In this document: positions 1 through 64,000 of the stretch, piece by piece
How positions within the stretch are numbered: position 1 is the stretch's first letter
How the letters are laid out: each line of letters starts with the position of its first letter
Assembly: GCA_029976075.1 (NCBI GenBank)
Contig: JARKNW010000057.1
Span: 124,001-188,000, forward strand
DNA: 64,000 nucleotides
Direction: 5' to 3'
From: Pleomorphomonas sp.
Lineage (GTDB): Bacteria; Pseudomonadota; Alphaproteobacteria; Rhizobiales; Pleomorphomonadaceae
Program-made: the position numbers and the translations under genes
Notes under the pieces: model-generated
The model's input: only the letters and a program-made list of their open reading frames with translations
What the model was told of the DNA's origin: nothing
Database searches by the model: none

Positions 1-100
1 CGCTGCCCGGACCGACAAACCGGTCGAGGTTTCAGACAGCTTCGCTTCCTTGACCGTTTCTGTCGATGAAAAGAACGACGGGGAGGCGGACGCCGCCTGA
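1..100 (+). CDS. C-terminal end of an unidentified protein (partial)
   Basis: An open frame enters from the left edge and stops with TGA at 98-100. The 32 visible residues are rich in Asp, Glu, Ala and Ser and end in an acidic tail (EKNDGEADAA). No domain can be recognised from this remnant. Codon use looks coding and there is no earlier stop in this frame. It could belong to any protein with a hydrophilic C-terminus. Confidence 0.5.
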   Translation, partial: AARTDKPVEVSDSFASLTVSVDEKNDGEADAA

Positions 101-126
101 ACCCGCCATGGCGATCCTTTCACCAG

Positions 127-411
127 TCAGAAGGACGACGACGCTGCGTCGTTGCTGATTTCTTCGAAGAGATCAGCGTTGCGGCAGAACTTTGGTGGAT
201 GCACGGCGCCGCGGATAGCCGTGATGTCGAGCCATACCTTGCAGGCTTCAAGCTCTGTACATTCATGACACCGGTCGGCTGCCAACTTGCGTTCAATGCC
301 TTGCAGGAACTGGTCGGAATCGAGCGTCGTCGCCATGCGGCGCATGAGCTCCGGTTCCCGATCGCAGCCGCAACCGTCGCTGCCTGCCTTGGAGGACGAT
401 TTGTCGATCAT
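127..411 (-). CDS. DUF6455-family small cysteine-rich protein
   Basis: Encodes 94 residues resembling the DUF6455 family: an N-terminal Met-Arg-Arg-Met segment, a central Cys-rich stretch (CHECTELEAC, then a Trp-Leu pair) and a C-terminal PPKFCRNADLF segment. Six cysteines occur, two in a CGC near residue 15 and four in the conserved part, so a metal or Fe-S site is possible but unproven. It is soluble and monocistronic as far as can be seen, facing the partial gene at the left edge. An FNR/FixK-type box lies 63-76 bases upstream of the start codon, which suggests induction by low oxygen. The function of the family is unknown to me. Confidence 0.75.
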   Translation of the reverse strand: MIDKSSSKAGSDGCGCDREPELMRRMATTLDSDQFLQGIERKLAADRCHECTELEACKVWLDITAIRGAVHPPKFCRNADLFEEISNDAASSSF

Positions 412-713
412 TCACACCTCCATAATCACGATATCCAATGAAGCGATGATTAGCCTTTAGGCTAGGGCTGGCGATGATTTGGATCAAAACTTCGTGGATG
501 TAATTGCCATCGACTAGCCAAAGTAAGTTGAAATCCGCCGAACCTCTTTCCTGCAAGACAAATAGCGGCCCGCCCAGTCGTATTGACAATCAATATCACG
601 CTCACCTCCGCAAAAATACTATACGGAGATTGAACAAGAATTGTGCAAAAGTCAGGATGCGGCTGTCCGCCCCGCCAGATATCATAAATCGAACCGGCGG
701 GGTCGGTGCGGGC
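412..713. other. Intergenic region between DUF6455 gene and glpK 3' end
   Basis: About 300 bases without a convincing gene. It holds the FNR-type box at 474-487 and, next to the end of glpK, an interrupted GC-rich inverted repeat (7-bp arms at 670-676 and 696-702) without a T-run. The open frames crossing it have no ribosome site or recognisable protein. Confidence 0.5.
474..487 (-). promoter_or_regulatory. Candidate FNR/FixK-type box
   Basis: The 14-mer ATGATTTGGATCAA matches the FNR/FixK consensus TTGAT-N4-ATCAA at 9 of 10 defined positions. It sits 63 bases before the DUF6455 start, a spacing suited to activation. No other FNR-family match of this quality was seen in intergenic DNA of the window. 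Confidence 0.45.
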
Positions 714-2201
714 TCAAGTCGTCAGGGTTCTCTTGACCGCATCGGTCCATCCAGCAATTTTTTGCCTTCGGGTTTTCTCGTCCATTTGAGGCGTGAATCG
801 GCGATTGCGCTTCCAACTGGCAGAAAAGCCCTGCATGTCCGGCCAAACACCGGCCTTGTGAGCTGCCAGCCAAGCGGCACCGAGCGCAGTGGTTTCCAGC
901 ACGAGGGGCCTGTCGACGGGAGCGTTCAGCAGATCGGCAAGGCGCTGCATGGTCCAGTCGCTTGCGACCATCCCACCATCGACCCGAAGTACGGTCTCCG
1001 ATGATCGAGTCCAATCGCGTCGCATCGCCTCGAGCAGATCGTGGGTCTGATAGCAGACGGCCTCGAGAGCGGCGCGAGCTATTTCCGCCGGGCCCGTGTT
1101 GCGGGTCATTCCATATAGAGCGCCACGTGCGTCCGCATCCCACCATGGTGCGCCGAGTCCGGTGAAGGCGGGGACCAGATAAACATTCTGGTTGGGATCA
1201 GCGTGATCGGCCAATGCACCTGCCTGATCCGACCGCTCAAAGAAGCGAAGGCCGTCGCGCAGCCACTGAACCGTGGCACCGGCCATGAAGATCGAGCCCT
1301 CGAGAGCATAGGTCATCTTGCCATTCAGGCGATAGGCAATCGTTGACAAGAGGCGGTTGGACGAGCGCACGATCTCGGAGCCCGTGTTCAGCAACGCAAA
1401 GCAGCCGGTTCCATAGGTCGATTTCAGCATGCCCGGAGAGAAACACGACTGGCCGACGGTTGCAGCATGTTGATCGCCGGCGATGCCCCGAATGGGAATG
1501 GCAACGCCGAAGAGATCCGGGTCGGTTTCGCCGAAATCGGCAGCGCTGTCGCGCACATCGGGCAAAATGGCGCGCGGCACGCCGAAAAGGCGCAAGAGTT
1601 CATCGTCCCAGTCTCCGGTGACGATGTTGAAAAGGAGGGTCCGCGAAGCATTGGTGGCATCGGTTGCATGAACCCGGCCGCTCGTGAGACGCCAGAGCAG
1701 AAAGGTATCAACAGTACCGAAGGCAAGCCGCCCCGCTTCAGCAGCCGCACGCGCACCCTCGACATTATCCAGAAGCCACGCGATCTTGGTGCCCGAAAAA
1801 TAGGGGTCGAGCAGCAGACCGGTCTTCTCGCGTACGACTGGCTCGACGCCTTCAGCCTTGAGTGCGCCGCAGCGGTCGGATGTGCGACGATCTTGCCAGA
1901 CAATGGCGCGATGGATCGGCCTTCCGGTTTCACGATCCCAGATCAGCGTCGTTTCACGCTGGTTGGTGATGCCAATGGCCGCAAGGTCCTGCGGCGATAC
2001 CGCCGCGCGGGCGAGAGCATATTGCATGGTCTCAAGGGTGGTGTGCCAGATATCCTCGGGCTCGTGTTCGACCCAGCCGGAATCCGGAAAATGCTGGGGA
2101 AATTCCTGTTTGCCCACACCTTTGACGCGATACTCCTCGTCGAAGACGATGGCTCGCGTCGACGTGGTGCCCTGATCGATCGCGAGTACGAATGCGGCCA
2201 T
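714..2201 (-). CDS. glpK: Glycerol kinase
   Basis: Encodes 495 residues, the usual GlpK length. It phosphorylates glycerol with ATP to sn-glycerol 3-phosphate in the cytoplasm, the substrate of the adjacent glpD product. FGGY-kinase landmarks are visible: the ATP loop DQGTTS at residues 9-14, the GIAGDQ segment holding the catalytic-base Asp at about 243, the STYGTGCF segment near 261-268 and the DGGMVASDW adenosine-site segment near 400. The frame is open further upstream, but the ATG at 2201 is preceded by GGGAGGAG, and family N-termini begin here. It lies 41 bases downstream of glpD on the same strand, so the two are likely one transcript. No glycerol facilitator is adjacent. Confidence 0.97.
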
Positions 2202-2242
2202 GGTCGGTCTCCTCCCGTCCCTTGGTTTTGCGTGAGTCTTAG

Positions 2243-3778
2243 TTACCTGATGCGGCGGTGCAAGCGCCGATCCTCTTGTCTTTCCGAGCGAAGGCTGGCG
2301 ATAAAGGCGTCTATTTCCGGGGCCGCCTCCTTGGGGACCCGCAGGCCGAGTTTGGTGCGTCGCCAGAGGATGTCGTCTGCACTTCTCGCCCATTCCTCGC
2401 GTACGAGGTGGACAATCTCAGCCTCCGTCAGACCGCCTCCGAAGTCACGTCCAAGGTCAGCAGTGATAGCTGCGCCGGCAAGGATCGCTTCCGTTCGGGT
2501 ACCATAGGTATGGACAAATCGCTCGATAAGAGACGGCTCCATATCAGGATGTACGGCAATGAGACGCGCCTGGTAGCTGCCAGGTCCGCCTGTTGGGATG
2601 TCGCCGCCAGGCAATCTTGCTCCCTTTGTCCATGGTGCACCGCGTCTGCCAATTGCATCCGCGAGGAGCTCCAGCGCGCTTTCGGCAAGGCGACGATAGG
2701 TGGTGATCTTGCCACCAAATACGTTGAGCAGCTTTGGTTCTCCCAAACCACCCGCAAGCTTCAGCACGTAATCGCGCGTCGCCTCCTGAGCCTTCGACGC
2801 GCCATCATTGTAGAGCGGTCGTATGCCGGCGTAGGTCCAGACGACGTCGGCGGCTGTAACGGGCTTTTCGAAATACTCCGAGGCGGCCGTCAAGAGATAG
2901 GCGATTTCCTCCTCGCTGGCCCGCACAGCGGCGGGATCTCCCGCATAGTCGCGATCGGTGGTACCGATCAGCGTAAAGTCGTGTTCGTAGGGAATAGCAA
3001 AGATGATGCGGCCATCCGCGTTCTGAAAGATATAGGCGCGGTCATGATCGTAGAGCCTCGGAACGACGATGTGCGAGCCTTGCACGAGGCGGACATGCCT
3101 GGCCTGTTGCACGCCGGTAACGGAATGCAGCACCTCATCGATCCACGGGCCGGCCGCATTGACGACAACTCGCGCGGTGACATCCCGAGCAACGCCTGTC
3201 TCCGTATCGGTAAGCGTCACCAGCCAATGGTCAGTTAAGCGAGCTGCTTTCGTCACGCGGGTACGGGTGAGGATGGTGGCGCCCCGAGCGGCAGCATCCA
3301 TGGCGTTGAGCGCCACGAGGCGGGCGTCCTGGACCCAGCAGTCGGAATACTCGAAAGCTTTATCAAATCCAGCCTTCAGCGGCTTGCCTGTGGGGTCGGT
3401 CCGAAGGTCGAGCGTCCGCGTTGCCGGCAAACGCTTTCGACCGCCAAGGTGGTCGTAAAGAAACAGCCCCAGCCGTAACAGCCACGCAGGCCGAAGACCG
3501 GCATGATGTGGCAACACGAAACGGAGCGGCCAGATAATGTGCGGAGCCATGGACCATAGAACTTCGCGCTCCGTCAGCGCTTCCCGGACGAGACGAAACT
3601 CATAATGCTCAAGGTAACGGAGCCCTCCGTGGATGAGCTTGGTCGAGGCGGATGACGTACCGGACGCAAGGTCGTCCATTTCGGCCAGCAGTACCGAATA
3701 ACCGCGCCCGGCAGCATCGCGAGCAATGCCGCAGCCGTTGATTCCGCCGCCGATGACCAGAATATCCACGTCCGCCAT
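2243..3778 (-). CDS. glpD: Glycerol-3-phosphate dehydrogenase (FAD, aerobic type)
   Basis: 511 residues, standard length for GlpD. It oxidises glycerol 3-phosphate to dihydroxyacetone phosphate at the inner membrane face and passes electrons to quinone. The N-terminus has the FAD dinucleotide fold GGGINGCG (residues 10-17), followed by the family signature [21 protein letters not shown] conserved C-terminal helical domain ends the protein. The ATG is preceded by GGAG. It heads the glpD-glpK pair. The upstream 226-base gap contains A-rich segments such as AACAAAACGAAAGCAAATG near 3840 that could be a GlpR-type operator, though no glpR gene is adjacent. Confidence 0.96.
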
Positions 3779-4004
3779 CGCAACACTCCGGTTTGCCGCC
3801 GCTCGCTTCAGGGGCTCTTTCAGGTGAACGCGATGCTAGCAACAAAACGAAAGCAAATGAACTAAATTCGAAATTCCGGCAGAACCGGTCTGACCGCGCT
3901 ATGTGGATACATGGCTTTCCAAAGCAACAAATATGGCCCGCCCTTCCCATCAGCCGGAAAGGGCCACCGAATACCGTTGCGATCCAAATGAAAGCCGATC
4001 TGCC

Positions 4005-4508
4005 TTACGCTCGAATCGGCACCGTCGTGGTCCGCTTGATCGCCTTCAGCGCCACAAAGGAGCGAAGCGAGGCGAAACCGCCGACCGCGGTAATTAACCG
4101 CTCGATGAGACTGGCAAGCTCCCCGAGATCCTTCACCATGATTTTCAGAAGGTAATCGGCATCTCCCGTCTGCGACCAGCACTCCACGACCTCGTCGGCG
4201 GCGTCGATGAAGGCCCGGAAGGCCTTGCCGGTCTCGTCATCGTGGTTGCGGAGGCCAACCAAGGTGTGAGCGATAATGTTGATGCCGAGGCGCTCGGGAT
4301 CGAGGATGGCGACGATGTCGCGAACGTAGCCGTCGGTTCGCAGCCGCTGGAGACGCCGGGCACACTGTGTGGGCGAGAGGTGGACGATTTCAGACAGCTC
4401 CGCCTGGGTCATGTCCCCCTTTGCCTGAATGGCGGCGAGAAGACGTAGGTCGAAGACATCCAGCTCTTCCAAGGCGCGAAACTCCGAAAACGCCCACGCA
4501 AAAAACAT
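4005..4508 (-). CDS. Lrp/AsnC-family transcriptional regulator
   Basis: A 167-residue reading (start ATG at 4508). An N-terminal winged helix-turn-helix (DVFDLRLLAAIQ ... LSPTQCARRLQRLRTDGYV) is followed by an RAM/AsnC ligand domain containing the typical WSQTGDADYLLKIMV strand. Lrp-family proteins bind DNA as octamers and sense amino acids. It is divergent from the aminotransferase at 4635 with a 126-base spacer, the usual layout for a local regulator of amino-acid metabolism. The start is uncertain: GTG at 4523, and TTG at 4472 preceded by GGAG (giving about 155 residues, closest to family length) are alternatives. Confidence 0.9.
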   Translation of the reverse strand: MFFAWAFSEFRALEELDVFDLRLLAAIQAKGDMTQAELSEIVHLSPTQCARRLQRLRTDGYVRDIVAILDPERLGINIIAHTLVGLRNHDDETGKAFRAFIDAADEVVECWSQTGDADYLLKIMVKDLGELASLIERLITAVGGFASLRSFVALKAIKRTTTVPIRA

Positions 4509-4634
4509 GCGCAAGCAGGCCACATCATGCTGAAAATCCTCGCTGCGAGCAATTGCCTTTCAGGAAATCGCAGAGAAATTTCCAGTGAACGCCTTTAAGG
4601 TGGACATATTCACTGTCGTTCGGAAGCGCTTCAA

Positions 4635-5807
4635 ATGTTTGACAACCTGCCTCAACAGCCTGCCGATGCCCTGCTCGCCCTCATCGGGCTCTACCGCGCC
4701 GATCCTCGTCCCCAAAAGCTTGACCTCGGCGTGGGGGTCTATCGCGACGATAGCGGAGTCACTCCGATCATGGCTGCTGTGAAAGCGGCCGAGAAGATGC
4801 TTTTGGAAACCAGGACCACCAAGGCTTATCTTGGACCGGAAGGCGACCCCATCTATACGGATCTCCTGAAGCCGATCATCTTCGGGAAGGATCCGGGCGC
4901 TCGTATCGCTGGCATCCAGACGCCCGGAGGCACAGGCGCGGTGCGGCTTGCGGCCGACCTTGTGGCGCTGGCCCGTCCCGACGCAAAGATCCTCTATGGG
5001 GCGCCGACCTGGCCCAACCATTTGCAGATTCTGACGGCCACCCGTCTCAAGGCAGTGGCCCATCCTTATTTCGACGTGAAGACCCAGTCGGTGAACGTCG
5101 CCTCACTGGTCGCTGCGATTGAAGGCGCCTCGGCTGGCGACGTCGTCCTGGTGCACGGTTGCTGCCATAATCCGACCGGCGGTGAACTGGGGCCGGCCGA
5201 TTGGCAGACCGTCTTGAAGGCGTTGCAGGAAACCGGAGTCGTGCCATTGATCGACTTCGCCTACCACGGCCTAGGCAAGGGACTGGAGGGCGATGCTTAT
5301 GGCGTGCGGCTCCTCACCGAAAACCTAGATGAGGTTATGGTCGCCTATTCCTGCGACAAGAACTTCGGGCTCTATCGCGATCGCGTCGGAGCGCTCTACG
5401 TCAAGACGAAGGACGAAAAAGCCGCTTCGGTCGTAATGTCCAATCTCGCCGCCTTCAGTCGGGTATCTTGGTCGATGCCGCCTGATCACGGGGCAGCCAT
5501 CGTCCGTACGATCCTCGAGGATGCTTCGCTGACCCGCGTCTGGCGCGAGGAAATCGATCGCATGGGCGCTCGTGTCCGCGGCGTGCGCAAGGCGCTTGCG
5601 GCAGCCGGCTCAGGCCTCAAGGCGCACGAGACCCAGACTGGCATGTTCTCGACCCTAGCACTCAGCCCTGAACAGGTTCTGGCGTTGCGCAAGGATCACG
5701 CCGTCTACATGGCAGGATCGGGCCGCATCAATGTCGCCGGCCTTCACGTTCGAGACATTCCGGCCTTCGTCACGGCGCTCAAGGCGGTCGGGTATCCGGT
5801 CGACTGA
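4635..5807 (+). CDS. tyrB: Aromatic amino acid aminotransferase (class I)
   Basis: 390 residues, matching the AspC/TyrB subgroup of fold-type I PLP aminotransferases. It transfers the amino group of an aromatic amino acid or aspartate to 2-oxoglutarate. The N-terminal KLDLGVGVYRDDSG motif, the HNPTG loop (178-182), the PLP-pyridine Asp 207 and the Schiff-base Lys 242 in SCDKNFGLYRDRVG are all present. The substrate cannot be fixed between Tyr/Phe and Asp by sequence reading; tyrB is the closest label. It is followed after 27 bases by a ThDP enzyme and is divergent from an Lrp regulator, which probably controls it. Confidence 0.9.
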   Translation: MFDNLPQQPADALLALIGLYRADPRPQKLDLGVGVYRDDSGVTPIMAAVKAAEKMLLETRTTKAYLGPEGDPIYTDLLKPIIFGKDPGARIAGIQTPGGTGAVRLAADLVALARPDAKILYGAPTWPNHLQILTATRLKAVAHPYFDVKTQSVNVASLVAAIEGASAGDVVLVHGCCHNPTGGELGPADWQTVLKALQETGVVPLIDFAYHGLGKGLEGDAYGVRLLTENLDEVMVAYSCDKNFGLYRDRVGALYVKTKDEKAASVVMSNLAAFSRVSWSMPPDHGAAIVRTILEDASLTRVWREEIDRMGARVRGVRKALAAAGSGLKAHETQTGMFSTLALSPEQVLALRKDHAVYMAGSGRINVAGLHVRDIPAFVTALKAVGYPVD

Positions 5808-5834
5808 CGTAAAGGAATCCTTTGGGAGGACATC

Positions 5835-7505
5835 ATGTCGCAAGTTCGTGACGCCGTTTCCGGCGGTCGCGCGATCGTTGACGCGCTTATCGCCAACGGC
5901 GTGGACACCCTTTTCGGTCTGCCGGGTGCGCAAACCTATCCACTGTTCGACGCACTGGCGTTGTCAGCGGACCATATCCGTACCTACAGTGCCCGGCACG
6001 AGCAGGCATCGGGCTACATGGCTTTCGGCTATGCCCGTTCCACCGGTCGTCCCGGGGTCTTTTCGGTGGTACCCGGACCAGGTGTGCTCAACGCCGGGGC
6101 TGCGCTGATTACCGCCCTCGGCTGCTGTTCGCCCGTGCTGCTCATCACCGGCAATGTCCCCTCGACCTTCGAGGGCAGGGGGCGGGGACATCTGCACGAG
6201 ATACCTGATCAGCTAGGACTTCTCCGCCGGATGACCAAGTGGTCGGCCCGCATCGAGCGAGTGGAAGATGCCCCAGCTCTCGTCAACGAGGCGTTTCGGC
6301 AGATGCTGACCGGGCGCCCCGGCCCCGTCGCGCTTGAGATGGCGTGGGACAGCATGGCAGACACGGCGGTGGTCGAGCCTCTTGGAAAGGCAGTCATTCC
6401 CTCTCCGTCGGCTCCGGATCTGGCTTCGGTCGAGGCCGCCGCGCAGATGCTCGTGTCTGCTCGCCGACCGATGATCATGACAGGCAGTGGGGCACAACAT
6501 GCGGCGGAAGAGGTGAGGGCGCTCGCTGATCTCCTCAACGCGCCCGTCACGGCCCTGCGCGGCGGCCGCGGCATCATGGCCGAAAGCGAGCCGCTCGGCG
6601 TATCGTCGGCCGTTGCCCATCGTCTTTACCCAAACACCGACGTCGTACTCGGAGTTGGAACGCGGCTCGAACTGCCGACCATGCGCTGGGCCGGCATGAT
6701 GACCTATCATGAGCGGTTGCCGGGCGATCGAAAGCTCGTTCGCATCGATATCGACCCTCAGGAAATGCTACGCCTCAGGGCTGACGTCCCCCTGATTGCC
6801 GATGCAAAGGTTGGCGCCCGCGCGTTGATCGATGCCATTGCCAAGCTCCAGGCAAACGCGACAAGGCGGGATGACTCGGCCATTCTGGAAGAGATTGCCG
6901 CCACCAAGTCGGCAGTCGACCAGGAGATTGCCCGTGTACAACCCGAGATCGACTATCTCAGGGCGATCCGCGCTGCGTTGCCTGACGACGGCTTCTTCCT
7001 GACTGAACTGTGTCAGGTCGGCTTCACCTCCTATTTTGGCTGGGAGGCGCGCCTGCCACGCACTTACGTCAGCGAAGGATATCAAGGTACGCTCGGGTAC
7101 GGCTTCCCAACGGCCCTCGGCGTCAAGGTTGCCCATCCTGACCGAAAGGTGCTGGCGGTCTGTGGCGACGGCGGATTCATGTTCGGCGTGCAGGAGCTCG
7201 CCACGGCTGCGCAGGAGGGGATAGCGGTCGTCGTCGTGGTGTTCGACAATGGCGCCTACGGCAACGTGCGCCGCGACCAACGCACCCGCTTCGAAGGGCG
7301 CTTCATTGCCTCCGAGCTTCATAACCCCGACTTCATGAAACTCGCGGCAGCTTTCGGTATCAAGGCATATTCGGCTTCAACGCCGGCCGATCTCGCTGCG
7401 ATGTTACCGGCGGCGCTTGCCAGTGAAGAAATGACCATAATCCACGTGGCCGTGCCACCCGACAGCGAAGCTTCGCCCTGGCCGTTTATCCATCCGGCGA
7501 TGTGA
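5835..7505 (+). CDS. Thiamine diphosphate-dependent enzyme, acetolactate synthase-like
   Basis: 556 residues with the three-domain ThDP decarboxylase/synthase layout. The activating Glu lies in YSARHEQASG (Glu 56), and the C-terminal ThDP/Mg motif begins GDGGFMFGV near 442 with its Asn about 27 residues later in VFDNGAYGN. The ribosome site is GGGAGGAC. It is not paired with an IlvN regulatory subunit, so biosynthetic acetolactate synthase is unlikely. Co-transcription with an aromatic aminotransferase suggests action on a 2-oxo acid formed by transamination, such as a phenylpyruvate-type decarboxylase, but this is inference. Sulfoacetaldehyde acetyltransferase-type and benzoylformate decarboxylase-type activities are alternatives. 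Confidence 0.85.
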   Translation: MSQVRDAVSGGRAIVDALIANGVDTLFGLPGAQTYPLFDALALSADHIRTYSARHEQASGYMAFGYARSTGRPGVFSVVPGPGVLNAGAALITALGCCSPVLLITGNVPSTFEGRGRGHLHEIPDQLGLLRRMTKWSARIERVEDAPALVNEAFRQMLTGRPGPVALEMAWDSMADTAVVEPLGKAVIPSPSAPDLASVEAAAQMLVSARRPMIMTGSGAQHAAEEVRALADLLNAPVTALRGGRGIMAESEPLGVSSAVAHRLYPNTDVVLGVGTRLELPTMRWAGMMTYHERLPGDRKLVRIDIDPQEMLRLRADVPLIADAKVGARALIDAIAKLQANATRRDDSAILEEIAATKSAVDQEIARVQPEIDYLRAIRAALPDDGFFLTELCQVGFTSYFGWEARLPRTYVSEGYQGTLGYGFPTALGVKVAHPDRKVLAVCGDGGFMFGVQELATAAQEGIAVVVVVFDNGAYGNVRRDQRTRFEGRFIASELHNPDFMKLAAAFGIKAYSASTPADLAAMLPAALASEEMTIIHVAVPPDSEASPWPFIHPAM

Positions 7506-7556
7506 ATGCCCTGTTTCTCCGGCTGTTGGCGAGCTGTTAAGACTTCATCTGATTTA

Positions 7557-7588
7557 GTAGCAGGCATCTCGTGGCGAGTGCCTGCTAC
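7557..7588 (+). terminator. Strong hairpin after the ThDP enzyme gene
   Basis: A perfect 10-bp inverted repeat (GTAGCAGGCA / TGCCTGCTAC) with an inner CTCG/CGAG extension lies 52 bases after the stop codon. No clear T-run follows, so it may be a Rho-independent terminator of poor quality, an mRNA stabiliser or a dispersed repeat. Confidence 0.4.
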
Positions 7589-7619
7589 ACTTATAAAAGT
7601 AGAAGGCTAAATCCTGCAC

Positions 7620-7639
7620 ATCGTTAAAACTTTAACGAT
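7620..7639. promoter_or_regulatory. 20-bp palindrome, candidate operator
   Basis: ATCGTTAAA-AC-TTTAACGAT is a perfect palindrome with 9-bp arms and a 2-base centre. It lies 85 bases upstream of the hypothetical gene at 7724, in AT-richer DNA typical of promoters. The binding protein is unknown. Confidence 0.4.
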
Positions 7640-7723
7640 GATGAAAACGCTACCTTCAGCTCCTCCAGTTACAATCCTTTTGATGACCCGGATCATCCTC
7701 TATCCGGCTCGAAAGGACAGACT

Positions 7724-8158
7724 ATGGATATCGGGAGCGTAAAACCGGTGCTGACCGGTGTGACCTCGCCGGTGCCGAAAACGCCGACCGAGCAAAACCA
7801 GTCGACGGCAACCGATCTCAAGGCCGAGAAGGCGGTGAAAGTCGCTGAAAAGACGGACGGCAATGCCGTCGATTCGACCACCGACAAGCCCTCGGGGCAG
7901 GGTACTGTGTCGGCATCATCGGGTGCGTTGACCAAGTCCAACACCGTCAAGGCCGCCCCGTTGGATCAGGTCTCCGCTGGATTCGACGTATTCGTTTCCG
8001 AGGAAAGCAAGGCAACGGCGCAGGCCTCCGACTCGCCGGCCAATGCCACTGTCGTCCAGGATACCCAGGAATTTGCCATGCGGATGCAGGCAATGATCGA
8101 AGCCTGGGAAGGAACAGGCGGCACGCCACGTAGCGCGGTGTTTGACCGAAAGCTCTAA
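7724..8158 (+). CDS. Hypothetical hydrophilic protein
   Basis: 144 residues, start ATG preceded by an AAAGGACAG region. The first 110 residues are low-complexity, rich in Ser, Thr, Lys, Ala and Asp and probably disordered; the last 35 (QEFAMRMQAMIEAWEG) form a likely amphipathic helix. No signal peptide or membrane segment. I do not recognise the family. It is flanked upstream by a perfect palindrome and downstream by a bidirectional terminator, so it looks like a separately regulated single gene. Confidence 0.65.
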   Translation: MDIGSVKPVLTGVTSPVPKTPTEQNQSTATDLKAEKAVKVAEKTDGNAVDSTTDKPSGQGTVSASSGALTKSNTVKAAPLDQVSAGFDVFVSEESKATAQASDSPANATVVQDTQEFAMRMQAMIEAWEGTGGTPRSAVFDRKL

Positions 8159-8180
8159 GTGCAATCATCATAAAATGAAA

Positions 8181-8214
8181 ATCGGCGCCCCTGAGAGGCG
8201 CCGATCGCTTTTAT
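8181..8214 (+). terminator. Bidirectional intrinsic terminator
   Basis: Stem ATCGGCGCC / GGCGCCGAT (9 bp) with a 7-base loop, followed by CGCTTTTA on the plus strand and by TTTCATTTTA on the minus strand. It separates the convergent genes ending at 8158 and 8234. Confidence 0.75.
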
Positions 8215-8233
8215 ATGTGTCCCATGCCTCGAC

Positions 8234-8491
8234 TTACGGCGTTGTAGCGGGCGGTGTTGCCGGCGCTGCCGGGGGCGTCGTGGGCTCAGAAGGAGCTGGA
8301 GCGGCGGGCGCAGCAGGCGCAGGTGCTGCTGGTGCCGGTGTTGCAGGCGCAGGTGTCGATGGAGCAGCAGGCGCTGTTGACGTTGCCGGCGGCGGCGGTG
8401 TCGTGCCCTTCTTGTTGCCCGAGAAATAGACGATAGCGCCGATCACAACGATAACCGCAATGATGACCCAAATGATCGAGGATCTCTTCAT
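8234..8491 (-). CDS. Small membrane-anchored Pro/Ala-rich protein
   Basis: 85 residues. One N-terminal transmembrane helix (about residues 5-23, after MKRSS) is followed by a short basic stretch and then some 55 residues composed almost only of Pro, Ala and Thr in imperfect PAAPA/PAPA repeats. The topology suggests a cytoplasmic N-terminus and an extended periplasmic spacer. The start is preceded by AGGAG. The function is unknown; such proteins are common in Rhizobiales and may span periplasm. Confidence 0.6.
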   Translation of the reverse strand: MKRSSIIWVIIAVIVVIGAIVYFSGNKKGTTPPPPATSTAPAAPSTPAPATPAPAAPAPAAPAAPAPSEPTTPPAAPATPPATTP

Positions 8492-8611
8492 AGGGTGTTC
8501 TCCTATCGCTCGTTAAACTCAAAAGCACCGAAGAACAAAGTCCACCAGCGCCGCATACGACAAACGAAGATTGCGGCTTTTGGTTCCTTTCATGGGTCTG
8601 GACGTCTGCCG

Positions 8612-9550
8612 CTATTGTACGGGGGGCGTCGGCATCGCAGGCGTTCTGTGTCTGACACGCTCACGATGGGCCGAATAAAGGCCCGAGCCAGCGATCAGCG
8701 CCGACCCAATCAAAGTATAATAGCTCGGAAGCTCACCGAAGAACAGGTAGGAGAGCACCCCGGCCGAGACCAACTGCACGTAGGTGATGGGCGCCAATAG
8801 CGACAAAGGCGCCAGCTTCAGTCCCGAGATGAAAAGCATGTGGGCTAGCGTAAAACTCAGCGAGCCTCCGATGCCGTAGGCAAGTTCACGGCCAGTTGGG
8901 ATGTGGAACACAGGTAATACGAGCAATGTAGAAACGCTGAGGCCGACGATACCCGTCCACATGAAGGTAACTTCTGTGGGTTCGTGCTTCATCATGCGAG
9001 TAAAGAGAGCGCCCAGGGCCCATGCCGTCGCGGAACCGAGCGGTAGGAGGGCGGCAAGCTGAAAACTGTCCGTGCCAGGACGAACGATCAGCAGGACTCC
9101 GGCAAACCCTACTGCCGCTGCCAACCAGCGTCGTATCCCAACCACTTCGCCGAGCACAAAGACAGAAAGTACCATCACGATGATGGGCGAGATGAAATGG
9201 ATGGCTGTGTTGGAGGGAACATCCAGGTAGGCGAGCCCCAGAATGAAAAAACTGGTTGAAGCGACAGCCGCCAGTCCACGTCCGATCTGCAGTCGGTAGC
9301 TGGCTGGACGAAAAGCCTCGAGTCCCTTGGAGGACAGCGCCCAGGGCACCGCCACGATAAAGAAGACGAAGTAGCGAAACCAAGTAGCAAGCTGAGCAGG
9401 CGCAGTTTGCTTCATCAACTTGGCGCCCACGTCGCCGCCGGCAAAGAAGACGGTCGAGCCAACGACCAGCAGTATGGCAAGCAGTGCCGTTTCCGATTTT
9501 CGGGACGATTGCGAAGGCGCCATCTCGGGCGCATCAGGAGGGGTCGGCAT
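8612..9550 (-). CDS. EamA/DMT-family transporter
   Basis: 312 residues with about ten hydrophobic helices in two EamA repeats, the classical drug/metabolite transporter fold at the inner membrane. Each repeat carries the expected features (GGDVGAKLMKQ in the first helix pair; the second repeat ends GSALIAGSGLYSAHRE). Direction is probably export of a small metabolite; the substrate cannot be inferred. The frame is open upstream, but ATG at 9550 has GGAG at a good distance. It is divergent from the IclR regulator at 9817, which may control it. Confidence 0.88.
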   Translation of the reverse strand: MPTPPDAPEMAPSQSSRKSETALLAILLVVGSTVFFAGGDVGAKLMKQTAPAQLATWFRYFVFFIVAVPWALSSKGLEAFRPASYRLQIGRGLAAVASTSFFILGLAYLDVPSNTAIHFISPIIVMVLSVFVLGEVVGIRRWLAAAVGFAGVLLIVRPGTDSFQLAALLPLGSATAWALGALFTRMMKHEPTEVTFMWTGIVGLSVSTLLVLPVFHIPTGRELAYGIGGSLSFTLAHMLFISGLKLAPLSLLAPITYVQLVSAGVLSYLFFGELPSYYTLIGSALIAGSGLYSAHRERVRHRTPAMPTPPVQ

Positions 9551-9816
9551 GCACAGCTCCGGGGGACCGGCTTCACATAACCGGCCAGACCGCTCGCAGA
9601 AAGGAAAAAGATAAGCCAGCCGGATCATAATGATCTTCTGGACGCGTCGGGTTGTGCAAGGAGTCGTTCAAGCGCGCAAGCAAATTTCCGGTGAGGTCCG
9701 AATATTGTTCCATGATGGATGCGATTTTTTGTACATATCCACGTGTCGCCACGGATGGCCCGGTTTCCTGCACGTCGTACAGGTTGTCACCGATGACAAT
9801 TCGATGAGGGCGGGCA

Positions 9817-10608
9817 ATGGTCCGTGAAGAAGTCAATGAGGCAGCCGCTTCGCGCCGCGCGGTTGCGGTTCCGTCGCTGCGCAAGGCCATCCTGATTCTG
9901 GATCTGATCGGACGTCGCGGCAGGCTGCCCTTTTCAGCTATCCAGAAGACCCTCGATCTTCCGAAAAGCACGACACATCAGCTGCTTAAGGCATTGATTG
10001 ATGTAAGTGCGCTGCAGCTCCAGTCCGATGGCGGATTCTCGCTGGGGCCGAAGCTTTGCGAACTCGGCGTTCTCGCCTCAAGACAACGAAACCTCGACAG
10101 CCTCTCTCTCAAGCATCTCGAATCGCTGGCTGGCCGCTCAGGACTGTCCTGTGAGATCGCGACTTTTGAAGGACGGGAAGCCGTGGTCCTCGCCAGTGCC
10201 AGTCCTCACGGTGGCGCCCGTCGGACAGGAAATGAGGGGAGGCGTTGGCCGCTCAATCAGGTTGCTACCGGCAAGGCGCTGTTGGCTTTCCTCGATGAGG
10301 CAGACCGGAATCGGCTATTCGCCGATCTCGAATGGACGAAGGCGACGCCTCGGTCCATTGCATCGCCGGACGCCATGCGGCGCGAACTGGATGTTGTCCG
10401 TCAGCGGGGGTGGGCGCTCGACGACCGTGAAGCGCTTGAGGATACGTCCTGCATCGCGGCTCCAGTGTTCGACTGCCGAAACCGGGTGGTGGCTGCTGTT
10501 GCAAGCATCGGTCAGTCAAGTCAGATGACGCCGGATCGATATGAAGCCTTGTCGGAGATGGTTCGCGGCGCGGCAAACGCGGTCACACAGGAGGTCCGGG
10601 AAACTTAA
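9817..10608 (+). CDS. IclR-family transcriptional regulator
   Basis: 263 residues. An N-terminal winged helix-turn-helix (about residues 18-75; LPFSAIQKTLDLPKSTTHQLLKAL) precedes the IclR effector domain, with the typical NQVATGKALLAFLDE and DDREALEDTSCIAAPVFD segments. IclR proteins control catabolic or transport operons in response to small carboxylates or aromatics. It is divergent from the EamA transporter with a 266-base spacer, so the transporter is the likely target. Confidence 0.92.
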   Translation: MVREEVNEAAASRRAVAVPSLRKAILILDLIGRRGRLPFSAIQKTLDLPKSTTHQLLKALIDVSALQLQSDGGFSLGPKLCELGVLASRQRNLDSLSLKHLESLAGRSGLSCEIATFEGREAVVLASASPHGGARRTGNEGRRWPLNQVATGKALLAFLDEADRNRLFADLEWTKATPRSIASPDAMRRELDVVRQRGWALDDREALEDTSCIAAPVFDCRNRVVAAVASIGQSSQMTPDRYEALSEMVRGAANAVTQEVRET

Positions 10609-10609
10609 G

Positions 10610-11044
10610 TCAGCCGCGCTCGGCTATCCGAGCACGCACCCAGGCGTGGATCTCGCTGTCGACAAATGCAATTCGGCTTTCGCCCAGCCGAACGGGTTTT
10701 GGAAAAGTGCCGGCCGCCATCATCCGCTTGATGGACGATACGGACAGCGTAGTCATTGCCGAAGCCTGCTTCATGGACAAAAGCGTCGGGGCAACGCTTG
10801 GCGCGCCTTTCGCCTTTCGATTGGCAATGAACGACGGTTCGGGCTCCGATTGCATCGTGGCGAAGGCGGCCTCGGTGGTCGCCTGCAAGGCATGCACAGG
10901 ATTGCCGGTATCTGCTGGGCGCGGAGGTTCGGGTTTGCGAAGAACGGACGTCAGGCGTTCGAGCTTGTCGAGCGCGTTCTTCAGTCCTGGATTGTCATCG
11001 AACGGAACGACTCCGCCGGCGATCTGACCCATGATTCTATCCAA
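10610..11044 (-). CDS. AlpA-like helix-turn-helix protein with N-terminal extension
   Basis: 144 residues. The C-terminal 57 residues (SMKQASAMTTLSVSSIKRMM ... PVRLGESRIAFVDSEIHAWV) match the AlpA/excisionase-like MerR-type winged helix of phage regulatory proteins. The first 85 residues are hydrophilic, Pro/Ala-rich and unrecognised. AlpA proteins normally are about 60-70 residues and activate prophage excision; no integrase or phage gene is nearby. It may be a domesticated phage regulator. ATG at 11032 is an alternative start. It converges with the IclR gene, the stops being one base apart. Confidence 0.7.
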   Translation of the reverse strand: MDRIMGQIAGGVVPFDDNPGLKNALDKLERLTSVLRKPEPPRPADTGNPVHALQATTEAAFATMQSEPEPSFIANRKAKGAPSVAPTLLSMKQASAMTTLSVSSIKRMMAAGTFPKPVRLGESRIAFVDSEIHAWVRARIAERG

Positions 11045-11173
11045 GCCCCAGTGTCGGAAATAACGACCTGCGCCGTTTATCTCAGCCTTACCAGTAGTAT
11101 AAACCGGCAGTGGTTCACAGGACGTTGCTAACCGGCAAAGCTTTCGTCGCTTCCTTCTCGCACCTTCCCCGCA

Positions 11174-12130
11174 TCAGCGAACAAAGTACGAAGCGAGGTT
11201 CGCCCGAACTCGCTCGAAAGGCGTCGTCCCGGAGAGATCTGGCGTGAAAGCCTTGCCAGTGATCGCCTCGAAAGCGCTGATGTAGACCTTCGACGTCTCA
11301 CTGATCAGGCTTGCCGGAATCTCGGGAATGGGATCCTTGTAGGGATCGCAACGTTCTCCAACCCAGGCACGAATGAAATCCTTGTCGAAGCTCGTGGGGC
11401 GGCGGCCGGCGGCAAAATCGTCCGCATAGCGCGCGGCAATCCAGTAGCGGCTCGAGTCGGGTGTGTGTATCTCGTCGGCCAGCACGATCTTTCCTTCGGC
11501 ATCGAGGCCGAACTCGTACTTGGTGTCAGCGAGAATAAGGCCATGCTGCGCGGCGATCTCGGCCCCCCGAGCATAGAGCTTCAGAGCGTAGTCCGACACC
11601 GTTTCCCACTGTTCCGTCGTCAGCAGCTTCTTGGCGAGAATTTCCTCGCCGCTCAGTGGCTCATCATGACCACCATCGAAAGCCTTGCTGGTCGGCGTGA
11701 GGATGGGGGAGGGAAGCTTCTCGTTGTCTCGGAGACCGTCGGGCAACATCAGGCCATACATGCTCCGCTCACCGGCCCGGTATTTGGTCAATACGGACGT
11801 GCTGGTCGTCCCTGCCAGGTAACCGCGAACGATCACTTCGACGGGCAGAATGTCGAGCCGGCGACCGACAACCACATTGGGGTCCGGGTAGGCGATGACG
11901 TGGTTGGGACAGAGGTCTTTCGTCGCATCGAACCAGAAGCGCGCCGTCTGGTTCAGCACCTGTCCCTTGAAGGGAATCGCCGCCAGTACCCGGTCGAAGG
12001 CACTGATGCGGTCCGTCGCGATGATGATGCGAGTGCCGTCGGGCAGGTCGTAGTTCTCGCGTACCTTACCTTTATAGTAATTGGGAAGCTCTGGAATGAA
12101 GGCTTCGGAGAGAACGCGGTCGAGGGCCAT
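11174..12130 (-). CDS. purC: Phosphoribosylaminoimidazole-succinocarboxamide synthase (SAICAR synthetase)
   Basis: 318 residues. It condenses CAIR with L-aspartate using ATP in de novo purine synthesis. SAICAR signatures are evident: [31 protein letters not shown] at the N-terminus, [17 protein letters not shown] and the [25 protein letters not shown] motifs. The length corresponds to the longer eukaryote/alphaproteobacterial form rather than the 240-residue E. coli one. ATG at 12130 is preceded by GGAGG; a TTG just before it is less likely. It stands apart from other pur genes. Confidence 0.97.
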
Positions 12131-12286
12131 CAATGCCTCCTTGACGGATTGGGCCGCCGCACGGCCGCCTGATGGCCGCTCAATAGAACATCGCGGGCAA
12201 AACTTTAAGCCGAACTTGCAAGCTCATGCCGACCAGACATAGTTTGATTCGATTCATCCCTGAAGTTGGACGTGAGGAGAGAGGAC

Positions 12287-12838
12287 GTGAACCGCATCCG
12301 CGTTGCCGTCGATATGGACGAGGTCATCGCCGATACCTATGGCGCCATGTTGAACTGGCTGATCGACCATCATGGAGCGCAATGGAGTGCCGAGGCGCTG
12401 TCCGGCCATCAGCTCTTCGATGTCATCGACGCCGATGTCGCTGGCGCACTGCGGACCGCCATGCATGATGGAGCATTCTTCGCCGACCTCAAGGTGATCG
12501 ATGGCAGCCAGGAAGCGCTTTCTACACTGGCAGCTCGCTGCGACTTGTTCGTCACTTCGGCCGCCATGGAGTTTCCAAGTTCACTTGGCCCGAAGTTCCT
12601 TTGGCTGCGGCGGCATTTCCCGTTCATCGATCCGCTCAACATCGTCTTCTGCGGCGACAAGAGCGTTATAGCCACCGACTGCCTGATCGATGACAATGCC
12701 CGACATTTTGCCCGGTTCGGCGGGCAGGGTATCCTCTTCTCGTCCCCACACAACGTGCAAGTCACTGGGTATCCGCGCATCGATCATTGGAACGAAGCGC
12801 TCGCCATCCTCAGCGATACCTTTCCCGGAGCCCTATGA
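12287..12838 (+). CDS. 5'(3')-deoxyribonucleotidase-like HAD phosphatase (NT5C type)
   Basis: 183 residues. The HAD motif I is VDMDEVIADTY near the N-terminus, with both Asp residues, motif II is the Thr/Ser in LFVTSAAMEF, and motif III is the GDKSVIATDCLIDDNARHF region. This arrangement matches the NT5C family, which removes phosphate from deoxyribonucleoside monophosphates. GTG at 12287 is chosen because GAGGAGAGAGG stands directly in front; TTG at 12266 is an upstream alternative. It is divergent from purC, so a nucleotide-pool role is consistent. Confidence 0.85.
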   Translation: MNRIRVAVDMDEVIADTYGAMLNWLIDHHGAQWSAEALSGHQLFDVIDADVAGALRTAMHDGAFFADLKVIDGSQEALSTLAARCDLFVTSAAMEFPSSLGPKFLWLRRHFPFIDPLNIVFCGDKSVIATDCLIDDNARHFARFGGQGILFSSPHNVQVTGYPRIDHWNEALAILSDTFPGAL

Positions 12839-12851
12839 GTAACTCCCAACA

Positions 12852-13445
12852 TCATTGCTTGGTCGACGCTCCATAAAGCCCGCCTTCGGCTTGCCAGGCG
12901 GATATGGCCTTGTTCGGGACCAGCAGTTGGATGACGTTCAGCGTGAGATTGTCGCGGATCATCAGCCCTGTGAAAAGCTCGGCAGCCAGCGCGAGTGCGA
13001 TACTGGCTCGGACAGGCAGGCGCGCGGCCAAGCCGAAGCCGACCAGCATCGCGAAGGTGTCACTCAGCGAGTTGAGGATGCTGTCGCCGGAATAGCCTTG
13101 CGCCAGCGATTGCTCGCGATATCGCTCGATGATCGCAGGAGAGTTTTCGATCAGCTCCCACGCGACCTCGATACCAAGGGCAAGCGCCGCACCGAGCAGC
13201 GGTGACCAGCGCCCGCGAAAAATCAATCGGCCCAAAGCAAAGAACAGCATGCCATGGATGACGTGCGAGGGAGTGTACCAGTCGGTCAGCTGCTGCGAGT
13301 TTTCCGGGCTGAGCACAGCGCCGACCCAAAGCCGCACAGTCCCGCAAGTGCAGATCGGTGGCTGTCCCATGGCGTAGAGAACGGTGGCCTGTAGAGCCAA
13401 GGCGAATATGCCGACCAAGATGAGGGGTCTGAACGTCTGTCCCAT
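12852..13445 (-). CDS. DUF2585 (UPF0314) membrane protein
   Basis: 197 residues with four or five transmembrane segments. Motifs typical of this alphaproteobacterial family are present: the PPICTCGTVRLWVG loop, DWYTPSHVIHG, EVAWELIENSP and YSGDSILNSLSDT. Location is the inner membrane; function unknown. GGAGA fits the ATG at 13445, six bases away, better than the one at 13451. It converges with the deoxyribonucleotidase gene. Confidence 0.9.
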   Translation of the reverse strand: MGQTFRPLILVGIFALALQATVLYAMGQPPICTCGTVRLWVGAVLSPENSQQLTDWYTPSHVIHGMLFFALGRLIFRGRWSPLLGAALALGIEVAWELIENSPAIIERYREQSLAQGYSGDSILNSLSDTFAMLVGFGLAARLPVRASIALALAAELFTGLMIRDNLTLNVIQLLVPNKAISAWQAEGGLYGASTKQ

Positions 13446-13537
13446 ATGCATTCTCCGATCCTGCCGTTCTTTCTTGCTTATCTTAGAGAACTGGAATAAT
13501 CTATTGAAATTATTTGATTTTTACAGACGAGGCCCTG

Positions 13538-14074
13538 GTGATCGACCGAAAGGTGTTCATCCGCTCAATGTTCGTTGATGATGCCGTCGACTTCAACCGA
13601 CTGGTTGGTGTCGTCGCGCGAGAGCATAGATACCTGCGCTTTCTCGACGCGCCACCGATGGACAAAACCATTGATTTCCTGCGCGAAAGCCTTGCCGCTG
13701 GCAACCCGCACTTGGCCGCGATCGCTGACGGCGAGCTTGTCGGCTGGTGCGATGTCTGTCGCCACTCATTTGAGATCGAGGCACATGTCGGCACTTTGGG
13801 TATCGGCGTGCTACCGGAGTGGCGCGGCCAAGGCGTTGGCAAAGCCTTGCTCGACACCACCATTCGCGCCGCCGAACGTCTGGACTTTACCCGGATCGAG
13901 CTCACGGCATTCTCCGACAACCGTCGAGCCATAGCGCTTTACGAGACGCGGGGCTTCGTGCACGAAGGCTTGATGCGGGCGGCAACGCGTTTTGCAGATG
14001 GATATCGTGACATGGTGCTGATGGCGCGTCTTAGCCCAAGTCAGACGACTTCCGATGAGCGCCCAACGGTTTGA
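13538..14074 (+). CDS. GNAT-family N-acetyltransferase
   Basis: About 178 residues. The acetyl-CoA motif A is LGIGVLPEWRGQGVGKALLD, followed by the ELTAFSDNRRAIALYETRGF motif B. These support an N-acetyltransferase acting on an amine, protein N-terminus or antibiotic, the substrate being unknowable here. GTG at 13538 has GAGG in front; a TTG at 13514 is an alternative start. It is a single gene, divergent from DUF2585. Confidence 0.85.
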   Translation: MIDRKVFIRSMFVDDAVDFNRLVGVVAREHRYLRFLDAPPMDKTIDFLRESLAAGNPHLAAIADGELVGWCDVCRHSFEIEAHVGTLGIGVLPEWRGQGVGKALLDTTIRAAERLDFTRIELTAFSDNRRAIALYETRGFVHEGLMRAATRFADGYRDMVLMARLSPSQTTSDERPTV

Positions 14075-14157
14075 ACGGGCCGAGCAAGCGCGACTTGGCG
14101 ATAGAGATTAGTTCCATAATATCTATTATGCGAATGACGCATTTGGACTGATGGGAC

Positions 14158-14532
14158 TCAATGCCCCGTCGTATCGTCCACCACTCCCGGCACATCCTTA
14201 AGCCGATGATAGACCGGCAAGCCTCGATCCTTGGCCAGGCGCACGTCGTTGTCGGCTCCCTTTGACTCTCCGGGAAGCCGCAGCACAGCATCACAACACT
14301 CCAGCAGCCGATCGGCCGTCGGATAGAAGATCTGGTCATAGAGTTCGTCGCCGAGCCTCGTGCCGCCTGCAGACCGCCAGACAGGAAGAGCGACCCATTC
14401 TCCGATCATCGGAACATGACCGGCCTTGAAGAGCGGCCAGGACATCTCCTCCAGACGGCGCAGATTGGCGGCCATCTTTGCCGGATCATCGCCCGTTCCT
14501 GATCGGTAAGGGCCGGCGATCAAAATCAGCAT
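14158..14532 (-). CDS. DUF4406 / nucleoside 2-deoxyribosyltransferase-like protein
   Basis: 124 residues. It begins MLILIAGPYRSGTGDDP, a Rossmann-like phosphate loop as in the 2-deoxyribosyltransferase superfamily (DUF4406), and continues with GEWVALPVWR and LECCDAVLRLPGESKGAD, where the Glu would correspond to the catalytic residue of that fold. It likely acts on a nucleoside or nucleotide. Its ATG overlaps the TGA of the upstream nudK-like gene (ATGCTGA), so the two are translationally coupled. Confidence 0.75.
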   Translation of the reverse strand: MLILIAGPYRSGTGDDPAKMAANLRRLEEMSWPLFKAGHVPMIGEWVALPVWRSAGGTRLGDELYDQIFYPTADRLLECCDAVLRLPGESKGADNDVRLAKDRGLPVYHRLKDVPGVVDDTTGH

Positions 14533-15140
14533 GTGAGGTATTCCTCGTTCCGCCATGAACTCCGGAAAAGATTGAGAGCGGCATATTGCAAGAGCATGAT
14601 CGTCTTTCCGTCGCGGATGGCGCCCGATCCGACCATCGAGAGCGCCTCATCGATGCCAATTTCCAGGACGCCAATGTCTTCGCCCTCCGCTTCGTTTCCC
14701 CCGCCGGCAGAGGCCCTGTCGTCTGGCTGATACTCACCGACGAAGAAGTGCAGCCGCTCGGTGACCGAACCGGGGCTCATGAAGGCGTCGAAGATCTGGC
14801 GGACCTGGCCAACGCGGAAACCGGTTTCCTCTTCCGTCTCGGCCCTGATGCGAGCCTCGGGTTCGGCATTGTCGAGAAGCCCTGCCGGAGCTTCGATCAG
14901 CAGATCGTCGTGGCCATTGACAAATGCCGGATAGCGAAACTGGCGAGTAAGTATCACGGTACGGCGCTGCGGATCGTAAAGCAGGATTACCGCACCATTT
15001 CCCCGATCATACGTCTCGCGCGATTGGCGCTGCCAGGTCCCGTCACTGCGCAGGAAGGAGAAGGTCGTTTTCTTCAGGACGTACCAGTCATCGGAGAGGA
15101 CGGCGACATCTTCCACACGAACGCGATGGGCTATGCTCAT
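14526..15140 (-). CDS. nudK: NUDIX hydrolase, NudK-like (GDP-mannose pyrophosphatase)
   Basis: 204 residues. The NUDIX box is GLLDNAEPEARIRAETEEE followed by TGF, with the same spacing as E. coli NudK. The preceding TVILTRQFRYPAF and the later GSVTERLHFFVGEY also fit the NudK/ADP-sugar group. Predicted reaction: Mg-dependent cleavage of a nucleotide-sugar pyrophosphate such as GDP-mannose or ADP-ribose. GAGG precedes the ATG. It is divergent from a DeoR regulator with three exact copies of TCGTGCA in between, and is coupled to the DUF4406 gene downstream. Confidence 0.88.
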   Translation of the reverse strand: MSIAHRVRVEDVAVLSDDWYVLKKTTFSFLRSDGTWQRQSRETYDRGNGAVILLYDPQRRTVILTRQFRYPAFVNGHDDLLIEAPAGLLDNAEPEARIRAETEEETGFRVGQVRQIFDAFMSPGSVTERLHFFVGEYQPDDRASAGGGNEAEGEDIGVLEIGIDEALSMVGSGAIRDGKTIMLLQYAALNLFRSSWRNEEYLTC

Positions 15141-15190
15141 CTTATGGTCCTCAACACGGGTCTAATCATCAGCCTCTGGATATCCAGATA

Positions 15191-15230
15191 GTTTCGTGCA
15201 ATATCGTGCATAGTCAAGCGATTTCGTGCA
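15191..15230. promoter_or_regulatory. Tandem 10-bp repeats, candidate DeoR-type operator
   Basis: TCGTGCA occurs at 15194-15200, 15204-15210 and 15224-15230, exactly 10 and 20 bases apart, with a degenerate copy (TCAAGCG) in the empty slot at 15214. The repeats lie in the divergent spacer between nudK and the DeoR gene, ending 12 bases before the regulator's start. Direct repeats on one helix face are a usual DeoR-family operator form. Confidence 0.6.
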
Positions 15231-15242
15231 GAAGAGGATCAT

Positions 15243-15998
15243 ATGCTCACGTCGGAACGCAAAGCTCTGATTCAAAAGGTTTTAAAGAGGGATGGCCGTC
15301 TTGTTGCCCGGGATTTCAGCCAAGAGCTAGGCGTGTCGGAGGATACAGTTCGCCGAGATTTGCGTGAACTTGCCGGTGAGGGCTTGCTGCAGCGCGTGCA
15401 TGGCGGAGCCCTCCCCGCGTCTCCCGCCGTTGCGGATTTCGGCTCTCGCGAGCAGGTCGGCTCGCCGGCCAAAGCCAAGCTTGGGCAGGCGGCTGCACGC
15501 ATGATCCAGCCAGGTCAGGTCGTCTTTCTCGACGGGGGAACGACCAACGTGCAGTTGGCGCGGCAGCTTCCAACCGACCTCAGGGCGGTAATCGTAACCC
15601 ACAGTCCAAGCATCGCGGTGGAACTCGCCCGGCATCCCTCCGTGGAGGTCGAGTTGATAGGCGGGCGGCTTTTCAAGCATTCCATCGTCGCCGTGGGGGC
15701 GACATGTGCCGAGGCCATTTCGCGCATTCGCGCCGACGTCTTCTTTCTCGGCGCCACAGGTGTGCATCCGGAGACCGGCGTAACCACGGGCGATCGGGAA
15801 GAAGCGGCAATCAAGCGCCTGATTGCCAGTCATTCGGCGGAAACTATCATTCTGACGACCGAGGAGAAGCTGGGCGCCGCATCCCCCTACTCGATCATGC
15901 CCCTGACGGAGGTAAGCGCCCTGGTGACGGTGGCCGGCCTTCCCGAAGAAACGCTGCTTCCGATAAAATCCTCCGGCGTGGCCGTCGTTGAGGTTTGA
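15243..15998 (+). CDS. DeoR/GlpR-family transcriptional regulator
   Basis: 251 residues. The N-terminal DeoR helix-turn-helix spans about residues 6-57 (VSEDTVRRDLRELAGEGLLQRVHGGA, the family signature). The effector domain has the sugar-phosphate-isomerase-like fold with FLDGGTTNVQLARQL and FLGATGVHPETGVTTGDREEAAIKR. The ligand is probably a phosphorylated sugar. It is likely a repressor acting on the tandem repeats immediately upstream and thereby on itself and the nudK pair. Confidence 0.93.
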   Translation: MLTSERKALIQKVLKRDGRLVARDFSQELGVSEDTVRRDLRELAGEGLLQRVHGGALPASPAVADFGSREQVGSPAKAKLGQAAARMIQPGQVVFLDGGTTNVQLARQLPTDLRAVIVTHSPSIAVELARHPSVEVELIGGRLFKHSIVAVGATCAEAISRIRADVFFLGATGVHPETGVTTGDREEAAIKRLIASHSAETIILTTEEKLGAASPYSIMPLTEVSALVTVAGLPEETLLPIKSSGVAVVEV

Positions 15999-16037
15999 CA
16001 GCTCTGAACCGCGAAGAGATTTCGCCGCATGCGCGAG

Positions 16038-16844
16038 TCATTGTGTGGGAGACAAACGAGGCGCTCGTCGAAACCATTCGCTCTTTTGAAGCCGGCGCAA
16101 CGCCTGAAGGTCAATGGTGCCAAGGACGAGACCGGGACTTGCATCGCCAATGGCGACGATCCGGCCGAGCGGATCGACAAGAACCGAATGGCCGTCGTCC
16201 TTGGGAGCCGGGTAATTGGCGACTGCGATTGCCATCACGGTATCGAAAGCCTTGGCTCGGATGCCGCACAGCCGGACATCGCCAATGTCGGGATCGTCGT
16301 GGAGGCAGCAGCTATTGGGAACGAGGACAATCTCGGCACCCTGTCGAACCAAGTCATCCGCCACGTCGGAATACTCTCGGTCCATGCAGATCATGATGCC
16401 GACCGCGACCTCGCCGGCTGCTGTCATCATGCGAACCACAGCCGATCGATCGCCGGGGGCGCAGGCTTCCTCAGGTGTGCCAAAAAAGCAGATATGACGC
16501 TTGCGCTGATGCAGGATGATTTTTCCCGAGGCATCGATCAGAAGCGCCGTGTTGAACGGCTTTGGCACGCCGCTCTCGAGCAGCGTCGCCACAACGGCGA
16601 TACCGTGCCGACGGGCTGCCGACCTGAACTGATCGACCCAACATCCATCGAGCGGCTCTGCCGTATCCAACCAGGCGACACGAGCTAGTTCATCCGCAGG
16701 ATCGAAACTAGCATATCCGTTGGACATCATTTCCGGGAAGACGACGATGTCGGCGCCTTCACCGTGAGCACGACCGATGACGGCTTCAATGTCGGCGTCC
16801 GCCGCCATCTGCGCCAGCGCAATGCACAACGAAGCGTTGGTCAT
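16038..16844 (-). CDS. Carbon-nitrogen hydrolase (nitrilase superfamily)
   Basis: 268 residues. The catalytic Glu-Lys-Cys triad is readable: Glu 38 in VVFPEMM, Lys 115 in HQRKRHI and Cys 153 in IMICMDREYSD. This places it among aliphatic amidases, carbamoylases or omega-amidase-like enzymes that hydrolyse C-N bonds; the substrate is not deducible. A strong ribosome site (AAGGAGGGAAGGG) precedes the ATG. It lies 52 bases downstream of ygiD on the same strand and may be co-transcribed. Confidence 0.88.
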   Translation of the reverse strand: MTNASLCIALAQMAADADIEAVIGRAHGEGADIVVFPEMMSNGYASFDPADELARVAWLDTAEPLDGCWVDQFRSAARRHGIAVVATLLESGVPKPFNTALLIDASGKIILHQRKRHICFFGTPEEACAPGDRSAVVRMMTAAGEVAVGIMICMDREYSDVADDLVRQGAEIVLVPNSCCLHDDPDIGDVRLCGIRAKAFDTVMAIAVANYPAPKDDGHSVLVDPLGRIVAIGDASPGLVLGTIDLQALRRLQKSEWFRRAPRLSPTQ

Positions 16845-16896
16845 GCCCTTCCCTCCTTGAACTGACAGCGATCGTCAATCGTCGGAGGCGCTAGCG

Positions 16897-17709
16897 TCAA
16901 GCCAGCATGAAGGAGCGCATGGAGATCGAACCCAGATCGATGCCCTCGTTGAAGAAGCTGAGTTGATCCGCTTTGTCGGCGATTGCCAGGGGATAGAGGG
17001 CCGGAAAGAAGTGTTCGAGCGTCGGGTGTGACAGCTGTGCGATACGCCCGAGCTTCGCCGCCTCGATAACCGACCTGTAGTCGCCCTCGCCTATGGCGTC
17101 AGCCATGCGCGTGTCGAACTCCTCAGCCCAGTCGTAGGCTGCCCCGCCATCCCAGGCGATGGCCCGAAGGTTATGGACGAGATTGCCTGAACCAATGATC
17201 ATCACGCCGCGCTCGCGCAACGCTTTCAGCTCCGCAGCGAGTGCGAAGTGCTGTTCCGGCGAGCGGCTCAGATCGACGGAAAGCTGGAAAACCGGGATAT
17301 CGGCCTTCGGAAACATCTGGATCAGCACCGACCAAGCGCCATGATCGAGTCCCCAGCGTTCATCCGGCTCGATGTGATGGTTCTTCACGAGATCGATGGT
17401 CGCCTCCGCGTAACCGGGGGCTCCGGGTGCCGAGTAACGCTGTGCGAACAACTCTTCGGGGAACCCGCCGAAATCATGGATCGTGACGGGGAGTTCCTTG
17501 ACGTGGACCAGCGTAGTACCCCGCGTCATCCAGTGCGCGGATATGACAAGGATAGCCTTGGGCACGGGCAGGCGGGCACCGAGCTCACGCCAACCGCGGC
17601 TGTAGGGCGTGTCCTCGATGGCATTCATCGGACTGCCGTGACCAACGAACAGCGTTGGCATGCGGGGCGTTGTCGGGAGATCGGCAAAGCGACGACCAGT
17701 AACGGCCAT
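16897..17709 (-). CDS. ygiD: 4,5-DOPA-extradiol-dioxygenase-like protein (LigB/YgiD family)
   Basis: 270 residues. Metal-ligand motifs of the LigB superfamily are seen: LFVGHGSPMNAI near residue 20, ISAHWMTRGT near 57, and later His residues in GSGNLVHNLRAI and SHPTLEHFFPALY. E. coli YgiD is a zinc-binding member with DOPA dioxygenase activity in vitro; the physiological substrate is unknown. Met 17 is an alternative start. An inverted repeat lies about 145 bases upstream (17853-17875). Confidence 0.88.
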   Translation of the reverse strand: MAVTGRRFADLPTTPRMPTLFVGHGSPMNAIEDTPYSRGWRELGARLPVPKAILVISAHWMTRGTTLVHVKELPVTIHDFGGFPEELFAQRYSAPGAPGYAEATIDLVKNHHIEPDERWGLDHGAWSVLIQMFPKADIPVFQLSVDLSRSPEQHFALAAELKALRERGVMIIGSGNLVHNLRAIAWDGGAAYDWAEEFDTRMADAIGEGDYRSVIEAAKLGRIAQLSHPTLEHFFPALYPLAIADKADQLSFFNEGIDLGSISMRSFMLA

Positions 17710-18088
17710 GATCGAACCATCCTCTCGGAAGTCGGCCGGCTACCGGCTTTGCGGTAACGAGCCGCCCCCTGTTTGCCGCATCCCTTGCGGCCATGTTCGA
17801 TCCGAATCTAGAAAGGCCTGCAATGCGGGACAAGTCGAGGTCTTGTGGCTATATTGTCATTCAAGAATGAACAATCTTCCCTCGCTCGCCCGATTTGTCG
17901 CAGCGAGCGCGTCAGTAGCGACAGCCGATGTACGAGCCGCAGTCACGAAAGCCCAGACGATCTTTCATGACAGCGTTATCGAAGCGGCGCGCCAAACCAC
18001 CCATCCGGTCCAATAGACGCGGTTGCCGTTGAAAAGGGGTGAGCAAAGACGCAGAGACTGGCCAGCCGCTCCCGGCCAAAAACTGCCG
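17710..18088. other. Intergenic region between ygiD and the LacI-family gene
   Basis: About 380 bases. Apart from the inverted repeat at 17853-17875, and a short unconvincing 49-codon frame (17867-18016, plus strand), nothing was recognised. It is the promoter region of ygiD and the 3' flank of the LacI-type gene. Confidence 0.4.
17853..17875. promoter_or_regulatory. Inverted repeat upstream of ygiD, candidate operator
   Basis: ATTG-TCATTC-AA-GAATGA-A-CAAT: two 10-base arms with one extra A in the right arm. It lies in the gene-free stretch between ygiD and the LacI gene. A 49-codon frame begins inside it at 17867 but lacks a ribosome site. The regulator is unknown. Confidence 0.35.
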
Positions 18089-19114
18089 CTAGACCATCTG
18101 TCGGCAGGACTGTCGGACCACCAGAGGGCAAGGCACCAAAACCTGCGGGACAACCGGTCCCTCTGCCTCGCCGTTGATCCGACTGAGGATGCCGACAGCG
18201 GTACGACCAATCTCGAAATAGGGAAGCGCGACAGAGGTCAACATGGGCTTCAGCGTGCGCGTAATCACCGTCATGTCGTCGAACCCCATGACAGACAGGT
18301 CCTCGGGAACCGACAGGCCGAGCGTAGCCGCAGCCGCGTAAATCTGGACTGCAATCTGATCGTTGCCGCAGATAATGGCGGTCGGTCGATCGGCACGCCG
18401 CAGCAGACCGAGCGCAGCCTCATAGGCCACGAGATCCTCCCCTCCATCCGTACGCGTGATGAAGCCAGGAACGTCCAGCGAGGGATCGTAGACGAGACCG
18501 CCCTCGGCAAATGCCGTACGGTAACCGGCGCCCCGCAAGACCGTCGCGCGAAGCACGGGGCTCAGAGACACGATCCCGATGCGCCGGTGCCCGAGCTCGA
18601 TCAAGTGGCGAGCCTGCGTATAACCGCCCCCTTCATCATCGGGAACAACAGAGGAATGACTGCGCCGAGCCGAGTAACAGTTGGCGAGCACAATGCCGCG
18701 TTCAAAGTCCGGAACGCCAAGATCAACAGGGCGATGCCACATGGTGGCATAAACCACGCCAGCCACCTTGTGAGCCCGGAACATTCGCCAATACTCCTGT
18801 TCCTGCTCCGGATCGCCATCGGTGTTGGCGATCAGCATGGTGCGCGCCTGCTCTCTCAAACCGGCCTGAGTCCCGCGCACGATATCCACCGAGTAGGGCG
18901 TTGTCGCCACGGCATCGGTCATCAGGCCGACCACCGAAGAGTGGGACATGCGCATCATCCGGGCAGCATGATCCGGCACGTAGTGCATCCGCTTGACGAT
19001 CTCGGCGACGATCTCACGGGTCTTGGCGTTGACCGCTGGGTCGTCATTGACGACGCGAGAAACCGTCTTCGGCGAGACGCCAGCCTCGCGCGCAACATCC
19101 TTGAGCGTAACCAA
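18089..19114 (-). CDS. LacI-family transcriptional regulator
   Basis: About 341 residues. The N-terminal LacI headpiece VTLKDVAREAGVSPKTVSRVVN is followed by a periplasmic-binding-protein-like effector domain (HSSVVGLMTD, GHRRIGIVSL, PTAIICGNDQIAVQIY, DLSVMGFDD). It likely senses a sugar. TTG at 19114 is chosen because GGAGG lies five bases upstream and the headpiece normally begins the protein; TTG at 19156 is the upstream alternative. It stands alone, without adjacent sugar transport or catabolic genes. Confidence 0.9.
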   Translation of the reverse strand: MVTLKDVAREAGVSPKTVSRVVNDDPAVNAKTREIVAEIVKRMHYVPDHAARMMRMSHSSVVGLMTDAVATTPYSVDIVRGTQAGLREQARTMLIANTDGDPEQEQEYWRMFRAHKVAGVVYATMWHRPVDLGVPDFERGIVLANCYSARRSHSSVVPDDEGGGYTQARHLIELGHRRIGIVSLSPVLRATVLRGAGYRTAFAEGGLVYDPSLDVPGFITRTDGGEDLVAYEAALGLLRRADRPTAIICGNDQIAVQIYAAAATLGLSVPEDLSVMGFDDMTVITRTLKPMLTSVALPYFEIGRTAVGILSRINGEAEGPVVPQVLVPCPLVVRQSCRQMV

Positions 19115-19354
19115 GCTCCCCTCCCCGGGCCGATTGACATCGCTGTCACGCACCAAGGGAAAATGAGCTGTGACATCGATATCAATAATGGCTTTTCATA
19201 ACCGAATGCGCCATTGCAACAAATGACAATGCCAGAAGCGAGCCTTCGTTGTCCTGAAAGACTGTAAAAGAGCTATTTTTTGCTCGATAGGAGACAGCCG
19301 CGAGACAAGAGGGCGAGTCGCTAACTGGACGCTCCACGCCGCAGAACTTGCTGA

Positions 19355-20281
19355 TCAATGCCTGGGGAAGTTCAGCCCCATTTCCCGATAGCGTTCGGGA
19401 TCGTCGGCCCAGTTCTCGCGGACCTTGACGTAGATGAAAAGATGCACGGGGCGCTCCAGGATATCCGTCAACTCCTTGCGAGCCGCAATGGAAATGGCCT
19501 TGACGGTCTCGCCGCCCTTGCCGAGAACGATCTTCTTCTGACTCTCTCGTTCAACGAAAATGGTCTGCTCGATACGGGCGGAGCCATCCTTCTGATCCTT
19601 CCACTGGTCCGTCTCGACGGTGGAGGAATAGGGTAGCTCGTCATGAAGACGCAGGAACACCTTTTCGCGGGTGATCTCAGCCGCCAACATGCGCATAGGC
19701 AGATCCGAAAGCTGATCTTCGGGATAAAGGAAAGGTCCTTCCGGTACGCGTGCTGCCAAATGGGCCAGCAGATCGTCGGTCCCCGAACCGTTGAGCGCCG
19801 AGACCATGAAGGTCGCTTCGAAGCCAACGCGAGCATTGAGGTCGGCGGCGAGTGCCAGGAGGCTCTCGCGCTTAACAGTGTCGATCTTGTTGAGGATCAA
19901 TATCTTGGGATGTCGCAGCTCACTGAGTTTCTCGACGACCTGCATCACCTCATCTGTCAGTCCGCGCTTGGCATCCACCAAGAGGCAGACGACATCGGCA
20001 TCGGCCGCTCCCGACCATGCCGTGTCAACCATTGCGCGATCGAGGCGGCGCTTTGGCGCGAAAATACCTGGCGTATCGACAAAGACGACCTGAGACGCTC
20101 CATGCATGGCAATCCCACGCATGATCGCCCGCGTCGTTTGAACCTTGTGGCTGACGATCGAGACCTTGGCCCCCACCAGGCAGTTGAGCAACGTCGACTT
20201 GCCAGCGTTGGGAGCCCCGATCAGCGCGACGAAGCCGGCGCGGGTGGGCAGGTCAGAAGACGAGGCGGATTCGTCGGTCAT
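19355..20281 (-). CDS. era: GTPase Era
   Basis: 308 residues. GTPase motifs: G1 GAPNAGKS (22-29), G3 DTPG (69-72), G4 NKID (131-134). The C-terminal KH RNA-binding domain carries the GKGGETVKAI loop near 262. Era binds the 3' end of 16S rRNA and supports 30S maturation. ATG at 20281 has GGAG in front; an upstream TTG at 20314 is less likely. It is the last gene of the rpoZ-rsh-acpS-lepB-rnc-era block. recO, which often follows era in alphaproteobacteria, is not next here. Confidence 0.97.
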   Translation of the reverse strand: MTDESASSSDLPTRAGFVALIGAPNAGKSTLLNCLVGAKVSIVSHKVQTTRAIMRGIAMHGASQVVFVDTPGIFAPKRRLDRAMVDTAWSGAADADVVCLLVDAKRGLTDEVMQVVEKLSELRHPKILILNKIDTVKRESLLALAADLNARVGFEATFMVSALNGSGTDDLLAHLAARVPEGPFLYPEDQLSDLPMRMLAAEITREKVFLRLHDELPYSSTVETDQWKDQKDGSARIEQTIFVERESQKKIVLGKGGETVKAISIAARKELTDILERPVHLFIYVKVRENWADDPERYREMGLNFPRH

Positions 20282-20463
20282 CGCGTCGCTCTCCGGAGGC
20301 GGAAGGGTGGCCAAGATTATTGCATTCCTTTGAAACTGAATAGCAGATGTAGGACCCGGTCGTCGTCGCCTACTCTCGAAGAAGGAACCTTCTCACTCTT
20401 TCCCCGAGGAACGAAGAGATACACCTCTTCGATGAAGAACCCGCACGAACTGTTGCCTTAAGA

Positions 20464-21159
20464 TTACCCGGCTCGCTTTGCCAAGGCCTCGGCGGCAGCG
20501 GCCTGTTCGGCATCACGTTTCGACTTACCCTGCCCCTCGCCGGCCGTCTCGCCATCGATGGTGACGACGACACGGAACGTTGGGGCGTGATCTGGTCCCG
20601 AACGTTCGACGATGGTGTAGCAGGGAAGCCCCTGCCCTCTCCCTTGGGCCCATTCTTGCAAGAGCGTCTTGGAATCGCGCAGAGGACCGGTCAAACTCTC
20701 CATGCGCGGTTTCCAGTTGTGCAGGACGAACTCCTTCGCCGCGTCAAACCCGCCGTCAAGGTAGATGGCCGCGATGACAGCCTCAGCTACGTCACCGAGG
20801 ATGGCTTCCTTGCGGCGGCCACCGGACTGCCGCTCCCCAGCGCCCAATCTCAGCACCGAACCGAGATCAAGGTCGGACGCCACCTCGGCACAGGTTTCGC
20901 GACGCACCAACTGATTGAGGCGCCGGGCGAGATCGCCCTCCTCCTCACGAGGATAGGTCGTGAACAGCATTTCGGCTACCACCAGCGCCAGCACACGATC
21001 ACCAAGGAACTCGTGTCGCTGGTAGCTTTCATGCGCCACCTGATCGCCCGGGACGGCGCTGCGGTGAGTGAGTGCCCGCAAGAGGCCGGTGCGGTCCTTG
21101 AAACGATACTGGAGGCGCCCTTCGAGCGCCTCCAGAACCTGTGCCTGATGAGTGTTCAT
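20464..21159 (-). CDS. rnc: Ribonuclease III
   Basis: 231 residues. The endonuclease domain carries the signature HEFLGDRVLAL with Glu 50 and Asp 54, and the second acidic cluster in AILGDVAEAVIAAIYLDGG near 120-138. A C-terminal dsRNA-binding domain (about 155-229) ends GKSKRDAEQAAAAEALAKRAG. It processes rRNA precursors and structured mRNAs. The usual Arg-Leu-Glu-Phe is Arg-His-Glu-Phe here, a mild variation. It lies three bases after lepB. Confidence 0.97.
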   Translation of the reverse strand: MNTHQAQVLEALEGRLQYRFKDRTGLLRALTHRSAVPGDQVAHESYQRHEFLGDRVLALVVAEMLFTTYPREEEGDLARRLNQLVRRETCAEVASDLDLGSVLRLGAGERQSGGRRKEAILGDVAEAVIAAIYLDGGFDAAKEFVLHNWKPRMESLTGPLRDSKTLLQEWAQGRGQGLPCYTIVERSGPDHAPTFRVVVTIDGETAGEGQGKSKRDAEQAAAAEALAKRAG

Positions 21160-21162
21160 GGA

Positions 21163-21918
21163 TCAGTTCAGCATGGAAAGCATGCGATCGACACGCACCG
21201 TCCAGGGCCAGGTCCAGAACATCCAGGGCTTGGCGCTTTCGTCGATGGAGAAGAAGATGACCTGCGCCTTGCCGACCAGGTGATCGAACGGCACGTAGCC
21301 GACACCCGAACCGTCGATCCGGCTATCGGCGGAATTGTCGCGATTGTCGCCCATCATGAAATAGTGCCCCGGAGGCACCTCGAACTCGCGCGTATCGTCG
21401 CCGGCGGTGGTGCCCATGTCGAGCGTATCGTAGGAGACGCCATTCGGCAGCGTTTCACGCCAAATCTGCGCCTTGATGTCGTTGCCGAACGGGCCCTTTT
21501 CGACAAACTCGCCGGTATGCTCGCGCTTGACCGGTTCGCCGTTGATGAAGAGTACGCCACCCTTCATCTGTACCTTGTCGCCAGGCAGGCCGATGACGCG
21601 CTTGATATAGTCGGTCGAGTGGTCGGCCGGCAGCTTGAAAACGACGATATCTCCTGCCTTGGGGGCGCTGGCCCAGATACGGCCTTCGAAGGGCGCAAGA
21701 CCGAATGGGAAGGAATATTTGCTGTAGCCGTAGGAGTATTTCGAGACGAACAGGTAATCACCGATGAGCAGCGTATGCATCATCGAGCCCGACGGGATCG
21801 AGAAGGGCTGGAATAGAAACGTGCGCACCACGAGCGCAAGAACCAGTGCCTCGACGATCACCTTGATCGTCTCCCAGATGCCATCCTTGGATTCCGCGCT
21901 CTGTTTGGTCGCCGACAT
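21163..21918 (-). CDS. lepB: Signal peptidase I
   Basis: 251 residues. One N-terminal transmembrane helix (about 18-38) anchors a periplasmic catalytic domain with Ser 45 in IPSGSMMHTLLIGD and Lys 106 in DYIKRVIGLPGDKV; later GDNRDNSADSR is the conserved box E. It removes signal peptides from secreted proteins. The frame is open upstream, but the ATG at 21918 yields the normal family N-terminus and avoids overlap with acpS. Confidence 0.97.
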   Translation of the reverse strand: MSATKQSAESKDGIWETIKVIVEALVLALVVRTFLFQPFSIPSGSMMHTLLIGDYLFVSKYSYGYSKYSFPFGLAPFEGRIWASAPKAGDIVVFKLPADHSTDYIKRVIGLPGDKVQMKGGVLFINGEPVKREHTGEFVEKGPFGNDIKAQIWRETLPNGVSYDTLDMGTTAGDDTREFEVPPGHYFMMGDNRDNSADSRIDGSGVGYVPFDHLVGKAQVIFFSIDESAKPWMFWTWPWTVRVDRMLSMLN

Positions 21919-22061
21919 GTGGCCGCCCTTCAATCGGAGTCTAATCCCGAACCTTGTCGGCCACTGCGGCCGATCCGCATTGGCTCGGACCTTGGCGCCT
22001 TTTATCGGAGCAGCACCGGCGACGCAACGAAAAGCCGAAAAGCGAGCCGAATTGTGGCAGC

Positions 22062-22481
22062 TCAACTGCCCATCCCAGGCCAATCCTGCGGCCAAGCCGA
22101 GATGACGACGAAGGCCTGTGCCAATGGGTAGTCATCGGTGATGGTGACATCGATGCGCGGGACAAGCCCCTTCGGCGTCAATGAAGCGAGGCGTGCCGCG
22201 GCCGATCCCTCGAGATGCATCGTGGGCTGCCCGGTGGCGAGATTGACGACGCCCATCTCCCGCCAGTTCACCCCCATCCGAATACCGGTACCGAGCGCCT
22301 TGGAGCAGGCTTCCTTGGCCGCGAACCGCTTGGCATAGGAGGCAGCACGATTGGCCCGTCGATCGGAACGCTCCCGCTCGACGTCGGTGAACACACGCCT
22401 TGCGAAGCGATCTCCGAAACGCTCCAGCGTCTTCTCGACGCGGCGGATATCGATGAGATCGGAACCGATGCCTATGATCAT
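22062..22481 (-). CDS. acpS: Holo-[acyl-carrier-protein] synthase
   Basis: 139 residues. AcpS transfers the 4'-phosphopantetheine of CoA to ACP. Magnesium ligands are Asp 8 in GIGSDLIDI and Glu 57 in [15 protein letters not shown]. The C-terminus is slightly longer than E. coli AcpS (126). It begins directly after the rsh stop (three bases between) and precedes lepB by 143 bases. Confidence 0.96.
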
Positions 22482-22484
22482 GGC

Positions 22485-24695
22485 CTACCCATTGACGCGA
22501 TCGACCTTGCTGACATTCGGCAACACGCGCAGTTCGTTGAGGATCTGCGTCAGGTGCTTGATGTCCCATACCTCGAGATCAACGACGATCTCGTGGAAAT
22601 CGGGGGTGCGGCGCGCCATGCCGATATTGTCGATGTTGCCGTCACTATCCGAAATAGCCTTCGCAATGCGAGCGAGCGAGCCCGGTTCGTTGAACGACTG
22701 GATCGCAATGCGGGCCGGAAAGCGGATCGGGTCCTCGCTGTCGATGTCCCAGCGTACGTCGAGCCAACGGTCGGGCTTGTCCTCGAAGGCGATCAAAGCC
22801 GGCGACTGGATCGGGTAGATGGTAATGCCGACATCGGGCTCGACAATACCGACGATACGATCGCCGGGCACGGCGCCGCCGTCCGGAGCGAAGCGCACAG
22901 GCAGATCGGCAGCAACCGTGCGAATCGGCAAGCCGTGCGCACGGATCGAGTCGGAATCGCCGTGGAACTTGATGCCCGCTTGGGCAGCGAACGAGAACCA
23001 GCCCCCCTCCTGCCGCTGCGCCGACGTCTGACGCGCCGCCCTCTCCTCCCGGTAGTCGGGGAAGCATGCCTTGAGCACATCAGCCGAGGGTACCTCGGCA
23101 CGACCGACGGCGGCGAGCAAGTCTGGCACCGTTGGTTGAGAAAGACGAGGAAGCGCCTGCTCGAGCAGCGCGTCGGTGAGCTCCCGGCCCTCACGGGAAA
23201 AGACCGTCTCCAGCACTTGCCGGCCAAGCGAGGCAAACTGCTTGCGGGTGGCCTCGCGTGTTGCGCGGCGGATGGCGGCACGCGCCTTGCCTGTTATGGC
23301 GATGGTTTCCCAGGTTGGAGGCGGGACCTGGGCCTTCGATCGGATGATCTCAACCTCATCGCCGTTCTTCAGCTCAGTGACCAATGGTGTAATGCGACCG
23401 TTGATCTTGCAGCCCACACAGGTGTTGCCGATGTTGGTGTGAACGGCATAGGCGAAATCGATCGGCGTCGCGCCGCGCGGCAAGGCAATTAACAGCCCCT
23501 TCGGCGTGAAGCAGAACACCTGATCCTGGAACAACTCCAGCTTGGTGTTCTCGAGAAACTCTTCCGGGCTGGCGCCTTCCGACAGTGCCTCGACGGTTTG
23601 TCGCAACCAAGCATAGGCCGCCGTATCGTCGGCTAGCTGTGGCAGGTGACCGCTCTCGCTGATCTTATCCTTGTAGAGGGCATGGGCGGCGATGCCGTAC
23701 TCGTTGACCTGTTGCATGTCATGCGTGCGGAACTGCAACTCGACGCGCTGCCGATGCGGACCAACCACCGTGGTGTGCAACGACTTGTAACCATTCGGCT
23801 TGGGCGTCGAGATGTAATCCTTGAAACGACCGGGAACGGTCCGCCAAAGCTGGTGAACGACACCAAGCGCGCGATAACAGGTGTCCACATTGTCGACGAG
23901 GACCCGGAACCCATAGATGTCGCTGAGCTGCTCGAAACCAAGCTGCTTGTCGATCATCTTGCGGAAGATCGAGTAGGGCTGCTTGCGTCGTCCCTTGACG
24001 GTAGCGACGATACCGCGCGTTTCCAGGTTCTCTCGAAGCTCTTTCTCAATATCGGCAATGAGGTCCTTCTGGAGCGCCTCCATTTCATCAAGGCGGGCCT
24101 TGATGGCACTGAACGCATCCGGATGCAGGGTCTTGAAGGCGATGTCCTCAAGCTCATCGCGCATGTCCTGCATGCCCATGCGGCCGGCCAGCGGCGCATA
24201 GATCTCCATCGTCTCCTCAGCGATGCGGCCGCGCTTGCTCTCCGGAGCGAAATGCAACGTACGCATGTTGTGCAGACGATCGGCAAGCTTCACCAGCAAC
24301 ACGCGAAGATCTTCGGCGATGGCAAGCAGCAGCTTTCGGAGATTTTCGGCCTGCGCGGTACGCTTGGACACCAGGTCGAGTTTCTGAAGCTTGGTCAGCC
24401 CCTCGACCAGTTGGCCGATCTCGACGCCAAACAACTGATCGATTTCCTGGCGCGTTGCATCGGTATCTTCGATCGTGTCGTGCAGAAGAGCGATGACGAT
24501 AGTGGCATCATCTACCTTGAGGTCGGTAAGGATGGCCGCGACCTCAAGAGGATGGGAGAAGTATGGATCTCCCGAGTCGCGCTTCTGCGTACCGTGCTTT
24601 TGCATGGCATAGACATAGGCGCGATTCAGCAGCCCCTCGTCGCAATTGGGGTTGTAGCGTTGCACCCTCTCGACGAGTTCGTACTGCCGCATCAT
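22485..24695 (-). CDS. rsh: Bifunctional (p)ppGpp synthetase/hydrolase (Rsh)
   Basis: 736 residues with the full RelA/SpoT layout. The hydrolase HD domain carries YFSHPLEVAAIL and LLHDTIEDT (His 72-Asp 73), both intact. The synthetase domain has RFKDYISTPKPNGYKSLHTTV, also intact, so both activities are expected. TGS (around 395-455; FTPKGLLIALPRGATPIDFAYAVHT) and a C-terminal ACT domain (from about 660) follow. A single bifunctional Rsh is the normal alphaproteobacterial stringent-response enzyme. Its closeness to rpoZ is conserved and functional, since omega helps form a ppGpp site. Confidence 0.97.
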   Translation of the reverse strand: MMRQYELVERVQRYNPNCDEGLLNRAYVYAMQKHGTQKRDSGDPYFSHPLEVAAILTDLKVDDATIVIALLHDTIEDTDATRQEIDQLFGVEIGQLVEGLTKLQKLDLVSKRTAQAENLRKLLLAIAEDLRVLLVKLADRLHNMRTLHFAPESKRGRIAEETMEIYAPLAGRMGMQDMRDELEDIAFKTLHPDAFSAIKARLDEMEALQKDLIADIEKELRENLETRGIVATVKGRRKQPYSIFRKMIDKQLGFEQLSDIYGFRVLVDNVDTCYRALGVVHQLWRTVPGRFKDYISTPKPNGYKSLHTTVVGPHRQRVELQFRTHDMQQVNEYGIAAHALYKDKISESGHLPQLADDTAAYAWLRQTVEALSEGASPEEFLENTKLELFQDQVFCFTPKGLLIALPRGATPIDFAYAVHTNIGNTCVGCKINGRITPLVTELKNGDEVEIIRSKAQVPPPTWETIAITGKARAAIRRATREATRKQFASLGRQVLETVFSREGRELTDALLEQALPRLSQPTVPDLLAAVGRAEVPSADVLKACFPDYREERAARQTSAQRQEGGWFSFAAQAGIKFHGDSDSIRAHGLPIRTVAADLPVRFAPDGGAVPGDRIVGIVEPDVGITIYPIQSPALIAFEDKPDRWLDVRWDIDSEDPIRFPARIAIQSFNEPGSLARIAKAISDSDGNIDNIGMARRTPDFHEIVVDLEVWDIKHLTQILNELRVLPNVSKVDRVNG

Positions 24696-24848
24696 CGGGG
24701 ACGGTCACTCCTCTCCTTGCAGGCACTGCGAATCCGCTTCGGGCCGGCACTTAACCTCAAGCTATAGCAACACCAATTCGGAAAGTAGTTCATTCATCGA
24801 TGGACGGGCGGAAAAGCGACACGAGCCTTTTCAAACCGTTGCCGACAA

Positions 24849-24882
24849 ATAAAAACGGGCGAACCGAAAACCGGTCCGCCCG
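24849..24882 (-). terminator. Intrinsic terminator of rpoZ
   Basis: On the minus strand, CGGGCGGACCG / CGGTTCGCCCG pair as an 11-bp stem with one G-U pair and a five-base loop, followed by TTTTTATT. It lies 26 bases after the rpoZ stop codon, so rsh must have its own promoter or rely on readthrough. Confidence 0.8.
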
Positions 24883-24907
24883 CCAATCAGCTCGCCTTGG
24901 TCGGCAA

Positions 24908-25291
24908 TCAGATCTCTTCAACCTTCTCGGGCGGAACCATGCTCTCCAGACCGCGAAGGAGATCTTCCTCCGACATCTGGTCGAAAACGATCTCGTCGTC
25001 GTCGGCGCTGTCGCCGGGACCGCCGAGCAGACCGGCCACGGGCTCCTGCTCTGGCTCATCCACCTCGACATACTTCTGCAGCGAGTGGATCAGGTCTTCC
25101 TTGAGGTCCTGCGGCGAGATCGACGATTCCGCCACTTCGCGCAGAGCGACGACGGGATTCTTGTCATTGTCGCGATCGACCGTCAGAGGAGAACCTGATG
25201 AGATCATGCGGGCGCGATGGCTGGCCAGCAGCACCAGTTCGAAGCGGTTGTCCACCTTGTCGATGCAGTCCTCGACTGTGACGCGTGCCAT
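24908..25291 (-). CDS. rpoZ: RNA polymerase omega subunit
   Basis: 127 residues. The N-terminal half [28 protein letters not shown] is the omega core; the acidic C-terminal tail (about residues 75-127) is typical of alphaproteobacteria. It stabilises RNA polymerase assembly and contributes to ppGpp binding. GGAG precedes the ATG. It heads the rsh-acpS-lepB-rnc-era block. Confidence 0.97.
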
Positions 25292-25811
25292 AGTCCAACT
25301 CCAGCTTCAGAAACAAATTTCGCCTGCACGAACGGTGTCCCCGTCCGGCAAGCGCGCAGAGATTGCGATTGTCACTCTCGGCAGCCCAGCCTCGCGACGC
25401 GCAAAACAAAGCTGCCAAACTCACGGTGTAAATATGCGGCGAGCAGCCGAAAAGCAAGCGGAGATGCATACGAACTTCCGTTCTGAATACCGACCGCCGA
25501 TCGTTTCAAGAAATGTTCAGGATACCTTTTCGCGCCAAGGATGTTGCAAATCCGTTTGCCTTATGCATTCGCCATTGGTCGAATTAGCGACCTTTGCTGC
25601 TATTTTCCGTGGGAATCCAGCAAATGAAAGCGTTTTAACTTGGTTGTTCGGCCGAAAGTTGATAACAGGCGGACTAATGTGCGAAATCTTGGCGAGCGGA
25701 AACGTTGCAAGCTGATATCGTACGATGAAAATTTCTTCGGATGTGTGATCAGAAGCTCACCAAAGCGAAGCATTGTTAACGACCGCCGGTTGCGAGGTAA
25801 GCAAAGAACTA
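25292..25811. other. Intergenic region between rpoZ and the NYN gene
   Basis: About 520 bases separating divergent genes. Its half nearest the NYN gene is AT-richer than its surroundings, as expected of promoters. I see no RNA gene, repeat or convincing small frame. Long open frames crossing it lack ribosome sites. Confidence 0.45.
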
Positions 25812-26390
25812 ATGTTTGACGAACGCGAAAAAATAGCCCTCTTCATCGATGGTGCAAATCTTTACGCGACTGCCAAGGCTCTTGGATTTGATATTGACTA
25901 CCGCAGGTTGCTGAAGGAGTTCAGTGCCAAGGGATATCTTTTGCGGGCACTGTATTACACCGCACTCGCTGAGGATCAGGAGTATTCGTCCATCCGCCCG
26001 TTGATCGATTGGCTCGATTATAACGGCTACAAGGTCGCGACCAAGCCTACCAAGGAGTTTTTTGATTCCACAGGCAGGCGCAAGGTCAAGGGATCGATGG
26101 ACATCGAGCTTGCGGTCGACGCCATGGAGCTATCCGAGCACGTCGATCACATTGTTTTGTTTTCCGGCGATGGTGATTTCAGGTCGCTCGTCGAAGCGAT
26201 TCAGCGCAAGGGACGCAAAGTTTCGGTTGTGTCTACGCTGCAGACGCAGCCGGCGATGGTGGCCGACGAGTTGCGACGCCAGGCCGATCACTTCATCGAC
26301 TTGGCCAACCTTGCAGCGCGCGTCAGCCGGGATCCGAACGAGCGGCCAATCCGCCCCGCTGACAGACCTGGGGCACCCGACGAAGCCTAA
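25812..26390 (+). CDS. NYN-domain (LabA-like) predicted RNase
   Basis: 192 residues. PIN-like NYN fold with acidic residues in IALFIDGANLY (N-terminal), KGSMDIELAVDAMEL and VLFSGDGDFRSLVEAI. Proteins of this fold are usually metal-dependent nucleases of unknown RNA target. ATG at 25812 is selected as the family begins just before the hydrophobic first strand; ORF extension to 25773 is possible. A strong terminator follows at 26507. Confidence 0.9.
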   Translation: MFDEREKIALFIDGANLYATAKALGFDIDYRRLLKEFSAKGYLLRALYYTALAEDQEYSSIRPLIDWLDYNGYKVATKPTKEFFDSTGRRKVKGSMDIELAVDAMELSEHVDHIVLFSGDGDFRSLVEAIQRKGRKVSVVSTLQTQPAMVADELRRQADHFIDLANLAARVSRDPNERPIRPADRPGAPDEA

Positions 26391-26693
26391 GTGAGGGCAT
26401 TGTCAGTTCGCCGTCAGACTTGCGCCATGGTGATAATGGGCAAGGCGTGGTGTGCTTGTTCGACACCAAAAGGCCGGCGAGGCAGGTCGTTAGCCGCTTT
26501 CTTAAGAGTCAGTCCACTGTGACCGGCAGTGGCTGACTTTTTGTTTTTGATTGTGTCTTGCACAATGCCGGCTTTCCGTTCTGCCATCTTTTTGGGTCAT
26601 GCGAGCGTTGATCGGCTGGATTTCGTGTCATAGATGGCGCAGTGCGTTGCTTTGGGAGCGCGTTGGTTTCCCGTACGGATGCAGGAGAGTAGC
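26391..26693. other. Intergenic region NYN gene to uracil-DNA glycosylase
   Basis: About 300 bases. It holds the terminator at 26507-26547. The 117 bases between the NYN stop and that hairpin contain no plausible protein and may be 3' UTR or a small RNA. The remainder would carry the glycosylase promoter. Confidence 0.4.
26507..26547 (+). terminator. Strong intrinsic terminator
   Basis: AGTCAG-T-CCACTG pairs with CAGTGG-CTGACT (12 bp with a single bulged T, seven-base loop), followed by TTTTTGTTTTT. It ends 157 bases after the NYN stop codon, leaving a long 3' untranslated region or a separate small transcript. Confidence 0.85.
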
Positions 26694-27380
26694 GTGCGAA
26701 GTCATGGGGTGCTCGTCGAGTATGCAGGACAACAAACCGAGCCCGACCGAAACTGCGCTCTATGCCCGCGCTTGGTCGCATTCCGGAATGACCAGCGCGC
26801 CGCCCATCCCGATTGGTTCAACGCACCGGTACCGACCTTCGGAACGGCCGATGGCCGGCTGCTGATTGCCGGTCTTGCCCCCGGGCTGCGCGGCGCCAAC
26901 CGGACAGGAAGACCCTTCACCGGAGATTATGCAGGAGATCTTCTGTACCAGACCATGCTGGATTTCGGCTTCGCGCGCGGTGTCTATCGAGCAGATCCAA
27001 ACGATGGGTTTGAACTCGTAGATGCCGCCATCAGCAACGCGGTGCGTTGCGTGCCGCCAGAGAACAAGCCGACAACCGACGAGATCAACACCTGCCGTCG
27101 GTTCTTTGCCGCGACGATGGCTGGCTTTCCCAAGCTTTCGGCCATCATCGCCTTGGGCAAGATCGCTCATGATCAGTTGCTGAAAACCTTACGTGTTCCG
27201 CTCGTTCGCCACAAGTTTGCCCACGGCGCAATACACTCGCTCGATCGCCTGCCTGGGGTCCGTCTTTATGACAGCTACCACTGCTCCCGTTACAACACGA
27301 GCACCGGGGTCTTGACGCCCGACATGTTTCGCGCGGTCTTTGCGGCGGTCAGGCGAGATATCGATAATCGCCAAGCATGA
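26694..27380 (+). CDS. Uracil-DNA glycosylase family 5 (UDGb)
   Basis: 228 residues from the GTG at 26694, which has AGGAGAG in front; an in-frame ATG at 26634 lacks a ribosome site. Four cysteines suited to a [4Fe-4S] cluster are visible: Cys 21 and Cys 24 (NCALCPRL), one in NAVRCVPPENKPT and one in YDSYHCSRYN. Catalytic motif 1 GLAPGLRGANRTGRPFTGD and motif 2 SYHCSRYNTSTGVLT match type-5 UDG, which removes uracil, hypoxanthine and related deaminated bases from DNA. It converges on dnaE. Confidence 0.92.
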   Translation: MRSHGVLVEYAGQQTEPDRNCALCPRLVAFRNDQRAAHPDWFNAPVPTFGTADGRLLIAGLAPGLRGANRTGRPFTGDYAGDLLYQTMLDFGFARGVYRADPNDGFELVDAAISNAVRCVPPENKPTTDEINTCRRFFAATMAGFPKLSAIIALGKIAHDQLLKTLRVPLVRHKFAHGAIHSLDRLPGVRLYDSYHCSRYNTSTGVLTPDMFRAVFAAVRRDIDNRQA

Positions 27381-27404
27381 GCGGTCCTAGCCGCCTCGCG
27401 CAAT

Positions 27405-30400
27405 CTACGCCAGTTCGACGTCCACCACGCCGTCGACGGCCCTTAGGGCCCCGGCAAGCTGCGGCGATACGCGATAACCGCCCGGCAGCTTGATCTCCAC
27501 CTCACCCCGTCCGCGATCACCAAGCACAATCAGCGACACGTCCCCCTCCCCGCCGGGCTTCAAAACGTCCCGAAGAGATGGAAGCGGCTCGGCACCGCGC
27601 AAGAATATCCGCAGGGCGTTCTGCAACTTGCCTGCCGCCTGATCGAGAGGCTCCACCGAGTCGATGCGAACCGAGATGCCTTCGGGCTTATCTTCGGCGT
27701 TGACGAGCAGGATCACCGACTGCCCTGGCTCGAGCAGGCTGCGGAAGTGGGCCAGCCCCTCGGAAAAGATCACAGCCTCATATTGGCCTGTCGGATCGGA
27801 CACTCCGATAATGCCCATCTTGTTGCCTGTGCGGGTCTTGCGCTCCTGTTTGGCAACGATGGTACCTGCGAGCCGGCCGGCGGATGCGCCGCGCTTCACC
27901 GAAGCCGAGAATTGGGCCCAGGTCTGCACTCTGAGGCGGCCGAGCAAAGCCTCGTAGGCATCGAGGGGATGGGCGGACAGGTAGAAGCCGATGGCCGTAT
28001 GCTCGCGTTGCAGCTTTTCTTCCGGCAACCAGTTGGGAACGGCCGGCAGGCGAACAGGCTCAGGTTCGCCACCACCACCGAACAACTCGTTCTGCCCGCT
28101 TTCCTGCTGTTCAAGCCGGTGCGCGGCGGCAGCCATCACGCTGTCGAGCCCTTGGAACAGCCGGTTTCGGTTTGGTTCCAGGCAATCGAACGCACCGGCC
28201 GAGGTCAGCGCCTCCAGGATTCGTTTGTTCATGGCCTTCGGATTGATGCGGCCGGCAAAGTCGGAGATCGAGCGGAATGGCTTGTCGCCTCGCTGTTCCA
28301 CGATATGCTCAACCGCGGCCTGCCCCACGCCTTTGACCGCAGCAAGCGCATAAAGGATATGCTTGCCATCGACCTCAAAGACCACGTCCGATCGGTTGAT
28401 CGACGGTGGCTCGACGGCGATGCCGAGGCGGATAGCCTCGCGCCTGAAGTCATTGAGCTTGTCGGTGTTGGTCAGTTCAAGCGTCATCGAGGCCGCCATG
28501 AACTCAACCGGGTGATTGGCCTTGAGATAGGCAGTCTGGTAGGCAACCAAAGCGTAGGCAGCCGCGTGACTCTTGTTGAAACCATAGTCGGCGAACTTGG
28601 CCAGAAGGTCGAAGATCGTATCGGCGAGTGCCTTGTCGATGCCGCGTTCGACAGCGCCGTCGACGAAACGAACCCGTTGTTTGTCCATCTCCGCCTTGAT
28701 CTTCTTACCCATCGCCCGGCGTAGCAGGTCGGCTTCGCCGAGCGAGTAGCCGGAAAGAATCTGAGCGATCTGCATCACCTGCTCTTGGTAGACGATGATG
28801 CCGTAAGTCTCCTTGAGTACCGGTTCGATCGAGGGGTGCAGGTAATCGGGCTTCTCAAGACCGAACTTGCGCGCGCCGTAGACGGGAATGTTGGCCATTG
28901 GACCGGGGCGGTAAAGCGCGACAAGGGCAATGATATCCTCGAAGCGGTCCGGCTTGATGTCGGAAATGGCCTTGCGCATGCCCATGCTTTCGAGCTGGAA
29001 CACGCCAACCGTCTCGCCGTGGGTAAGCAACTCGTAGGTCTTGGGATCATCCAGCGGCACGGCCGACAGATTGATCTTCACCCCCTTGCGCTCGATGAGA
29101 TCAACGGCACGTCGCAGCACTGTCAACGTCTTGAGACCAAGAAAGTCGAACTTGATGAGACCAGTACTTTCAACGAACTTCATGTTGTACTGGGTGACCG
29201 GCATGTCGGAACGCGGGTCACGATAAAGCGGCACGAGCTGATCCAGCGGACGATCGCCGATGACAATACCGGCGGCATGTGTCGACGCGTGACGGTAGAG
29301 GCCCTCCAGTTTGATCGAGATATCGATCAGGCGATCGACGACCGGATCCTCACGCGCCTCCTTGAGGCGTGGCTCATCCTCGAGAGCCTGCTCCAGAGTC
29401 ACGGGATGGGCGGGGTTCTGCGGCACCAGCTTGCAGAGCTTGTCGACCTGGCTGTAGGACATCTGCAGCACGCGGCCGACATCGCGCAGAACGGCCCGCG
29501 CCTGGAGTGATCCGAATGTGATGATCTGGGCGACTTGCCCCCGACCATACTTCCCCTGAACGTAGCGGATCACCTCCTCTCGGCGATCCTGGCAGAAATC
29601 GATGTCGAAGTCCGGCATCGACACGCGTTCGGGATTGAGAAAGCGCTCGAACAGCAGGGCAAATCGCAGGGGATCAAGGTCGGTAATGGTCAGCGAGAAG
29701 GCCACCAGCGATCCGGCACCCGAACCACGTCCCGGTCCGACGGGGATGCCATGGGCCTTGGCCCACTTGATGAAGTCCGCCACGATCAGGAAGTAACCCG
29801 GGAACTTCATGCGGATGATGATGCCGAGTTCGAATTCCAGGCGCTTGTGATAGTCCTCGAGAGTGAGTCCCGGGGCCAGTCCATGGCTCTCGATACGGCG
29901 GGCAAGCCCCTCCCAAGCCTGGCGGGTCAACTCGGCGACTTCGGCCGCTTCGGCTGCCGCGACGTCGTCGACGTCCGCGCCAGCAAAGCGCGGCAGCAGG
30001 GGCTTCCGCTTGGGTGCCCTGACGGCACAGCGGCGCGCAATCTCGATGGTGTTTTCCAGCGCCTCCGGCAGATCGGCAAACAGCGTCTGCATTTCGGCGC
30101 GGGATTTGAAGTAGTGCTCCTCGGTCAGGCGCCGGCGGTCGTCCTCGGCGACCATGCGGCCTTCGGAAATTGCAATCAGCGCGTCATGGGCCTCGTAGTC
30201 GGCACGCGTGGGGAAATAGCATTCATTGGTCGCGACAAGCGGCAGGCCTCGTGCATAGGCGAGTTCGACGAGATGCGGCTCGGCCATGATCTCATCGGGC
30301 GTGCCATGCCGCTGCAGCTCGACATAGAGGCGGTCGCCAAAAAGCGCTTCCAGCCGCGAAAGGCGGCTTTCCGCCTGCGGCATCAGTCCGGCTACGATGG

Positions 30401-30857
30401 CTTTGTCCACCGGGCCGCCAGGGCCACCCGTCAACGCGATGATGCCCCCGGTCAGCCCCTCGAACCGATCAATCGGCAGATGTGCGGCCGCCCCCGGCTC
30501 GGACTCCAGGAAGGAGCGCGACATGAGCACCGTGAGGTTGGCAAAGCCCTCCGGGGTTGCCGCCAAAAGGATAATGGACGGCAACGCCTGCGGTAGCCCT
30601 CCCGGGCGGCGGCGATCGGTATTCTCATCACCGAAATCGACAGCCATTTGACAGCCCAGGATCGGCTGCAGCCCCTTGTCGATAGCCTTCTCGGAAAACT
30701 CGAGCGCACAAAAGAGATTGCCCGTATCTGTGATGGCAAGCGCCGGCTGATTGTCGGCAACGGCCAGCTTCAGCGCCTTGATGAGCGGAAGCGCCCCCTC
30801 AAGAAGGGAGTAGGCGCTGTGAACGCGCAAATGAATGAAGCCGACGTCGCCGATCAT
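27405..30857 (-). CDS. dnaE: DNA polymerase III alpha subunit
   Basis: About 1150 residues, the replicative DnaE1 form. The N-terminal PHP domain begins FIHLRVHSAYSLLEGALPL; the catalytic aspartates are in MPDFDIDFCQDRREEVIRYV near residue 415; the helix-hairpin-helix region ELTNTDKLNDFRREAIRLGIAVEPPSINRSD and a C-terminal OB fold follow. It lacks a polC-type exonuclease. ATG at 30857 fits the family N-terminus; ATG at 30881 and the frame up to 30905 are alternatives. No imuA/imuB genes accompany it, which argues against DnaE2. Confidence 0.96.
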   Translation of the reverse strand: MIGDVGFIHLRVHSAYSLLEGALPLIKALKLAVADNQPALAITDTGNLFCALEFSEKAIDKGLQPILGCQMAVDFGDENTDRRRPGGLPQALPSIILLAATPEGFANLTVLMSRSFLESEPGAAAHLPIDRFEGLTGGIIALTGGPGGPVDKAIVAGLMPQAESRLSRLEALFGDRLYVELQRHGTPDEIMAEPHLVELAYARGLPLVATNECYFPTRADYEAHDALIAISEGRMVAEDDRRRLTEEHYFKSRAEMQTLFADLPEALENTIEIARRCAVRAPKRKPLLPRFAGADVDDVAAAEAAEVAELTRQAWEGLARRIESHGLAPGLTLEDYHKRLEFELGIIIRMKFPGYFLIVADFIKWAKAHGIPVGPGRGSGAGSLVAFSLTITDLDPLRFALLFERFLNPERVSMPDFDIDFCQDRREEVIRYVQGKYGRGQVAQIITFGSLQARAVLRDVGRVLQMSYSQVDKLCKLVPQNPAHPVTLEQALEDEPRLKEAREDPVVDRLIDISIKLEGLYRHASTHAAGIVIGDRPLDQLVPLYRDPRSDMPVTQYNMKFVESTGLIKFDFLGLKTLTVLRRAVDLIERKGVKINLSAVPLDDPKTYELLTHGETVGVFQLESMGMRKAISDIKPDRFEDIIALVALYRPGPMANIPVYGARKFGLEKPDYLHPSIEPVLKETYGIIVYQEQVMQIAQILSGYSLGEADLLRRAMGKKIKAEMDKQRVRFVDGAVERGIDKALADTIFDLLAKFADYGFNKSHAAAYALVAYQTAYLKANHPVEFMAASMTLELTNTDKLNDFRREAIRLGIAVEPPSINRSDVVFEVDGKHILYALAAVKGVGQAAVEHIVEQRGDKPFRSISDFAGRINPKAMNKRILEALTSAGAFDCLEPNRNRLFQGLDSVMAAAAHRLEQQESGQNELFGGGGEPEPVRLPAVPNWLPEEKLQREHTAIGFYLSAHPLDAYEALLGRLRVQTWAQFSASVKRGASAGRLAGTIVAKQERKTRTGNKMGIIGVSDPTGQYEAVIFSEGLAHFRSLLEPGQSVILLVNAEDKPEGISVRIDSVEPLDQAAGKLQNALRIFLRGAEPLPSLRDVLKPGGEGDVSLIVLGDRGRGEVEIKLPGGYRVSPQLAGALRAVDGVVDVELA

Positions 30858-30988
30858 GGCCGTGTCCCGGTTGAAGGCCATCCGCCTATCATGCGAACCA
30901 CCCACCCAAGGCTACCCTATCCAAACGGATGATCGGAACACTTTCCTGCCAAGACCGCCGAGTTGTGGAAAACTGCCAGTACCTGGAC

Positions 30989-31294
30989 TCAGACCAACAG
31001 ATCGACGGAGCTCAACACAAGGATCAACATGGTACCGAACAACACGAGCGCACCGAGAGCAGCAACATCTCTAACGATCGCAGCCGAGGCCACGGCAGAG
31101 GCGAGGCGCTCTCGCGGCGATAGGGTAAAATCGCGAACGGTAGGCGCATCTTCCCCCGCATAGCTGCGCAAAAACATACGACACTGCGGCATCGACGGCC
31201 TGTGTTTGCTTTGGCGACGTGGCGCTCGGTCATAACGAATGCCGACCACACACTCCATTTCCCCAATTGAAAGCCTGGCATTTATCACGGCCAT
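30989..31294 (-). CDS. Small SOS-controlled membrane protein (hypothetical)
   Basis: 101 residues. The first 75 are hydrophilic and basic (three cysteines in total not forming a clear motif); residues about 76-98 (DVAALGALVLFGTMLILVLS) form one C-terminal transmembrane helix. The ATG has GGAGG five bases upstream. The promoter carries a perfect LexA box, so DNA-damage induction is likely. I do not recognise the family. Known alphaproteobacterial SOS products of this kind include small inner-membrane division inhibitors such as Caulobacter SidA; equivalence is inference only. dnaE follows 131 bases downstream on the same strand. Confidence 0.7.
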   Translation of the reverse strand: MAVINARLSIGEMECVVGIRYDRAPRRQSKHRPSMPQCRMFLRSYAGEDAPTVRDFTLSPRERLASAVASAAIVRDVAALGALVLFGTMLILVLSSVDLLV

Positions 31295-31328
31295 TTCCGC
31301 CTCCGCGTTCCTTGTTAGGACACATATT

Positions 31329-31343
31329 GTTCTAACTTTGTTC
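31329..31343 (-). promoter_or_regulatory. LexA (SOS) box
   Basis: GTTC-TAACTTT-GTTC is an exact match to the alphaproteobacterial LexA operator GTTC-N7-GTTC. It lies 35-49 bases upstream of the small membrane-protein gene (minus strand) and directly downstream of a TTGACG -35-like hexamer at 31347-31352, where a bound repressor would block RNA polymerase. xth starts 116 bases away on the other side. Confidence 0.8.
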
Positions 31344-31458
31344 CGTCGTCAAGCAGGCCCTTAACCTAGATCAAAATACGATAGTTCTTGTAACGTTCGC
31401 ATGCCTGTGAGAAGGGTTCGCGAGGTAAGATTGGGAGCTGTCGGCCGAAGGAGGTTGC

Positions 31459-32241
31459 ATGCGCATCGCCACTTGGAACATCAACGGTGTTCGTGCCCGC
31501 ATCGAGACGGCGGCGGCTTGGCTTGAAAAGAGCCGTCCGGATATCGTCTGCTTTCAGGAAATCAAGTGCGTCGATGAAGCCTTTCCGGCCGAGTCTTTCG
31601 AGCGCCTTGGCTATAACGTCGCCCTGAATGGCCAGAAGGGTTTCAACGGTGTTGCCATCCTTTCCCTTTTACCATTCGACGAGGTTCAGCGCGGACTTCC
31701 CGGCGACGACTCGGATGTTCAGTCGCGCTACATCGAAGCGACGGTGTCCGTTCCGAGCGGCAGTTTGCGCGTCGCGTCCATCTACCTGCCCAACGGCAAT
31801 CCGCCCGACACCGACAAGTATGTCTACAAGCTTGCCTGGATGGAGCGCCTGAGGCGACATGCCGCCGAGCTTCTCGCATTAGAGGAGGCCACCCTGCTCT
31901 GCGGAGACTACAATATCATTCCCGAGCCACGCGACTGTCATGACCCGGCCATGTGGGCCGGCGACGCGTTATTTCTTCCTCAAAGTCGGGCCGCGTTTCG
32001 GTCGATTGTCAATCAGGGTTGGACAGATACCTTGCGGGCCGTTGATGACCGGCCGGGCCGCTACACTTTCTGGGATTACCAAGCTGGCGCTCGGCAAAGG
32101 AACTGGGGAATTCGGATCGACCATATCCTAGCATCTCCACAGGCGGCGGATCGCGTCGCAAACGTGGAAATCGAGGATGAGGTTCGCGATTGGGAAAAGC
32201 CGTCGGACCACGTGCCGGTCGTCGTAGAAATCAGGCTCTAA
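31459..32241 (+). CDS. xth: Exodeoxyribonuclease III
   Basis: 260 residues. AP endonuclease/exonuclease of the XthA family, repairing abasic sites. Catalytic residues are readable: Asn 7 in TWNINGVRAR, Glu 34 in CFQEIKC, Asp 150 and Asn 152 in LLCGDYNIIPE, and His 251 in KPSDHVPV. The ribosome site is AAGGAGG. It is divergent from the SOS-controlled small gene and convergent with exoR. Confidence 0.96.
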   Translation: MRIATWNINGVRARIETAAAWLEKSRPDIVCFQEIKCVDEAFPAESFERLGYNVALNGQKGFNGVAILSLLPFDEVQRGLPGDDSDVQSRYIEATVSVPSGSLRVASIYLPNGNPPDTDKYVYKLAWMERLRRHAAELLALEEATLLCGDYNIIPEPRDCHDPAMWAGDALFLPQSRAAFRSIVNQGWTDTLRAVDDRPGRYTFWDYQAGARQRNWGIRIDHILASPQAADRVANVEIEDEVRDWEKPSDHVPVVVEIRL

Positions 32242-32342
32242 CGATACGGTCGTCCAGCCAGTTTGCCGGCAAGCAATGATAAATCGCACCTAGAGCAACG
32301 CGCAGAGCCCGACAGGGCTGCCTGAAGAGACCGCCGGAGAAC

Positions 32343-33239
32343 TCACCGGGTAGTTGACGCCTCTACGGCCCGCTCCGACGTGGCGTAGGCTTGCGTGAAG
32401 GCGGCGTCGTTATCTACCAGCCACTGATCGGCAAGCGCAATTGCCTTGCGGCGCTCGTCTTCACTCGCGAGCGAGAAGGCCTCCTCGTGTGCGGCCCGAA
32501 TCTCAGCATCATCGTGGTGCATGAGCTCGGCACGCTTCAGGGCGATGGTCAGCCACATCAGGCCATGGACGGGATTGGGTTCGATCTGATCGCCTTTGAC
32601 CAACATCTCCCCAAGCTTGGCCTGCGCATCGATCTGGCCCTTGCGGGCGGCGAGCAGGAACCATCGAGCAGCCTGACGCGGATCCTGATCCACCCCCACA
32701 CCATCAAGATACATGGTTCCGAGCTTGAGCTGGGCCAGAGCGTCGCCAAAGTAAGAAGCCGCGTAGGTGAAGATTTCGCGAGCACGATTGACGTTGGGCA
32801 CAACCGCCGAGTCGGCAATACCCGTCAGATAATAGGAACCAACCTCAACGAAAGCGCTCGATATGAACGGCGCATCGGGAGATGAGGGCGAGTCCTCGCC
32901 ATGAGCGGAAATCAGCTGACTGAAGAACTCGAAAGCCTTCATGTCGTCTTCGGCCACACCGTCGCCTTTGGCGTACATGCGACCGAGCTTCCACTGTGCG
33001 GCAGGATGGCCACTTTGGGCAGCGGCAAGCAAGCCGGTTACCGCTTCGCGCTTATCGCCCGAGTAGTAGGCCCGGGTCGCCTCGCGCAATGTGGACATGG
33101 TAGCGGCATCGCAACATGCATCCTGCCTCGCGGCAGATTGCGGATCGAAAGCCAAAGCCTGCGAGCCGAACATCGCCCCCAGCGTCAAGGCGACGGAGAC
33201 TTTGCAGACATTTCTGACACAGACACCCGACATGTTCAC
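32343..33239 (-). CDS. exoR: ExoR-like periplasmic Sel1-repeat regulator
   Basis: 298 residues. A signal peptide with probable cleavage after residue 30 (SQALA-FDPQ) precedes a helical Sel1-like repeat array: AAQWKLGRMYAKGDGVAEDDMKAFEFF, then ALAQLKLGTMYLDGVGVDQDPRQAARWF, then AQAKLGEMLVKGDQ. The C-terminal EEAFSLASEDERRKAIALADQWL is a hallmark of ExoR. In rhizobia, ExoR holds the ChvG sensor inactive in the periplasm and so controls exopolysaccharide, motility and host invasion. The assignment is by resemblance; other Sel1 proteins are possible. Its chvGI partners are not in the window. Confidence 0.8.
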   Translation of the reverse strand: MNMSGVCVRNVCKVSVALTLGAMFGSQALAFDPQSAARQDACCDAATMSTLREATRAYYSGDKREAVTGLLAAAQSGHPAAQWKLGRMYAKGDGVAEDDMKAFEFFSQLISAHGEDSPSSPDAPFISSAFVEVGSYYLTGIADSAVVPNVNRAREIFTYAASYFGDALAQLKLGTMYLDGVGVDQDPRQAARWFLLAARKGQIDAQAKLGEMLVKGDQIEPNPVHGLMWLTIALKRAELMHHDDAEIRAAHEEAFSLASEDERRKAIALADQWLVDNDAAFTQAYATSERAVEASTTR

Positions 33240-33993
33240 TCTCGGCGTTCCGCCCCGCCCGCTTCATGACCAGCGGGGCCCAGAGCACCGCTTCCATTTG
33301 CGAACCCTCATGGGAACATCTGACCCGTGGCAACCGCCAGGTACAGGCTTACCCACGCTTGTTTTACAGCGATAAGGTCAGGTTCGTTTATGGCTGAATA
33401 GGGGCAATTTATGCCTAACGATTTCTGCCTTCGCGAGATTGACTGCGCTGTTGCGGAATCGTCACAGGCGACTTAGGCAAAAACACAAAGACATTGAACG
33501 GTTTTTTGCTTTCCGAGGAGGAGATCCGGTCGCGGCGGCGTAATGGTTTTGACCTTGCTACTTTCGGAGGCCGCGCGAATGACTCACGGCCGACATGTCC
33601 GAAACTGCCTGCGGAAGAAGAGAATCGATGACAACATGGTGGATCATGAGAGCCTATCGGACCGGACGCTGAAACAGCTCGTCGCGCGTTTAATCTCACC
33701 CCAGGCGGCGGCGTTAGAGCCTGTTGATTTTTTCCATTCGATCAAAATATTAACCGTTTTTTCTCAATCCAAGCGAAAGGTCCATTCGCCGACCTCAGCT
33801 AACGTATCAGATTATAAAGTCCGCATATTTATTTGATTTTATTTATTATTATATACAATGTTGAACTTATTGGCTGGCGCATAAAACACCCCTCTTGCAC
33901 TGCGCAGTCGCTAACTCTACGTAAGTAAAATATATTCAACTGGCCGGTGCTGGTGACTGCGTCATTTTGTGACGGCCAGGTTTCGGGGGGACC
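33240..33993. other. Long gene-poor, partly AT-rich intergenic region
   Basis: About 750 bases between exoR and selO. The segment 33715-33945 is far richer in A+T than the rest of the window, with runs such as TTATTTATTATTATATACAATG near 33840. The only possible gene is a small plus-strand frame at 33579. No RNA gene, repeat family or transposase remnant was recognised. It may be a promoter region, a nucleoid-protein site or a remnant of transferred DNA. Confidence 0.45.
33579..33836 (+). CDS. Possible small hypothetical protein
   Basis: 85 codons from an ATG with GGAGG eight bases upstream. The product is basic, with no signal peptide or membrane helix, and its last third has A+T-rich codons unlike its neighbours. 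I recognise no family. The good ribosome site is the only positive evidence; it may be spurious. Confidence 0.22.
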   Translation: MTHGRHVRNCLRKKRIDDNMVDHESLSDRTLKQLVARLISPQAAALEPVDFFHSIKILTVFSQSKRKVHSPTSANVSDYKVRIFI

Positions 33994-35478
33994 TTGCTCT
34001 TGTCGCTCTCCATCGCATTCGACAACAGTTATGCACGTCTACCCTCGCGTTTCTTCGAGCGAGTACGCCCAGAAGCGGCGCCCTCTCCTGGGCTCCTGAT
34101 TCTGAACACGACGCTGGCCGCGGAGCTGAACCTGGATGCCGAGGCGCTCGCCTCACCTGAGGGCGTCGCAGCGTTGTCGGGAGCCGATGTGCCGGCCGGC
34201 GCCGAGCCCATTGCCCTTGCGTATGCCGGACATCAGTTCGGACATTTCGTCCCGGCCCTAGGCGACGGACGGGCGGTGCTGCTCGGCGAGATCATCGCCC
34301 GCGACGGACGCCGGCTGGATCTCCAACTGAAGGGCTCGGGACGCACGGCTTTTTCAAGGCGCGGCGACGGAAAGGCTGCGGTGGGGCCGGTGCTGCGGGA
34401 GTACCTCATCAGCGAGGCGATGGCCGCCTTTGGCATTCCGACGACGCGATCTCTCGCCGCCGTGGCGACCGGCGAGACCGTCCTGCGCGAACGGCCCTTG
34501 CCGGGGGCGGTCCTCACGCGTGTCGCGTCGAGCCACGTCCGCGTCGGCACCTTCCAGTATTTTGCTCACCGCTCCGATGAGGACGGCATCCGACGCCTCG
34601 CAGACTATGTGATCGAGCGGCTCTATCCCGATGTCGCCGACGCGGAGGCGCCCTACGCCGCCCTGTTCGAGCGCGTGGTTCAGCGACAGGCGCGACTGAT
34701 TGCCCTCTGGCTTTCCGTTGGCTTTGTCCATGGCGTGATGAACACGGACAACATGGCCATTTCGGGAGAGACCATCGATTATGGCCCGTGCGCCTTTCTG
34801 GATGCCTACGACCCTGGCATGGTCCTGAGCTCCATAGACCGACAGGGCCGATATGCCTACGGCCGTCAGCCCCAAATCGCCCAGTGGAACCTTGCCCGCT
34901 TCGGGGAGTGCCTGCTGCCGCTTCTTTCCAGTGATCGTGACAAGGCTATAGAGCTGGTCGTTGAGCGTTTGAGCGGATTTGCCCATGAGTTCGAGGCGGC
35001 ATACTACGGCCGCTTTCTCGAAAAGCTGGGCATTGCCACCGAACGATCGGGCGATCGGGATCTGGTGCCCGGTCTGCTCTCCATCATGCAAATGGGGCAT
35101 GCCGACTTTACCCTGACTTTCCGCCGCCTTGCCGACATCGTCACCCCGGAATCGGATACCGAGGCCTTCATGTCGCTGTTCGGTGGCAACGCCGGCGTTG
35201 ACCCATGGCTTCTGGCATGGCGCAAACGGCTTGCAGCAGGTGACCGTCCACTTCAAGACGTTGCAATGGCCATGCGGGCCATCAATCCGGCGATCATCCC
35301 GCGGAACCATCAGGTGGAGAAAGCGCTCGATGCCGTCATCGAAGACAGCGACGGCTCGGCTTATGTTCGACTTTTGCAAGCCGTGACAAAGCCCTTCGAA
35401 GATCGGCCCGACGAAGCCGATCTCGGCGTGCCGCCCCGCCCCGAAGAGCGGGTCGCGGCCACGTTTTGCGGCACCTGA
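33994..35478 (+). CDS. selO: SelO/YdiU-family protein AMPylator
   Basis: 494 residues of the SelO pseudokinase fold, which transfers AMP to protein hydroxyls in redox homeostasis. Signatures: FDNSYARLPSRFF at the N-terminus, YAGHQFGHFVPALGDGRAVLLGEI, LQLKGSGRTAFSRRGDGKAAVGPVLREYLISEAM and the metal-binding FVHGVMNTDNMAISGETIDYGPCAFLD. The start is TTG at 33994 behind a GGGGGG run, matching the family N-terminus. The third-last residue is Cys (FCGT), the position of selenocysteine in eukaryotic SelO. It converges closely on the ArsC-like gene. Confidence 0.95.
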   Translation: MLLSLSIAFDNSYARLPSRFFERVRPEAAPSPGLLILNTTLAAELNLDAEALASPEGVAALSGADVPAGAEPIALAYAGHQFGHFVPALGDGRAVLLGEIIARDGRRLDLQLKGSGRTAFSRRGDGKAAVGPVLREYLISEAMAAFGIPTTRSLAAVATGETVLRERPLPGAVLTRVASSHVRVGTFQYFAHRSDEDGIRRLADYVIERLYPDVADAEAPYAALFERVVQRQARLIALWLSVGFVHGVMNTDNMAISGETIDYGPCAFLDAYDPGMVLSSIDRQGRYAYGRQPQIAQWNLARFGECLLPLLSSDRDKAIELVVERLSGFAHEFEAAYYGRFLEKLGIATERSGDRDLVPGLLSIMQMGHADFTLTFRRLADIVTPESDTEAFMSLFGGNAGVDPWLLAWRKRLAAGDRPLQDVAMAMRAINPAIIPRNHQVEKALDAVIEDSDGSAYVRLLQAVTKPFEDRPDEADLGVPPRPEERVAATFCGT

Positions 35479-35496
35479 ACGAAGCTCCGATACCAG

Positions 35497-35871
35497 TCAG
35501 GGAGACGGGTTGGATGGGTCGAAGCTCGCGATAAACGACTCGTCGGAAAAGCCGATGATCAGCTTACCTCCGTCCGCTTCAATGATCGGGCGACGGATCA
35601 TGCTTGGCTTTTCGACCATGAGCGCCATGGCCCGAGCATCATCCAGGTTTTCCTTCGTGGTTTCCGGTAGGCCGCGATACGTCAGGCCGCTCTTGTTGGC
35701 CACATGCTCCCAGCCGCCAGCGCGGGCGATCCAATCTGCGAGCTTTTCGACCGTGATACCGGACTTCTTGTAGTCGTGGAACACATAGGAGACGCTATGG
35801 TCATCAAGCCAGGCAAACGCCTTCTTCATAGTGTTGCAGTTTTTGATTCCATAGATCGTAACGGGCATCAC
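35497..35871 (-). CDS. ArsC/Spx-family protein (YffB-like)
   Basis: 124 residues. Thioredoxin-like ArsC fold starting VTIYGIKNCNTMKKAFAWLDDH, with a single N-terminal Cys and the late MIRRPIIEADGGKLIIGFSDE segment typical of YffB/YfgD-type ArsC proteins. It lacks the extra cysteines of arsenate reductase, so arsenate reduction is unlikely; glutathione-dependent thiol reduction has been proposed for the family. It is a single gene convergent with selO and divergent from the hydrogenase operon. Confidence 0.88.
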   Translation of the reverse strand: MMPVTIYGIKNCNTMKKAFAWLDDHSVSYVFHDYKKSGITVEKLADWIARAGGWEHVANKSGLTYRGLPETTKENLDDARAMALMVEKPSMIRRPIIEADGGKLIIGFSDESFIASFDPSNPSP

Positions 35872-36044
35872 TCAACCTCTTGATTGTGCCTGGCCCGCCC
35901 TACCCGAACCAGAACGAGACGTGGACCTCATACGTGGAGACGCGTACCACATCTCCTAGCGGACAACCTATCCCTTTATTTCAATGAGGAAAACCCGGCT
36001 CGCGTAGTCATCACTACGATTTGTGATCTGGACCCATTCTTAAC

Positions 36045-36060
36045 TGGAGCATAACCTGCG
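36045..36060 (+). promoter_or_regulatory. Candidate sigma-54 promoter of the hydrogenase operon
   Basis: TGGAGCATAACCTGCG has GG and GC separated by ten bases, the invariant spacing of -24/-12 elements, with partial agreement elsewhere (CTGC for TTGC). It would place transcription start near 36071, some 83 bases before hupS. Hup operons of rhizobia are often RpoN-dependent. This is the only GG-N10-GC I found in the 282-base spacer. Confidence 0.35.
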
Positions 36061-36153
36061 TGAGCGTTTGCTAATGTTTGCGAGTCGTCAGGCGTGCGCT
36101 TTCTGGGTGCACAGCTGACTTGTCAACACTGGCTCGCTTTTCGGGGGAACAGC

Positions 36154-37251
36154 ATGGGTTCGGCGACCGAGACCTTTTATGACGTGATCCGCAGGCAAGG
36201 GATCACGCGGCGGAGCTTTGTCAAATTCTGCAATCTGACGGCGGCAAGCCTCGGGCTCGGTCCGGTGGCCGCGACCCAGATCGCACAGGCGATGGAGACC
36301 AAGCCGCGCATTCCGGTCATCTGGATGCACGGTCTCGAATGCACTTGCTGCTCGGAAAGCTTCATCCGCTCGGCTCACCCCCTGGTGAAGGATGTCGTCC
36401 TTTCGATGGTGTCGCTCGACTATGACGACACGCTCATGGCAGCGGCCGGCCATCAGGCGGACGCGATCCTTCAGGAGACCCGCGAGAAATACAAGGGCGG
36501 CTATATTCTCGCCGTTGAGGGCAATCCGCCACTCAATGAAGACGGCATGTACTGTATCGACGGGGGCCGGCCGTTCGTCGAGAAACTCAAGGAAATGGCC
36601 GATGGCGCCATGGCGGTCATCGCCTGGGGGGCCTGTGCCTCATGGGGCTGCGTGCAGGCGGCCAAGCCCAACCCGACCCAGGCCGTGCCGATCGACAAGG
36701 TGATCCGCGACAAGCCAATCATCAAGGTGCCGGGATGTCCGCCGATCGCCGAGGTAATGACCGGCGTCATCAGCTATATCCTCACGTTCGGCAAGATGCC
36801 GGAACTCGACCGCCAAGGGCGGCCGAAGATGTTCTATTCGCAGCGCATCCACGACAAATGCTACCGCCGCCCGCACTTCGATGCAGGGCAGTTTGTCGAA
36901 AGCTGGGACGATGAAAGCGCGCGCAAAGGCTATTGCCTCTACAAGGTCGGCTGCAAGGGGCCGACTACCTACAACGCCTGTTCGACGGTTCGCTGGAACG
37001 GAGGCGTTTCCTTCCCCATTCAGTCGGGGCACGGCTGCATCGGCTGCTCGGAAGAGGGTTTCTGGGACAAGGGCTCGTTCTACGACAGACTGACGACCAT
37101 TCGCCAGTTCGGGATCGAGGCGACGGCCGACAAGATCGGTCTGACAGCTGCCGGCGTCGTCGTTGCCGGCGTCGCGGTGCACACTGCGGCCACTGCAGTC
37201 AAGCGCCTCACCAGCAAGCACGATCCGCATCGTCGTAACGATCATCAGTAA
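36154..37251 (+). CDS. hupS: Uptake [NiFe]-hydrogenase small subunit (oxygen-tolerant type)
   Basis: 365 residues. A Tat signal ([10 protein letters not shown] at 18-27) exports the folded dimer to the periplasm. The three Fe-S clusters carry electrons from the NiFe site to cytochrome b. Around the proximal cluster six cysteines are visible: 63, 65 and 66 (LECTCCSES), 161 and 166 (GACASWGC) and 195 (PGCPP); standard enzymes have four. Six is the mark of the [4Fe-3S] cluster of oxygen-tolerant group 1d hydrogenases. A C-terminal hydrophobic helix (about 327-348) anchors it to the membrane. ATG at 36154 is preceded by GGGGGA. Confidence 0.97.
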
Positions 37252-37260
37252 CCCCCCCCG

Positions 37261-37285
37261 GCGTGCGGGCGCGCTCGCGCCCCGC
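37261..37285 (+). repeat. GC-rich hairpin between hupS and hupL
   Basis: GCGGGCGCG pairs with CGCGCCCCGC (one bulge) in the 62-base spacer, ahead of the hupL ribosome site. There is no T-run. Likely an mRNA stability or processing element rather than a terminator. Confidence 0.4.
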
Positions 37286-37313
37286 CGTTCTTCCAGCAAC
37301 GGGACAATTCTTC

Positions 37314-39104
37314 ATGGGTATCGAAACCCCCAATGGCTTCAAGCTCGACAACGCCGGCCGCCGCATCGTCGTCGATCCGGTAACGCGCATCGAGGGCCAC
37401 ATGCGCGTCGAAGTGAATGTCGACGCTGACAACGTCATCCGCAATGCCGTCTCTACCGGAACGATGTGGCGCGGGATCGAGGTGATCCTCAAGGGGCGCG
37501 ATCCGCGCGACGCCTGGGCCTTTACTGAGCGCATCTGCGGCGTCTGCACTGGAACGCACGCGCTGACTTCGGTCCGCGCAGTGGAGAATGCGCTGGGAAT
37601 CAACATCCCGGAAAACGCCAACTCCATCCGCAACATCATGCAGCTGACGCTCCAGGTGCATGACCATCTTGTTCACTTCTATCATCTGCATGCGCTCGAT
37701 TGGGTGGACGTCGTCTCCGCCTTGTCGGCCGATCCGAAGGCGACCAGTGCGCTCGCCCAATCGATTTCCGATTGGCCCCTTTCCTCTCCGGGCTATTTCC
37801 GGGACCTGCAGGGGCGGCTGAAGAAGTTCGTCGAAAGCGGACAGCTCGGCCCGTTCAAAAATGGCTACTGGGGCCATGCAGCCTACAAGCTGCCGCCGGA
37901 AGCCAACCTGATGGCGGTTGCTCACTATCTGGAAGCGCTCGACTTCCAGAAAGAGATCGTCAAGATCCACACCGTCTATGGTGGCAAGAACCCGCATCCC
38001 AACTGGCTGGTGGGTGGCGTCCCCTCCCCGATCAACGTCGATGGCACCGGTGCCGTTGGCGCCATCAACATGGAACGCCTCAACCTCGTCTCGTCGATCA
38101 TCGACCAGGCCATAGCCTTCACCGAACAGGTCTACCTGCCCGACCTCAAGGCCATCGGCTCGTTCTACAAGGATTGGCTCCATGGCGGCGGACTGTCGTC
38201 CACCTCGGTGATGAGCTACGGCGACATTCCCGAGCACGCCAATGACTATACCGATGCCTCGCTGAAGCTGCCGCGTGGCGTGATCCTGAATGGTAAGCTC
38301 GATGAGATCCACCCGATCGATCTCACCAATCCCGACGAAGTGCAGGAGTTCGTCACGCACTCCTGGTACAAGTACCCCGACGAGACCAAGGGGCTTCATC
38401 CCTGGGATGGCGTCACCGAGCCGCATTTCGAACTCGGTCCGAACGCCCGTGGTACCAAGACCAACATCGAGGCTCTCGACGAAGCGGCCAAGTATTCCTT
38501 CATCAAGTCGCCCCGATGGAAGGGCCACGCCGTGGAAGTCGGGCCGCTTGCCCGCTACATCATCGGCTATGCGCAAGGCAAGGCCGAGTTCAAGGATCCG
38601 GCCGACAAGCTGCTGACCGACCTCGGTTTGCCGCTGACTGCCCTGTTCTCGACACTCGGTCGCACGGCCGCTCGGGCTCTCGAATGCCAGTGGGCAGCCC
38701 GTCAACTGCGCTACTTCCAGGACAAGCTCGTCGCCAACATCAAGGCAGGCGATCTTGCCACCGCCAATACCGAGAAGTGGACGCCAGACACCTGGCCGAA
38801 AGACGCCAAGGGCGTGGGCTTCACCGAAGCGCCTCGTGGAGCACTCGGGCACTGGATCAAGATCAAGGACGGCAAGATCGACAACTATCAGGCGGTGGTG
38901 CCGACAACCTGGAACGGATCGCCGCGCGATCCGCAGGGCAACATCGGGGCCTTCGAGGCGGCTCTGCTCGATACGCCGATGGCCGATCCAGAAAAGCCGC
39001 TGGAGATCCTGAGGACCCTGCACTCCTTCGATCCCTGCCTTGCCTGCTCCACGCATGTGATGAGCGAAGACGGCCAGGACATGGCCACCGTCACCGTCCG
39101 CTGA
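37314..39104 (+). CDS. hupL: Uptake [NiFe]-hydrogenase large subunit
   Basis: 596 residues. It houses the NiFe(CN)2CO site that oxidises H2. Metal ligands are Cys 75 and Cys 78 in the L1 motif RICGVC and Cys 575 and Cys 578 in the L2 motif DPCLACSTH. The 15 residues after His 581 ([15 protein letters not shown]) are the extension that the HupD protease removes once nickel is inserted. ATG at 37314 is chosen because family N-termini begin here; the frame is open to 37263. It is exported with HupS by hitch-hiking on its Tat signal. Confidence 0.98.
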
Positions 39105-39114
39105 GGGCAACGTC

Positions 39115-39846
39115 ATGGCACACGACGCAAAGATGCTTACCGGCGTGATGGACGCCACCGACGATGTCATCGTCACCGGTCCATCCATCTACGTCTACGA
39201 GGCGCCCGTGCGCCTCTGGCACTGGGGCAACGCCCTCTGCATCACCATCCTGGCGGTGACTGGCTATTTCATCGGCTCGCCACTGCCGACCATGCCGGGC
39301 GAAGCGTCGGACAGCTTTCTGTTCGGCTATATTCGCTTTGCCCATTTCGCCGCCGGACAGGTGCTTGCCGTCGCCTTCCTCGCCCGCATCCTCTGGGCTT
39401 TCTGGGGCAACAAATACTCTCGCCAGCTCTTCTATCTTCCGATCTGGGAGAAGACCTGGTGGAAGGGTGTCATTCGCGAGTTTCGCTGGTATCTGTTCCT
39501 CGAAAAGGAACCCTACAAATATATCGGCCACAATCCGCTCGCTCACACGGCGATGTTTGCGATGTTCACGCTGTTCAACCTGGGCATGATCATCACGGGC
39601 TTTGCCTTGTATTCGGAGGGCGCCGGTCGCGACAGCTGGCAGGCAAAAACCTTCGGCTGGGTGTTCGACATCTGGCCGAACTCGCAGGACGTCCACACGC
39701 TGCATCACCTGGGAATGTGGGTGATCGTCATATTTGCCATCGTTCACATCTATGCGGCGGTGCGTGAGGACATCATGAGCCGTCAGACCATGATCTCGAC
39801 CATGATCTCCGGCGAGCGGCAGTTCCGCGACGAGCGCGAGGGCTGA
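39115..39846 (+). CDS. hupC: Hydrogenase cytochrome b subunit
   Basis: 243 residues with four transmembrane helices and the conserved His residues that ligate two b haems (RLWHWGNALC, IRFAHFAAGQ, HHLGMWVIVIFAIVHIY). It receives electrons from HupS and reduces quinone. It ends five bases before hupD. Confidence 0.97.
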   Translation: MAHDAKMLTGVMDATDDVIVTGPSIYVYEAPVRLWHWGNALCITILAVTGYFIGSPLPTMPGEASDSFLFGYIRFAHFAAGQVLAVAFLARILWAFWGNKYSRQLFYLPIWEKTWWKGVIREFRWYLFLEKEPYKYIGHNPLAHTAMFAMFTLFNLGMIITGFALYSEGAGRDSWQAKTFGWVFDIWPNSQDVHTLHHLGMWVIVIFAIVHIYAAVREDIMSRQTMISTMISGERQFRDEREG

Positions 39847-39851
39847 GCGGG

Positions 39852-40418
39852 ATGAGCGTGCTGGTTCTGGGTATCGGCAACATTCTATGGGCCGATGAAG
39901 GCTTCGGCGTCCGTGCTGTCGAAGCCTTTCATCGGCTTTATGCCATGGCGGATGGTGTCGAACTGCTCGATGGCGGCACACAGGGCCTCTATCTCGTCAA
40001 TCGCGTTGCCGAGGTGGACCGTCTTCTGGTGTTCGATGCCATCGATTACGGTCTCACGCCGGGTACACTGAAAGTGGTGATGGGCGAAGAGGTGCCTAAA
40101 TTCACCGGCGCCAAGAAGATGAGCCTGCACCAGACCGGCTTTCAGGAAGTTCTTTCCGCCGCAGATCTGATGGGGCGCTATCCGCGCGACATCGCATTGA
40201 TCGGTTGCCAACCTCTCGATCTCGAGGATTGGGGCGGACCATTGACGGCACCGGTCGCAGCGAGCATTGAGCCAGCGCTGATGGCGGCGATAGATGTTCT
40301 CGCCAGATGGGGAGTGGCGCCGCTCAGGCGAGTCCTTCCCCTTCCGCCTGAAAGTGGCTTGCTTGCCAACGACATCGACCGAGCCGCCTATGAACGGCCG
40401 CGCGCCGACGTGATCTAG
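39852..40418 (+). CDS. hupD: Hydrogenase maturation protease
   Basis: 188 residues, HyaD/HybD family. The GIGNILWADEGFGVRA motif provides the first nickel-sensing Glu, the FDAIDYG motif the Asp and SLHQTGFQEVL the His. It cleaves the C-terminal extension of HupL after metal insertion. The first ATG overlaps nothing; the ribosome site GAGCGGG is moderate. Confidence 0.95.
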   Translation: MSVLVLGIGNILWADEGFGVRAVEAFHRLYAMADGVELLDGGTQGLYLVNRVAEVDRLLVFDAIDYGLTPGTLKVVMGEEVPKFTGAKKMSLHQTGFQEVLSAADLMGRYPRDIALIGCQPLDLEDWGGPLTAPVAASIEPALMAAIDVLARWGVAPLRRVLPLPPESGLLANDIDRAAYERPRADVI

Positions 40419-40431
40419 AGGGAAACAGTGC

Positions 40432-40725
40432 ATGTGCCTGGGCCTGCCGATGACAGTCATCGACGGCGACGACTTTTCCGCCCTTTGCGAGTGGCAGGGC
40501 GAACGGCGGCGTGTATCGACACTCCTGGTCGGCCGACAGGCGACGGGGGCCCGATTGTTGGTCCATGTCGACAGCGCCATTCGCGTCCTTGACGAAGCTG
40601 AAGCCGAAGCGATCGGTCGAGCACTCGAAGGCCTTGCCGCAGCTGCCGACGGACAGGCCTTCGAACACTTGTTTGCTGATTTGATCGATCGCGAACCGGA
40701 GCTGCCCGAGCACCTCAGGCGCTAA
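40432..40725 (+). CDS. hupF: HypC-like hydrogenase chaperone HupF
   Basis: 97 residues beginning MCLGLPMTVI, with the N-terminal Cys 2 that in HypC/HupF proteins carries the Fe(CN)2CO precursor or binds the large subunit. The C-terminal helical extension distinguishes HupF from HypC. In R. leguminosarum HupF protects the HupL precursor under oxygen. A second paralogue, hypC, lies at 47162. Confidence 0.92.
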   Translation: MCLGLPMTVIDGDDFSALCEWQGERRRVSTLLVGRQATGARLLVHVDSAIRVLDEAEAEAIGRALEGLAAAADGQAFEHLFADLIDREPELPEHLRR

Positions 40726-40755
40726 ACAAAGATACTCCAAGAGGAAACAGACAAG

Positions 40756-41196
40756 ATGTCCGCCTTGATTGCCGCTCTTGCGAGCCAGCATGGCTTGCCG
40801 ACCATCGACGCGGAAACGCTCGACGCTTTCCTGGAACCCGCGAAAGGCGAGCCGGAACACGCATTGCTGTTCTTTACCGGAGATCCCGAGCAGCGAACCG
40901 ACAGCGGCGATGTCGCTGTGGTATTGCCTGAACTGCTGGCCGCCTTCCCCTATAGGTTTCGCGCCGGCGTAGTCGCTCGTTCCGCCGAAGCGTCACTGAA
41001 GACGCGGTGTCAGGTCGAAGTCTTTCCCTCTCTGGTCATCTTGCGGAAGCAGACGGTGCTCGACGTCTTGCCGCGCATCCGGGATTGGAGCGAGTATCTC
41101 GAACGCCTCGGGGCTGCACTTTTGCCGGACGCACGGGCATTTTCCGCGCCCGGACGCATCGAGATCACGACGGGCGCCAGGAGGGCTGACGCATGA
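40756..41196 (+). CDS. hupG: HupG/HyaE thioredoxin-like assembly protein
   Basis: 146 residues of thioredoxin fold lacking the CxxC motif, like HyaE. Segments HALLFFTGDPEQRTD and VFPSLVILRKQTVLDVLPRIRDW match the family. Proposed role is Tat quality control of the HupS precursor. Its stop overlaps hupH by four bases (ATGA). Confidence 0.92.
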   Translation: MSALIAALASQHGLPTIDAETLDAFLEPAKGEPEHALLFFTGDPEQRTDSGDVAVVLPELLAAFPYRFRAGVVARSAEASLKTRCQVEVFPSLVILRKQTVLDVLPRIRDWSEYLERLGAALLPDARAFSAPGRIEITTGARRADA

Positions 41197-41996
41197 CCAT
41201 CGATTTCCCGTCTTCCAGCCGGACGACAGGCACCGGCACCCTCACCTTTCTGGCAACGGCCGATGCGGAGGCGATGATCGCTCGCTGCCCCGGTGTCGCT
41301 CGCCTTCTGCCGGAAATGGTCGGCGCTCTTGAGCGGCAGAGCGATACAGCCCCCGGTCTCCTGTTCGACCTCGCCGATCTCAACGATGAAGAACGGTCTC
41401 TGCTCGGCGAAATTCTCGGCGAGGGCGAAGTCGCGGCTACCGTGGCTCTGCCAGATGGCGTGGTCGCCGAGGTCGCTGAGAGCATCTTCGCCGGTCTATG
41501 GCGCGTCCGCTTCCTTGGCAGTGACAACAGTGTTCTTGCCGACTACGCCGAGGTCTCGGCCGTGCCGCAAGCGGTCCGCCGCGCTGCTGCCATGACAGTC
41601 CCGACCCTCAATCTGGACGCATTACCCGACGACGTGATGAATGCGCCGGCCGTGCTTTCCGAAGTTGCGGATCGTGCCGCGCGCTATCGGTTTGGTGAAC
41701 CCAATCATGTCATTTCGCTGACGCTTCTGCCCATGCTCCCGGAAGACCTCGACCTTCTGGTCGATCGGCTCGGCACGGGCCCGGTGAAAATCATCTCGCG
41801 TGGCTATGGGAGCTGCCGGGTGCAAGCGACCGCTGTTCACAACGTCTGGTCGGTTCAGTTCTACAATGCCATGGATGCCATCCTGCTAGATACCATTGAA
41901 GTCGGAGATGTTCCTACCGCTGCCAAGGCGGCCATGGAGGATTTCCGCGACTCGGCCATCCGTCTTCGTGAGATAGGCGAGGCCTACTTCCAATGA
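41193..41996 (+). CDS. hupH: Hydrogenase assembly protein HupH
   Basis: 267 residues, HupH/HyaF family. The N-terminal half has the GTGTLTFLATADAEAMIARCPGVARLLPEM signature; the C-terminal half LIDRLGTGPVKIISRGYGSCR-like region contains the conserved Arg-Gly-Tyr-Gly box. It is needed for small-subunit maturation in rhizobia. It overlaps hupI by four bases. Confidence 0.92.
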   Translation: MTIDFPSSSRTTGTGTLTFLATADAEAMIARCPGVARLLPEMVGALERQSDTAPGLLFDLADLNDEERSLLGEILGEGEVAATVALPDGVVAEVAESIFAGLWRVRFLGSDNSVLADYAEVSAVPQAVRRAAAMTVPTLNLDALPDDVMNAPAVLSEVADRAARYRFGEPNHVISLTLLPMLPEDLDLLVDRLGTGPVKIISRGYGSCRVQATAVHNVWSVQFYNAMDAILLDTIEVGDVPTAAKAAMEDFRDSAIRLREIGEAYFQ

Positions 41997-42178
41997 ACGA
42001 TAAGTCCAACGCTCGTTGGGAGTGCGGTATCTGCTGGACGGTGTATGATCCCATCGAGGGCGATGATGTGGCTCAGATCGCGCAAGGCACGCCCTTTGAG
42101 GCATTGCCGGAGGATTGGCGCTGCCCCAACTGCGACGGGCCGAAGCTGAAGTTCCTGAGGATCGACGATGACCGCTGA
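41993..42178 (+). CDS. hupI: Rubredoxin HupI
   Basis: 61 residues. Two CxxC knuckles bind one iron: CGICWTVYDP and CPNCDGPKLKF, with the typical EALPEDWRCPNC lead. Rubredoxin-like HupI supports HupS maturation under oxygen. It overlaps hupH by four and hupJ by eleven bases. Confidence 0.95.
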   Translation: MNDKSNARWECGICWTVYDPIEGDDVAQIAQGTPFEALPEDWRCPNCDGPKLKFLRIDDDR

Positions 42179-42671
42179 TGCGCTTCTGTCCTGCCTCGAC
42201 GATGAGGAACTGGTCGGTCGCCTTGAAGCCTTCTGGCAGGCTGCCGAGAGGCGCATGACAGGCCTTCCAGTGCATAATCCCGCGCTTTCGGTGATGGCGA
42301 CGCCCGTTCAGCGCTTCGGGCGCTTTCGCTTCTCGGCGGTGGTGACACCCTGGAGCATGACCGTCGTGGCGGTGCCCGATTCCGGCATCGAACTGCCGCC
42401 AGAGGGCGTCACGTTGCGGCTCGAGTTGCCAGCCGGTGAAGTCGACTTCGTGGTGGCGTCAATGGACGAAGGCAACCGTTATGGCTCGGCGTCCCTCTTT
42501 TCGCCGATGGATGAGTTTGTCGACCAGACGACCGCGGAGTCGGTTGCCTTCGCAGCTATCGACGAGTTGCTGCGAGAAGCCGAACCATCGGAAACTGCCT
42601 CCCTCTCCATCAATCTGGACCGCAGGCGCCTTCTCGGTCTCGGGCGCACGGTATCGGAGACAGGGCCGTGA
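42168..42671 (+). CDS. hupJ: Hydrogenase assembly chaperone HupJ (HybE family)
   Basis: 167 residues. HybE-type chaperone: MTGLPVHNPALSVMATPVQRFGRF and ALWVVVTPWSM-like FSAVVTPWSMTVVAVP, then GSASLFSPMDEFVDQTTA. HybE binds Tat precursors of hydrogenase small subunits. It overlaps the neighbouring genes on both sides. Confidence 0.92.
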   Translation: MTADALLSCLDDEELVGRLEAFWQAAERRMTGLPVHNPALSVMATPVQRFGRFRFSAVVTPWSMTVVAVPDSGIELPPEGVTLRLELPAGEVDFVVASMDEGNRYGSASLFSPMDEFVDQTTAESVAFAAIDELLREAEPSETASLSINLDRRRLLGLGRTVSETGP

Positions 42672-43651
42672 GCGGCTTCGATCCTGGCCGGATCGTCGTC
42701 GAGTTCTCGTTGATCGATGGCGCGGTCAACGGGGCAACAATCCGTTCGGCACGCCCTCTGTCGTTGGCTTCCCGCTTTGCCGGCCGCCCGATCGAGCAGG
42801 CCGTCGAGGCCGTCGGCCTCGTCAATGCGGTCTGTGGAGTTTCACATGCCGCGGCGTTGACTTTTGCCGCAGCGGCGGCGGGTAATCGTCCGATCGGAAG
42901 AGAGGAAGTTGAACGCTGGCGCGTTCGGTTGGCGTCCGAGCGCATTGCGGAGCACCTCCGCGAACTGGTTCGTCTCGCGCCGGTCGCAGCCTTCCCGATC
43001 GTGAGGGACGCCCTCGAAGCGGCGCGCAAGGCTGCCCGAACAGGTATCGCCGGTGATGACATCAGGGCAATCGGCACGGCCTTCGGCCTCGTTCCCGACT
43101 GGTTGCCGGCTCTGCCGGAGCATCCCTCGCAGCCGGACGCCTTGACTGCTGCTGACGACGCCGCCGTTGTGGTCGCACTCGAAAGCAACGCCGATTTTGC
43201 ATCCCAACCGCATCTTGCCGGCCGACACCCCGAAACCGGACCGGCGGTCCGCCTCGGCTGGTCGTCATCCGTGCCAGGAGCAACCGATGCGGCGCGCCTC
43301 GTCGAAGCGGAGGAGGCGCTCGGCATTCTTCTCAATGGCCCGGGGGGTGACCGAGACTTCGCTCCGTGGCTAACTGCAAGTCAGACGCAGAACCATACGG
43401 GATACGCCTCAGTGGAAAGTCCACGCGGCAGGTTATATTATTTTGCCGTGGTGCAAGGAGATGGACGGCTCCGAGACGCCCGCGTTGTCGCTCCCACGGA
43501 ATGGAACTTCCATCCCGAAGGACCGTTTGCGCGTGCCCTCATCGGATCAAGACCAGACGGCGAGCCTTTGGCAGCCGTTGCCCGAATGGCGGCGCAGTTC
43601 TCTCCCTGTGTTGCGGTGGATGTCGTCCTCAAAGGGGCGGTCAATGCATGA
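42668..43651 (+). CDS. hupK: Hydrogenase assembly protein HupK
   Basis: 327 residues. HupK resembles a degenerate [NiFe] large subunit: the L1-like site appears as LVNAVCGVSHAAAL and the C-terminus as AQFSPCVAVDVVLKGA, with one Cys each instead of CxxC pairs. It is proposed to act as a scaffold during cofactor assembly under oxygen. Its stop overlaps the hypA start by eight bases. Confidence 0.9.
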   Translation: MSGFDPGRIVVEFSLIDGAVNGATIRSARPLSLASRFAGRPIEQAVEAVGLVNAVCGVSHAAALTFAAAAAGNRPIGREEVERWRVRLASERIAEHLRELVRLAPVAAFPIVRDALEAARKAARTGIAGDDIRAIGTAFGLVPDWLPALPEHPSQPDALTAADDAAVVVALESNADFASQPHLAGRHPETGPAVRLGWSSSVPGATDAARLVEAEEALGILLNGPGGDRDFAPWLTASQTQNHTGYASVESPRGRLYYFAVVQGDGRLRDARVVAPTEWNFHPEGPFARALIGSRPDGEPLAAVARMAAQFSPCVAVDVVLKGAVNA

Positions 43652-43985
43652 AATGTCGCTTTGCGAGGCGGTCGTTGAAATTGCCGTCGAGGAAGCGAGG
43701 AAGGGTGGCGCCGCTCGCATCAGGGCGGTGGTGCTGGAGGTGGGTGCACTCGGCCATGTCGACCCCGATGCATTGGCCTTCTGCTTTTCGGCTGTCAGTC
43801 GCGGTACCCTTGCGGAGAACGCAAGGCTGATCATCGAGCGAGTTCCCGGCAGTGGCTGGTGTCTCGATTGTGCTAAGACGGTACCGATGACCGAACGCTT
43901 CGGTGCCTGTCCGGAATGTGGGCGCCGACACGTGCAGATGAGCCATGGTGACGAGCTCAAGCTGCGCGAACTGGAGGTGGAGTGA
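43644..43985 (+). CDS. hypA: Hydrogenase nickel incorporation protein HypA
   Basis: 113 residues beginning MHEMSL, the nickel-binding N-terminus (His 2). Zinc is bound by two CxxC pairs: [11 protein letters not shown] and [10 protein letters not shown]. It delivers nickel to HupL with HypB. ATG at 43644 gives the universal N-terminus; the frame is open further upstream. It overlaps hypB by one base (TGATG). Confidence 0.97.
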
Positions 43986-44887
43986 TGTGCAAGGATTGCG
44001 GCTGCGGCTCGGGCGGCACCGGCTACAAGATAAACGGCAAGACATCGGCGGAGTTGCACGGCCATTCGCATGATCATGATCATGGCCACGATCATCACCA
44101 CGACCACGATCATTCGCATGACCACCACCATGACCACTCTCACGATCATGATCACCACCACGTACATGCCGCCCCCCTCGCCGCCGTGCATCAGCCGGAT
44201 GTCGATGGCGAACGGGTGATCCGCATCGAGCGTGACATACTCGCCAAGAACAACGACATTGCGCGCCAAAACCGCGCTCGCCTTGCGACGACCGGGACGT
44301 TGGCGCTCAACCTCATGTCGTCACCCGGCTCTGGCAAGACCACTTTGCTGGTTCGGACCATTGAAGACCTGAAGGCAAAGTTTCCGATCGCCGTCATTGA
44401 AGGCGACCAGCAGACCGACAATGACGCCGAGCGTATCCGGGCCACCGGCGCGCGTGCCGTTCAGATCAATACTGGCAAGGGCTGTCACCTCGAGGCGGGA
44501 ATGGTCGGTGCCGCTCTCGATGACATCAAGGCGGAACCGGGCGGGCTGCTGTTCATCGAAAACGTCGGCAATCTCGTCTGTCCGGCCGGTTTCGACCTTG
44601 GGGAAGCCCACAAGGTGGTGGTTCTTTCCGTGACGGAGGGTGAAGACAAGCCGCTGAAATACCCGGACATGTTTGCCGTCGCCGACCTGCTGCTTCTCAA
44701 CAAGGCCGACCTGCTGCCGCACCTGAAATTCGATGTTGGCAAATGTCTGGCGGCAGCGCTCAGGGTCAATCCGCATCTCCAGACGCTCGTCGTTTCGGCT
44801 GAGACTGGCGAGGGCATGGCTGCCTTCTATGCCTGGCTCGAAGCGCGCGCCGCCCTTTCCCGCGCCGCGGCAGTCGTCAGGGCTTAA
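43985..44887 (+). CDS. hypB: Hydrogenase nickel incorporation GTPase HypB, His-rich
   Basis: 300 residues. The N-terminus CKDCGCG is the high-affinity nickel motif. A His/Asp-rich tract follows at about residues 26-62, with 22 His in 37 residues, expected to store nickel. The SIMIBI GTPase domain has [24 protein letters not shown], and NKADLLPH. It drives nickel insertion into HupL together with HypA. No hupE permease is in the operon, which may be why storage is emphasised. Confidence 0.97.
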
Positions 44888-44894
44888 CGAGACG

Positions 44895-47159
44895 ATGACC
44901 GCCGTGCTCACCTCCGATGCCTTTGCACCCGTGGCGCGCCTTTTCCTCAAGGTGAACGGTGCCGTGCAGGGCGTGGGCATGCGGCCATTCGTGCACCGGC
45001 TGGCCACCGAGTGTGGTTTGGCCGGATATGTCCGCAACGGGTCGGATGGCGTCACCATCGAGGTGGAAGGTGCGCGCGTCGAGGAGTTTGTCCGTCGGCT
45101 CGAACTGGAGGTACCGCCACTTGCTCGCATCGACACGGTTCTCCGCGAGGAGATTCCGGTTCTCGGCGACGTCGATTTCGTCATAAGGGAGAGTGTGGAC
45201 GGCGAGACCAAGACGCGCATTGTTGCCGATGCTGCCACCTGCGATGCTTGTCTCGACGAACTGTTCAACCCCGAAAGCCGCTATTTCGCCTATCCGTTCG
45301 TCAACTGCACGCATTGTGGTCCGCGCTACACCATCACCCGTCACCTGCCCTATGACCGGCGACAGACGTCAATGGCGTCTTTTCCAATGTGCCCGGATTG
45401 TGCCGCGGCCTATACGGACGTGCGGGACCGCCGTTTTCATGCCGAACCGGTTGCCTGCCCCGTTTGCGGACCGAAGCTGAGCCATCCGATTGCCGACATA
45501 GCAGCAGCAATCCGCGCGGGTCGTATCGTGGCGTTGAAAGGCATTGGTGGTTTCCACCTCGTCTGTGACGGCCGCAATGCTGACGCGGTAGCAGCTCTGC
45601 GTGAGAGGAAAGCGCGAGAGTTCAAGCCGTTTGCAATCATGGTGGCCAATACGGCCTCGGTCGGCACGGTTGCCGATGCGTCGCCTGAGGAGTTGAAGCT
45701 CTGTTCGTCGGTGGCCCGGCCGATCGTCCTGATGCGGGCAAGATGCGGCACGCTGGCGCCCGGCGTTTCTCCGGGCCTGTCCCGTGTCGGCGTCATGCTG
45801 GCTTACGCGCCGGTGCATCATCTGCTCTTCGCAGCGCTCGCCGGCCATGCGTTCGCCGCCCACGATCCGCACGCCCCCAATGACTTCGTGCTGGTGGCCA
45901 CATCGGCCAACCCTGGTGGAGAGCCGCTGGTGGTGGATGATGGCGATGCTACCCGCCGCCTCGCCGGCATCGCCGATATGATCGTTACCCACGATCGGCC
46001 CATCGTGGTTCGTGCCGATGACAGCGTGACCCAGGTCATCGCCGGCGCGCCGAGTATCATGCGTCGGGCGCGCGGCTATGTGCCCGAGCCGATCGCGCTT
46101 GGCGAAGATGGGCCAGCAACCCTCGCGCTCGGCGCGCATCTCAAGTCTACTGTGACACTGACGCGCGGCCGCGAGGCCTTCGTTTCCCAGCACGTCGGCG
46201 ACCTCGACACAGCGGAGACGCTGAGGTTCTACCGCGAGACGATCGCTCATCTCATCGACATAGTCGGCGTGAAGCCCGAGCTGATCGCCGCAGATCTCCA
46301 CCCTGATTATCGCTCCAGCCAGATGGCAGAGGAGTTCGGCCCGCCCGTCATCCGAGTGCAGCACCATGCCGCACATGTTGTCGCGGTGGCGGCGGAAGCG
46401 GATATCAGGGAGCCAGTGCTTGGCCTCGCCCTCGACGGGCACGGTCTCGGTGACGATGGCGGAGCCTGGGGAGGCGAGTTGCTTCTGGTGGGCGGACCGA
46501 CACACCGCCGGCTCGGCCACCTCGCGCCGTTGCCGCTGCCAGGTGGGGACCGCGCCGCCCGCGAGCCATGGCGGATGGGGGCCGGAGCCCTCGCCTCTCT
46601 CGGACGGCCAGAGCTTGCTGCCGACTTCTTTCCCGACCGGCCATTGGCTGGGCCGATTGCCGGCCGGGTCACCTCCGGCGCGGATCGGCTCAACACGACC
46701 TCACTCGGCCGGTTGTTCGATGCAGCGGCGGCGCTGCTCGGGGTTCGTGCCGTGCAGGATTACGAGGGGCAGGCGGCGATGGAGCTGGAGGCGCTTGTCG
46801 ACGAGCCAGTCTCGCTCACAGGTGGGTTCACACTTTCGGACGGCGTCCTGTCCTTCTCGCCGCTACTTGCCCACCTCGCCCTTGTTCGTCCCAACTCACA
46901 CGATGGCGCATCGCTGTTCCACGGCACGCTGATCGAAGGTCTTGCCGCCCTCGCGCGCCATGGAGCAGCCGCCTCCGGCCTCGGTTCGATCGCTCTGGGT
47001 GGTGGCTGCCTGATGAATCGCGTCCTGGCCGAAGGACTGTCGGCCGCGCTCGTTCAATCCAACCTCACTCCCCTCCTCGCCCGGCGTCTGCCGGCCAACG
47101 ACGGCGGTCTTTCCTTCGGACAGGCCGTTCTCGCCCGCCGAGCCCTTTCGGAGACCTGA
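44895..47159 (+). CDS. hypF: Carbamoyltransferase HypF
   Basis: 754 residues. Domains in order: acylphosphatase (VQGVGMRPFVHRL, about residues 18-105), two zinc fingers (CDACLDEL ... CTHCGPRYT and CPDCAAAY ... CPVCGPKL), a YrdC-like domain (about 190-380, KGIGGFHLVCD) and a Kae1-like domain (HHAAHVVAVAAE, LDGHGLGDDGGAWGGEL, GGGCLMNR). It makes the cyanide ligands from carbamoyl phosphate with HypE. ATG at 44895 follows the hypB stop by seven bases; the frame is open upstream only as a shadow. Confidence 0.97.
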   Translation: MTAVLTSDAFAPVARLFLKVNGAVQGVGMRPFVHRLATECGLAGYVRNGSDGVTIEVEGARVEEFVRRLELEVPPLARIDTVLREEIPVLGDVDFVIRESVDGETKTRIVADAATCDACLDELFNPESRYFAYPFVNCTHCGPRYTITRHLPYDRRQTSMASFPMCPDCAAAYTDVRDRRFHAEPVACPVCGPKLSHPIADIAAAIRAGRIVALKGIGGFHLVCDGRNADAVAALRERKAREFKPFAIMVANTASVGTVADASPEELKLCSSVARPIVLMRARCGTLAPGVSPGLSRVGVMLAYAPVHHLLFAALAGHAFAAHDPHAPNDFVLVATSANPGGEPLVVDDGDATRRLAGIADMIVTHDRPIVVRADDSVTQVIAGAPSIMRRARGYVPEPIALGEDGPATLALGAHLKSTVTLTRGREAFVSQHVGDLDTAETLRFYRETIAHLIDIVGVKPELIAADLHPDYRSSQMAEEFGPPVIRVQHHAAHVVAVAAEADIREPVLGLALDGHGLGDDGGAWGGELLLVGGPTHRRLGHLAPLPLPGGDRAAREPWRMGAGALASLGRPELAADFFPDRPLAGPIAGRVTSGADRLNTTSLGRLFDAAAALLGVRAVQDYEGQAAMELEALVDEPVSLTGGFTLSDGVLSFSPLLAHLALVRPNSHDGASLFHGTLIEGLAALARHGAAASGLGSIALGGGCLMNRVLAEGLSAALVQSNLTPLLARRLPANDGGLSFGQAVLARRALSET

Positions 47160-47161
47160 CC

Positions 47162-47404
47162 ATGTGCCTTGCCGTTCCCGCTCTCGTCACCGAGCTTCTG
47201 CCTGACAACATGGCCAAGATCAGCCTGGATGGCGTGTCGATGCCCATTTCCACCGCTCTGGTGAAGAACGTGGCCGTCGGTGACTATGTCATCGTCCACG
47301 TCGGCTATGCCTTGTCCAAAGTCGATCCGGACGAAGCACGGCGGACGCTCGACCTGCTCGACGAGGCGCGCAATGTGCCGCTAGCCGCCGGAGGCGCCAG
47401 ATGA
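47162..47404 (+). CDS. hypC: Hydrogenase maturation chaperone HypC
   Basis: 80 residues beginning MCLAVPALV, with Cys 2 that binds iron together with HypD. VGDYVIVHVGYALSKVDPDEA is the family core. It transfers the Fe(CN)2CO unit to HupL. It begins two bases after the hypF stop and overlaps hypD by four bases (ATGA). Confidence 0.96.
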   Translation: MCLAVPALVTELLPDNMAKISLDGVSMPISTALVKNVAVGDYVIVHVGYALSKVDPDEARRTLDLLDEARNVPLAAGGAR

Positions 47405-48555
47405 AATACGTCGACGAATATCGCGACGGCGATAAGGCGCGCGACATCGCGGCGGCCATCGCAGCTGAAGTCCGGCCCGATCGCTCCTATGCCTTCATGG
47501 AGTTTTGCGGCGGCCACACCCATGCGATCTCGCGTTACGGCATCGAGGACCTGTTGCCTGCCAACGTGCGCATGATCCATGGTCCGGGTTGCCCGGTTTG
47601 CGTTCTTCCGATTGGTCGCATCGATGACGCCATTCGCCTGGCGAAGCGACCTGAGGTTACGCTCTGCACCTATGCCGACCTGATGCGCGTACCGGCCTCT
47701 GGCGGTCTCAGCCTGATGAAGGCCAAGGCAGCCGGCTCAGATATTCGCATGGTCTACTCCTCGCTCGACGCCATCCGCATCGCCGAGGCCAATCCCGAGC
47801 GGCAGGTGGTGTTCTTCGCCATCGGGTTCGAGACGACCACTCCGCCAACCGCCGTTGCGCTGAAAGCGGCCGATGCCAAGGGTCTCAAGAACTTTTCGAT
47901 ATATTGCAATCACGTGCTGACGCCGGTCGCCATGCGCGCCATCCTTGACATGCCGCCGACACCAGGCGAGCCGCCGATCGCCATCGAGGGGTTCGTCGGG
48001 CCGTCGCACGTATCGACCATCATCGGCATGGATCCCTATAAGGTGTTTGCCGAAGACTATCGCAAGCCGGTGGTCATCGCCGGGTTCGAACCGCTCGATG
48101 TGATGTATGCCATTCTGATGCTGGTGCGTCAGGTCAATGAACAGCGGGCCGAGGTGGAAAACCAGTACATCCGCGCAGTCAGGACGGAAGGCAATCGCGT
48201 CGCCATCGACCTCTGTGACGAAGTGTTCGAGCTGCGGGACAGCTTCGAGTGGCGAGGTCTTGGTGCCGTGCCGAAGAGTGCGCTGAAGCTCCGGGACGCC
48301 TTCGCGTTCTATGACGCCGAGAAGCGTTTCACCATCGAAACACAGCCGGCCGAGGATAATCCGGCCTGCGAGTGCGGCGCGATCCTGCGTGGCCAGAAGA
48401 AACCGGCCGACTGCCGCCTGTTCGGCACTGTCTGTACGCCGGAAACGCCGACCGGCGCCTGCATGGTGTCATCGGAAGGCGCTTGCGCCGCCCACTGGAC
48501 CTATGGTCGTTTTCGCACGCGCCAAACTGACGCAGGCCATCGGAGAAGCGCATGA
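47401..48555 (+). CDS. hypD: Hydrogenase maturation protein HypD
   Basis: 384 residues. Fe-S protein on which the Fe(CN)2CO group is assembled. Conserved motifs: FCGGHTHAISRYG with the iron-binding Cys, GPGCPVCVLP, GFETTTPPTA and the C-terminal Cys-rich [4Fe-4S] site (CECGAILRGQKKPADCRLFGTVCTPETP in pieces). It overlaps hypC and hypE by four bases each. Confidence 0.97.
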   Translation: MKYVDEYRDGDKARDIAAAIAAEVRPDRSYAFMEFCGGHTHAISRYGIEDLLPANVRMIHGPGCPVCVLPIGRIDDAIRLAKRPEVTLCTYADLMRVPASGGLSLMKAKAAGSDIRMVYSSLDAIRIAEANPERQVVFFAIGFETTTPPTAVALKAADAKGLKNFSIYCNHVLTPVAMRAILDMPPTPGEPPIAIEGFVGPSHVSTIIGMDPYKVFAEDYRKPVVIAGFEPLDVMYAILMLVRQVNEQRAEVENQYIRAVRTEGNRVAIDLCDEVFELRDSFEWRGLGAVPKSALKLRDAFAFYDAEKRFTIETQPAEDNPACECGAILRGQKKPADCRLFGTVCTPETPTGACMVSSEGACAAHWTYGRFRTRQTDAGHRRSA

Positions 48556-49598
48556 CCAAGACTTTCCGCCGAAAGCTCGATCTGAAGGCCGGTCGAGTCG
48601 ACATGAGCCACGGTGCGGGCGGCCGCGCCATGGCCGAGCTGATTTCGTCGATCTTCAAGGATGCCTTCGGCAACGAGCTGCTCGATCAGGGCAACGATCA
48701 GGCGAGCTTCCCGACACCGGCCGGCGGTCGCATGGTGATGACCACTGACGGTTATGTCGTATCACCGATCTTCTTTCCTGGCGGCGATATCGGGTCTCTC
48801 GCCGTGCACGGCACCGTCAACGATCTCGCCATGGCGGGGGCAAAGCCGCTCTACCTTTCAGCAAGCTATATCATCGAGGAAGGGTTCCCGCTCGGCGATC
48901 TGAAGCGAATTGCCGAATCCATGGGAGCGGCAGCCAAGGCGGCCGGCGTGATGATCGTCACTGGCGACACCAAGGTGGTGGAGCGCGGCAAGGCCGACGG
49001 TGTCTTCATCTCGACGGCCGGTGTCGGCGTGGTGCCGGACGGTCTCGCATTGTCCGGGAATCAGGCGCGTCCGGGCGACAAGGTAATTGTCTCCGGGTCG
49101 ATGGGCGACCATGGCGTCGCCATCATGTCGAGTCGCGAGAATCTCAGCTTCGAAACGGAAATCCTGTCTGACAGCGCAGCGCTCAATGGGCTCGTCGAGA
49201 TCATGGTCGCGGCAGCCGGGGCTAACCTGCGTCTGATGCGCGATCCGACCCGTGGTGGTCTTGCCGCCACGCTTAACGAGCTGGCTCATCAGTCAGACGT
49301 CGGATTTCGTATCGTCGAGGATCGCATCCCGATCAAACGTCAGGTCGCAGCAGCCTGTGAGCTCCTCGGTCTCGATCCGCTCAACGTCGCCAACGAGGGC
49401 AAGCTCGTTGCCGTGGTGTCGGCCGACGCGGCGGAGGTTCTGGTCCAGGCCATGCGGTCTCATCCGCTCGGGGTGGATGCGGCAATTATTGGCGAGGCCG
49501 TCGAGGACGATCAGCATTTCGTACAGATGACCACTGGCTTTGGCGGAGGTCGGATTGTCGATTGGCTTGCTGGCGAGCAACTGCCCCGCATCTGTTGA
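48552..49598 (+). CDS. hypE: Hydrogenase maturation dehydratase HypE
   Basis: 348 residues, PurM-like fold. It dehydrates the thiocarboxamide on its C-terminal Cys (the protein ends PRIC) to thiocyanate for the iron cyanide ligands. N-terminal SHGAGGRAMAELI, GNDQASFP and MRDPTRGGLAATLNE are typical. It is the last maturation gene of the hup/hyp cluster; hypX is absent. Confidence 0.97.
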   Translation: MTKTFRRKLDLKAGRVDMSHGAGGRAMAELISSIFKDAFGNELLDQGNDQASFPTPAGGRMVMTTDGYVVSPIFFPGGDIGSLAVHGTVNDLAMAGAKPLYLSASYIIEEGFPLGDLKRIAESMGAAAKAAGVMIVTGDTKVVERGKADGVFISTAGVGVVPDGLALSGNQARPGDKVIVSGSMGDHGVAIMSSRENLSFETEILSDSAALNGLVEIMVAAAGANLRLMRDPTRGGLAATLNELAHQSDVGFRIVEDRIPIKRQVAAACELLGLDPLNVANEGKLVAVVSADAAEVLVQAMRSHPLGVDAAIIGEAVEDDQHFVQMTTGFGGGRIVDWLAGEQLPRIC

Positions 49599-49967
49599 AG
49601 AAATGCGCGTTTGGCACTTCTGCCTGTCTCGCCGCTCAATGTTGAAGGTGTGCGCATAATCGTTGACGAGGGGCGAAGCGCCGCGACTTCTCTGCAACAG
49701 CATTGTGGCGTCCGCCGAATTGAATTGATTGAATACCAACAAACAATTTCGGCGCCGTCGATCAGCCGCTATGCTTCGGCCAATCCTTGAGTCTGTCATG
49801 ACAGCCGCCTCGTCCGCCGCCGACATCGGTCGCGCCGGAACTGCGGCTCCCGCACCACTCGGAGCGGGTCCGCCGGCGTCAATCGACGCCTCAACGAACG
49901 ACGTCCCAGTGGCTGTCGTAAGTTGACTTCACGGAATCGCATCAGCGGTCCGAAACCCGTTCGGGGA
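49599..49967. other. Intergenic region between hypE and the Hyf/Ehr-like module
   Basis: About 370 bases. It contains an AT-richer patch near 49715-49745 (TTGAATTGATTGAATA) that may hold a promoter for the module. A 51-codon frame from ATG 49771 to 49926 has no ribosome site and is probably spurious. No terminator hairpin with a T-run follows hypE, so readthrough from the hup operon into the module remains possible. Confidence 0.4.
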
Positions 49968-51998
49968 ATGAAATTGACAATGCCGATCGTAGCGGCCCTT
50001 TTGAGCGTCGCCGGCCTTGCTGGTCTCGCCGTTGTGGCGCCGATCCTTACCGCCCGGCGCGCGGTCTGGGCGACGCCTTTCGTCTATGGGGCCTGCTTCG
50101 TCTCGGCTGCGGCGTTGCTGGTCTGTGGACTGTTCGGCCTTCTGGGCGGCAGTGTGTTCCAGGGGAGCGTTCGCCTGCCAGTCGGACTGCCCTGGATTGG
50201 GGCTCACTTCGTCCTCGACCCGCTCAGTGCCGCCTTCCTGGTCATTGTCGATCTCGGTGCCATGGTGGCTTCGTTTTATGCCGTAGGCTATGGCGCCCAT
50301 GAGGAAGAACCCGGGCGGGTCCTGCCCTTCTATCCCGCCTTCCTTGCCGGGATGAATCTGGTAGTGCTTTCGGCCGATGCCTTCAGCTTCCTGGTCGCCT
50401 GGGAGTTCATGTCGCTGAGTTCATGGGCACTGGTCATGGCTCACCACCATGACGCCGAAAACCGTCGCGCCGGCTACGTTTACCTGCTGATGGCGTCCTT
50501 TGGCACGCTGATGTTGCTGTTGGCCTTTGGTCTTCTGGCCGGGCCAGATGGGGACTATGTCTTCTCGGGCATCCGAACCGCCGAACACGTCCCCTGGATT
50601 GCGGGTCTCGTACTGGTTCTGATGCTGCTCGGTGCCGGCTCCAAGGCGGGGCTGGTCCCCTTGCATGTCTGGTTGCCTCTCGCCCATCCCGCCGCACCCA
50701 GCCATGTCTCGGCACTGATGTCGGGCGTCATGACCAAGGTAGCGGTCTACGGCTTCATTCGTGTCGTGTTCGACCTTGCCGGTCCACCGTCGTGGTGGTG
50801 GTCGGTGTTGGTGCTGATCCTGGGGGCAGGCTCGGCGGTCCTCGGCGTCCTGCACGCCGTCCTGCAGCGCGACCTCAAGCGCCTGCTGGCCTACTCGACG
50901 GTTGAAAATATCGGCATCGTCTTCATTGGCCTGGGGCTCGGCCTGGCATTCAAGACCAACGACATGGCCGGAGCGGCTGCACTAGCGGTGACCGCCTCGA
51001 TCTTTCATGCCTTCAATCATTCACTGTTCAAAAGCCTGCTGTTCTTCGGAGCCGGCAACGTGCTTACCGGTGCAGGGGAACGCGACATCGAAAAGCTCGG
51101 CGGGCTGATCCATCGGATGCCGGAGACGGCCTATCTCTTTCTCGGTGGGTGCCTTGCCATTTCCGCATTGCCGCCTCTCAACGGCTTCGTGTCGGAATGG
51201 CTGATCCTGCAGGCCATTCTTCTCAGTCCTCAACTACCGCAGTGGGCATTGCGATTCCTGGTACCGGCATCGGGCGCCATGTTGGCCTTGGCCGCGGCAC
51301 TTGCAGCCGCCTGCTTCGTTCGAGGCTTTGGCATCACATTTCTCAGCAGGCCGCGTTCGCCGGCCGCCGAGATGGCAAAAGAAGTGAGCCGATGGCAGAT
51401 CCGGGCGATGTATGTCCTGTTGATCATCTGCCTCATCGCGGGTGTCTTCCCCGGGCCATTTCTCGATGCCTTGTCACCGGTTTCGCAGATGCTGGTCAAC
51501 GGTGCCATGCCGAAGCAGCCAATCCTGCCGCATCTTGCGATCATTCCGATTTCCGAAAGTCGTAGCTCCTACTCAGGTTTCCTTGTCTTCTTCTTCATCC
51601 TGATGGCGAGCTGGGCTGCTATCCGGGTCATTCACAACTTTGCTTCGCGAGCCGTGCGCCGCGCCCCGGCTTGGGACTGCGGGTTCCCCGATGCTTCGCC
51701 GGCTATCCAGTATACGGCCGACAGCTTCGCTCAACCGATCCGCCGGGTGTTCGGTCCCCTCGCATTTCGGGCCAAGGTCAGCCAGACCATGCCGCTGCCG
51801 GGCGACATGGCACCGGCCCGTCTGACGCTCACGCTTCGTGATTTGGTCTGGGACTTCGTCTATGTGCCACTGGAGAACGCCGTTCTCTATGCGGCCGAGC
51901 GGCTCAACATCCTGCAGTTTCTAACGATCCGCAGCTATCTGAGCCTCGTGTTCGCGGCGTTGGTCCTCCTTCTCGTTCTGGTAGCAACATGGGCCTGA
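49968..51998 (+). CDS. hyfB: Antiporter-like subunit of Ehr complex (HyfB/NuoL-like)
   Basis: About 676 residues, some 15 transmembrane helices. The Proton_antipo_M domain is clear: SLSSWALVMAHHHD, GSKAGLVPLHVWLPLAHPAAPSHVSALMSGVMTKVAVYGFIR and LQRDLKRLLAYSTVENIG, with the functional Lys and His/Glu residues of complex-I antiporters. It would translocate H+ or Na+. The C-terminal cytoplasmic segment (AWDCGFPD) fits HyfB rather than NuoL. Start choice between ATG 49968 and 49980 is open. It is the first gene of a six-gene run with overlapping junctions. Confidence 0.92.
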   Translation: MKLTMPIVAALLSVAGLAGLAVVAPILTARRAVWATPFVYGACFVSAAALLVCGLFGLLGGSVFQGSVRLPVGLPWIGAHFVLDPLSAAFLVIVDLGAMVASFYAVGYGAHEEEPGRVLPFYPAFLAGMNLVVLSADAFSFLVAWEFMSLSSWALVMAHHHDAENRRAGYVYLLMASFGTLMLLLAFGLLAGPDGDYVFSGIRTAEHVPWIAGLVLVLMLLGAGSKAGLVPLHVWLPLAHPAAPSHVSALMSGVMTKVAVYGFIRVVFDLAGPPSWWWSVLVLILGAGSAVLGVLHAVLQRDLKRLLAYSTVENIGIVFIGLGLGLAFKTNDMAGAAALAVTASIFHAFNHSLFKSLLFFGAGNVLTGAGERDIEKLGGLIHRMPETAYLFLGGCLAISALPPLNGFVSEWLILQAILLSPQLPQWALRFLVPASGAMLALAAALAAACFVRGFGITFLSRPRSPAAEMAKEVSRWQIRAMYVLLIICLIAGVFPGPFLDALSPVSQMLVNGAMPKQPILPHLAIIPISESRSSYSGFLVFFFILMASWAAIRVIHNFASRAVRRAPAWDCGFPDASPAIQYTADSFAQPIRRVFGPLAFRAKVSQTMPLPGDMAPARLTLTLRDLVWDFVYVPLENAVLYAAERLNILQFLTIRSYLSLVFAALVLLLVLVATWA

Positions 51999-52942
51999 TC
52001 CTCGCCATTCTCGTTCAGGGCGTCCAGATGGTGCTGGTGTTGGCGCTGGCGCCGGGGCTTGTCGGCTTTACCCGCAAGGTCAAGGCACGCCTGTTGCGCC
52101 GGCAAGGACCTTCGGTTCTGCAGCCCTATCGCGACCTCTTGCGTCTCGTGCGCAAGGAGGCGGTGCTGGCCGACAACGCGTCCTGGCTGTTCCGCAACGC
52201 GCCCTACCTCATCTTCGCAACGACCTGGGTTGCGGCGGCACTGGTTCCGACCTTCGCGGCCGGGCTGCACTTCTCCTGGGCGGCGGACCTCATCGCCATC
52301 ACAGCCCTGCTCGGTTCGGCGCGCTTTTTCCTGGCGCTTGCCGGCATGGATATTGGTACTGCATTCGGCGGTATCGGTTCGAGCCGCGAAATGCTGTTCG
52401 CGACATTGGCCGAACCGGCGATGATCATGATCGTGTTCACGGTAGCTCTGGTAGCCGGCTCGACGCAGCTGTCGACGGTTGCCGAGTTCATGGTGGATCA
52501 TGCCACTCTGCGCGTCTCTCTTGGCCTCGCCCTGATCGGCCTCATCATCGTGGCACTCACCGAGAATGCCCGTGTGCCAGTTGACAATCCGGCCACGCAT
52601 CTTGAACTCACCATGGTGCATGAAGCCATGGTGCTGGAGTATTCCGGCCGTCACCTCGCGGTCATCGAGCTTGCTGCTGCACTGAAGCTCCTTCTTTACA
52701 TCTCTCTCATCGCCTGCATTTTCGCCCCATGGGGCATGGCGCGCCAGGACGATGCCCTCCTTGGCATGGCCTTTGGTGTCGTGACCTGGATGGGGAAGCT
52801 CGCCGTGGGCGGCTTCCTGATGGTGTTGTTCGAGACCGCGATCGCCAAGATGCGCGTCTTCCGCGTCCCAGAGTTCGTCGGCGGTGCGTTGATGCTCGGC
52901 CTCCTCGGCACCTTGCTGCTGTTCGTTTCGCGGAGCTTCTGA
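51989..52942 (+). CDS. hyfC: Membrane anchor subunit of Ehr complex (HyfC/NuoH-like)
   Basis: 317 residues, about eight transmembrane helices. Respiratory-chain subunit 1 family: RRQGPSVLQPYRDLLRLVRKE, TENARVPVDNPATHLELTMVHEAMVLEYSGRHLAVIEL, the latter forming the quinone/connection loop with conserved Glu residues. It connects the hydrophilic pair to the antiporter subunits. It overlaps hyfB by ten bases and hyfE by one (TGATG). Confidence 0.93.
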   Translation: MGLILAILVQGVQMVLVLALAPGLVGFTRKVKARLLRRQGPSVLQPYRDLLRLVRKEAVLADNASWLFRNAPYLIFATTWVAAALVPTFAAGLHFSWAADLIAITALLGSARFFLALAGMDIGTAFGGIGSSREMLFATLAEPAMIMIVFTVALVAGSTQLSTVAEFMVDHATLRVSLGLALIGLIIVALTENARVPVDNPATHLELTMVHEAMVLEYSGRHLAVIELAAALKLLLYISLIACIFAPWGMARQDDALLGMAFGVVTWMGKLAVGGFLMVLFETAIAKMRVFRVPEFVGGALMLGLLGTLLLFVSRSF

Positions 52943-53604
52943 TGGAACGCTTTTCCCTCGACGCTGCGCATCTTCTGGCTGGCGGCATGGTCCTGGTGAG
53001 CTTCATGATGCTCTACCAGAACCGCATCCTCGGTCTGCTCAACGTCTTCGCGGCGCACGCCGTGGTGCTTTCGCTCTCGGTCGCCTGGCAAGCCTATGTC
53101 CAGTCGGCGCCGCACCTCTTCGTCACTGCGGCCATTGCGCTGATCCTGAAGGCAATCATCATCCCGGTGGCACTGCACCACATGGTGCTGCGGCTTGGCG
53201 TCCATCGCGACATCGAGACGGTGGGTGGCATCGGCTTGACCATGCTGATGGGAATAGGTCTCGTGGCGCTGTCCATGGTGGTGATGCTTCCCGCCGCAGC
53301 CGAGGCCGACCCGATCGCCCGCGAGGATTTGGCGCTTGCCCTCTCGGTTATCCTGCTCGGCCTTCTGATGATGGTGACGCGCCAAAACGCCATCAGCCAG
53401 ATCGTCGGGTTCATGAGCCTTGAAAACGGATTGGTGCTGGCTGCGACGGGCGCCCGTGGCATGCCGCTGGTCGTGGAGATCTCCGTTGCCTTCTCGGTGC
53501 TGGTCGCCTTCATCGTGATCGGTGTTTTCCTGTTTCGCATCCGCGAGCGTTTCGACACCATCGATACCCAAGCCCTCGACGACTTCCGGGAGGGCCGGGA
53601 ATGA
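52942..53604 (+). CDS. hyfE: Membrane subunit HyfE-like of Ehr complex
   Basis: 220 residues with about six hydrophobic helices. The family markers SFMMLYQNRILGLLNVFAAHAVVLSLSVAWQ and RQNAISQIVGFMSLENGLVLAATG (NuoK-like part) fit hydrogenase-4 component E. ATG at 52942 overlaps the hyfC stop; longer readings upstream lie inside hyfC. It overlaps hyfF by four bases. Confidence 0.92.
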   Translation: MERFSLDAAHLLAGGMVLVSFMMLYQNRILGLLNVFAAHAVVLSLSVAWQAYVQSAPHLFVTAAIALILKAIIIPVALHHMVLRLGVHRDIETVGGIGLTMLMGIGLVALSMVVMLPAAAEADPIAREDLALALSVILLGLLMMVTRQNAISQIVGFMSLENGLVLAATGARGMPLVVEISVAFSVLVAFIVIGVFLFRIRERFDTIDTQALDDFREGRE

Positions 53605-55070
53605 CCGCCTTTCTTCATCAGCTCCCATTCGCCCCCATCGATGCCGTACTGGTCGTGCCCGGCGTCGCGGCTCTGCTTCTTGCGCTCATTTCGAAGTACA
53701 AGCTCGGCGCCCGCGTCAATATGCTGGCTTCCGGGCTGACGTTCCTGTTCGCGCTGACGCTTCTCGTCGAGCGGCCCGACCCAACAGTGAGCTTCCTGTT
53801 CGTCGATGACCTCAATGTGGTCTTCGTCGTGCTCGGCACCTTCGTCGGCTTCACCACCTCGATCTTCTCGGCCAGCTATATCGGGCACGAAATCGAGATC
53901 GGCCGCTTGAAGCCGGGTTATATCCGCTTTTATCACGGCATGTACCAGGCGCTCTCCTTTTCGATGAACCTCGGGTTGACCGCCAACAATGTCGGACTGA
54001 TGTGGGTGGCGGTGGAACTCGCCACGCTGACCACCGTCCTGATGGTCGGTCTCTATCGCACGCAGGCAGCGCTTGAAGCGGCGTGGAAGTATTTCATCCT
54101 GGGATCGGTAGGCATCGCGCTCGCCTTGTTCGGCACCATCCTGATCTACATGGCCGCCCGGCCAGTGATCGGCGAAGGTCACGACGCGATGGTTTGGACG
54201 ACGCTGATTGCCAACGCAGCGGCGTTCAGCCCGGAATTGCTCAACGTCGCGTTTGTCTTTCTGATGCTAGGCTACGGCACCAAGGTCGGTCTCGCCCCCC
54301 TGCACGCCTGGCTGCCGGATGCCCATGCCGAGGGTCCGACCCCGATCTCTGCGGTTCTGTCGGGACTTCTGTTGAACGTCGCGCTCTATGCACTCTTGCG
54401 CTTCAAGATGCTGCTTGCAGCCAATCCCTTCGCGGTGGCGCCCGGGCCCCTCCTCGTCACCCTCGGTCTGGTGTCGCTGATCTTCGCTGCCTTCATGTTG
54501 TACCTGAGGCGGGACATCAAGCGACTGTTCGCCTATTCGTCGATCGAGCATATGGGGCTGATCGCCTTTGCCTTTGGCATGGGGGGGCCGCTCGCCAATT
54601 TCGCCGGCCTTCTTCACATGACCATGCATTCGCTCACCAAGTCGGCTATCTTCTTCGCGGTTGGCCAAGTGGCACAGGTCAAGGGAACGCAAAAGATCGC
54701 CGATATCCGCGGCCTCACCGAGAGTCATCCGACGCTCGGCTGGAGCCTTATCGTCGGGGTCGCAGCCATCGCCGGCCTACCCCCCATGGGAATCTTTACC
54801 AGTGAGTTCCTGCTGGTGAGTTCCACCTTCGCCAGAGAGCCGTTGCTAGCCATCCCGCTGGTGGTCGGCCTGCTCCTCGCGTTCGGCGCGCTCGTCTGGC
54901 GGCTCACCGGGATCGCCTTCGGCAAGCCTTCGCCCAGTGTGGTCAACGCCGGACGACGGCCATCGATGCTGCCGCTCATCATCCATCTTCTTCTGGTGCT
55001 GATCGCCGGTCTTTATCTGCCTGGACCCTTGGTCGCATGGTTCCAGAACGTTGCGCGCATGCTGGGATGA
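53601..55070 (+). CDS. hyfF: Antiporter-like subunit of Ehr complex (HyfF/NuoN-like)
   Basis: 489 residues, about 14 helices. Proton_antipo_M signature: WVAVELATLTTVLMVGLYRTQAALEAAWKYFILGSVGIALALFG, GTKVGLAPLHAWLPDAHAEGPTPISAVLSGLLLNVALYALLR and RRDIKRLFAYSSIEHMGLI. Key Glu, Lys and His residues of ion channels are present. It follows hyfE with a four-base overlap; hyfG starts four bases after its stop. Confidence 0.93.
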   Translation: MTAFLHQLPFAPIDAVLVVPGVAALLLALISKYKLGARVNMLASGLTFLFALTLLVERPDPTVSFLFVDDLNVVFVVLGTFVGFTTSIFSASYIGHEIEIGRLKPGYIRFYHGMYQALSFSMNLGLTANNVGLMWVAVELATLTTVLMVGLYRTQAALEAAWKYFILGSVGIALALFGTILIYMAARPVIGEGHDAMVWTTLIANAAAFSPELLNVAFVFLMLGYGTKVGLAPLHAWLPDAHAEGPTPISAVLSGLLLNVALYALLRFKMLLAANPFAVAPGPLLVTLGLVSLIFAAFMLYLRRDIKRLFAYSSIEHMGLIAFAFGMGGPLANFAGLLHMTMHSLTKSAIFFAVGQVAQVKGTQKIADIRGLTESHPTLGWSLIVGVAAIAGLPPMGIFTSEFLLVSSTFAREPLLAIPLVVGLLLAFGALVWRLTGIAFGKPSPSVVNAGRRPSMLPLIIHLLLVLIAGLYLPGPLVAWFQNVARMLG

Positions 55071-55074
55071 GATC

Positions 55075-56640
55075 ATGAGCACGCTTCGTACCGCCCTTCT
55101 CAATGCCGCGCTGACCATCGAAGAGCAAAAGCCTTGGCCACGCATTACAGTCGATGCCGATACCTGGCGACAGGCGACATTGGCTGTCGCTGCAGGCAAT
55201 GCCACCCTATCGGGTCTTTGGGCCGAACCCAGCGCAGTGCACATGGCGATCCTTGACGACGAGGACGGCGCGCTCATGGTGCTGACGCTCGGCGCGCCGG
55301 ACGGCCATTTCCCTTCGGTCGGTCTCACTCACCCGCCGGCCCAACGCCTCGAGCGGGCAATCGTCGATCTCTACGGTCTCGTTCCCGAAGGCATGCCGGA
55401 CGACAGGCGCTGGCTCGACCATGACCGCTGGGGCCTTCGTGCGCCGCTGGGCAGAGCTCCGAGAGCCGTACCTGCTGACGGCGCCCCGTATTCTTTCTTG
55501 AAAGCCGAAGGACCTCCCCTCCATCAGATCGCTGTTGGCCCCGTGCATGCAGGGATCATCGAGCCCGGTCATTTCAGATTTTCCGCTAACGGCGAGATTG
55601 TCGTGCGGCTGGAGGAACGGCTGGGATATGTCCACAAGGGAATCGAAAGTCTTCTCACCGATACGACGCTCGAAGCTGCGGCAAAAATAGTCGCCCGCGT
55701 CTCCGGTGACAGCACAGTGGCTTACTCATTTGCTTTTGCCCGCGCAGCGGAAGCGGCTCTGGGTGTCGGCGTACCGCAGCGGGCGATCTGGCTGCGTGCC
55801 CTGATGGCCGAACTCGAGAGGCTGGCCAACCATCTCGGTGATATTGGCGCCATCTGCAACGACGCGGCCTTTGCGTTGATGCTTGCCCACTGCGGCATGC
55901 TGCGCGAAGAGGTGCTGCGCACGGCCAAAGTTGCGTTCGGGCATCGATTGATGATGGATCGGATCGTCCCGGGTGGCGTCACCTCCGACCTTGCGGATAC
56001 GGCATCGATCAAGACACTCACTACCCGCGTTCGTCAGCGCTTCCCACGCCTTGTCGAGCTTTACGACAACACCGCTTCACTTCAGAACCGGACCGTCTCC
56101 ACAGGCCGACTTGATCCCGATCTCGCTCGCCGCTTCGGAGCTGGCGGACCGATCGGCAGAGCCTCGGGGCGCGGCTTTGATGCTCGCAAGACCCCGAGTT
56201 ACCCACCCTATGGCGACCTCGATTTCAAGGTGGGCAAGCGTGAGAACGGCGATGTCGATGCAAGAATCTGGGTGCGTGTCGATGAGGTTTACGAGAGCCT
56301 AGAGCTGATAGAGCAAATTGTGGACCGTCTGCCCGCCGGCCCTATCGCTTATCCATTAAACCCGGCGCTGCGAGAGCGGCGGGTTCCTCAGGCTGGTGGC
56401 CTTGCCAATGAGCCGCACGACAACTCCACGGAGGGGCTCGCCGTGGTCGAGGGATTCCGCGGCGACGTGCTGGTCTGGCTCAGAACAGACGAGACCGGCC
56501 GCGTGCTGCGGGGCGCAGTGCGCGACCCTTCGGTCTTCCAGTGGCCGCTGCTCGAGGCGGCAATAGAAGGCAACATCGTCGCCGACTTCCCGATCTGCAA
56601 CAAGTCCTTCAACTGTTCCTACTCGGGACAAGACCTTTGA
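55075..56640 (+). CDS. hyfG: Hydrogenase-4-like large subunit lacking NiFe ligands (HyfG/NuoCD fusion)
   Basis: 521 residues. An N-terminal NuoC-like domain (about 30-130, ERAIVDLYGLVPEGMPDDRRWL) is fused to a NuoD/large-subunit domain (RLGYVHKGIESLL). Where [NiFe] enzymes have CxxC in L1, this protein reads RVSGDS (Ser 210, Ser 213). The C-terminus is FPICNKSFNCSYSGQDL, with Cys 508 and Cys 514 spaced by five instead of DPCxxC. A NiFe site is therefore not expected, and it is better classed with Ehr complexes or complex I than with hydrogenases. The reaction is unknown. ATG at 55075 was chosen over an upstream one inside hyfF. Confidence 0.9.
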   Translation: MSTLRTALLNAALTIEEQKPWPRITVDADTWRQATLAVAAGNATLSGLWAEPSAVHMAILDDEDGALMVLTLGAPDGHFPSVGLTHPPAQRLERAIVDLYGLVPEGMPDDRRWLDHDRWGLRAPLGRAPRAVPADGAPYSFLKAEGPPLHQIAVGPVHAGIIEPGHFRFSANGEIVVRLEERLGYVHKGIESLLTDTTLEAAAKIVARVSGDSTVAYSFAFARAAEAALGVGVPQRAIWLRALMAELERLANHLGDIGAICNDAAFALMLAHCGMLREEVLRTAKVAFGHRLMMDRIVPGGVTSDLADTASIKTLTTRVRQRFPRLVELYDNTASLQNRTVSTGRLDPDLARRFGAGGPIGRASGRGFDARKTPSYPPYGDLDFKVGKRENGDVDARIWVRVDEVYESLELIEQIVDRLPAGPIAYPLNPALRERRVPQAGGLANEPHDNSTEGLAVVEGFRGDVLVWLRTDETGRVLRGAVRDPSVFQWPLLEAAIEGNIVADFPICNKSFNCSYSGQDL

Positions 56641-56655
56641 GACGGACGACCGATC

Positions 56656-57177
56656 ATGCGTAGAATGCTGCTTGAGGGCCTGTTCCGGCGACCTGTGACC
56701 GAAGACGCGCCGGTGGTTGCCGACGCCGAGATTGACGCATTGGCTACGCGACTGGGCGCTGCCGCAAAAGTACGCCTCGGTCGCAGCCTGTCGATCCGCG
56801 AAGTGGACGCCGGATCATGCAACGGTTGCGAACTGGAAATTCACGCCCTCAACAACAGCTATTATGACGTTGAACGCTTCGGCCTTCGGTTCGTCGCCTC
56901 GCCACGCCATGCAGATGTTCTGATGGTGACTGGGCCAGTAACCGCCAACATGCGCGAAGGTCTCGAGCGGACCTATGCAGCGACACCGGCCCCCAAATGG
57001 GTAGTGGCGGTCGGCGATTGTGCCGCCGGATGCGGAGTGTTCGGGAAAAACTATGCCGTTATCGGCGCCGTGTCAGACATTATCCCCGTCGACTTGATCA
57101 TTCGGGGCTGTCCTCCCGAGCCAATCGACATGCTGAGGGGGTTGACCAGCCTCATAGAAGCAAGCCTGCGCGGCTAG
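56656..57177 (+). CDS. hyfI: Fe-S subunit of Ehr complex (HyfI/NuoB-like)
   Basis: 173 residues. Cluster N2-type ligands are complete: Cys 55 and Cys 58 (SCNGCELE), Cys 122 (VGDCAAG) and Cys 152 (RGCPPEP), with an extra Cys 126. This small subunit pairs with HyfG and would pass electrons to or from quinone near HyfC. There is no neighbouring HyfH- or HyfA-type ferredoxin. Its stop overlaps that of the convergent squalene-synthase-like gene. Confidence 0.93.
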   Translation: MRRMLLEGLFRRPVTEDAPVVADAEIDALATRLGAAAKVRLGRSLSIREVDAGSCNGCELEIHALNNSYYDVERFGLRFVASPRHADVLMVTGPVTANMREGLERTYAATPAPKWVVAVGDCAAGCGVFGKNYAVIGAVSDIIPVDLIIRGCPPEPIDMLRGLTSLIEASLRG

Positions 57178-58025
57178 AGCTGCCGCCCGAACCGCCAAAG
57201 GATCAGCGGCTTCCTCCAAGCGCTCAGTTCGGCCACCGGACCGTAAGGCAACGCCTTGCCAAGCGCCTTGAGATAAGGCCTGACAAAGGCGAGCGGCAAG
57301 AAGGCAGGCTTGGCGCGAGCGTCCGCCGACGCTAGGGCCACGAGCGCCTTGTCGAGATGCTCACTGGCATGGCTTCTAAGGCCGACGAGAATGGTTTCCA
57401 GCTCGGTGGCCTTGCGACCTTGCCGCACATCGTCCGGTTCGATCCCCGCGACTTTCAGAAGGTCGGACGGCAAATAGACCTGGTTGCGGCGGGCATGGAT
57501 GGGAAGAGCACGCATCAACCCGGTCATGGCATAGGCGACGCCTGCATGCCCGGCGGCATCAGTGACCTTCGGATCGGCGCCGTCACAAAGTATCTGGGCA
57601 ACCTCCAGGAACAGAGCCGACGTCGTCTCACCGGCGTATCCTTCAAGGTCGTTCAGCGTGGGCATCGCGTCGTCATACAAATCGAAATGGCGCGCCTCCA
57701 GGAGATTGACGAAGCCCGATCTGCGCAACGAAAAGCGCCTGATGGTGTCGATCAACGCCGCCGCCACTGGATGGCCGGCTACATCGCCGCGTGCTTCGCC
57801 TTCAATCGCATCGATCCACCACTGCAGGCGAATCTCGCCGGGCATCGCCTCATGGATGGTCTCGCGGATACGCGCGGCCTCATAGGAGAACGCATGGACG
57901 GCAAAAGCGTGCTGACGCTTGCGTTCTGGAAGCAACCGGTCTGCCAGCCAGCGATCGCGATCATGGTCGCGAACGAGAGTCTCGCAATAGCGATAGGCCT
58001 CGTCGAGGCGAGAAGACGACACCAT
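57174..58025 (-). CDS. Phytoene/squalene-synthase-like protein (NDUFAF6-like)
   Basis: 283 residues of the trans-isoprenyl-diphosphate synthase head-to-head fold. The catalytic DxxxD motifs of true squalene synthases are degenerate (first region FSYEAARIRETI). Such sequences in alphaproteobacteria resemble mitochondrial NDUFAF6, a complex I assembly factor. A carotenoid or hopanoid role is less likely, since no crt or hpn genes are nearby. It is translated in overlap with the upstream Mth938-like gene (TAATG). Confidence 0.82.
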   Translation of the reverse strand: MVSSSRLDEAYRYCETLVRDHDRDRWLADRLLPERKRQHAFAVHAFSYEAARIRETIHEAMPGEIRLQWWIDAIEGEARGDVAGHPVAAALIDTIRRFSLRRSGFVNLLEARHFDLYDDAMPTLNDLEGYAGETTSALFLEVAQILCDGADPKVTDAAGHAGVAYAMTGLMRALPIHARRNQVYLPSDLLKVAGIEPDDVRQGRKATELETILVGLRSHASEHLDKALVALASADARAKPAFLPLAFVRPYLKALGKALPYGPVAELSAWRKPLILWRFGRQL

Positions 58026-58432
58026 TAGTCGACTGCCAGTAGAGCGGCGGCAAACTTGCGCCGTTCGCCGAGCATGACATTGAAAAGACGAATGGCGGCA
58101 CCGGTCGACATCGCCTCGTGCTTGACGCCTTTTCCACGCAACGCCTCGGTAACGTCCCGTCTGGCCGGAACGAGATCATTGCCCGTGCCAAGCAGCAGCA
58201 TTTCGATATCGTCCGCCTCGGCAAGGACCAAGGCGAGATTTGCAACGGTGATATCTGCCGGCGTCAGTGCCGTCCAACCATGGACGCCTGATGGCAGTAT
58301 CAGGATCGATCCTCGGTGCGACATGCCACCGAAACGAAACCCACCGTTTCCATAGGCCTCGACCGGCACCTGCTCGGGCAAATGCTGCTCGCGACGTTCC
58401 GTGGGGCGGCCTCGCGGCCCGAACAGCTTCAT
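58025..58432 (-). CDS. Mth938-like protein (DUF498, NDUFAF3-like)
   Basis: 135 residues. The Mth938/DUF498 fold: VEAYGNGGFRFGGMSHRGSILILPSGVHGWTAL, then EMLLLGTGNDLVPARRDV, then HEAMSTGAAIRLFNVMLGERRKFAAALL, very characteristic. The mitochondrial homologue NDUFAF3 assists complex I assembly; bacterial function is unknown. ATG at 58432 has GGGAG eight bases before; a longer frame to 58495 would overlap secF. It lies directly downstream of secF. Confidence 0.9.
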   Translation of the reverse strand: MKLFGPRGRPTERREQHLPEQVPVEAYGNGGFRFGGMSHRGSILILPSGVHGWTALTPADITVANLALVLAEADDIEMLLLGTGNDLVPARRDVTEALRGKGVKHEAMSTGAAIRLFNVMLGERRKFAAALLAVD

Positions 58433-58463
58433 CGGCAGTGCTCCCAAGGAAACGCTCCCGAAC

Positions 58464-59417
58464 TCACGCCGGCTCGACAGCCTCCTCGCTGTCATCCTCG
58501 GCTTTCTTGGCCGATTTGTCGCCTGCCAATTGCGGGTCGAGGAAAATCAGCACCGGAGCCGCGATGAAGATGGACGAATAGGTGCCGATCAACACGCCGA
58601 ACAGCATCGACGAAGTGAAAGAACGGATCACTTCACCACCGAAGATCACCAACGCGGCAAGCGCTATAAGGGTGGTCAGAGCCGTATTGGTCGTGCGCGT
58701 CAGGGTCTGATTGATGGCGAGATCGAGCAGCACAACGAGATTGAGGCGCTTATACTTGCGTCGCATCTCTCGAATTCGGTCATAAACCACCACGGTGTCG
58801 TTCAACGAATAGCCAACGATGGTCAGAATTGCTGCAATCGATGACAGACTGAACTCGACTTGGCTAACCGCGAAAAAGCCGATGGTCAGAACCACATCAT
58901 GCAGCGTGGCGATCACCGCGCCGAGCGAATATTGCCACTCGAAGCGGAACCAGACATAGACCATGATCAGGCCCAACGCCGAGATAATGCCCAGAATACC
59001 GTTCTGAGCCAGCTCGCCGGAAACACGAGGGCCGACCATCTCGGTGCGGCGGTAGTCGACCTTATCACCAAAGGCCGCCTGCACTTTGCCGACGACAGCT
59101 GTCTGGGCCTCATCGCCCCCCTCTTGGCGCGCGATGCGGATCAGCACGTCATCATCGGCGCCGAACGACTGAACCTGCACCTCGCCCATCCCCAAACCAT
59201 TGAGCTGGTTGCGAATGGCCTCAAGGTCGGCCGGCCCTGACTTGGTCTGAACTTCCATGAGCGTGCCGCCCTGGAAGTCAATGCCGGTGTTCATGCCGTG
59301 GGTATAGAGGACCACGAAGCAGAGCACCGACGCGATGCCGGAGAATAGAAAGCTCCACTTCCTCCATTTCATGAAGGGGATCTTGGTGTCGTCGGGAAAA
59401 AGGCGAAGCAGGCGCAT
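58464..59417 (-). CDS. secF: Protein translocase subunit SecF
   Basis: 317 residues, six transmembrane helices. Signatures GIDFQGGTLMEVQT in the first periplasmic domain and VGYSLNDTVVVYDRIREMRRKYK in the C-terminal half. Partner of SecD in proton-driven protein export. It starts 21 bases after secD. The acidic/basic C-terminal tail overlaps nothing downstream when the ATG 58432 is used for the next gene. Confidence 0.97.
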   Translation of the reverse strand: MRLLRLFPDDTKIPFMKWRKWSFLFSGIASVLCFVVLYTHGMNTGIDFQGGTLMEVQTKSGPADLEAIRNQLNGLGMGEVQVQSFGADDDVLIRIARQEGGDEAQTAVVGKVQAAFGDKVDYRRTEMVGPRVSGELAQNGILGIISALGLIMVYVWFRFEWQYSLGAVIATLHDVVLTIGFFAVSQVEFSLSSIAAILTIVGYSLNDTVVVYDRIREMRRKYKRLNLVVLLDLAINQTLTRTTNTALTTLIALAALVIFGGEVIRSFTSSMLFGVLIGTYSSIFIAAPVLIFLDPQLAGDKSAKKAEDDSEEAVEPA

Positions 59418-59438
59418 GATGGAGCCTCAGGGTCCGGA

Positions 59439-61052
59439 TCAGAGCGGAACGACGGACGGCCGCCGATAGCGGACCCAGGTCGCCACCACCAGTCGGGTGA
59501 AGGTGATGGCCGTGAACATGGTGGTAATGATGCCGATCACGTGCGTCACCGCAAAGCCCTTCACCGGGCCGGAGCCCATCTGGAAGAGAACAATGGCGGC
59601 GATCAAGGTGGTGATATTGGCGTCGAGGATGGTACCGAAGGCGCGGCGGAAGCCGGCATCGATCGCGGAAACCGGAGACCGGCCGAGCCGTTGCTCCTCA
59701 CGGATGCGCTCGTAGATCAGCACGTTACTGTCGACCGCCATGCCCATGGTGAGGACGATACCGGCGATACCAGGCAGCGTCAGCGTTGCCTGCAGGATGG
59801 TGATGATCGCCATGATCAGGATCACGTTGACCACCAGCGCAACATTGGCGAATACACCGAACAGGCCATAGGCGGCCAGCATGAAGATCACGACGGCAAC
59901 GGTACCGATCATGGCGGCCCGCTCGCCAGCGGCGATCGAGTCGGCACCAAGGCCGGGACCGACTGTGCGCTCTTCGGCGACGGACAGCTTGGCAGGCAGT
60001 GCGCCGGCGCGAAGCAGCACGGCGAGATCGTTGGCGGTCTCGACCGTGAAGTGACCGGAAATCTGGCCAGACCCCTGGGTGATCGGTTCGTTGATGCGCG
60101 GCGCCGAAATGATCTCATCGTCGAGAACGATGGCGAACAACCGGCCGACGTTATCGGTCGTCACCTGAGCAAACTTGCGGGCACCCGACGTCGAGAGACG
60201 GAACGACACCACGGGCTCGTTGGTCTGGCTCTGGAAGGACGTCTGGGCATCGGTAAGGTCTTCACCGGTCATCAGAGGCGTTTCATCGACCACCATCGGA
60301 ATGCCACCGGCTTCCTTCTGCTTCAGAAGAATCTCTCCGGGGGGCAGATTGCCCTTGGCTGCTTCCTCCGGCGACACATTGAGGTCGACGAGATGGAAGG
60401 TCATCTGCGCGGTACGGCCGATGATGTTCTTGAGGCGTGCCGGATCCTTTTCGCCCGGTGCTTCCACCAGAATTCGATCGGAGCCCTGCCGCTGAATGGA
60501 CGGCTCAACAGCACCCATCTGGTCAACGCGGCGGCGAATGACTTCAATCGACTGCTGGACGACGGTTCCAAGGCGCTTGTCGAGACCGGCCTGCGAGAAG
60601 CCGAGACGCACGAGACCATCGGATCCCTGATCGAGCTGGAACTCGGTAACGGCAGAACCACCCAGAGCGCCGGTAGACAGCGGGTTGAGCAGGTTGTGAA
60701 GACGCTTTCCGGCCTCATCAAACTTGTCTGCATCGCGGATCTTCATCTGAACGACATCGCCTTGGATACCGAGGCCGGTATAGCCGATGCGTGGCTCGTC
60801 ACGCATCGCCTGGCGGATATCGCCTTCAAGCGCCTTGAGGCGCTTCTGCTTATAGTCGTTCACGTCAACCTGGTAGAGAAGATAGACGCCGCCCTGCAGG
60901 TCAAGGCCAAGAACCACTTGTCGTCCCGGAAGCCAGGACGGCCAGTAAGACTTGAGCTGGTCCGAGCTGAGGTAGTTGGGAATCAGGACCACGAGAGCGA
61001 CGAAAATCGTCAGGAGAATCGCGGTTACCTTCCAGCGGGAAAAATAGAGCAT
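59439..61052 (-). CDS. secD: Protein translocase subunit SecD
   Basis: 537 residues. First transmembrane helix (about 8-26), large periplasmic domain starting GLDLQGGVYLLYQVD, and the C-terminal five-helix bundle with GIVLTMGMAVDSNVLIYERIREE. It works with SecF and YajC in protein export. It follows yajC by 73 bases. Confidence 0.97.
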   Translation of the reverse strand: MLYFSRWKVTAILLTIFVALVVLIPNYLSSDQLKSYWPSWLPGRQVVLGLDLQGGVYLLYQVDVNDYKQKRLKALEGDIRQAMRDEPRIGYTGLGIQGDVVQMKIRDADKFDEAGKRLHNLLNPLSTGALGGSAVTEFQLDQGSDGLVRLGFSQAGLDKRLGTVVQQSIEVIRRRVDQMGAVEPSIQRQGSDRILVEAPGEKDPARLKNIIGRTAQMTFHLVDLNVSPEEAAKGNLPPGEILLKQKEAGGIPMVVDETPLMTGEDLTDAQTSFQSQTNEPVVSFRLSTSGARKFAQVTTDNVGRLFAIVLDDEIISAPRINEPITQGSGQISGHFTVETANDLAVLLRAGALPAKLSVAEERTVGPGLGADSIAAGERAAMIGTVAVVIFMLAAYGLFGVFANVALVVNVILIMAIITILQATLTLPGIAGIVLTMGMAVDSNVLIYERIREEQRLGRSPVSAIDAGFRRAFGTILDANITTLIAAIVLFQMGSGPVKGFAVTHVIGIITTMFTAITFTRLVVATWVRYRRPSVVPL

Positions 61053-61125
61053 TTGCTGCCTCGGACCTTATTGGCCGAAAACGGGCAGTCAGGCTGCCCG
61101 CCTTCCCTCACGTACGACCGCTCGG

Positions 61126-61473
61126 TCAGTTGCCTTCCTTGACGGGCTCGCCCTTGGTGCGAAGCTGCTGCACGAGCCCCGAGGCGACGCGCACCTGAAC
61201 CTTAGCGGTGCCGTCACCCACGTCGAGCACCAGCTCGTTCTCATCCACGACCTTGACGATCTTGCCGATAAGCCCGCCCTGCATCACAACCACATCGCCG
61301 CGACGCAGGTTCTTCAGCATGTCCCGATGCTCTTTGGCCTTGCGCTGCTGCGGACGGATCAGCAGGAAGTACATGATCACGAAGATCAGGATGAACGGCG
61401 CGAACTGAATCAGGAAGTCAGCACTGCCGGGGGCCGCACCGGCCGCTTGGGCGTAGGCTGGGGTCACGAACAT
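61126..61473 (-). CDS. yajC: Preprotein translocase subunit YajC
   Basis: 115 residues. A single transmembrane helix (about 22-43, QFAPFILIFVIMYFLLIRPQQRKAKEH) and a C-terminal cytoplasmic domain (RRGDVVVMQGGLIGKIVKV) match YajC. First gene of the yajC-secD-secF order. Confidence 0.96.
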   Translation of the reverse strand: MFVTPAYAQAAGAAPGSADFLIQFAPFILIFVIMYFLLIRPQQRKAKEHRDMLKNLRRGDVVVMQGGLIGKIVKVVDENELVLDVGDGTAKVQVRVASGLVQQLRTKGEPVKEGN

Positions 61474-61774
61474 CGGGTCAACTCCATCGGCCCGCCGCCG
61501 CCCGCAAATCGGACCGACGTGGCATTGGGATATCGAAGGGAAGGCGGCGGACCGCCCACTCGAAAGTGGCCGGAATATACCTAGGCCGCAGGACTTTGCA
61601 AACCAAAGCTACACGCAGCCACTCTTCGAGCGGCCGTCTAGGTAGTCTTCGGCAGGAATCGTGACAAAGCGTACCGCAAATGGCCTTGTATGGTTTGCAT
61701 CCCAACACGCGGCGGCATAGAGAAGACACGAGAGTACCGATCGGTACGCAAGGTTGACAGAGTGGAGAACCGAT
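61474..61774. other. Intergenic region between yajC and the DUF815 gene
   Basis: About 300 bases between divergent genes. No RNA gene, repeat or plausible protein was recognised. The sequence is GC-rich next to yajC and becomes slightly AT-richer towards the DUF815 gene. Confidence 0.4.
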
Positions 61775-62653
61775 ATGAGCGCGTCCGCCATCGAGACCCT
61801 GAACGCCCATCTCGACCGTATTGCCGGGCTCTTGGAACGCTTGTCGCCGCCCCTCATCCAAACACCGGACTTCGCGGCAGCCGACGCCTTCGTTTTCATT
61901 GCCGAACCGTCGTCGCTGCAAGCGGTCGCCCGGGTCAACCGTGTCGAGATCGGGCTTCTCAAGGGAATCGACCGCAACCGCGACATGATTGTCGCCAACA
62001 CAGAACGCTTTGCCCGCGGCTTACCCGCCAACAACGTCCTGCTCTGGGGCGCGCGGGGCATGGGAAAATCGTCTCTGGTAAAGGCCGCCCAGGCTGAGGT
62101 GAACAAGCGCCTCGCCGGTCGGCCGGACTTCACGCCGCTCAAGCTGATCGAGATTCATCGCGAGGATATCGAAAGCTTGCCCCTTCTGATGAAGATCCTG
62201 CGCGATAGCAGCCATCGCTTCGTTCTCTTTTGTGACGACCTCTCCTTCGACCACGGAGATACGTCCTACAAGTCACTCAAGGCTGTGTTGGAAGGTGGTA
62301 TCGAGGGGCGACCCGATAACGTCGTGTTCTATGCTACGTCCAACCGACGCCATCTGCTGCCGCGAGACATGATGGAAAACGAGCGCGCCACAGCGATCAA
62401 CCCTGGCGAGGCGGTCGAGGAAAAGGTATCGCTCTCAGACCGCTTCGGTCTCTGGGTCGGCTTTCACAACTGTTCGCAAGATGAGTACCTGGACATGGTG
62501 CAAGGATATGTTGCGGCTCTAGAACTCGATATCGATCCCGAGCGTCTCCGTGCGGAAGCGCTCGAATGGGAGCGGACGCGTGGCGCAAGATCAGGACGCG
62601 TTGCCTGGCAATATGTTCAGGACTTGGCTGGCCGACTGCAGCTTGGTGACTAG
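61775..62653 (+). CDS. DUF815 AAA+ ATPase
   Basis: 292 residues. Walker A is LLWGARGMGKSSLVKA near residue 96, Walker B FVLFCDDLSF near 152; the sensor region VVFYATSNRRHLLPRDMMENE is typical of DUF815 proteins. Cytoplasmic ATPase of unknown role, widely conserved. ATG at 61775 with TGGAGA in front was preferred to a TTG at 61754. Confidence 0.93.
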   Translation: MSASAIETLNAHLDRIAGLLERLSPPLIQTPDFAAADAFVFIAEPSSLQAVARVNRVEIGLLKGIDRNRDMIVANTERFARGLPANNVLLWGARGMGKSSLVKAAQAEVNKRLAGRPDFTPLKLIEIHREDIESLPLLMKILRDSSHRFVLFCDDLSFDHGDTSYKSLKAVLEGGIEGRPDNVVFYATSNRRHLLPRDMMENERATAINPGEAVEEKVSLSDRFGLWVGFHNCSQDEYLDMVQGYVAALELDIDPERLRAEALEWERTRGARSGRVAWQYVQDLAGRLQLGD

Positions 62654-62681
62654 AAGCGCGCTGCCGCGGGAGGAAGGGGAA

Positions 62682-63164
62682 ATGATGAAGCGTGTCTTGG
62701 CAATGGGCGCCCTCATCCTGCTCGCAGGATGTGTATCGACGCCGGTGCCGATCATCCACAAGACCGGATCGAGCTTCGCGGAACGACAGACCGTGGCTGA
62801 CCAATGTCGCATCGAGTCGCTTGAGAAGATCCCCCAGGCCTTGGTCACGGAGTTCCATCCTCCCCACTATAGCCCAGGCTTCACCGAGTGCAGAGAAGAC
62901 CCGATGAGCGGTCGCCGCTATTGTCGAGAGACAGGTGGCTTCTTTTATCCCGGCAGCAGCCGGACGCGCGACGTAAACGCCGAACTGCGGGAACGTTATA
63001 TCGGTAGTTGCCTGCACCGCTCCGGCTTCGAAGTCATCGCCAAGCCAATTTGCGGAAGCGATGCGGAAGGTGCCTATCTGGCCAGCCGTGACAACCAGGC
63101 GCCAGCGGCCTCGCTTGCCTGCGTGACGGATGACGAGCGCATCATCCCACGCGATTGGCGTTGA
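62682..63164 (+). CDS. Small lipoprotein, hypothetical
   Basis: 160 residues. A lipoprotein signal peptide ends in LILLAGCVST, so the mature N-terminus is Cys about 17. The rest is a periplasmic domain with six further cysteines (DQC, TEC, RYC, SCL, PIC, LAC), likely disulfide-bonded. The family is not recognised. The ribosome site is GGGAGGAAGGGG. It lies 28 bases downstream of the DUF815 gene and converges on the NlpD-like gene. Confidence 0.75.
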   Translation: MMKRVLAMGALILLAGCVSTPVPIIHKTGSSFAERQTVADQCRIESLEKIPQALVTEFHPPHYSPGFTECREDPMSGRRYCRETGGFFYPGSSRTRDVNAELRERYIGSCLHRSGFEVIAKPICGSDAEGAYLASRDNQAPAASLACVTDDERIIPRDWR

Positions 63165-63173
63165 AAAACCGGA

Positions 63174-63201
63174 CAAAAAACCGGCGGCCAAGCCGCCGGT
63201 T
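63174..63201 (-). terminator. Intrinsic terminator of the NlpD-like gene
   Basis: Perfect 10-bp stem AACCGGCGGC / GCCGCCGGTT with a three-base loop, followed on the minus strand by TTTT-rich sequence (T-run at 63175-63180). It ends the gene at 63233. Confidence 0.82.
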
Positions 63202-63232
63202 AGAGACATGTGCTGTCTTTGACCGCGAACTA

Positions 63233-64000
63233 TCAGCCGCTGAGATAGGGCAGCGGATCAACAGGCCTGTTGCCATTGCGAATCTCGAAGTGCAACTGCG
63301 GGCGGCTGACATTGCCCGTGGCGCCAACCTTGGCGATGGTCTGGCCGCGCAGAATATTGTCGCCACGCTGCACCAACACCTCGCTGGCATGAGCGTAGGC
63401 AGACACGAATCCGTTCGGGTGCTTGACCAGAACCAGATTGCCGAACCCCTTTAGCTCATTGCCGGCATAAATCACCTGGCCGCCTTCGGCCGCCTTGATG
63501 GGCGTGCCTTCCGGCACCTCGATGTTGATTCCATCGTTCCTTTCGCCGCCCGGTTTCACACCGAAGGCGGAAATCACACGTCCGCGCACCGGCCAACGGA
63601 AACTGCCATCTGCGGCGCTTTCAACACCGGTAGAAGCGGGGGTGGCATCCTTGACGCTGGGCTGAGCCTGATTGGGGGCAAGCGCTGCCACCTGCTGGCT
63701 GGCCTGCGGAACTGGCTTGTTCCCAGCCGGCGGCAACAGAGCGGGCTTGGCGTCGGTAGCCGTCGTCGAGGTCGGGGTTGCCATCGCAACCGTGGTTGTG
63801 GCGGGAGCCGCCGGCTTGGCAGGGGCCGCTGCGGCGACTTCGTTCGACACCGATCTGGGCACCGGGGGCTTCGTTGGCGGCAACTGGCCGAGGACTTGCG
63901 GACCGGGCGCAGTGGCAGACGCCGAAGCGGCCATCGCTGGCGACGCAGTTGGGGTGGCGGCGGCGGTATTCTGCTGCCCGTAAGCGGGAATGACAATGTT
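63233..64000 (-). CDS. NlpD-like LysM/M23 protein (partial, 5' end beyond the window)
   Basis: 256 residues are visible and the frame is open to the right edge. The most distal residues (NIVIPAYGQQN) look like the end of a LysM repeat. A long Pro/Ala/Thr-rich linker (about 20-125) precedes a C-terminal LytM/M23 domain. The domain reads GINIEVPEGTPIKAAEGGQVIYAGNELKGFGNLVLVKH-like in segments and has HFEIRNGNRPVDPLPYL at the end, but its first zinc-ligand motif is degenerate (NDGIN in place of HxGxD). As in E. coli NlpD this suggests an amidase activator rather than a peptidase. Confidence 0.88.
   Translation of the reverse strand, partial: NIVIPAYGQQNTAAATPTASPAMAASASATAPGPQVLGQLPPTKPPVPRSVSNEVAAAAPAKPAAPATTTVAMATPTSTTATDAKPALLPPAGNKPVPQASQQVAALAPNQAQPSVKDATPASTGVESAADGSFRWPVRGRVISAFGVKPGGERNDGINIEVPEGTPIKAAEGGQVIYAGNELKGFGNLVLVKHPNGFVSAYAHASEVLVQRGDNILRGQTIAKVGATGNVSRPQLHFEIRNGNRPVDPLPYLSG

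Follow-up and report, generated by a model that had tools for sequence, protein, structure and literature searches.

A six-gene operon from a Pleomorphomonas sp. raises the question of what a hydrogenase-4/complex I-like membrane complex does when its large subunit has no NiFe site. The operon lies within a stretch of 64,000 nucleotides (the window) and consists of six structural genes in the order B-C-E-F-G-I, all on the + strand, as defined by the list of open reading frames (ORFs) and by family models. Briefly, hyqB (49968..51998) encodes a HyfB/NuoL-like antiporter-type subunit of 676 aa (NCBIfam NF005086, 842.8 bits, cut-off 667), hyqC (51989..52942) a NuoH/HyfC-like membrane anchor of 317 aa (PF00146, 132.5 bits), hyqE (52942..53604) a HyfE-like membrane subunit of 220 aa, hyqF (53601..55070) a HyfF/NuoM-like antiporter-type subunit of 489 aa (NF005043, 836.8 bits, cut-off 533), hyqG (55075..56640) a fused NuoC/NuoD-like large subunit of 521 aa (assigned by Pfam and by alignments to structure chains and E. 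coli proteins), and hyqI (56656..57177) a NuoB/HyfI-like Fe-S subunit of 173 aa (PF01058, 107.1 bits). HyqE was assigned from its ORF and a match below cut-off to the hydrogenase 4 membrane subunit model NF008556 (E 7.6e-23, 81.5 bits, cut-off 136). HyqI also matched the NCBIfam NuoB subfamily model (125 bits, cut-off 116), the NuoH and NuoD models matched within the operon, each below its own cut-off, and a Pfam scan of the six ORFs was consistent with the NCBIfam assignments. The original prediction of a six-gene module with two antiporter-like subunits, a NuoH-like anchor and a NuoB-like Fe-S subunit is thus borne out; its description as a tightly overlapping set applies to the first four genes (B/C, C/E and E/F overlap) and not to the last two, which are preceded by gaps of 4 nt (F/G) and 15 nt (G/I).

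The module is already known, as it corresponds in gene content and arrangement to hyqBCEFGI of Azorhizobium caulinodans, where hyqRBCEFGI was described as an "endo-hydrogenase" (Ng 2009, Ciccolella 2010, Sprecher 2012), a system that the original prediction had missed. Compared by published description, the two operons agree in their six structural genes and the arrangement of these, in a HyqG that has neither CxxC motif (already stated in the 2012 paper) but carries Cys at 7 and 13 residues from its C-terminus, and in Cys 55, 58 and 152 of HyqI. The third HyqI ligand is printed as Cys-112 for A. caulinodans (Cys-55, -58, -112, -152) and is C122 in the window. In Rhizobium johnstonii 3841, an HTH gene precedes the same operon, whose HyqG (504 aa) is 63.7% identical, and R. 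leguminosarum is listed in the available parts of the Hyq papers without a strain name.

In HyqG (Met = 1), residues 210-213 read SGDS at the CxxC place of [NiFe] hydrogenases, with Ser 210 and Ser 213 at both L1 positions as predicted. The C-terminal ligand pair, whose loss had been overlooked, is gone too, being replaced by S515 and G518 in the alignment to HycE chain 7z0s_E (the nearest solved relative, E 1.6e-62 by sequence and 2.2e-82 by profile) and to E. coli HyfG and HycE. HyqG therefore has neither the L1 nor the L2 CxxC of group 4 [NiFe] hydrogenases, and with all four ligand Cys replaced, the view that this is no normal hydrogenase and belongs to the Ehr kind holds.

The conservation of these positions was followed in two protein sets. 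In a sample of 297 genomes of the order, 46 had a match, and the 35 with HyqG of 54-100% identity were taken as hyq genomes, while 11 with matches of only 29-34% were excluded. Alignment and tree comprise 32 of the 35 proteins (G296, G157 and G249 left out), a set defined by whole-protein similarity and thus free of peptide-seed bias. The second set, the best 80 named HyqG among the matches listed, started from the seed peptides IEPGHFRF and NKSFNCSY, so that conservation of those residues arises partly by selection. SGDS is kept in 32/32 aligned proteins and in 72 of the best 80 named ones among the matches listed, next to SGDA (4), SGDT (3) and CGDS (1); within the latter set, none has CxxC at the L1 or L2 place, and none of the 79 reaching the C-terminus (one is truncated) has a C-terminal extension. 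A sequencing error that hides a hydrogenase CxxC was rejected on this basis and is very unlikely. A working [NiFe] hydrogenase, masked by such an error or by unusual ligands and matured by the adjacent hyp genes, would fit the presence of hyp genes directly upstream; however, those genes have other possible clients in the same genome (HupSL and a CxxC-bearing group 4 enzyme), which together with the distribution described below makes this explanation extremely improbable.

HypD is absent in 15 of the 35 hyq genomes, as well as in 12 of 32 named hyq genomes, which are chosen isolates from the best 80 loci listed and not all isolates. In 14/35, neither HypD nor another PF00374 match is present (the sole PF00374 match, if any, being HyqG), and nifD is absent in all 14. 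Afipia sp. 1NLS2 and Ensifer adhaerens SD006 are named examples that carry hyq and in which neither HypD nor NifD was found. G249 was dropped from the NiFe-free group because it encodes further NiFe large subunits, so that its HypD probably falls in an assembly gap, but it remains in the 15/35 and in the Fisher test. NifD is absent in 17/35 hyq genomes, including G212 and G282, which show other nif-type matches and may have assembly gaps. In the HyqG tree, genomes with and without HypD are intermixed, with 5 HypD-state changes among 32 rows (the trees are quick ones, with SH-aLRT support only). Given the 14 genomes without HypD, other NiFe hydrogenase and nifD, in which the Hyp-maturation dependence of group 4 [NiFe] hydrogenases does not apply, Hyq is independent of NiFe maturation and not confined to N2 fixers. 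Over the 297 genomes, hyq is enriched in those with HypD (Fisher p 1.7e-5) and in those with NifD (p 1.1e-7), p-values that ignore kinship, and this enrichment was counted against our main reading. A hyq-nif linkage in Rhodopseudomonas palustris 2.1.18 was discarded, with nifD on a 28,876-base contig and hyq on a 53,271-base contig.

The three published conserved Cys are present in the window HyqG as C261, C508 and C514, and in the best 80 named HyqG among the matches listed they occur in 79/80, 78/79 and 75/79, the last count being favoured by the search peptide NKSFNCSY. Among the aligned proteins, Leu replaces Cys at position 508 in 3/32. In the relatives from Variovorax and B. multivorans, Gly, Ile and Leu stand at the three places, whereas xGD[ST] persists in Variovorax and Burkholderia; Rhodococcus and Methylocalor relatives retain some of the three Cys. 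The Variovorax, B. multivorans and Leu 508 cases led us to reject the idea that the three Cys form a metal site serving as catalytic centre across the wider clade.

Near-invariant polar residues (E163, S210-G-D-S213, N509-K-S511, N513, D520) stand where hydrogenases have the NiFe ligands. Among these, E163 aligns with MbhL E21, so that the hydrogenase proton Glu is kept, while the complex I quinone ligands Nqo4 H38 and Y87 correspond to I162 and G211 (residue roles as given in the accessible text of PMC7684303). In HyqI, C55, C58, C122 and C152 are each present in 32/32 aligned proteins, in line with the predicted full set of ligands, and the first two form CNGC, a hydrogenase-type CxxC, and not the adjacent CC that the same text describes for complex I Nqo6. 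Judging from these residues, HyqI holds the ligands for one proximal Fe-S cluster. The module could be a complex I-like donor:quinone oxidoreductase, in which a soluble low-potential protein passes electrons through the cluster to a quinone at the G/I/C interface while ions are pumped. The homology of the six core subunits to complex I, the conserved acidic residues of HyqC and the fold matches of the AlphaFold2 HyqG model (HycE best, then complex I NuoCD) are in favour of this, but the lost H38 and Y87 equivalents and the CxxC of HyqI are not, and we consider it an unlikely special case inside our main reading.

HyqB E146, K226, K257, H347, H351, K355 and E410 (at least 97% of 66 loci), HyqC E134, E142, E192, D199, E206, E212 and E217 (at least 97% of 71 loci) and HyqF E139, K228, H343, K347 and E402 (at least 97% of 78 loci) are common to E. 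coli HyfB, HyfC and HyfF, respectively, so that the charged antiporter residues and the acidic NuoH-subunit residues of complex I are both found by alignment with E. coli Hyf. We take these charged residues of HyqB and HyqF and acidic residues of HyqC to be the pump residues. At the sequence level the membrane pump is complete, comprising two antiporter-type subunits and a NuoH-type anchor whose acidic residues are conserved.

Upstream of the operon, hup genes start at 36094 (hydrogenase small and large subunits, cytochrome b, HupD, a HybE-type chaperone and HypB), followed directly ahead of hyq by the NiFe maturation genes hypF, hypC, hypD and hypE (44733..49598, + strand; TIGR00143, TIGR00075 and TIGR02124 over cut-off, with hypC, at the end of ORF 46568-47404, named by its sequence alone). 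This neighbourhood, which the original prediction had not taken into account, recurs in 7/7 sampled genomes of the genus and differs from the statement of the 2010 paper that linkage of hup/hyp with hyq is absent throughout. Also unlike A. caulinodans, the genus has no hyqR, a gene present in 34 of those 59 named loci among the best 80 listed that include hyqB and extend more than 1.5 kb beyond it on the upstream side. As for partner genes, HyqR was the sole recurring neighbour, and the other recurring ORFs look like antisense shadows or chance. A third difference is that no NifA/sigma54 sites were found upstream of the window hyqB, and control by these factors in the genus was rejected, as sites are not above chance: using strict patterns over 700 bases before the estimated start and base-composition shuffles, a sigma54-like site was found in 4/32 loci (2.4 expected) and a UAS in 3/32 (3.1 expected). 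Such a promoter is published for A. caulinodans only and does not define the family. Neither a sigma70 promoter nor a terminator was found in 49400-50100. The hypE-hyqB gap contains a near-palindrome, AATTGATTG-N8-CAAACAATT (49723..49748, no strand assigned), which is a possible operator and a lead only. It has no second match in this genome when up to 2 mismatches are allowed; with 3 allowed, 0.03 matches are expected within the window, for a pattern written after being seen. In the genus it is exact at 5/7 loci, varied at 1/7 and absent at 1/7.

The lack of an electron-input subunit in the operon (ORF list and family models) and HyqR as sole recurring neighbour would also suit a redox-silent antiporter or pH/ion valve that retains the peripheral arm as a structural part only. 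Against this stand the cluster ligands in 32/32 HyqI and the strongly constrained motifs of the large subunit, and we regard it as unlikely.

With a group 4-like large subunit without NiFe ligands and antiporter-type subunits, the module agrees with the Ehr definition as worded in the accessible parts of PMC6349859 and PMC10432482. The Ehr kind, for which the Ehr papers cite Marreiros 2013, includes, as far as the available texts go, Geobacter Ehr, comammox Nitrospira, ammonia-oxidising archaea and mycobacterial hyc-family genes (PMC6349859, PMC7894505, PMC10284858, PMC10432482, PMC6728331), which likewise combine group 4 hydrogenase-like subunits without CxxC with antiporter-type subunits and whose function is unsettled in those papers. 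The predicted mycobacterial likeness fits, since the hyc genes of Rv0081-Rv0087 are given as Ehr-homologous in the text available of PMC6728331, and a Rhodococcus plasmid operon encodes a HyqG that is 34.4% identical with the same two motifs, although its order is I-B-C-E-F-G. Compared with E. coli hydrogenase-4 (HyfA-J), HyfB, C, F and I have counterparts at 28-37% identity, HyfG at 30% and HyfE by family model, but the window has no HyfA, HyfD, HyfH, NiFe ligands or C-terminal extension. Respiratory complex I and the P. furiosus MBS share the superfamily and the membrane pump core; in MBS, two of the four NiFe Cys remain and E21 is missing, the reverse of Hyq (PMC7684303, accessible text).

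Based on the replacement of all four NiFe Cys, the occurrence of hyq without HypD, the intermixed HypD states in the HyqG tree, the kept pump residues and E163, the lost quinone-ligand equivalents and the fold matches to HycE and then complex I NuoCD, the window module is probably the hyq operon of a Pleomorphomonas-like alphaproteobacterium, coding for an Ehr-type redox-linked ion pump of the group 4a line and not for a [NiFe] hydrogenase, so that the originally predicted redox-driven ion pump is plausible. The polar HyqG residues listed above would line the former NiFe pocket, electrons would pass via the single cluster between a partner outside the operon and a small substrate in the pocket, and this redox step would power H+ or Na+ translocation by HyqC, E, F and B, or be powered by it. 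Two points count against this reading: the operon has no electron partner, so that we infer the redox link, and the pocket segments of the AlphaFold2 model have pLDDT < 50, so that a pocket geometry from this model was rejected and the overall fold alone was used. Tentatively, we rate a small polar substrate undergoing proton-coupled chemistry as the most likely version, given that the proton Glu of hydrogenases is retained and the quinone ligands of complex I are missing; a quinone held in another way is the less likely one.

In the discoverers' view, Hyq is an H2:quinone oxidoreductase of the membrane that works reversibly depending on the oxygen supply and has a non-[NiFe] hydrogen site. 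The phenotypes of hyq deletions in Azorhizobium on H2 and diazotrophic growth are published, so part of the deletion test proposed in the original prediction has already been done there: at 20 µM O2, delta-hup and delta-hup delta-hyq strains gave 16 and 540 units of H2, respectively, and below 1 µM O2, 61,000 and 14,000 (PMC3357923). These precise deletions, the NifA-dependent expression, and H2 recycling that persists when all 20 genes of the hup/hyp operon are deleted and is reported, as "data not presented", for Rhodocista centenaria without hup/hyp (PMC2650096, PMC3357923, PMC2930871) support that view, as do the kept E163 and HyqI CxxC, the three Cys that are near-invariant in alphaproteobacterial-type HyqG (best 80 named listed) and the adjoining hup/hyp genes. 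On the other hand, no known H2-activating cofactor fits a subunit with all four NiFe ligands gone, the three Cys are not universal, NifD is absent in about half of the hyq genomes, the complex I quinone ligands are missing and the published H2 claim was made without a cell-free assay; we therefore consider this view unlikely. Nevertheless, the shifts in H2 balance count against our main reading, as they point to H2 as a substrate, and the phenotypes speak against a purely non-H2 role of Hyq. The hup/hyp neighbourhood in the genus would fit the low-oxygen, H2-related physiology seen on deletion in Azorhizobium. That Hyq handles H2 at a rebuilt pocket without [NiFe], [FeFe] or [Fe], where E163 would relay protons and the hydrogenase-type proximal cluster electrons, seems to us very improbable.

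Four observations are new here: Hyq occurs without NiFe maturation and nifD in 14/35 hyq genomes; the Cys that are near-invariant in alphaproteobacterial Hyq are missing in Variovorax and Burkholderia relatives; hyq lies directly behind hyp genes in Pleomorphomonas kin; and the pump residues, the small-subunit CxxC and E163 are kept while the H38 and Y87 equivalents are lost. Ehr complexes have been reported in rhizobia, Nitrospira, archaea and mycobacteria alike; their reaction is unsettled in the literature examined, archaeal Mbx/MBS excepted. Since many genomes carry the operon without NiFe maturation and nitrogenase, its basic reaction is neither NiFe catalysis nor limited to the recycling of nitrogenase H2. 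Hyq is the Ehr-kind complex with deletion phenotypes found in the literature (H2 uptake and evolution), phenotypes that conflict with the missing hydrogen-activating site, all the more so in the light of this genome comparison, and the conserved motifs are direct targets for point mutation. If the H2 claim is true, the cofactor must be new, given the many hyq genomes without HypD, and H2 handling without [NiFe] would be a new kind of biological hydrogen chemistry.

The six-gene hyf-like module proposed in the original prediction, here named hyqB-C-E-F-G-I (49968-57177, forward strand), was recovered as ORFs, and family scans assigned its products to HyfB, NuoH/HyfC, HyfE, HyfF, a fused NuoC/NuoD-like protein (the large subunit, HyqG) and a NuoB-like protein (the small Fe-S subunit, HyqI). 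Upstream on the same strand lie hup genes, starting at 36094 (small and large subunit, cytochrome b, HupD, a HybE-type chaperone and HypB), and hypF, C, D and E, identified by ORFs and family scans and ending at 49598. The source genome (5.36 Mb, 177 contigs) has a completeness of 94.4% and an estimated contamination of 7.9%. Among the matches listed, the nearest named HyqG is that of Pleomorphomonas sp. NRK KF1 (88% identity).

Aligned with HycE and HyfG of E. coli, HyqG (Met = residue 1) shows S210-G-D-S213 at the hydrogenase L1 CxxC position, and the C-terminal CxxC pair is replaced by S515 and G518. Since these residues occupy both Cys pairs, all four [NiFe] ligands are gone, which bears out the claims that serines replace both L1 cysteines and that the protein cannot be a normal hydrogenase. 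SGDS is present in 32/32 HyqG relatives from the order, and among the best 80 named HyqG the motif reads SGDS in 72, SGDA in four, SGDT in three and CGDS in one. In ten CxxC-less proteins compared, GPxHAxxIEPGHFR and xGD[ST] occur in all and NKSxN in nine. None of the 79 named HyqG that reach the C-terminus extends past the last column, whereas E. coli HyfG and HycE continue beyond the C-terminal end of HyqG. By alignment, the complex I quinone ligands H38 and Y87 of Nqo4 correspond to I162 and G211. Conservation, shared with E. coli Hyf, extends to charged positions in the antiporter-type subunits and to acidic ones in HyqC; we take these to be the pump residues. The full ligand set predicted for HyqI was also found (C55-x2-C58, C122 and C152, in 32/32 aligned relatives), and its spacing is of the hydrogenase type, in contrast to the adjacent Cys pair of complex I, following the rule that separates the two kinds of small subunit (PMC7684303).

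Thus, ORFs, alignments and the conservation of HyqG and HyqI uphold the observation as a whole: pump core and cluster ligands are intact, the NiFe and complex I quinone ligands are absent, and the HyqG motifs are strictly kept. The original interpretation is borne out in part. We favor an Ehr-type redox-linked ion pump with a rebuilt pocket over a [NiFe] hydrogenase. In the pocket, a small polar substrate would undergo proton-coupled chemistry; alternatively, quinone may be bound there in another way. Either process would be coupled to ion movement. For HyqG, AlphaFold2 with 35 sequences gave a model (pLDDT 78.3, pTM 0.83) of poor quality in the two pocket segments, 139-188 and 497-521, and Foldseek returned HycE first (E 7.2e-28), followed by complex I NuoCD; this modeling supports the fold only.

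The module itself was already known from Azorhizobium caulinodans as hyqRBCEFGI, where hyq deletion raised the diazotrophic doubling time by 21%, increased H2 loss at 20 uM O2 from 12 to 175 units and lowered H2 evolution below 1 uM O2 from 7,100 to 2,600 (PMC2650096, PMC3357923, PMC2930871). These effects on H2 weigh most heavily against the pump reading favored here: they could be direct, reflecting a new hydrogen site, or indirect, via cellular energy or redox status. The 2012 paper describes HyqG of eight genera as devoid of both CxxC motifs and a NiFe site as "uncertain, if not unlikely" (PMC3357923), and the wider kind goes by the name Ehr (PMC6349859, PMC7894505, PMC10284858, PMC10432482, PMC6728331). 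The A. caulinodans HyqG was compared with ours by its published description, and that of Rhizobium johnstonii 3841 (504 aa) is 63.7% identical. Three Cys are reported as conserved in the HyqG of eight genera, at 258, 491 and 497 of 504 (PMC3357923); the window HyqG has C261 and Cys 7 and 13 residues before its end, matching the published distances. They are near-invariant in the best 80 named HyqG (79/80, 78/79 and 75/79); position 508 is Leu in 3/32 HyqG of the order, and in Variovorax and Burkholderia multivorans Gly, Ile and Leu replace the three Cys.

When 37 large subunits were placed in a quick tree, one branch (96% SH-aLRT) separated the 30 rows that lack CxxC, NuoD aside, from the Hyf/Hyc rows that bear it; the deep order is unsure, given the long branches of NuoD, L074, the Variovorax second copy and Rhodococcus. 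Two genomes (G027, locus L072; G266, locus L073) combine hyq with a Hyf-type large subunit that bears CxxC. At locus L042 (G203), HyqG is 63% identical to that of the window, versus 86% for HyqF and 85% for HyqC, and either evolves faster or was exchanged.

Counted at 54-100% HyqG identity, hyq is carried by 35 of 297 sampled genomes of the order, with distant matches only in 11 more. Among these 35, HypD was not found in 15, NifD (over the cut-off) in 17, and neither in 14, including the single-contig G050, G194 and G216. One of the 15 (G249) has other NiFe large subunits; in the other 14, the same 14 that lack NifD as well as HypD, PF00374 matches HyqG only. Of 32 named genomes drawn from the 80 loci, 12 likewise lacked HypD; NifD exceeded the cut-off in four of these 12 and not in the other eight. 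On the HyqG tree, HypD-positive and HypD-less genomes are intermixed (five state changes among 32 rows), and for genomes with neither HypD nor NifD well supported branches force at least four changes. Because hyq occurs without HypD or another PF00374 match, and mixed in the tree, Hyq is, on genomic grounds, independent of NiFe maturation, and the statement in PMC2930871 that non-diazotrophs are generally without hyq does not hold. Counting against this, hyq is enriched in genomes with hypD (p 1.7e-5) and in those with nifD (p 1.1e-7), neither value being corrected for kinship, and the labels cluster on the tree.

The same 2010 paper describes hyp/hup and hyq as unlinked in every case (PMC2930871). 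In this genus, hyp adjoins hyq in 7/7 sampled genomes (the window and six loci); the remaining 25 loci of the order showed no such adjacency within the stretches compared, and among the best 80 named loci it occurs in two, both from this genus sample. At the window locus the regulator gene hyqR is missing, and the 369-base gap upstream of hyqB holds a 26-base near-palindrome, AATTGATTG-N8-CAAACAATT (49723-49748), which is single in its own genome and, across the seven genus loci, exact in five, varied in one and absent in one. Elsewhere in the window's genome, locus L008 (G000:C102, 4051-5190) encodes a second group 4 large subunit with RICSLC and DPCLSC, so that no NiFe ligand is missing; small-subunit, ferredoxin-type and membrane genes lie next to it, and G223 has a close copy (L075). 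On a Methylovirgula sp. HY1 plasmid (L082, 1669-16721), the hyq operon, with fae behind it, runs divergently from an additional F0F1 ATP synthase operon that begins with atpD; this arrangement could hint at ion coupling. Plasmid 3 of Variovorax sp. PBL-E5 (L084, 1-16012) carries two Ehr/hyf-like operons ~3.4 kb apart, whose large subunits share 32% and 45% identity with HyqG of the window. On this and another Burkholderiales plasmid (L087), a hyq-like operon lies near spermidine synthase-like genes, together with HPr and enolase (L087) or a universal stress protein (L084), a set which presumably resembles low-oxygen persistence clusters. The Hyq of the window is a further member of a functionally unsettled group, in an unusual gene neighborhood.
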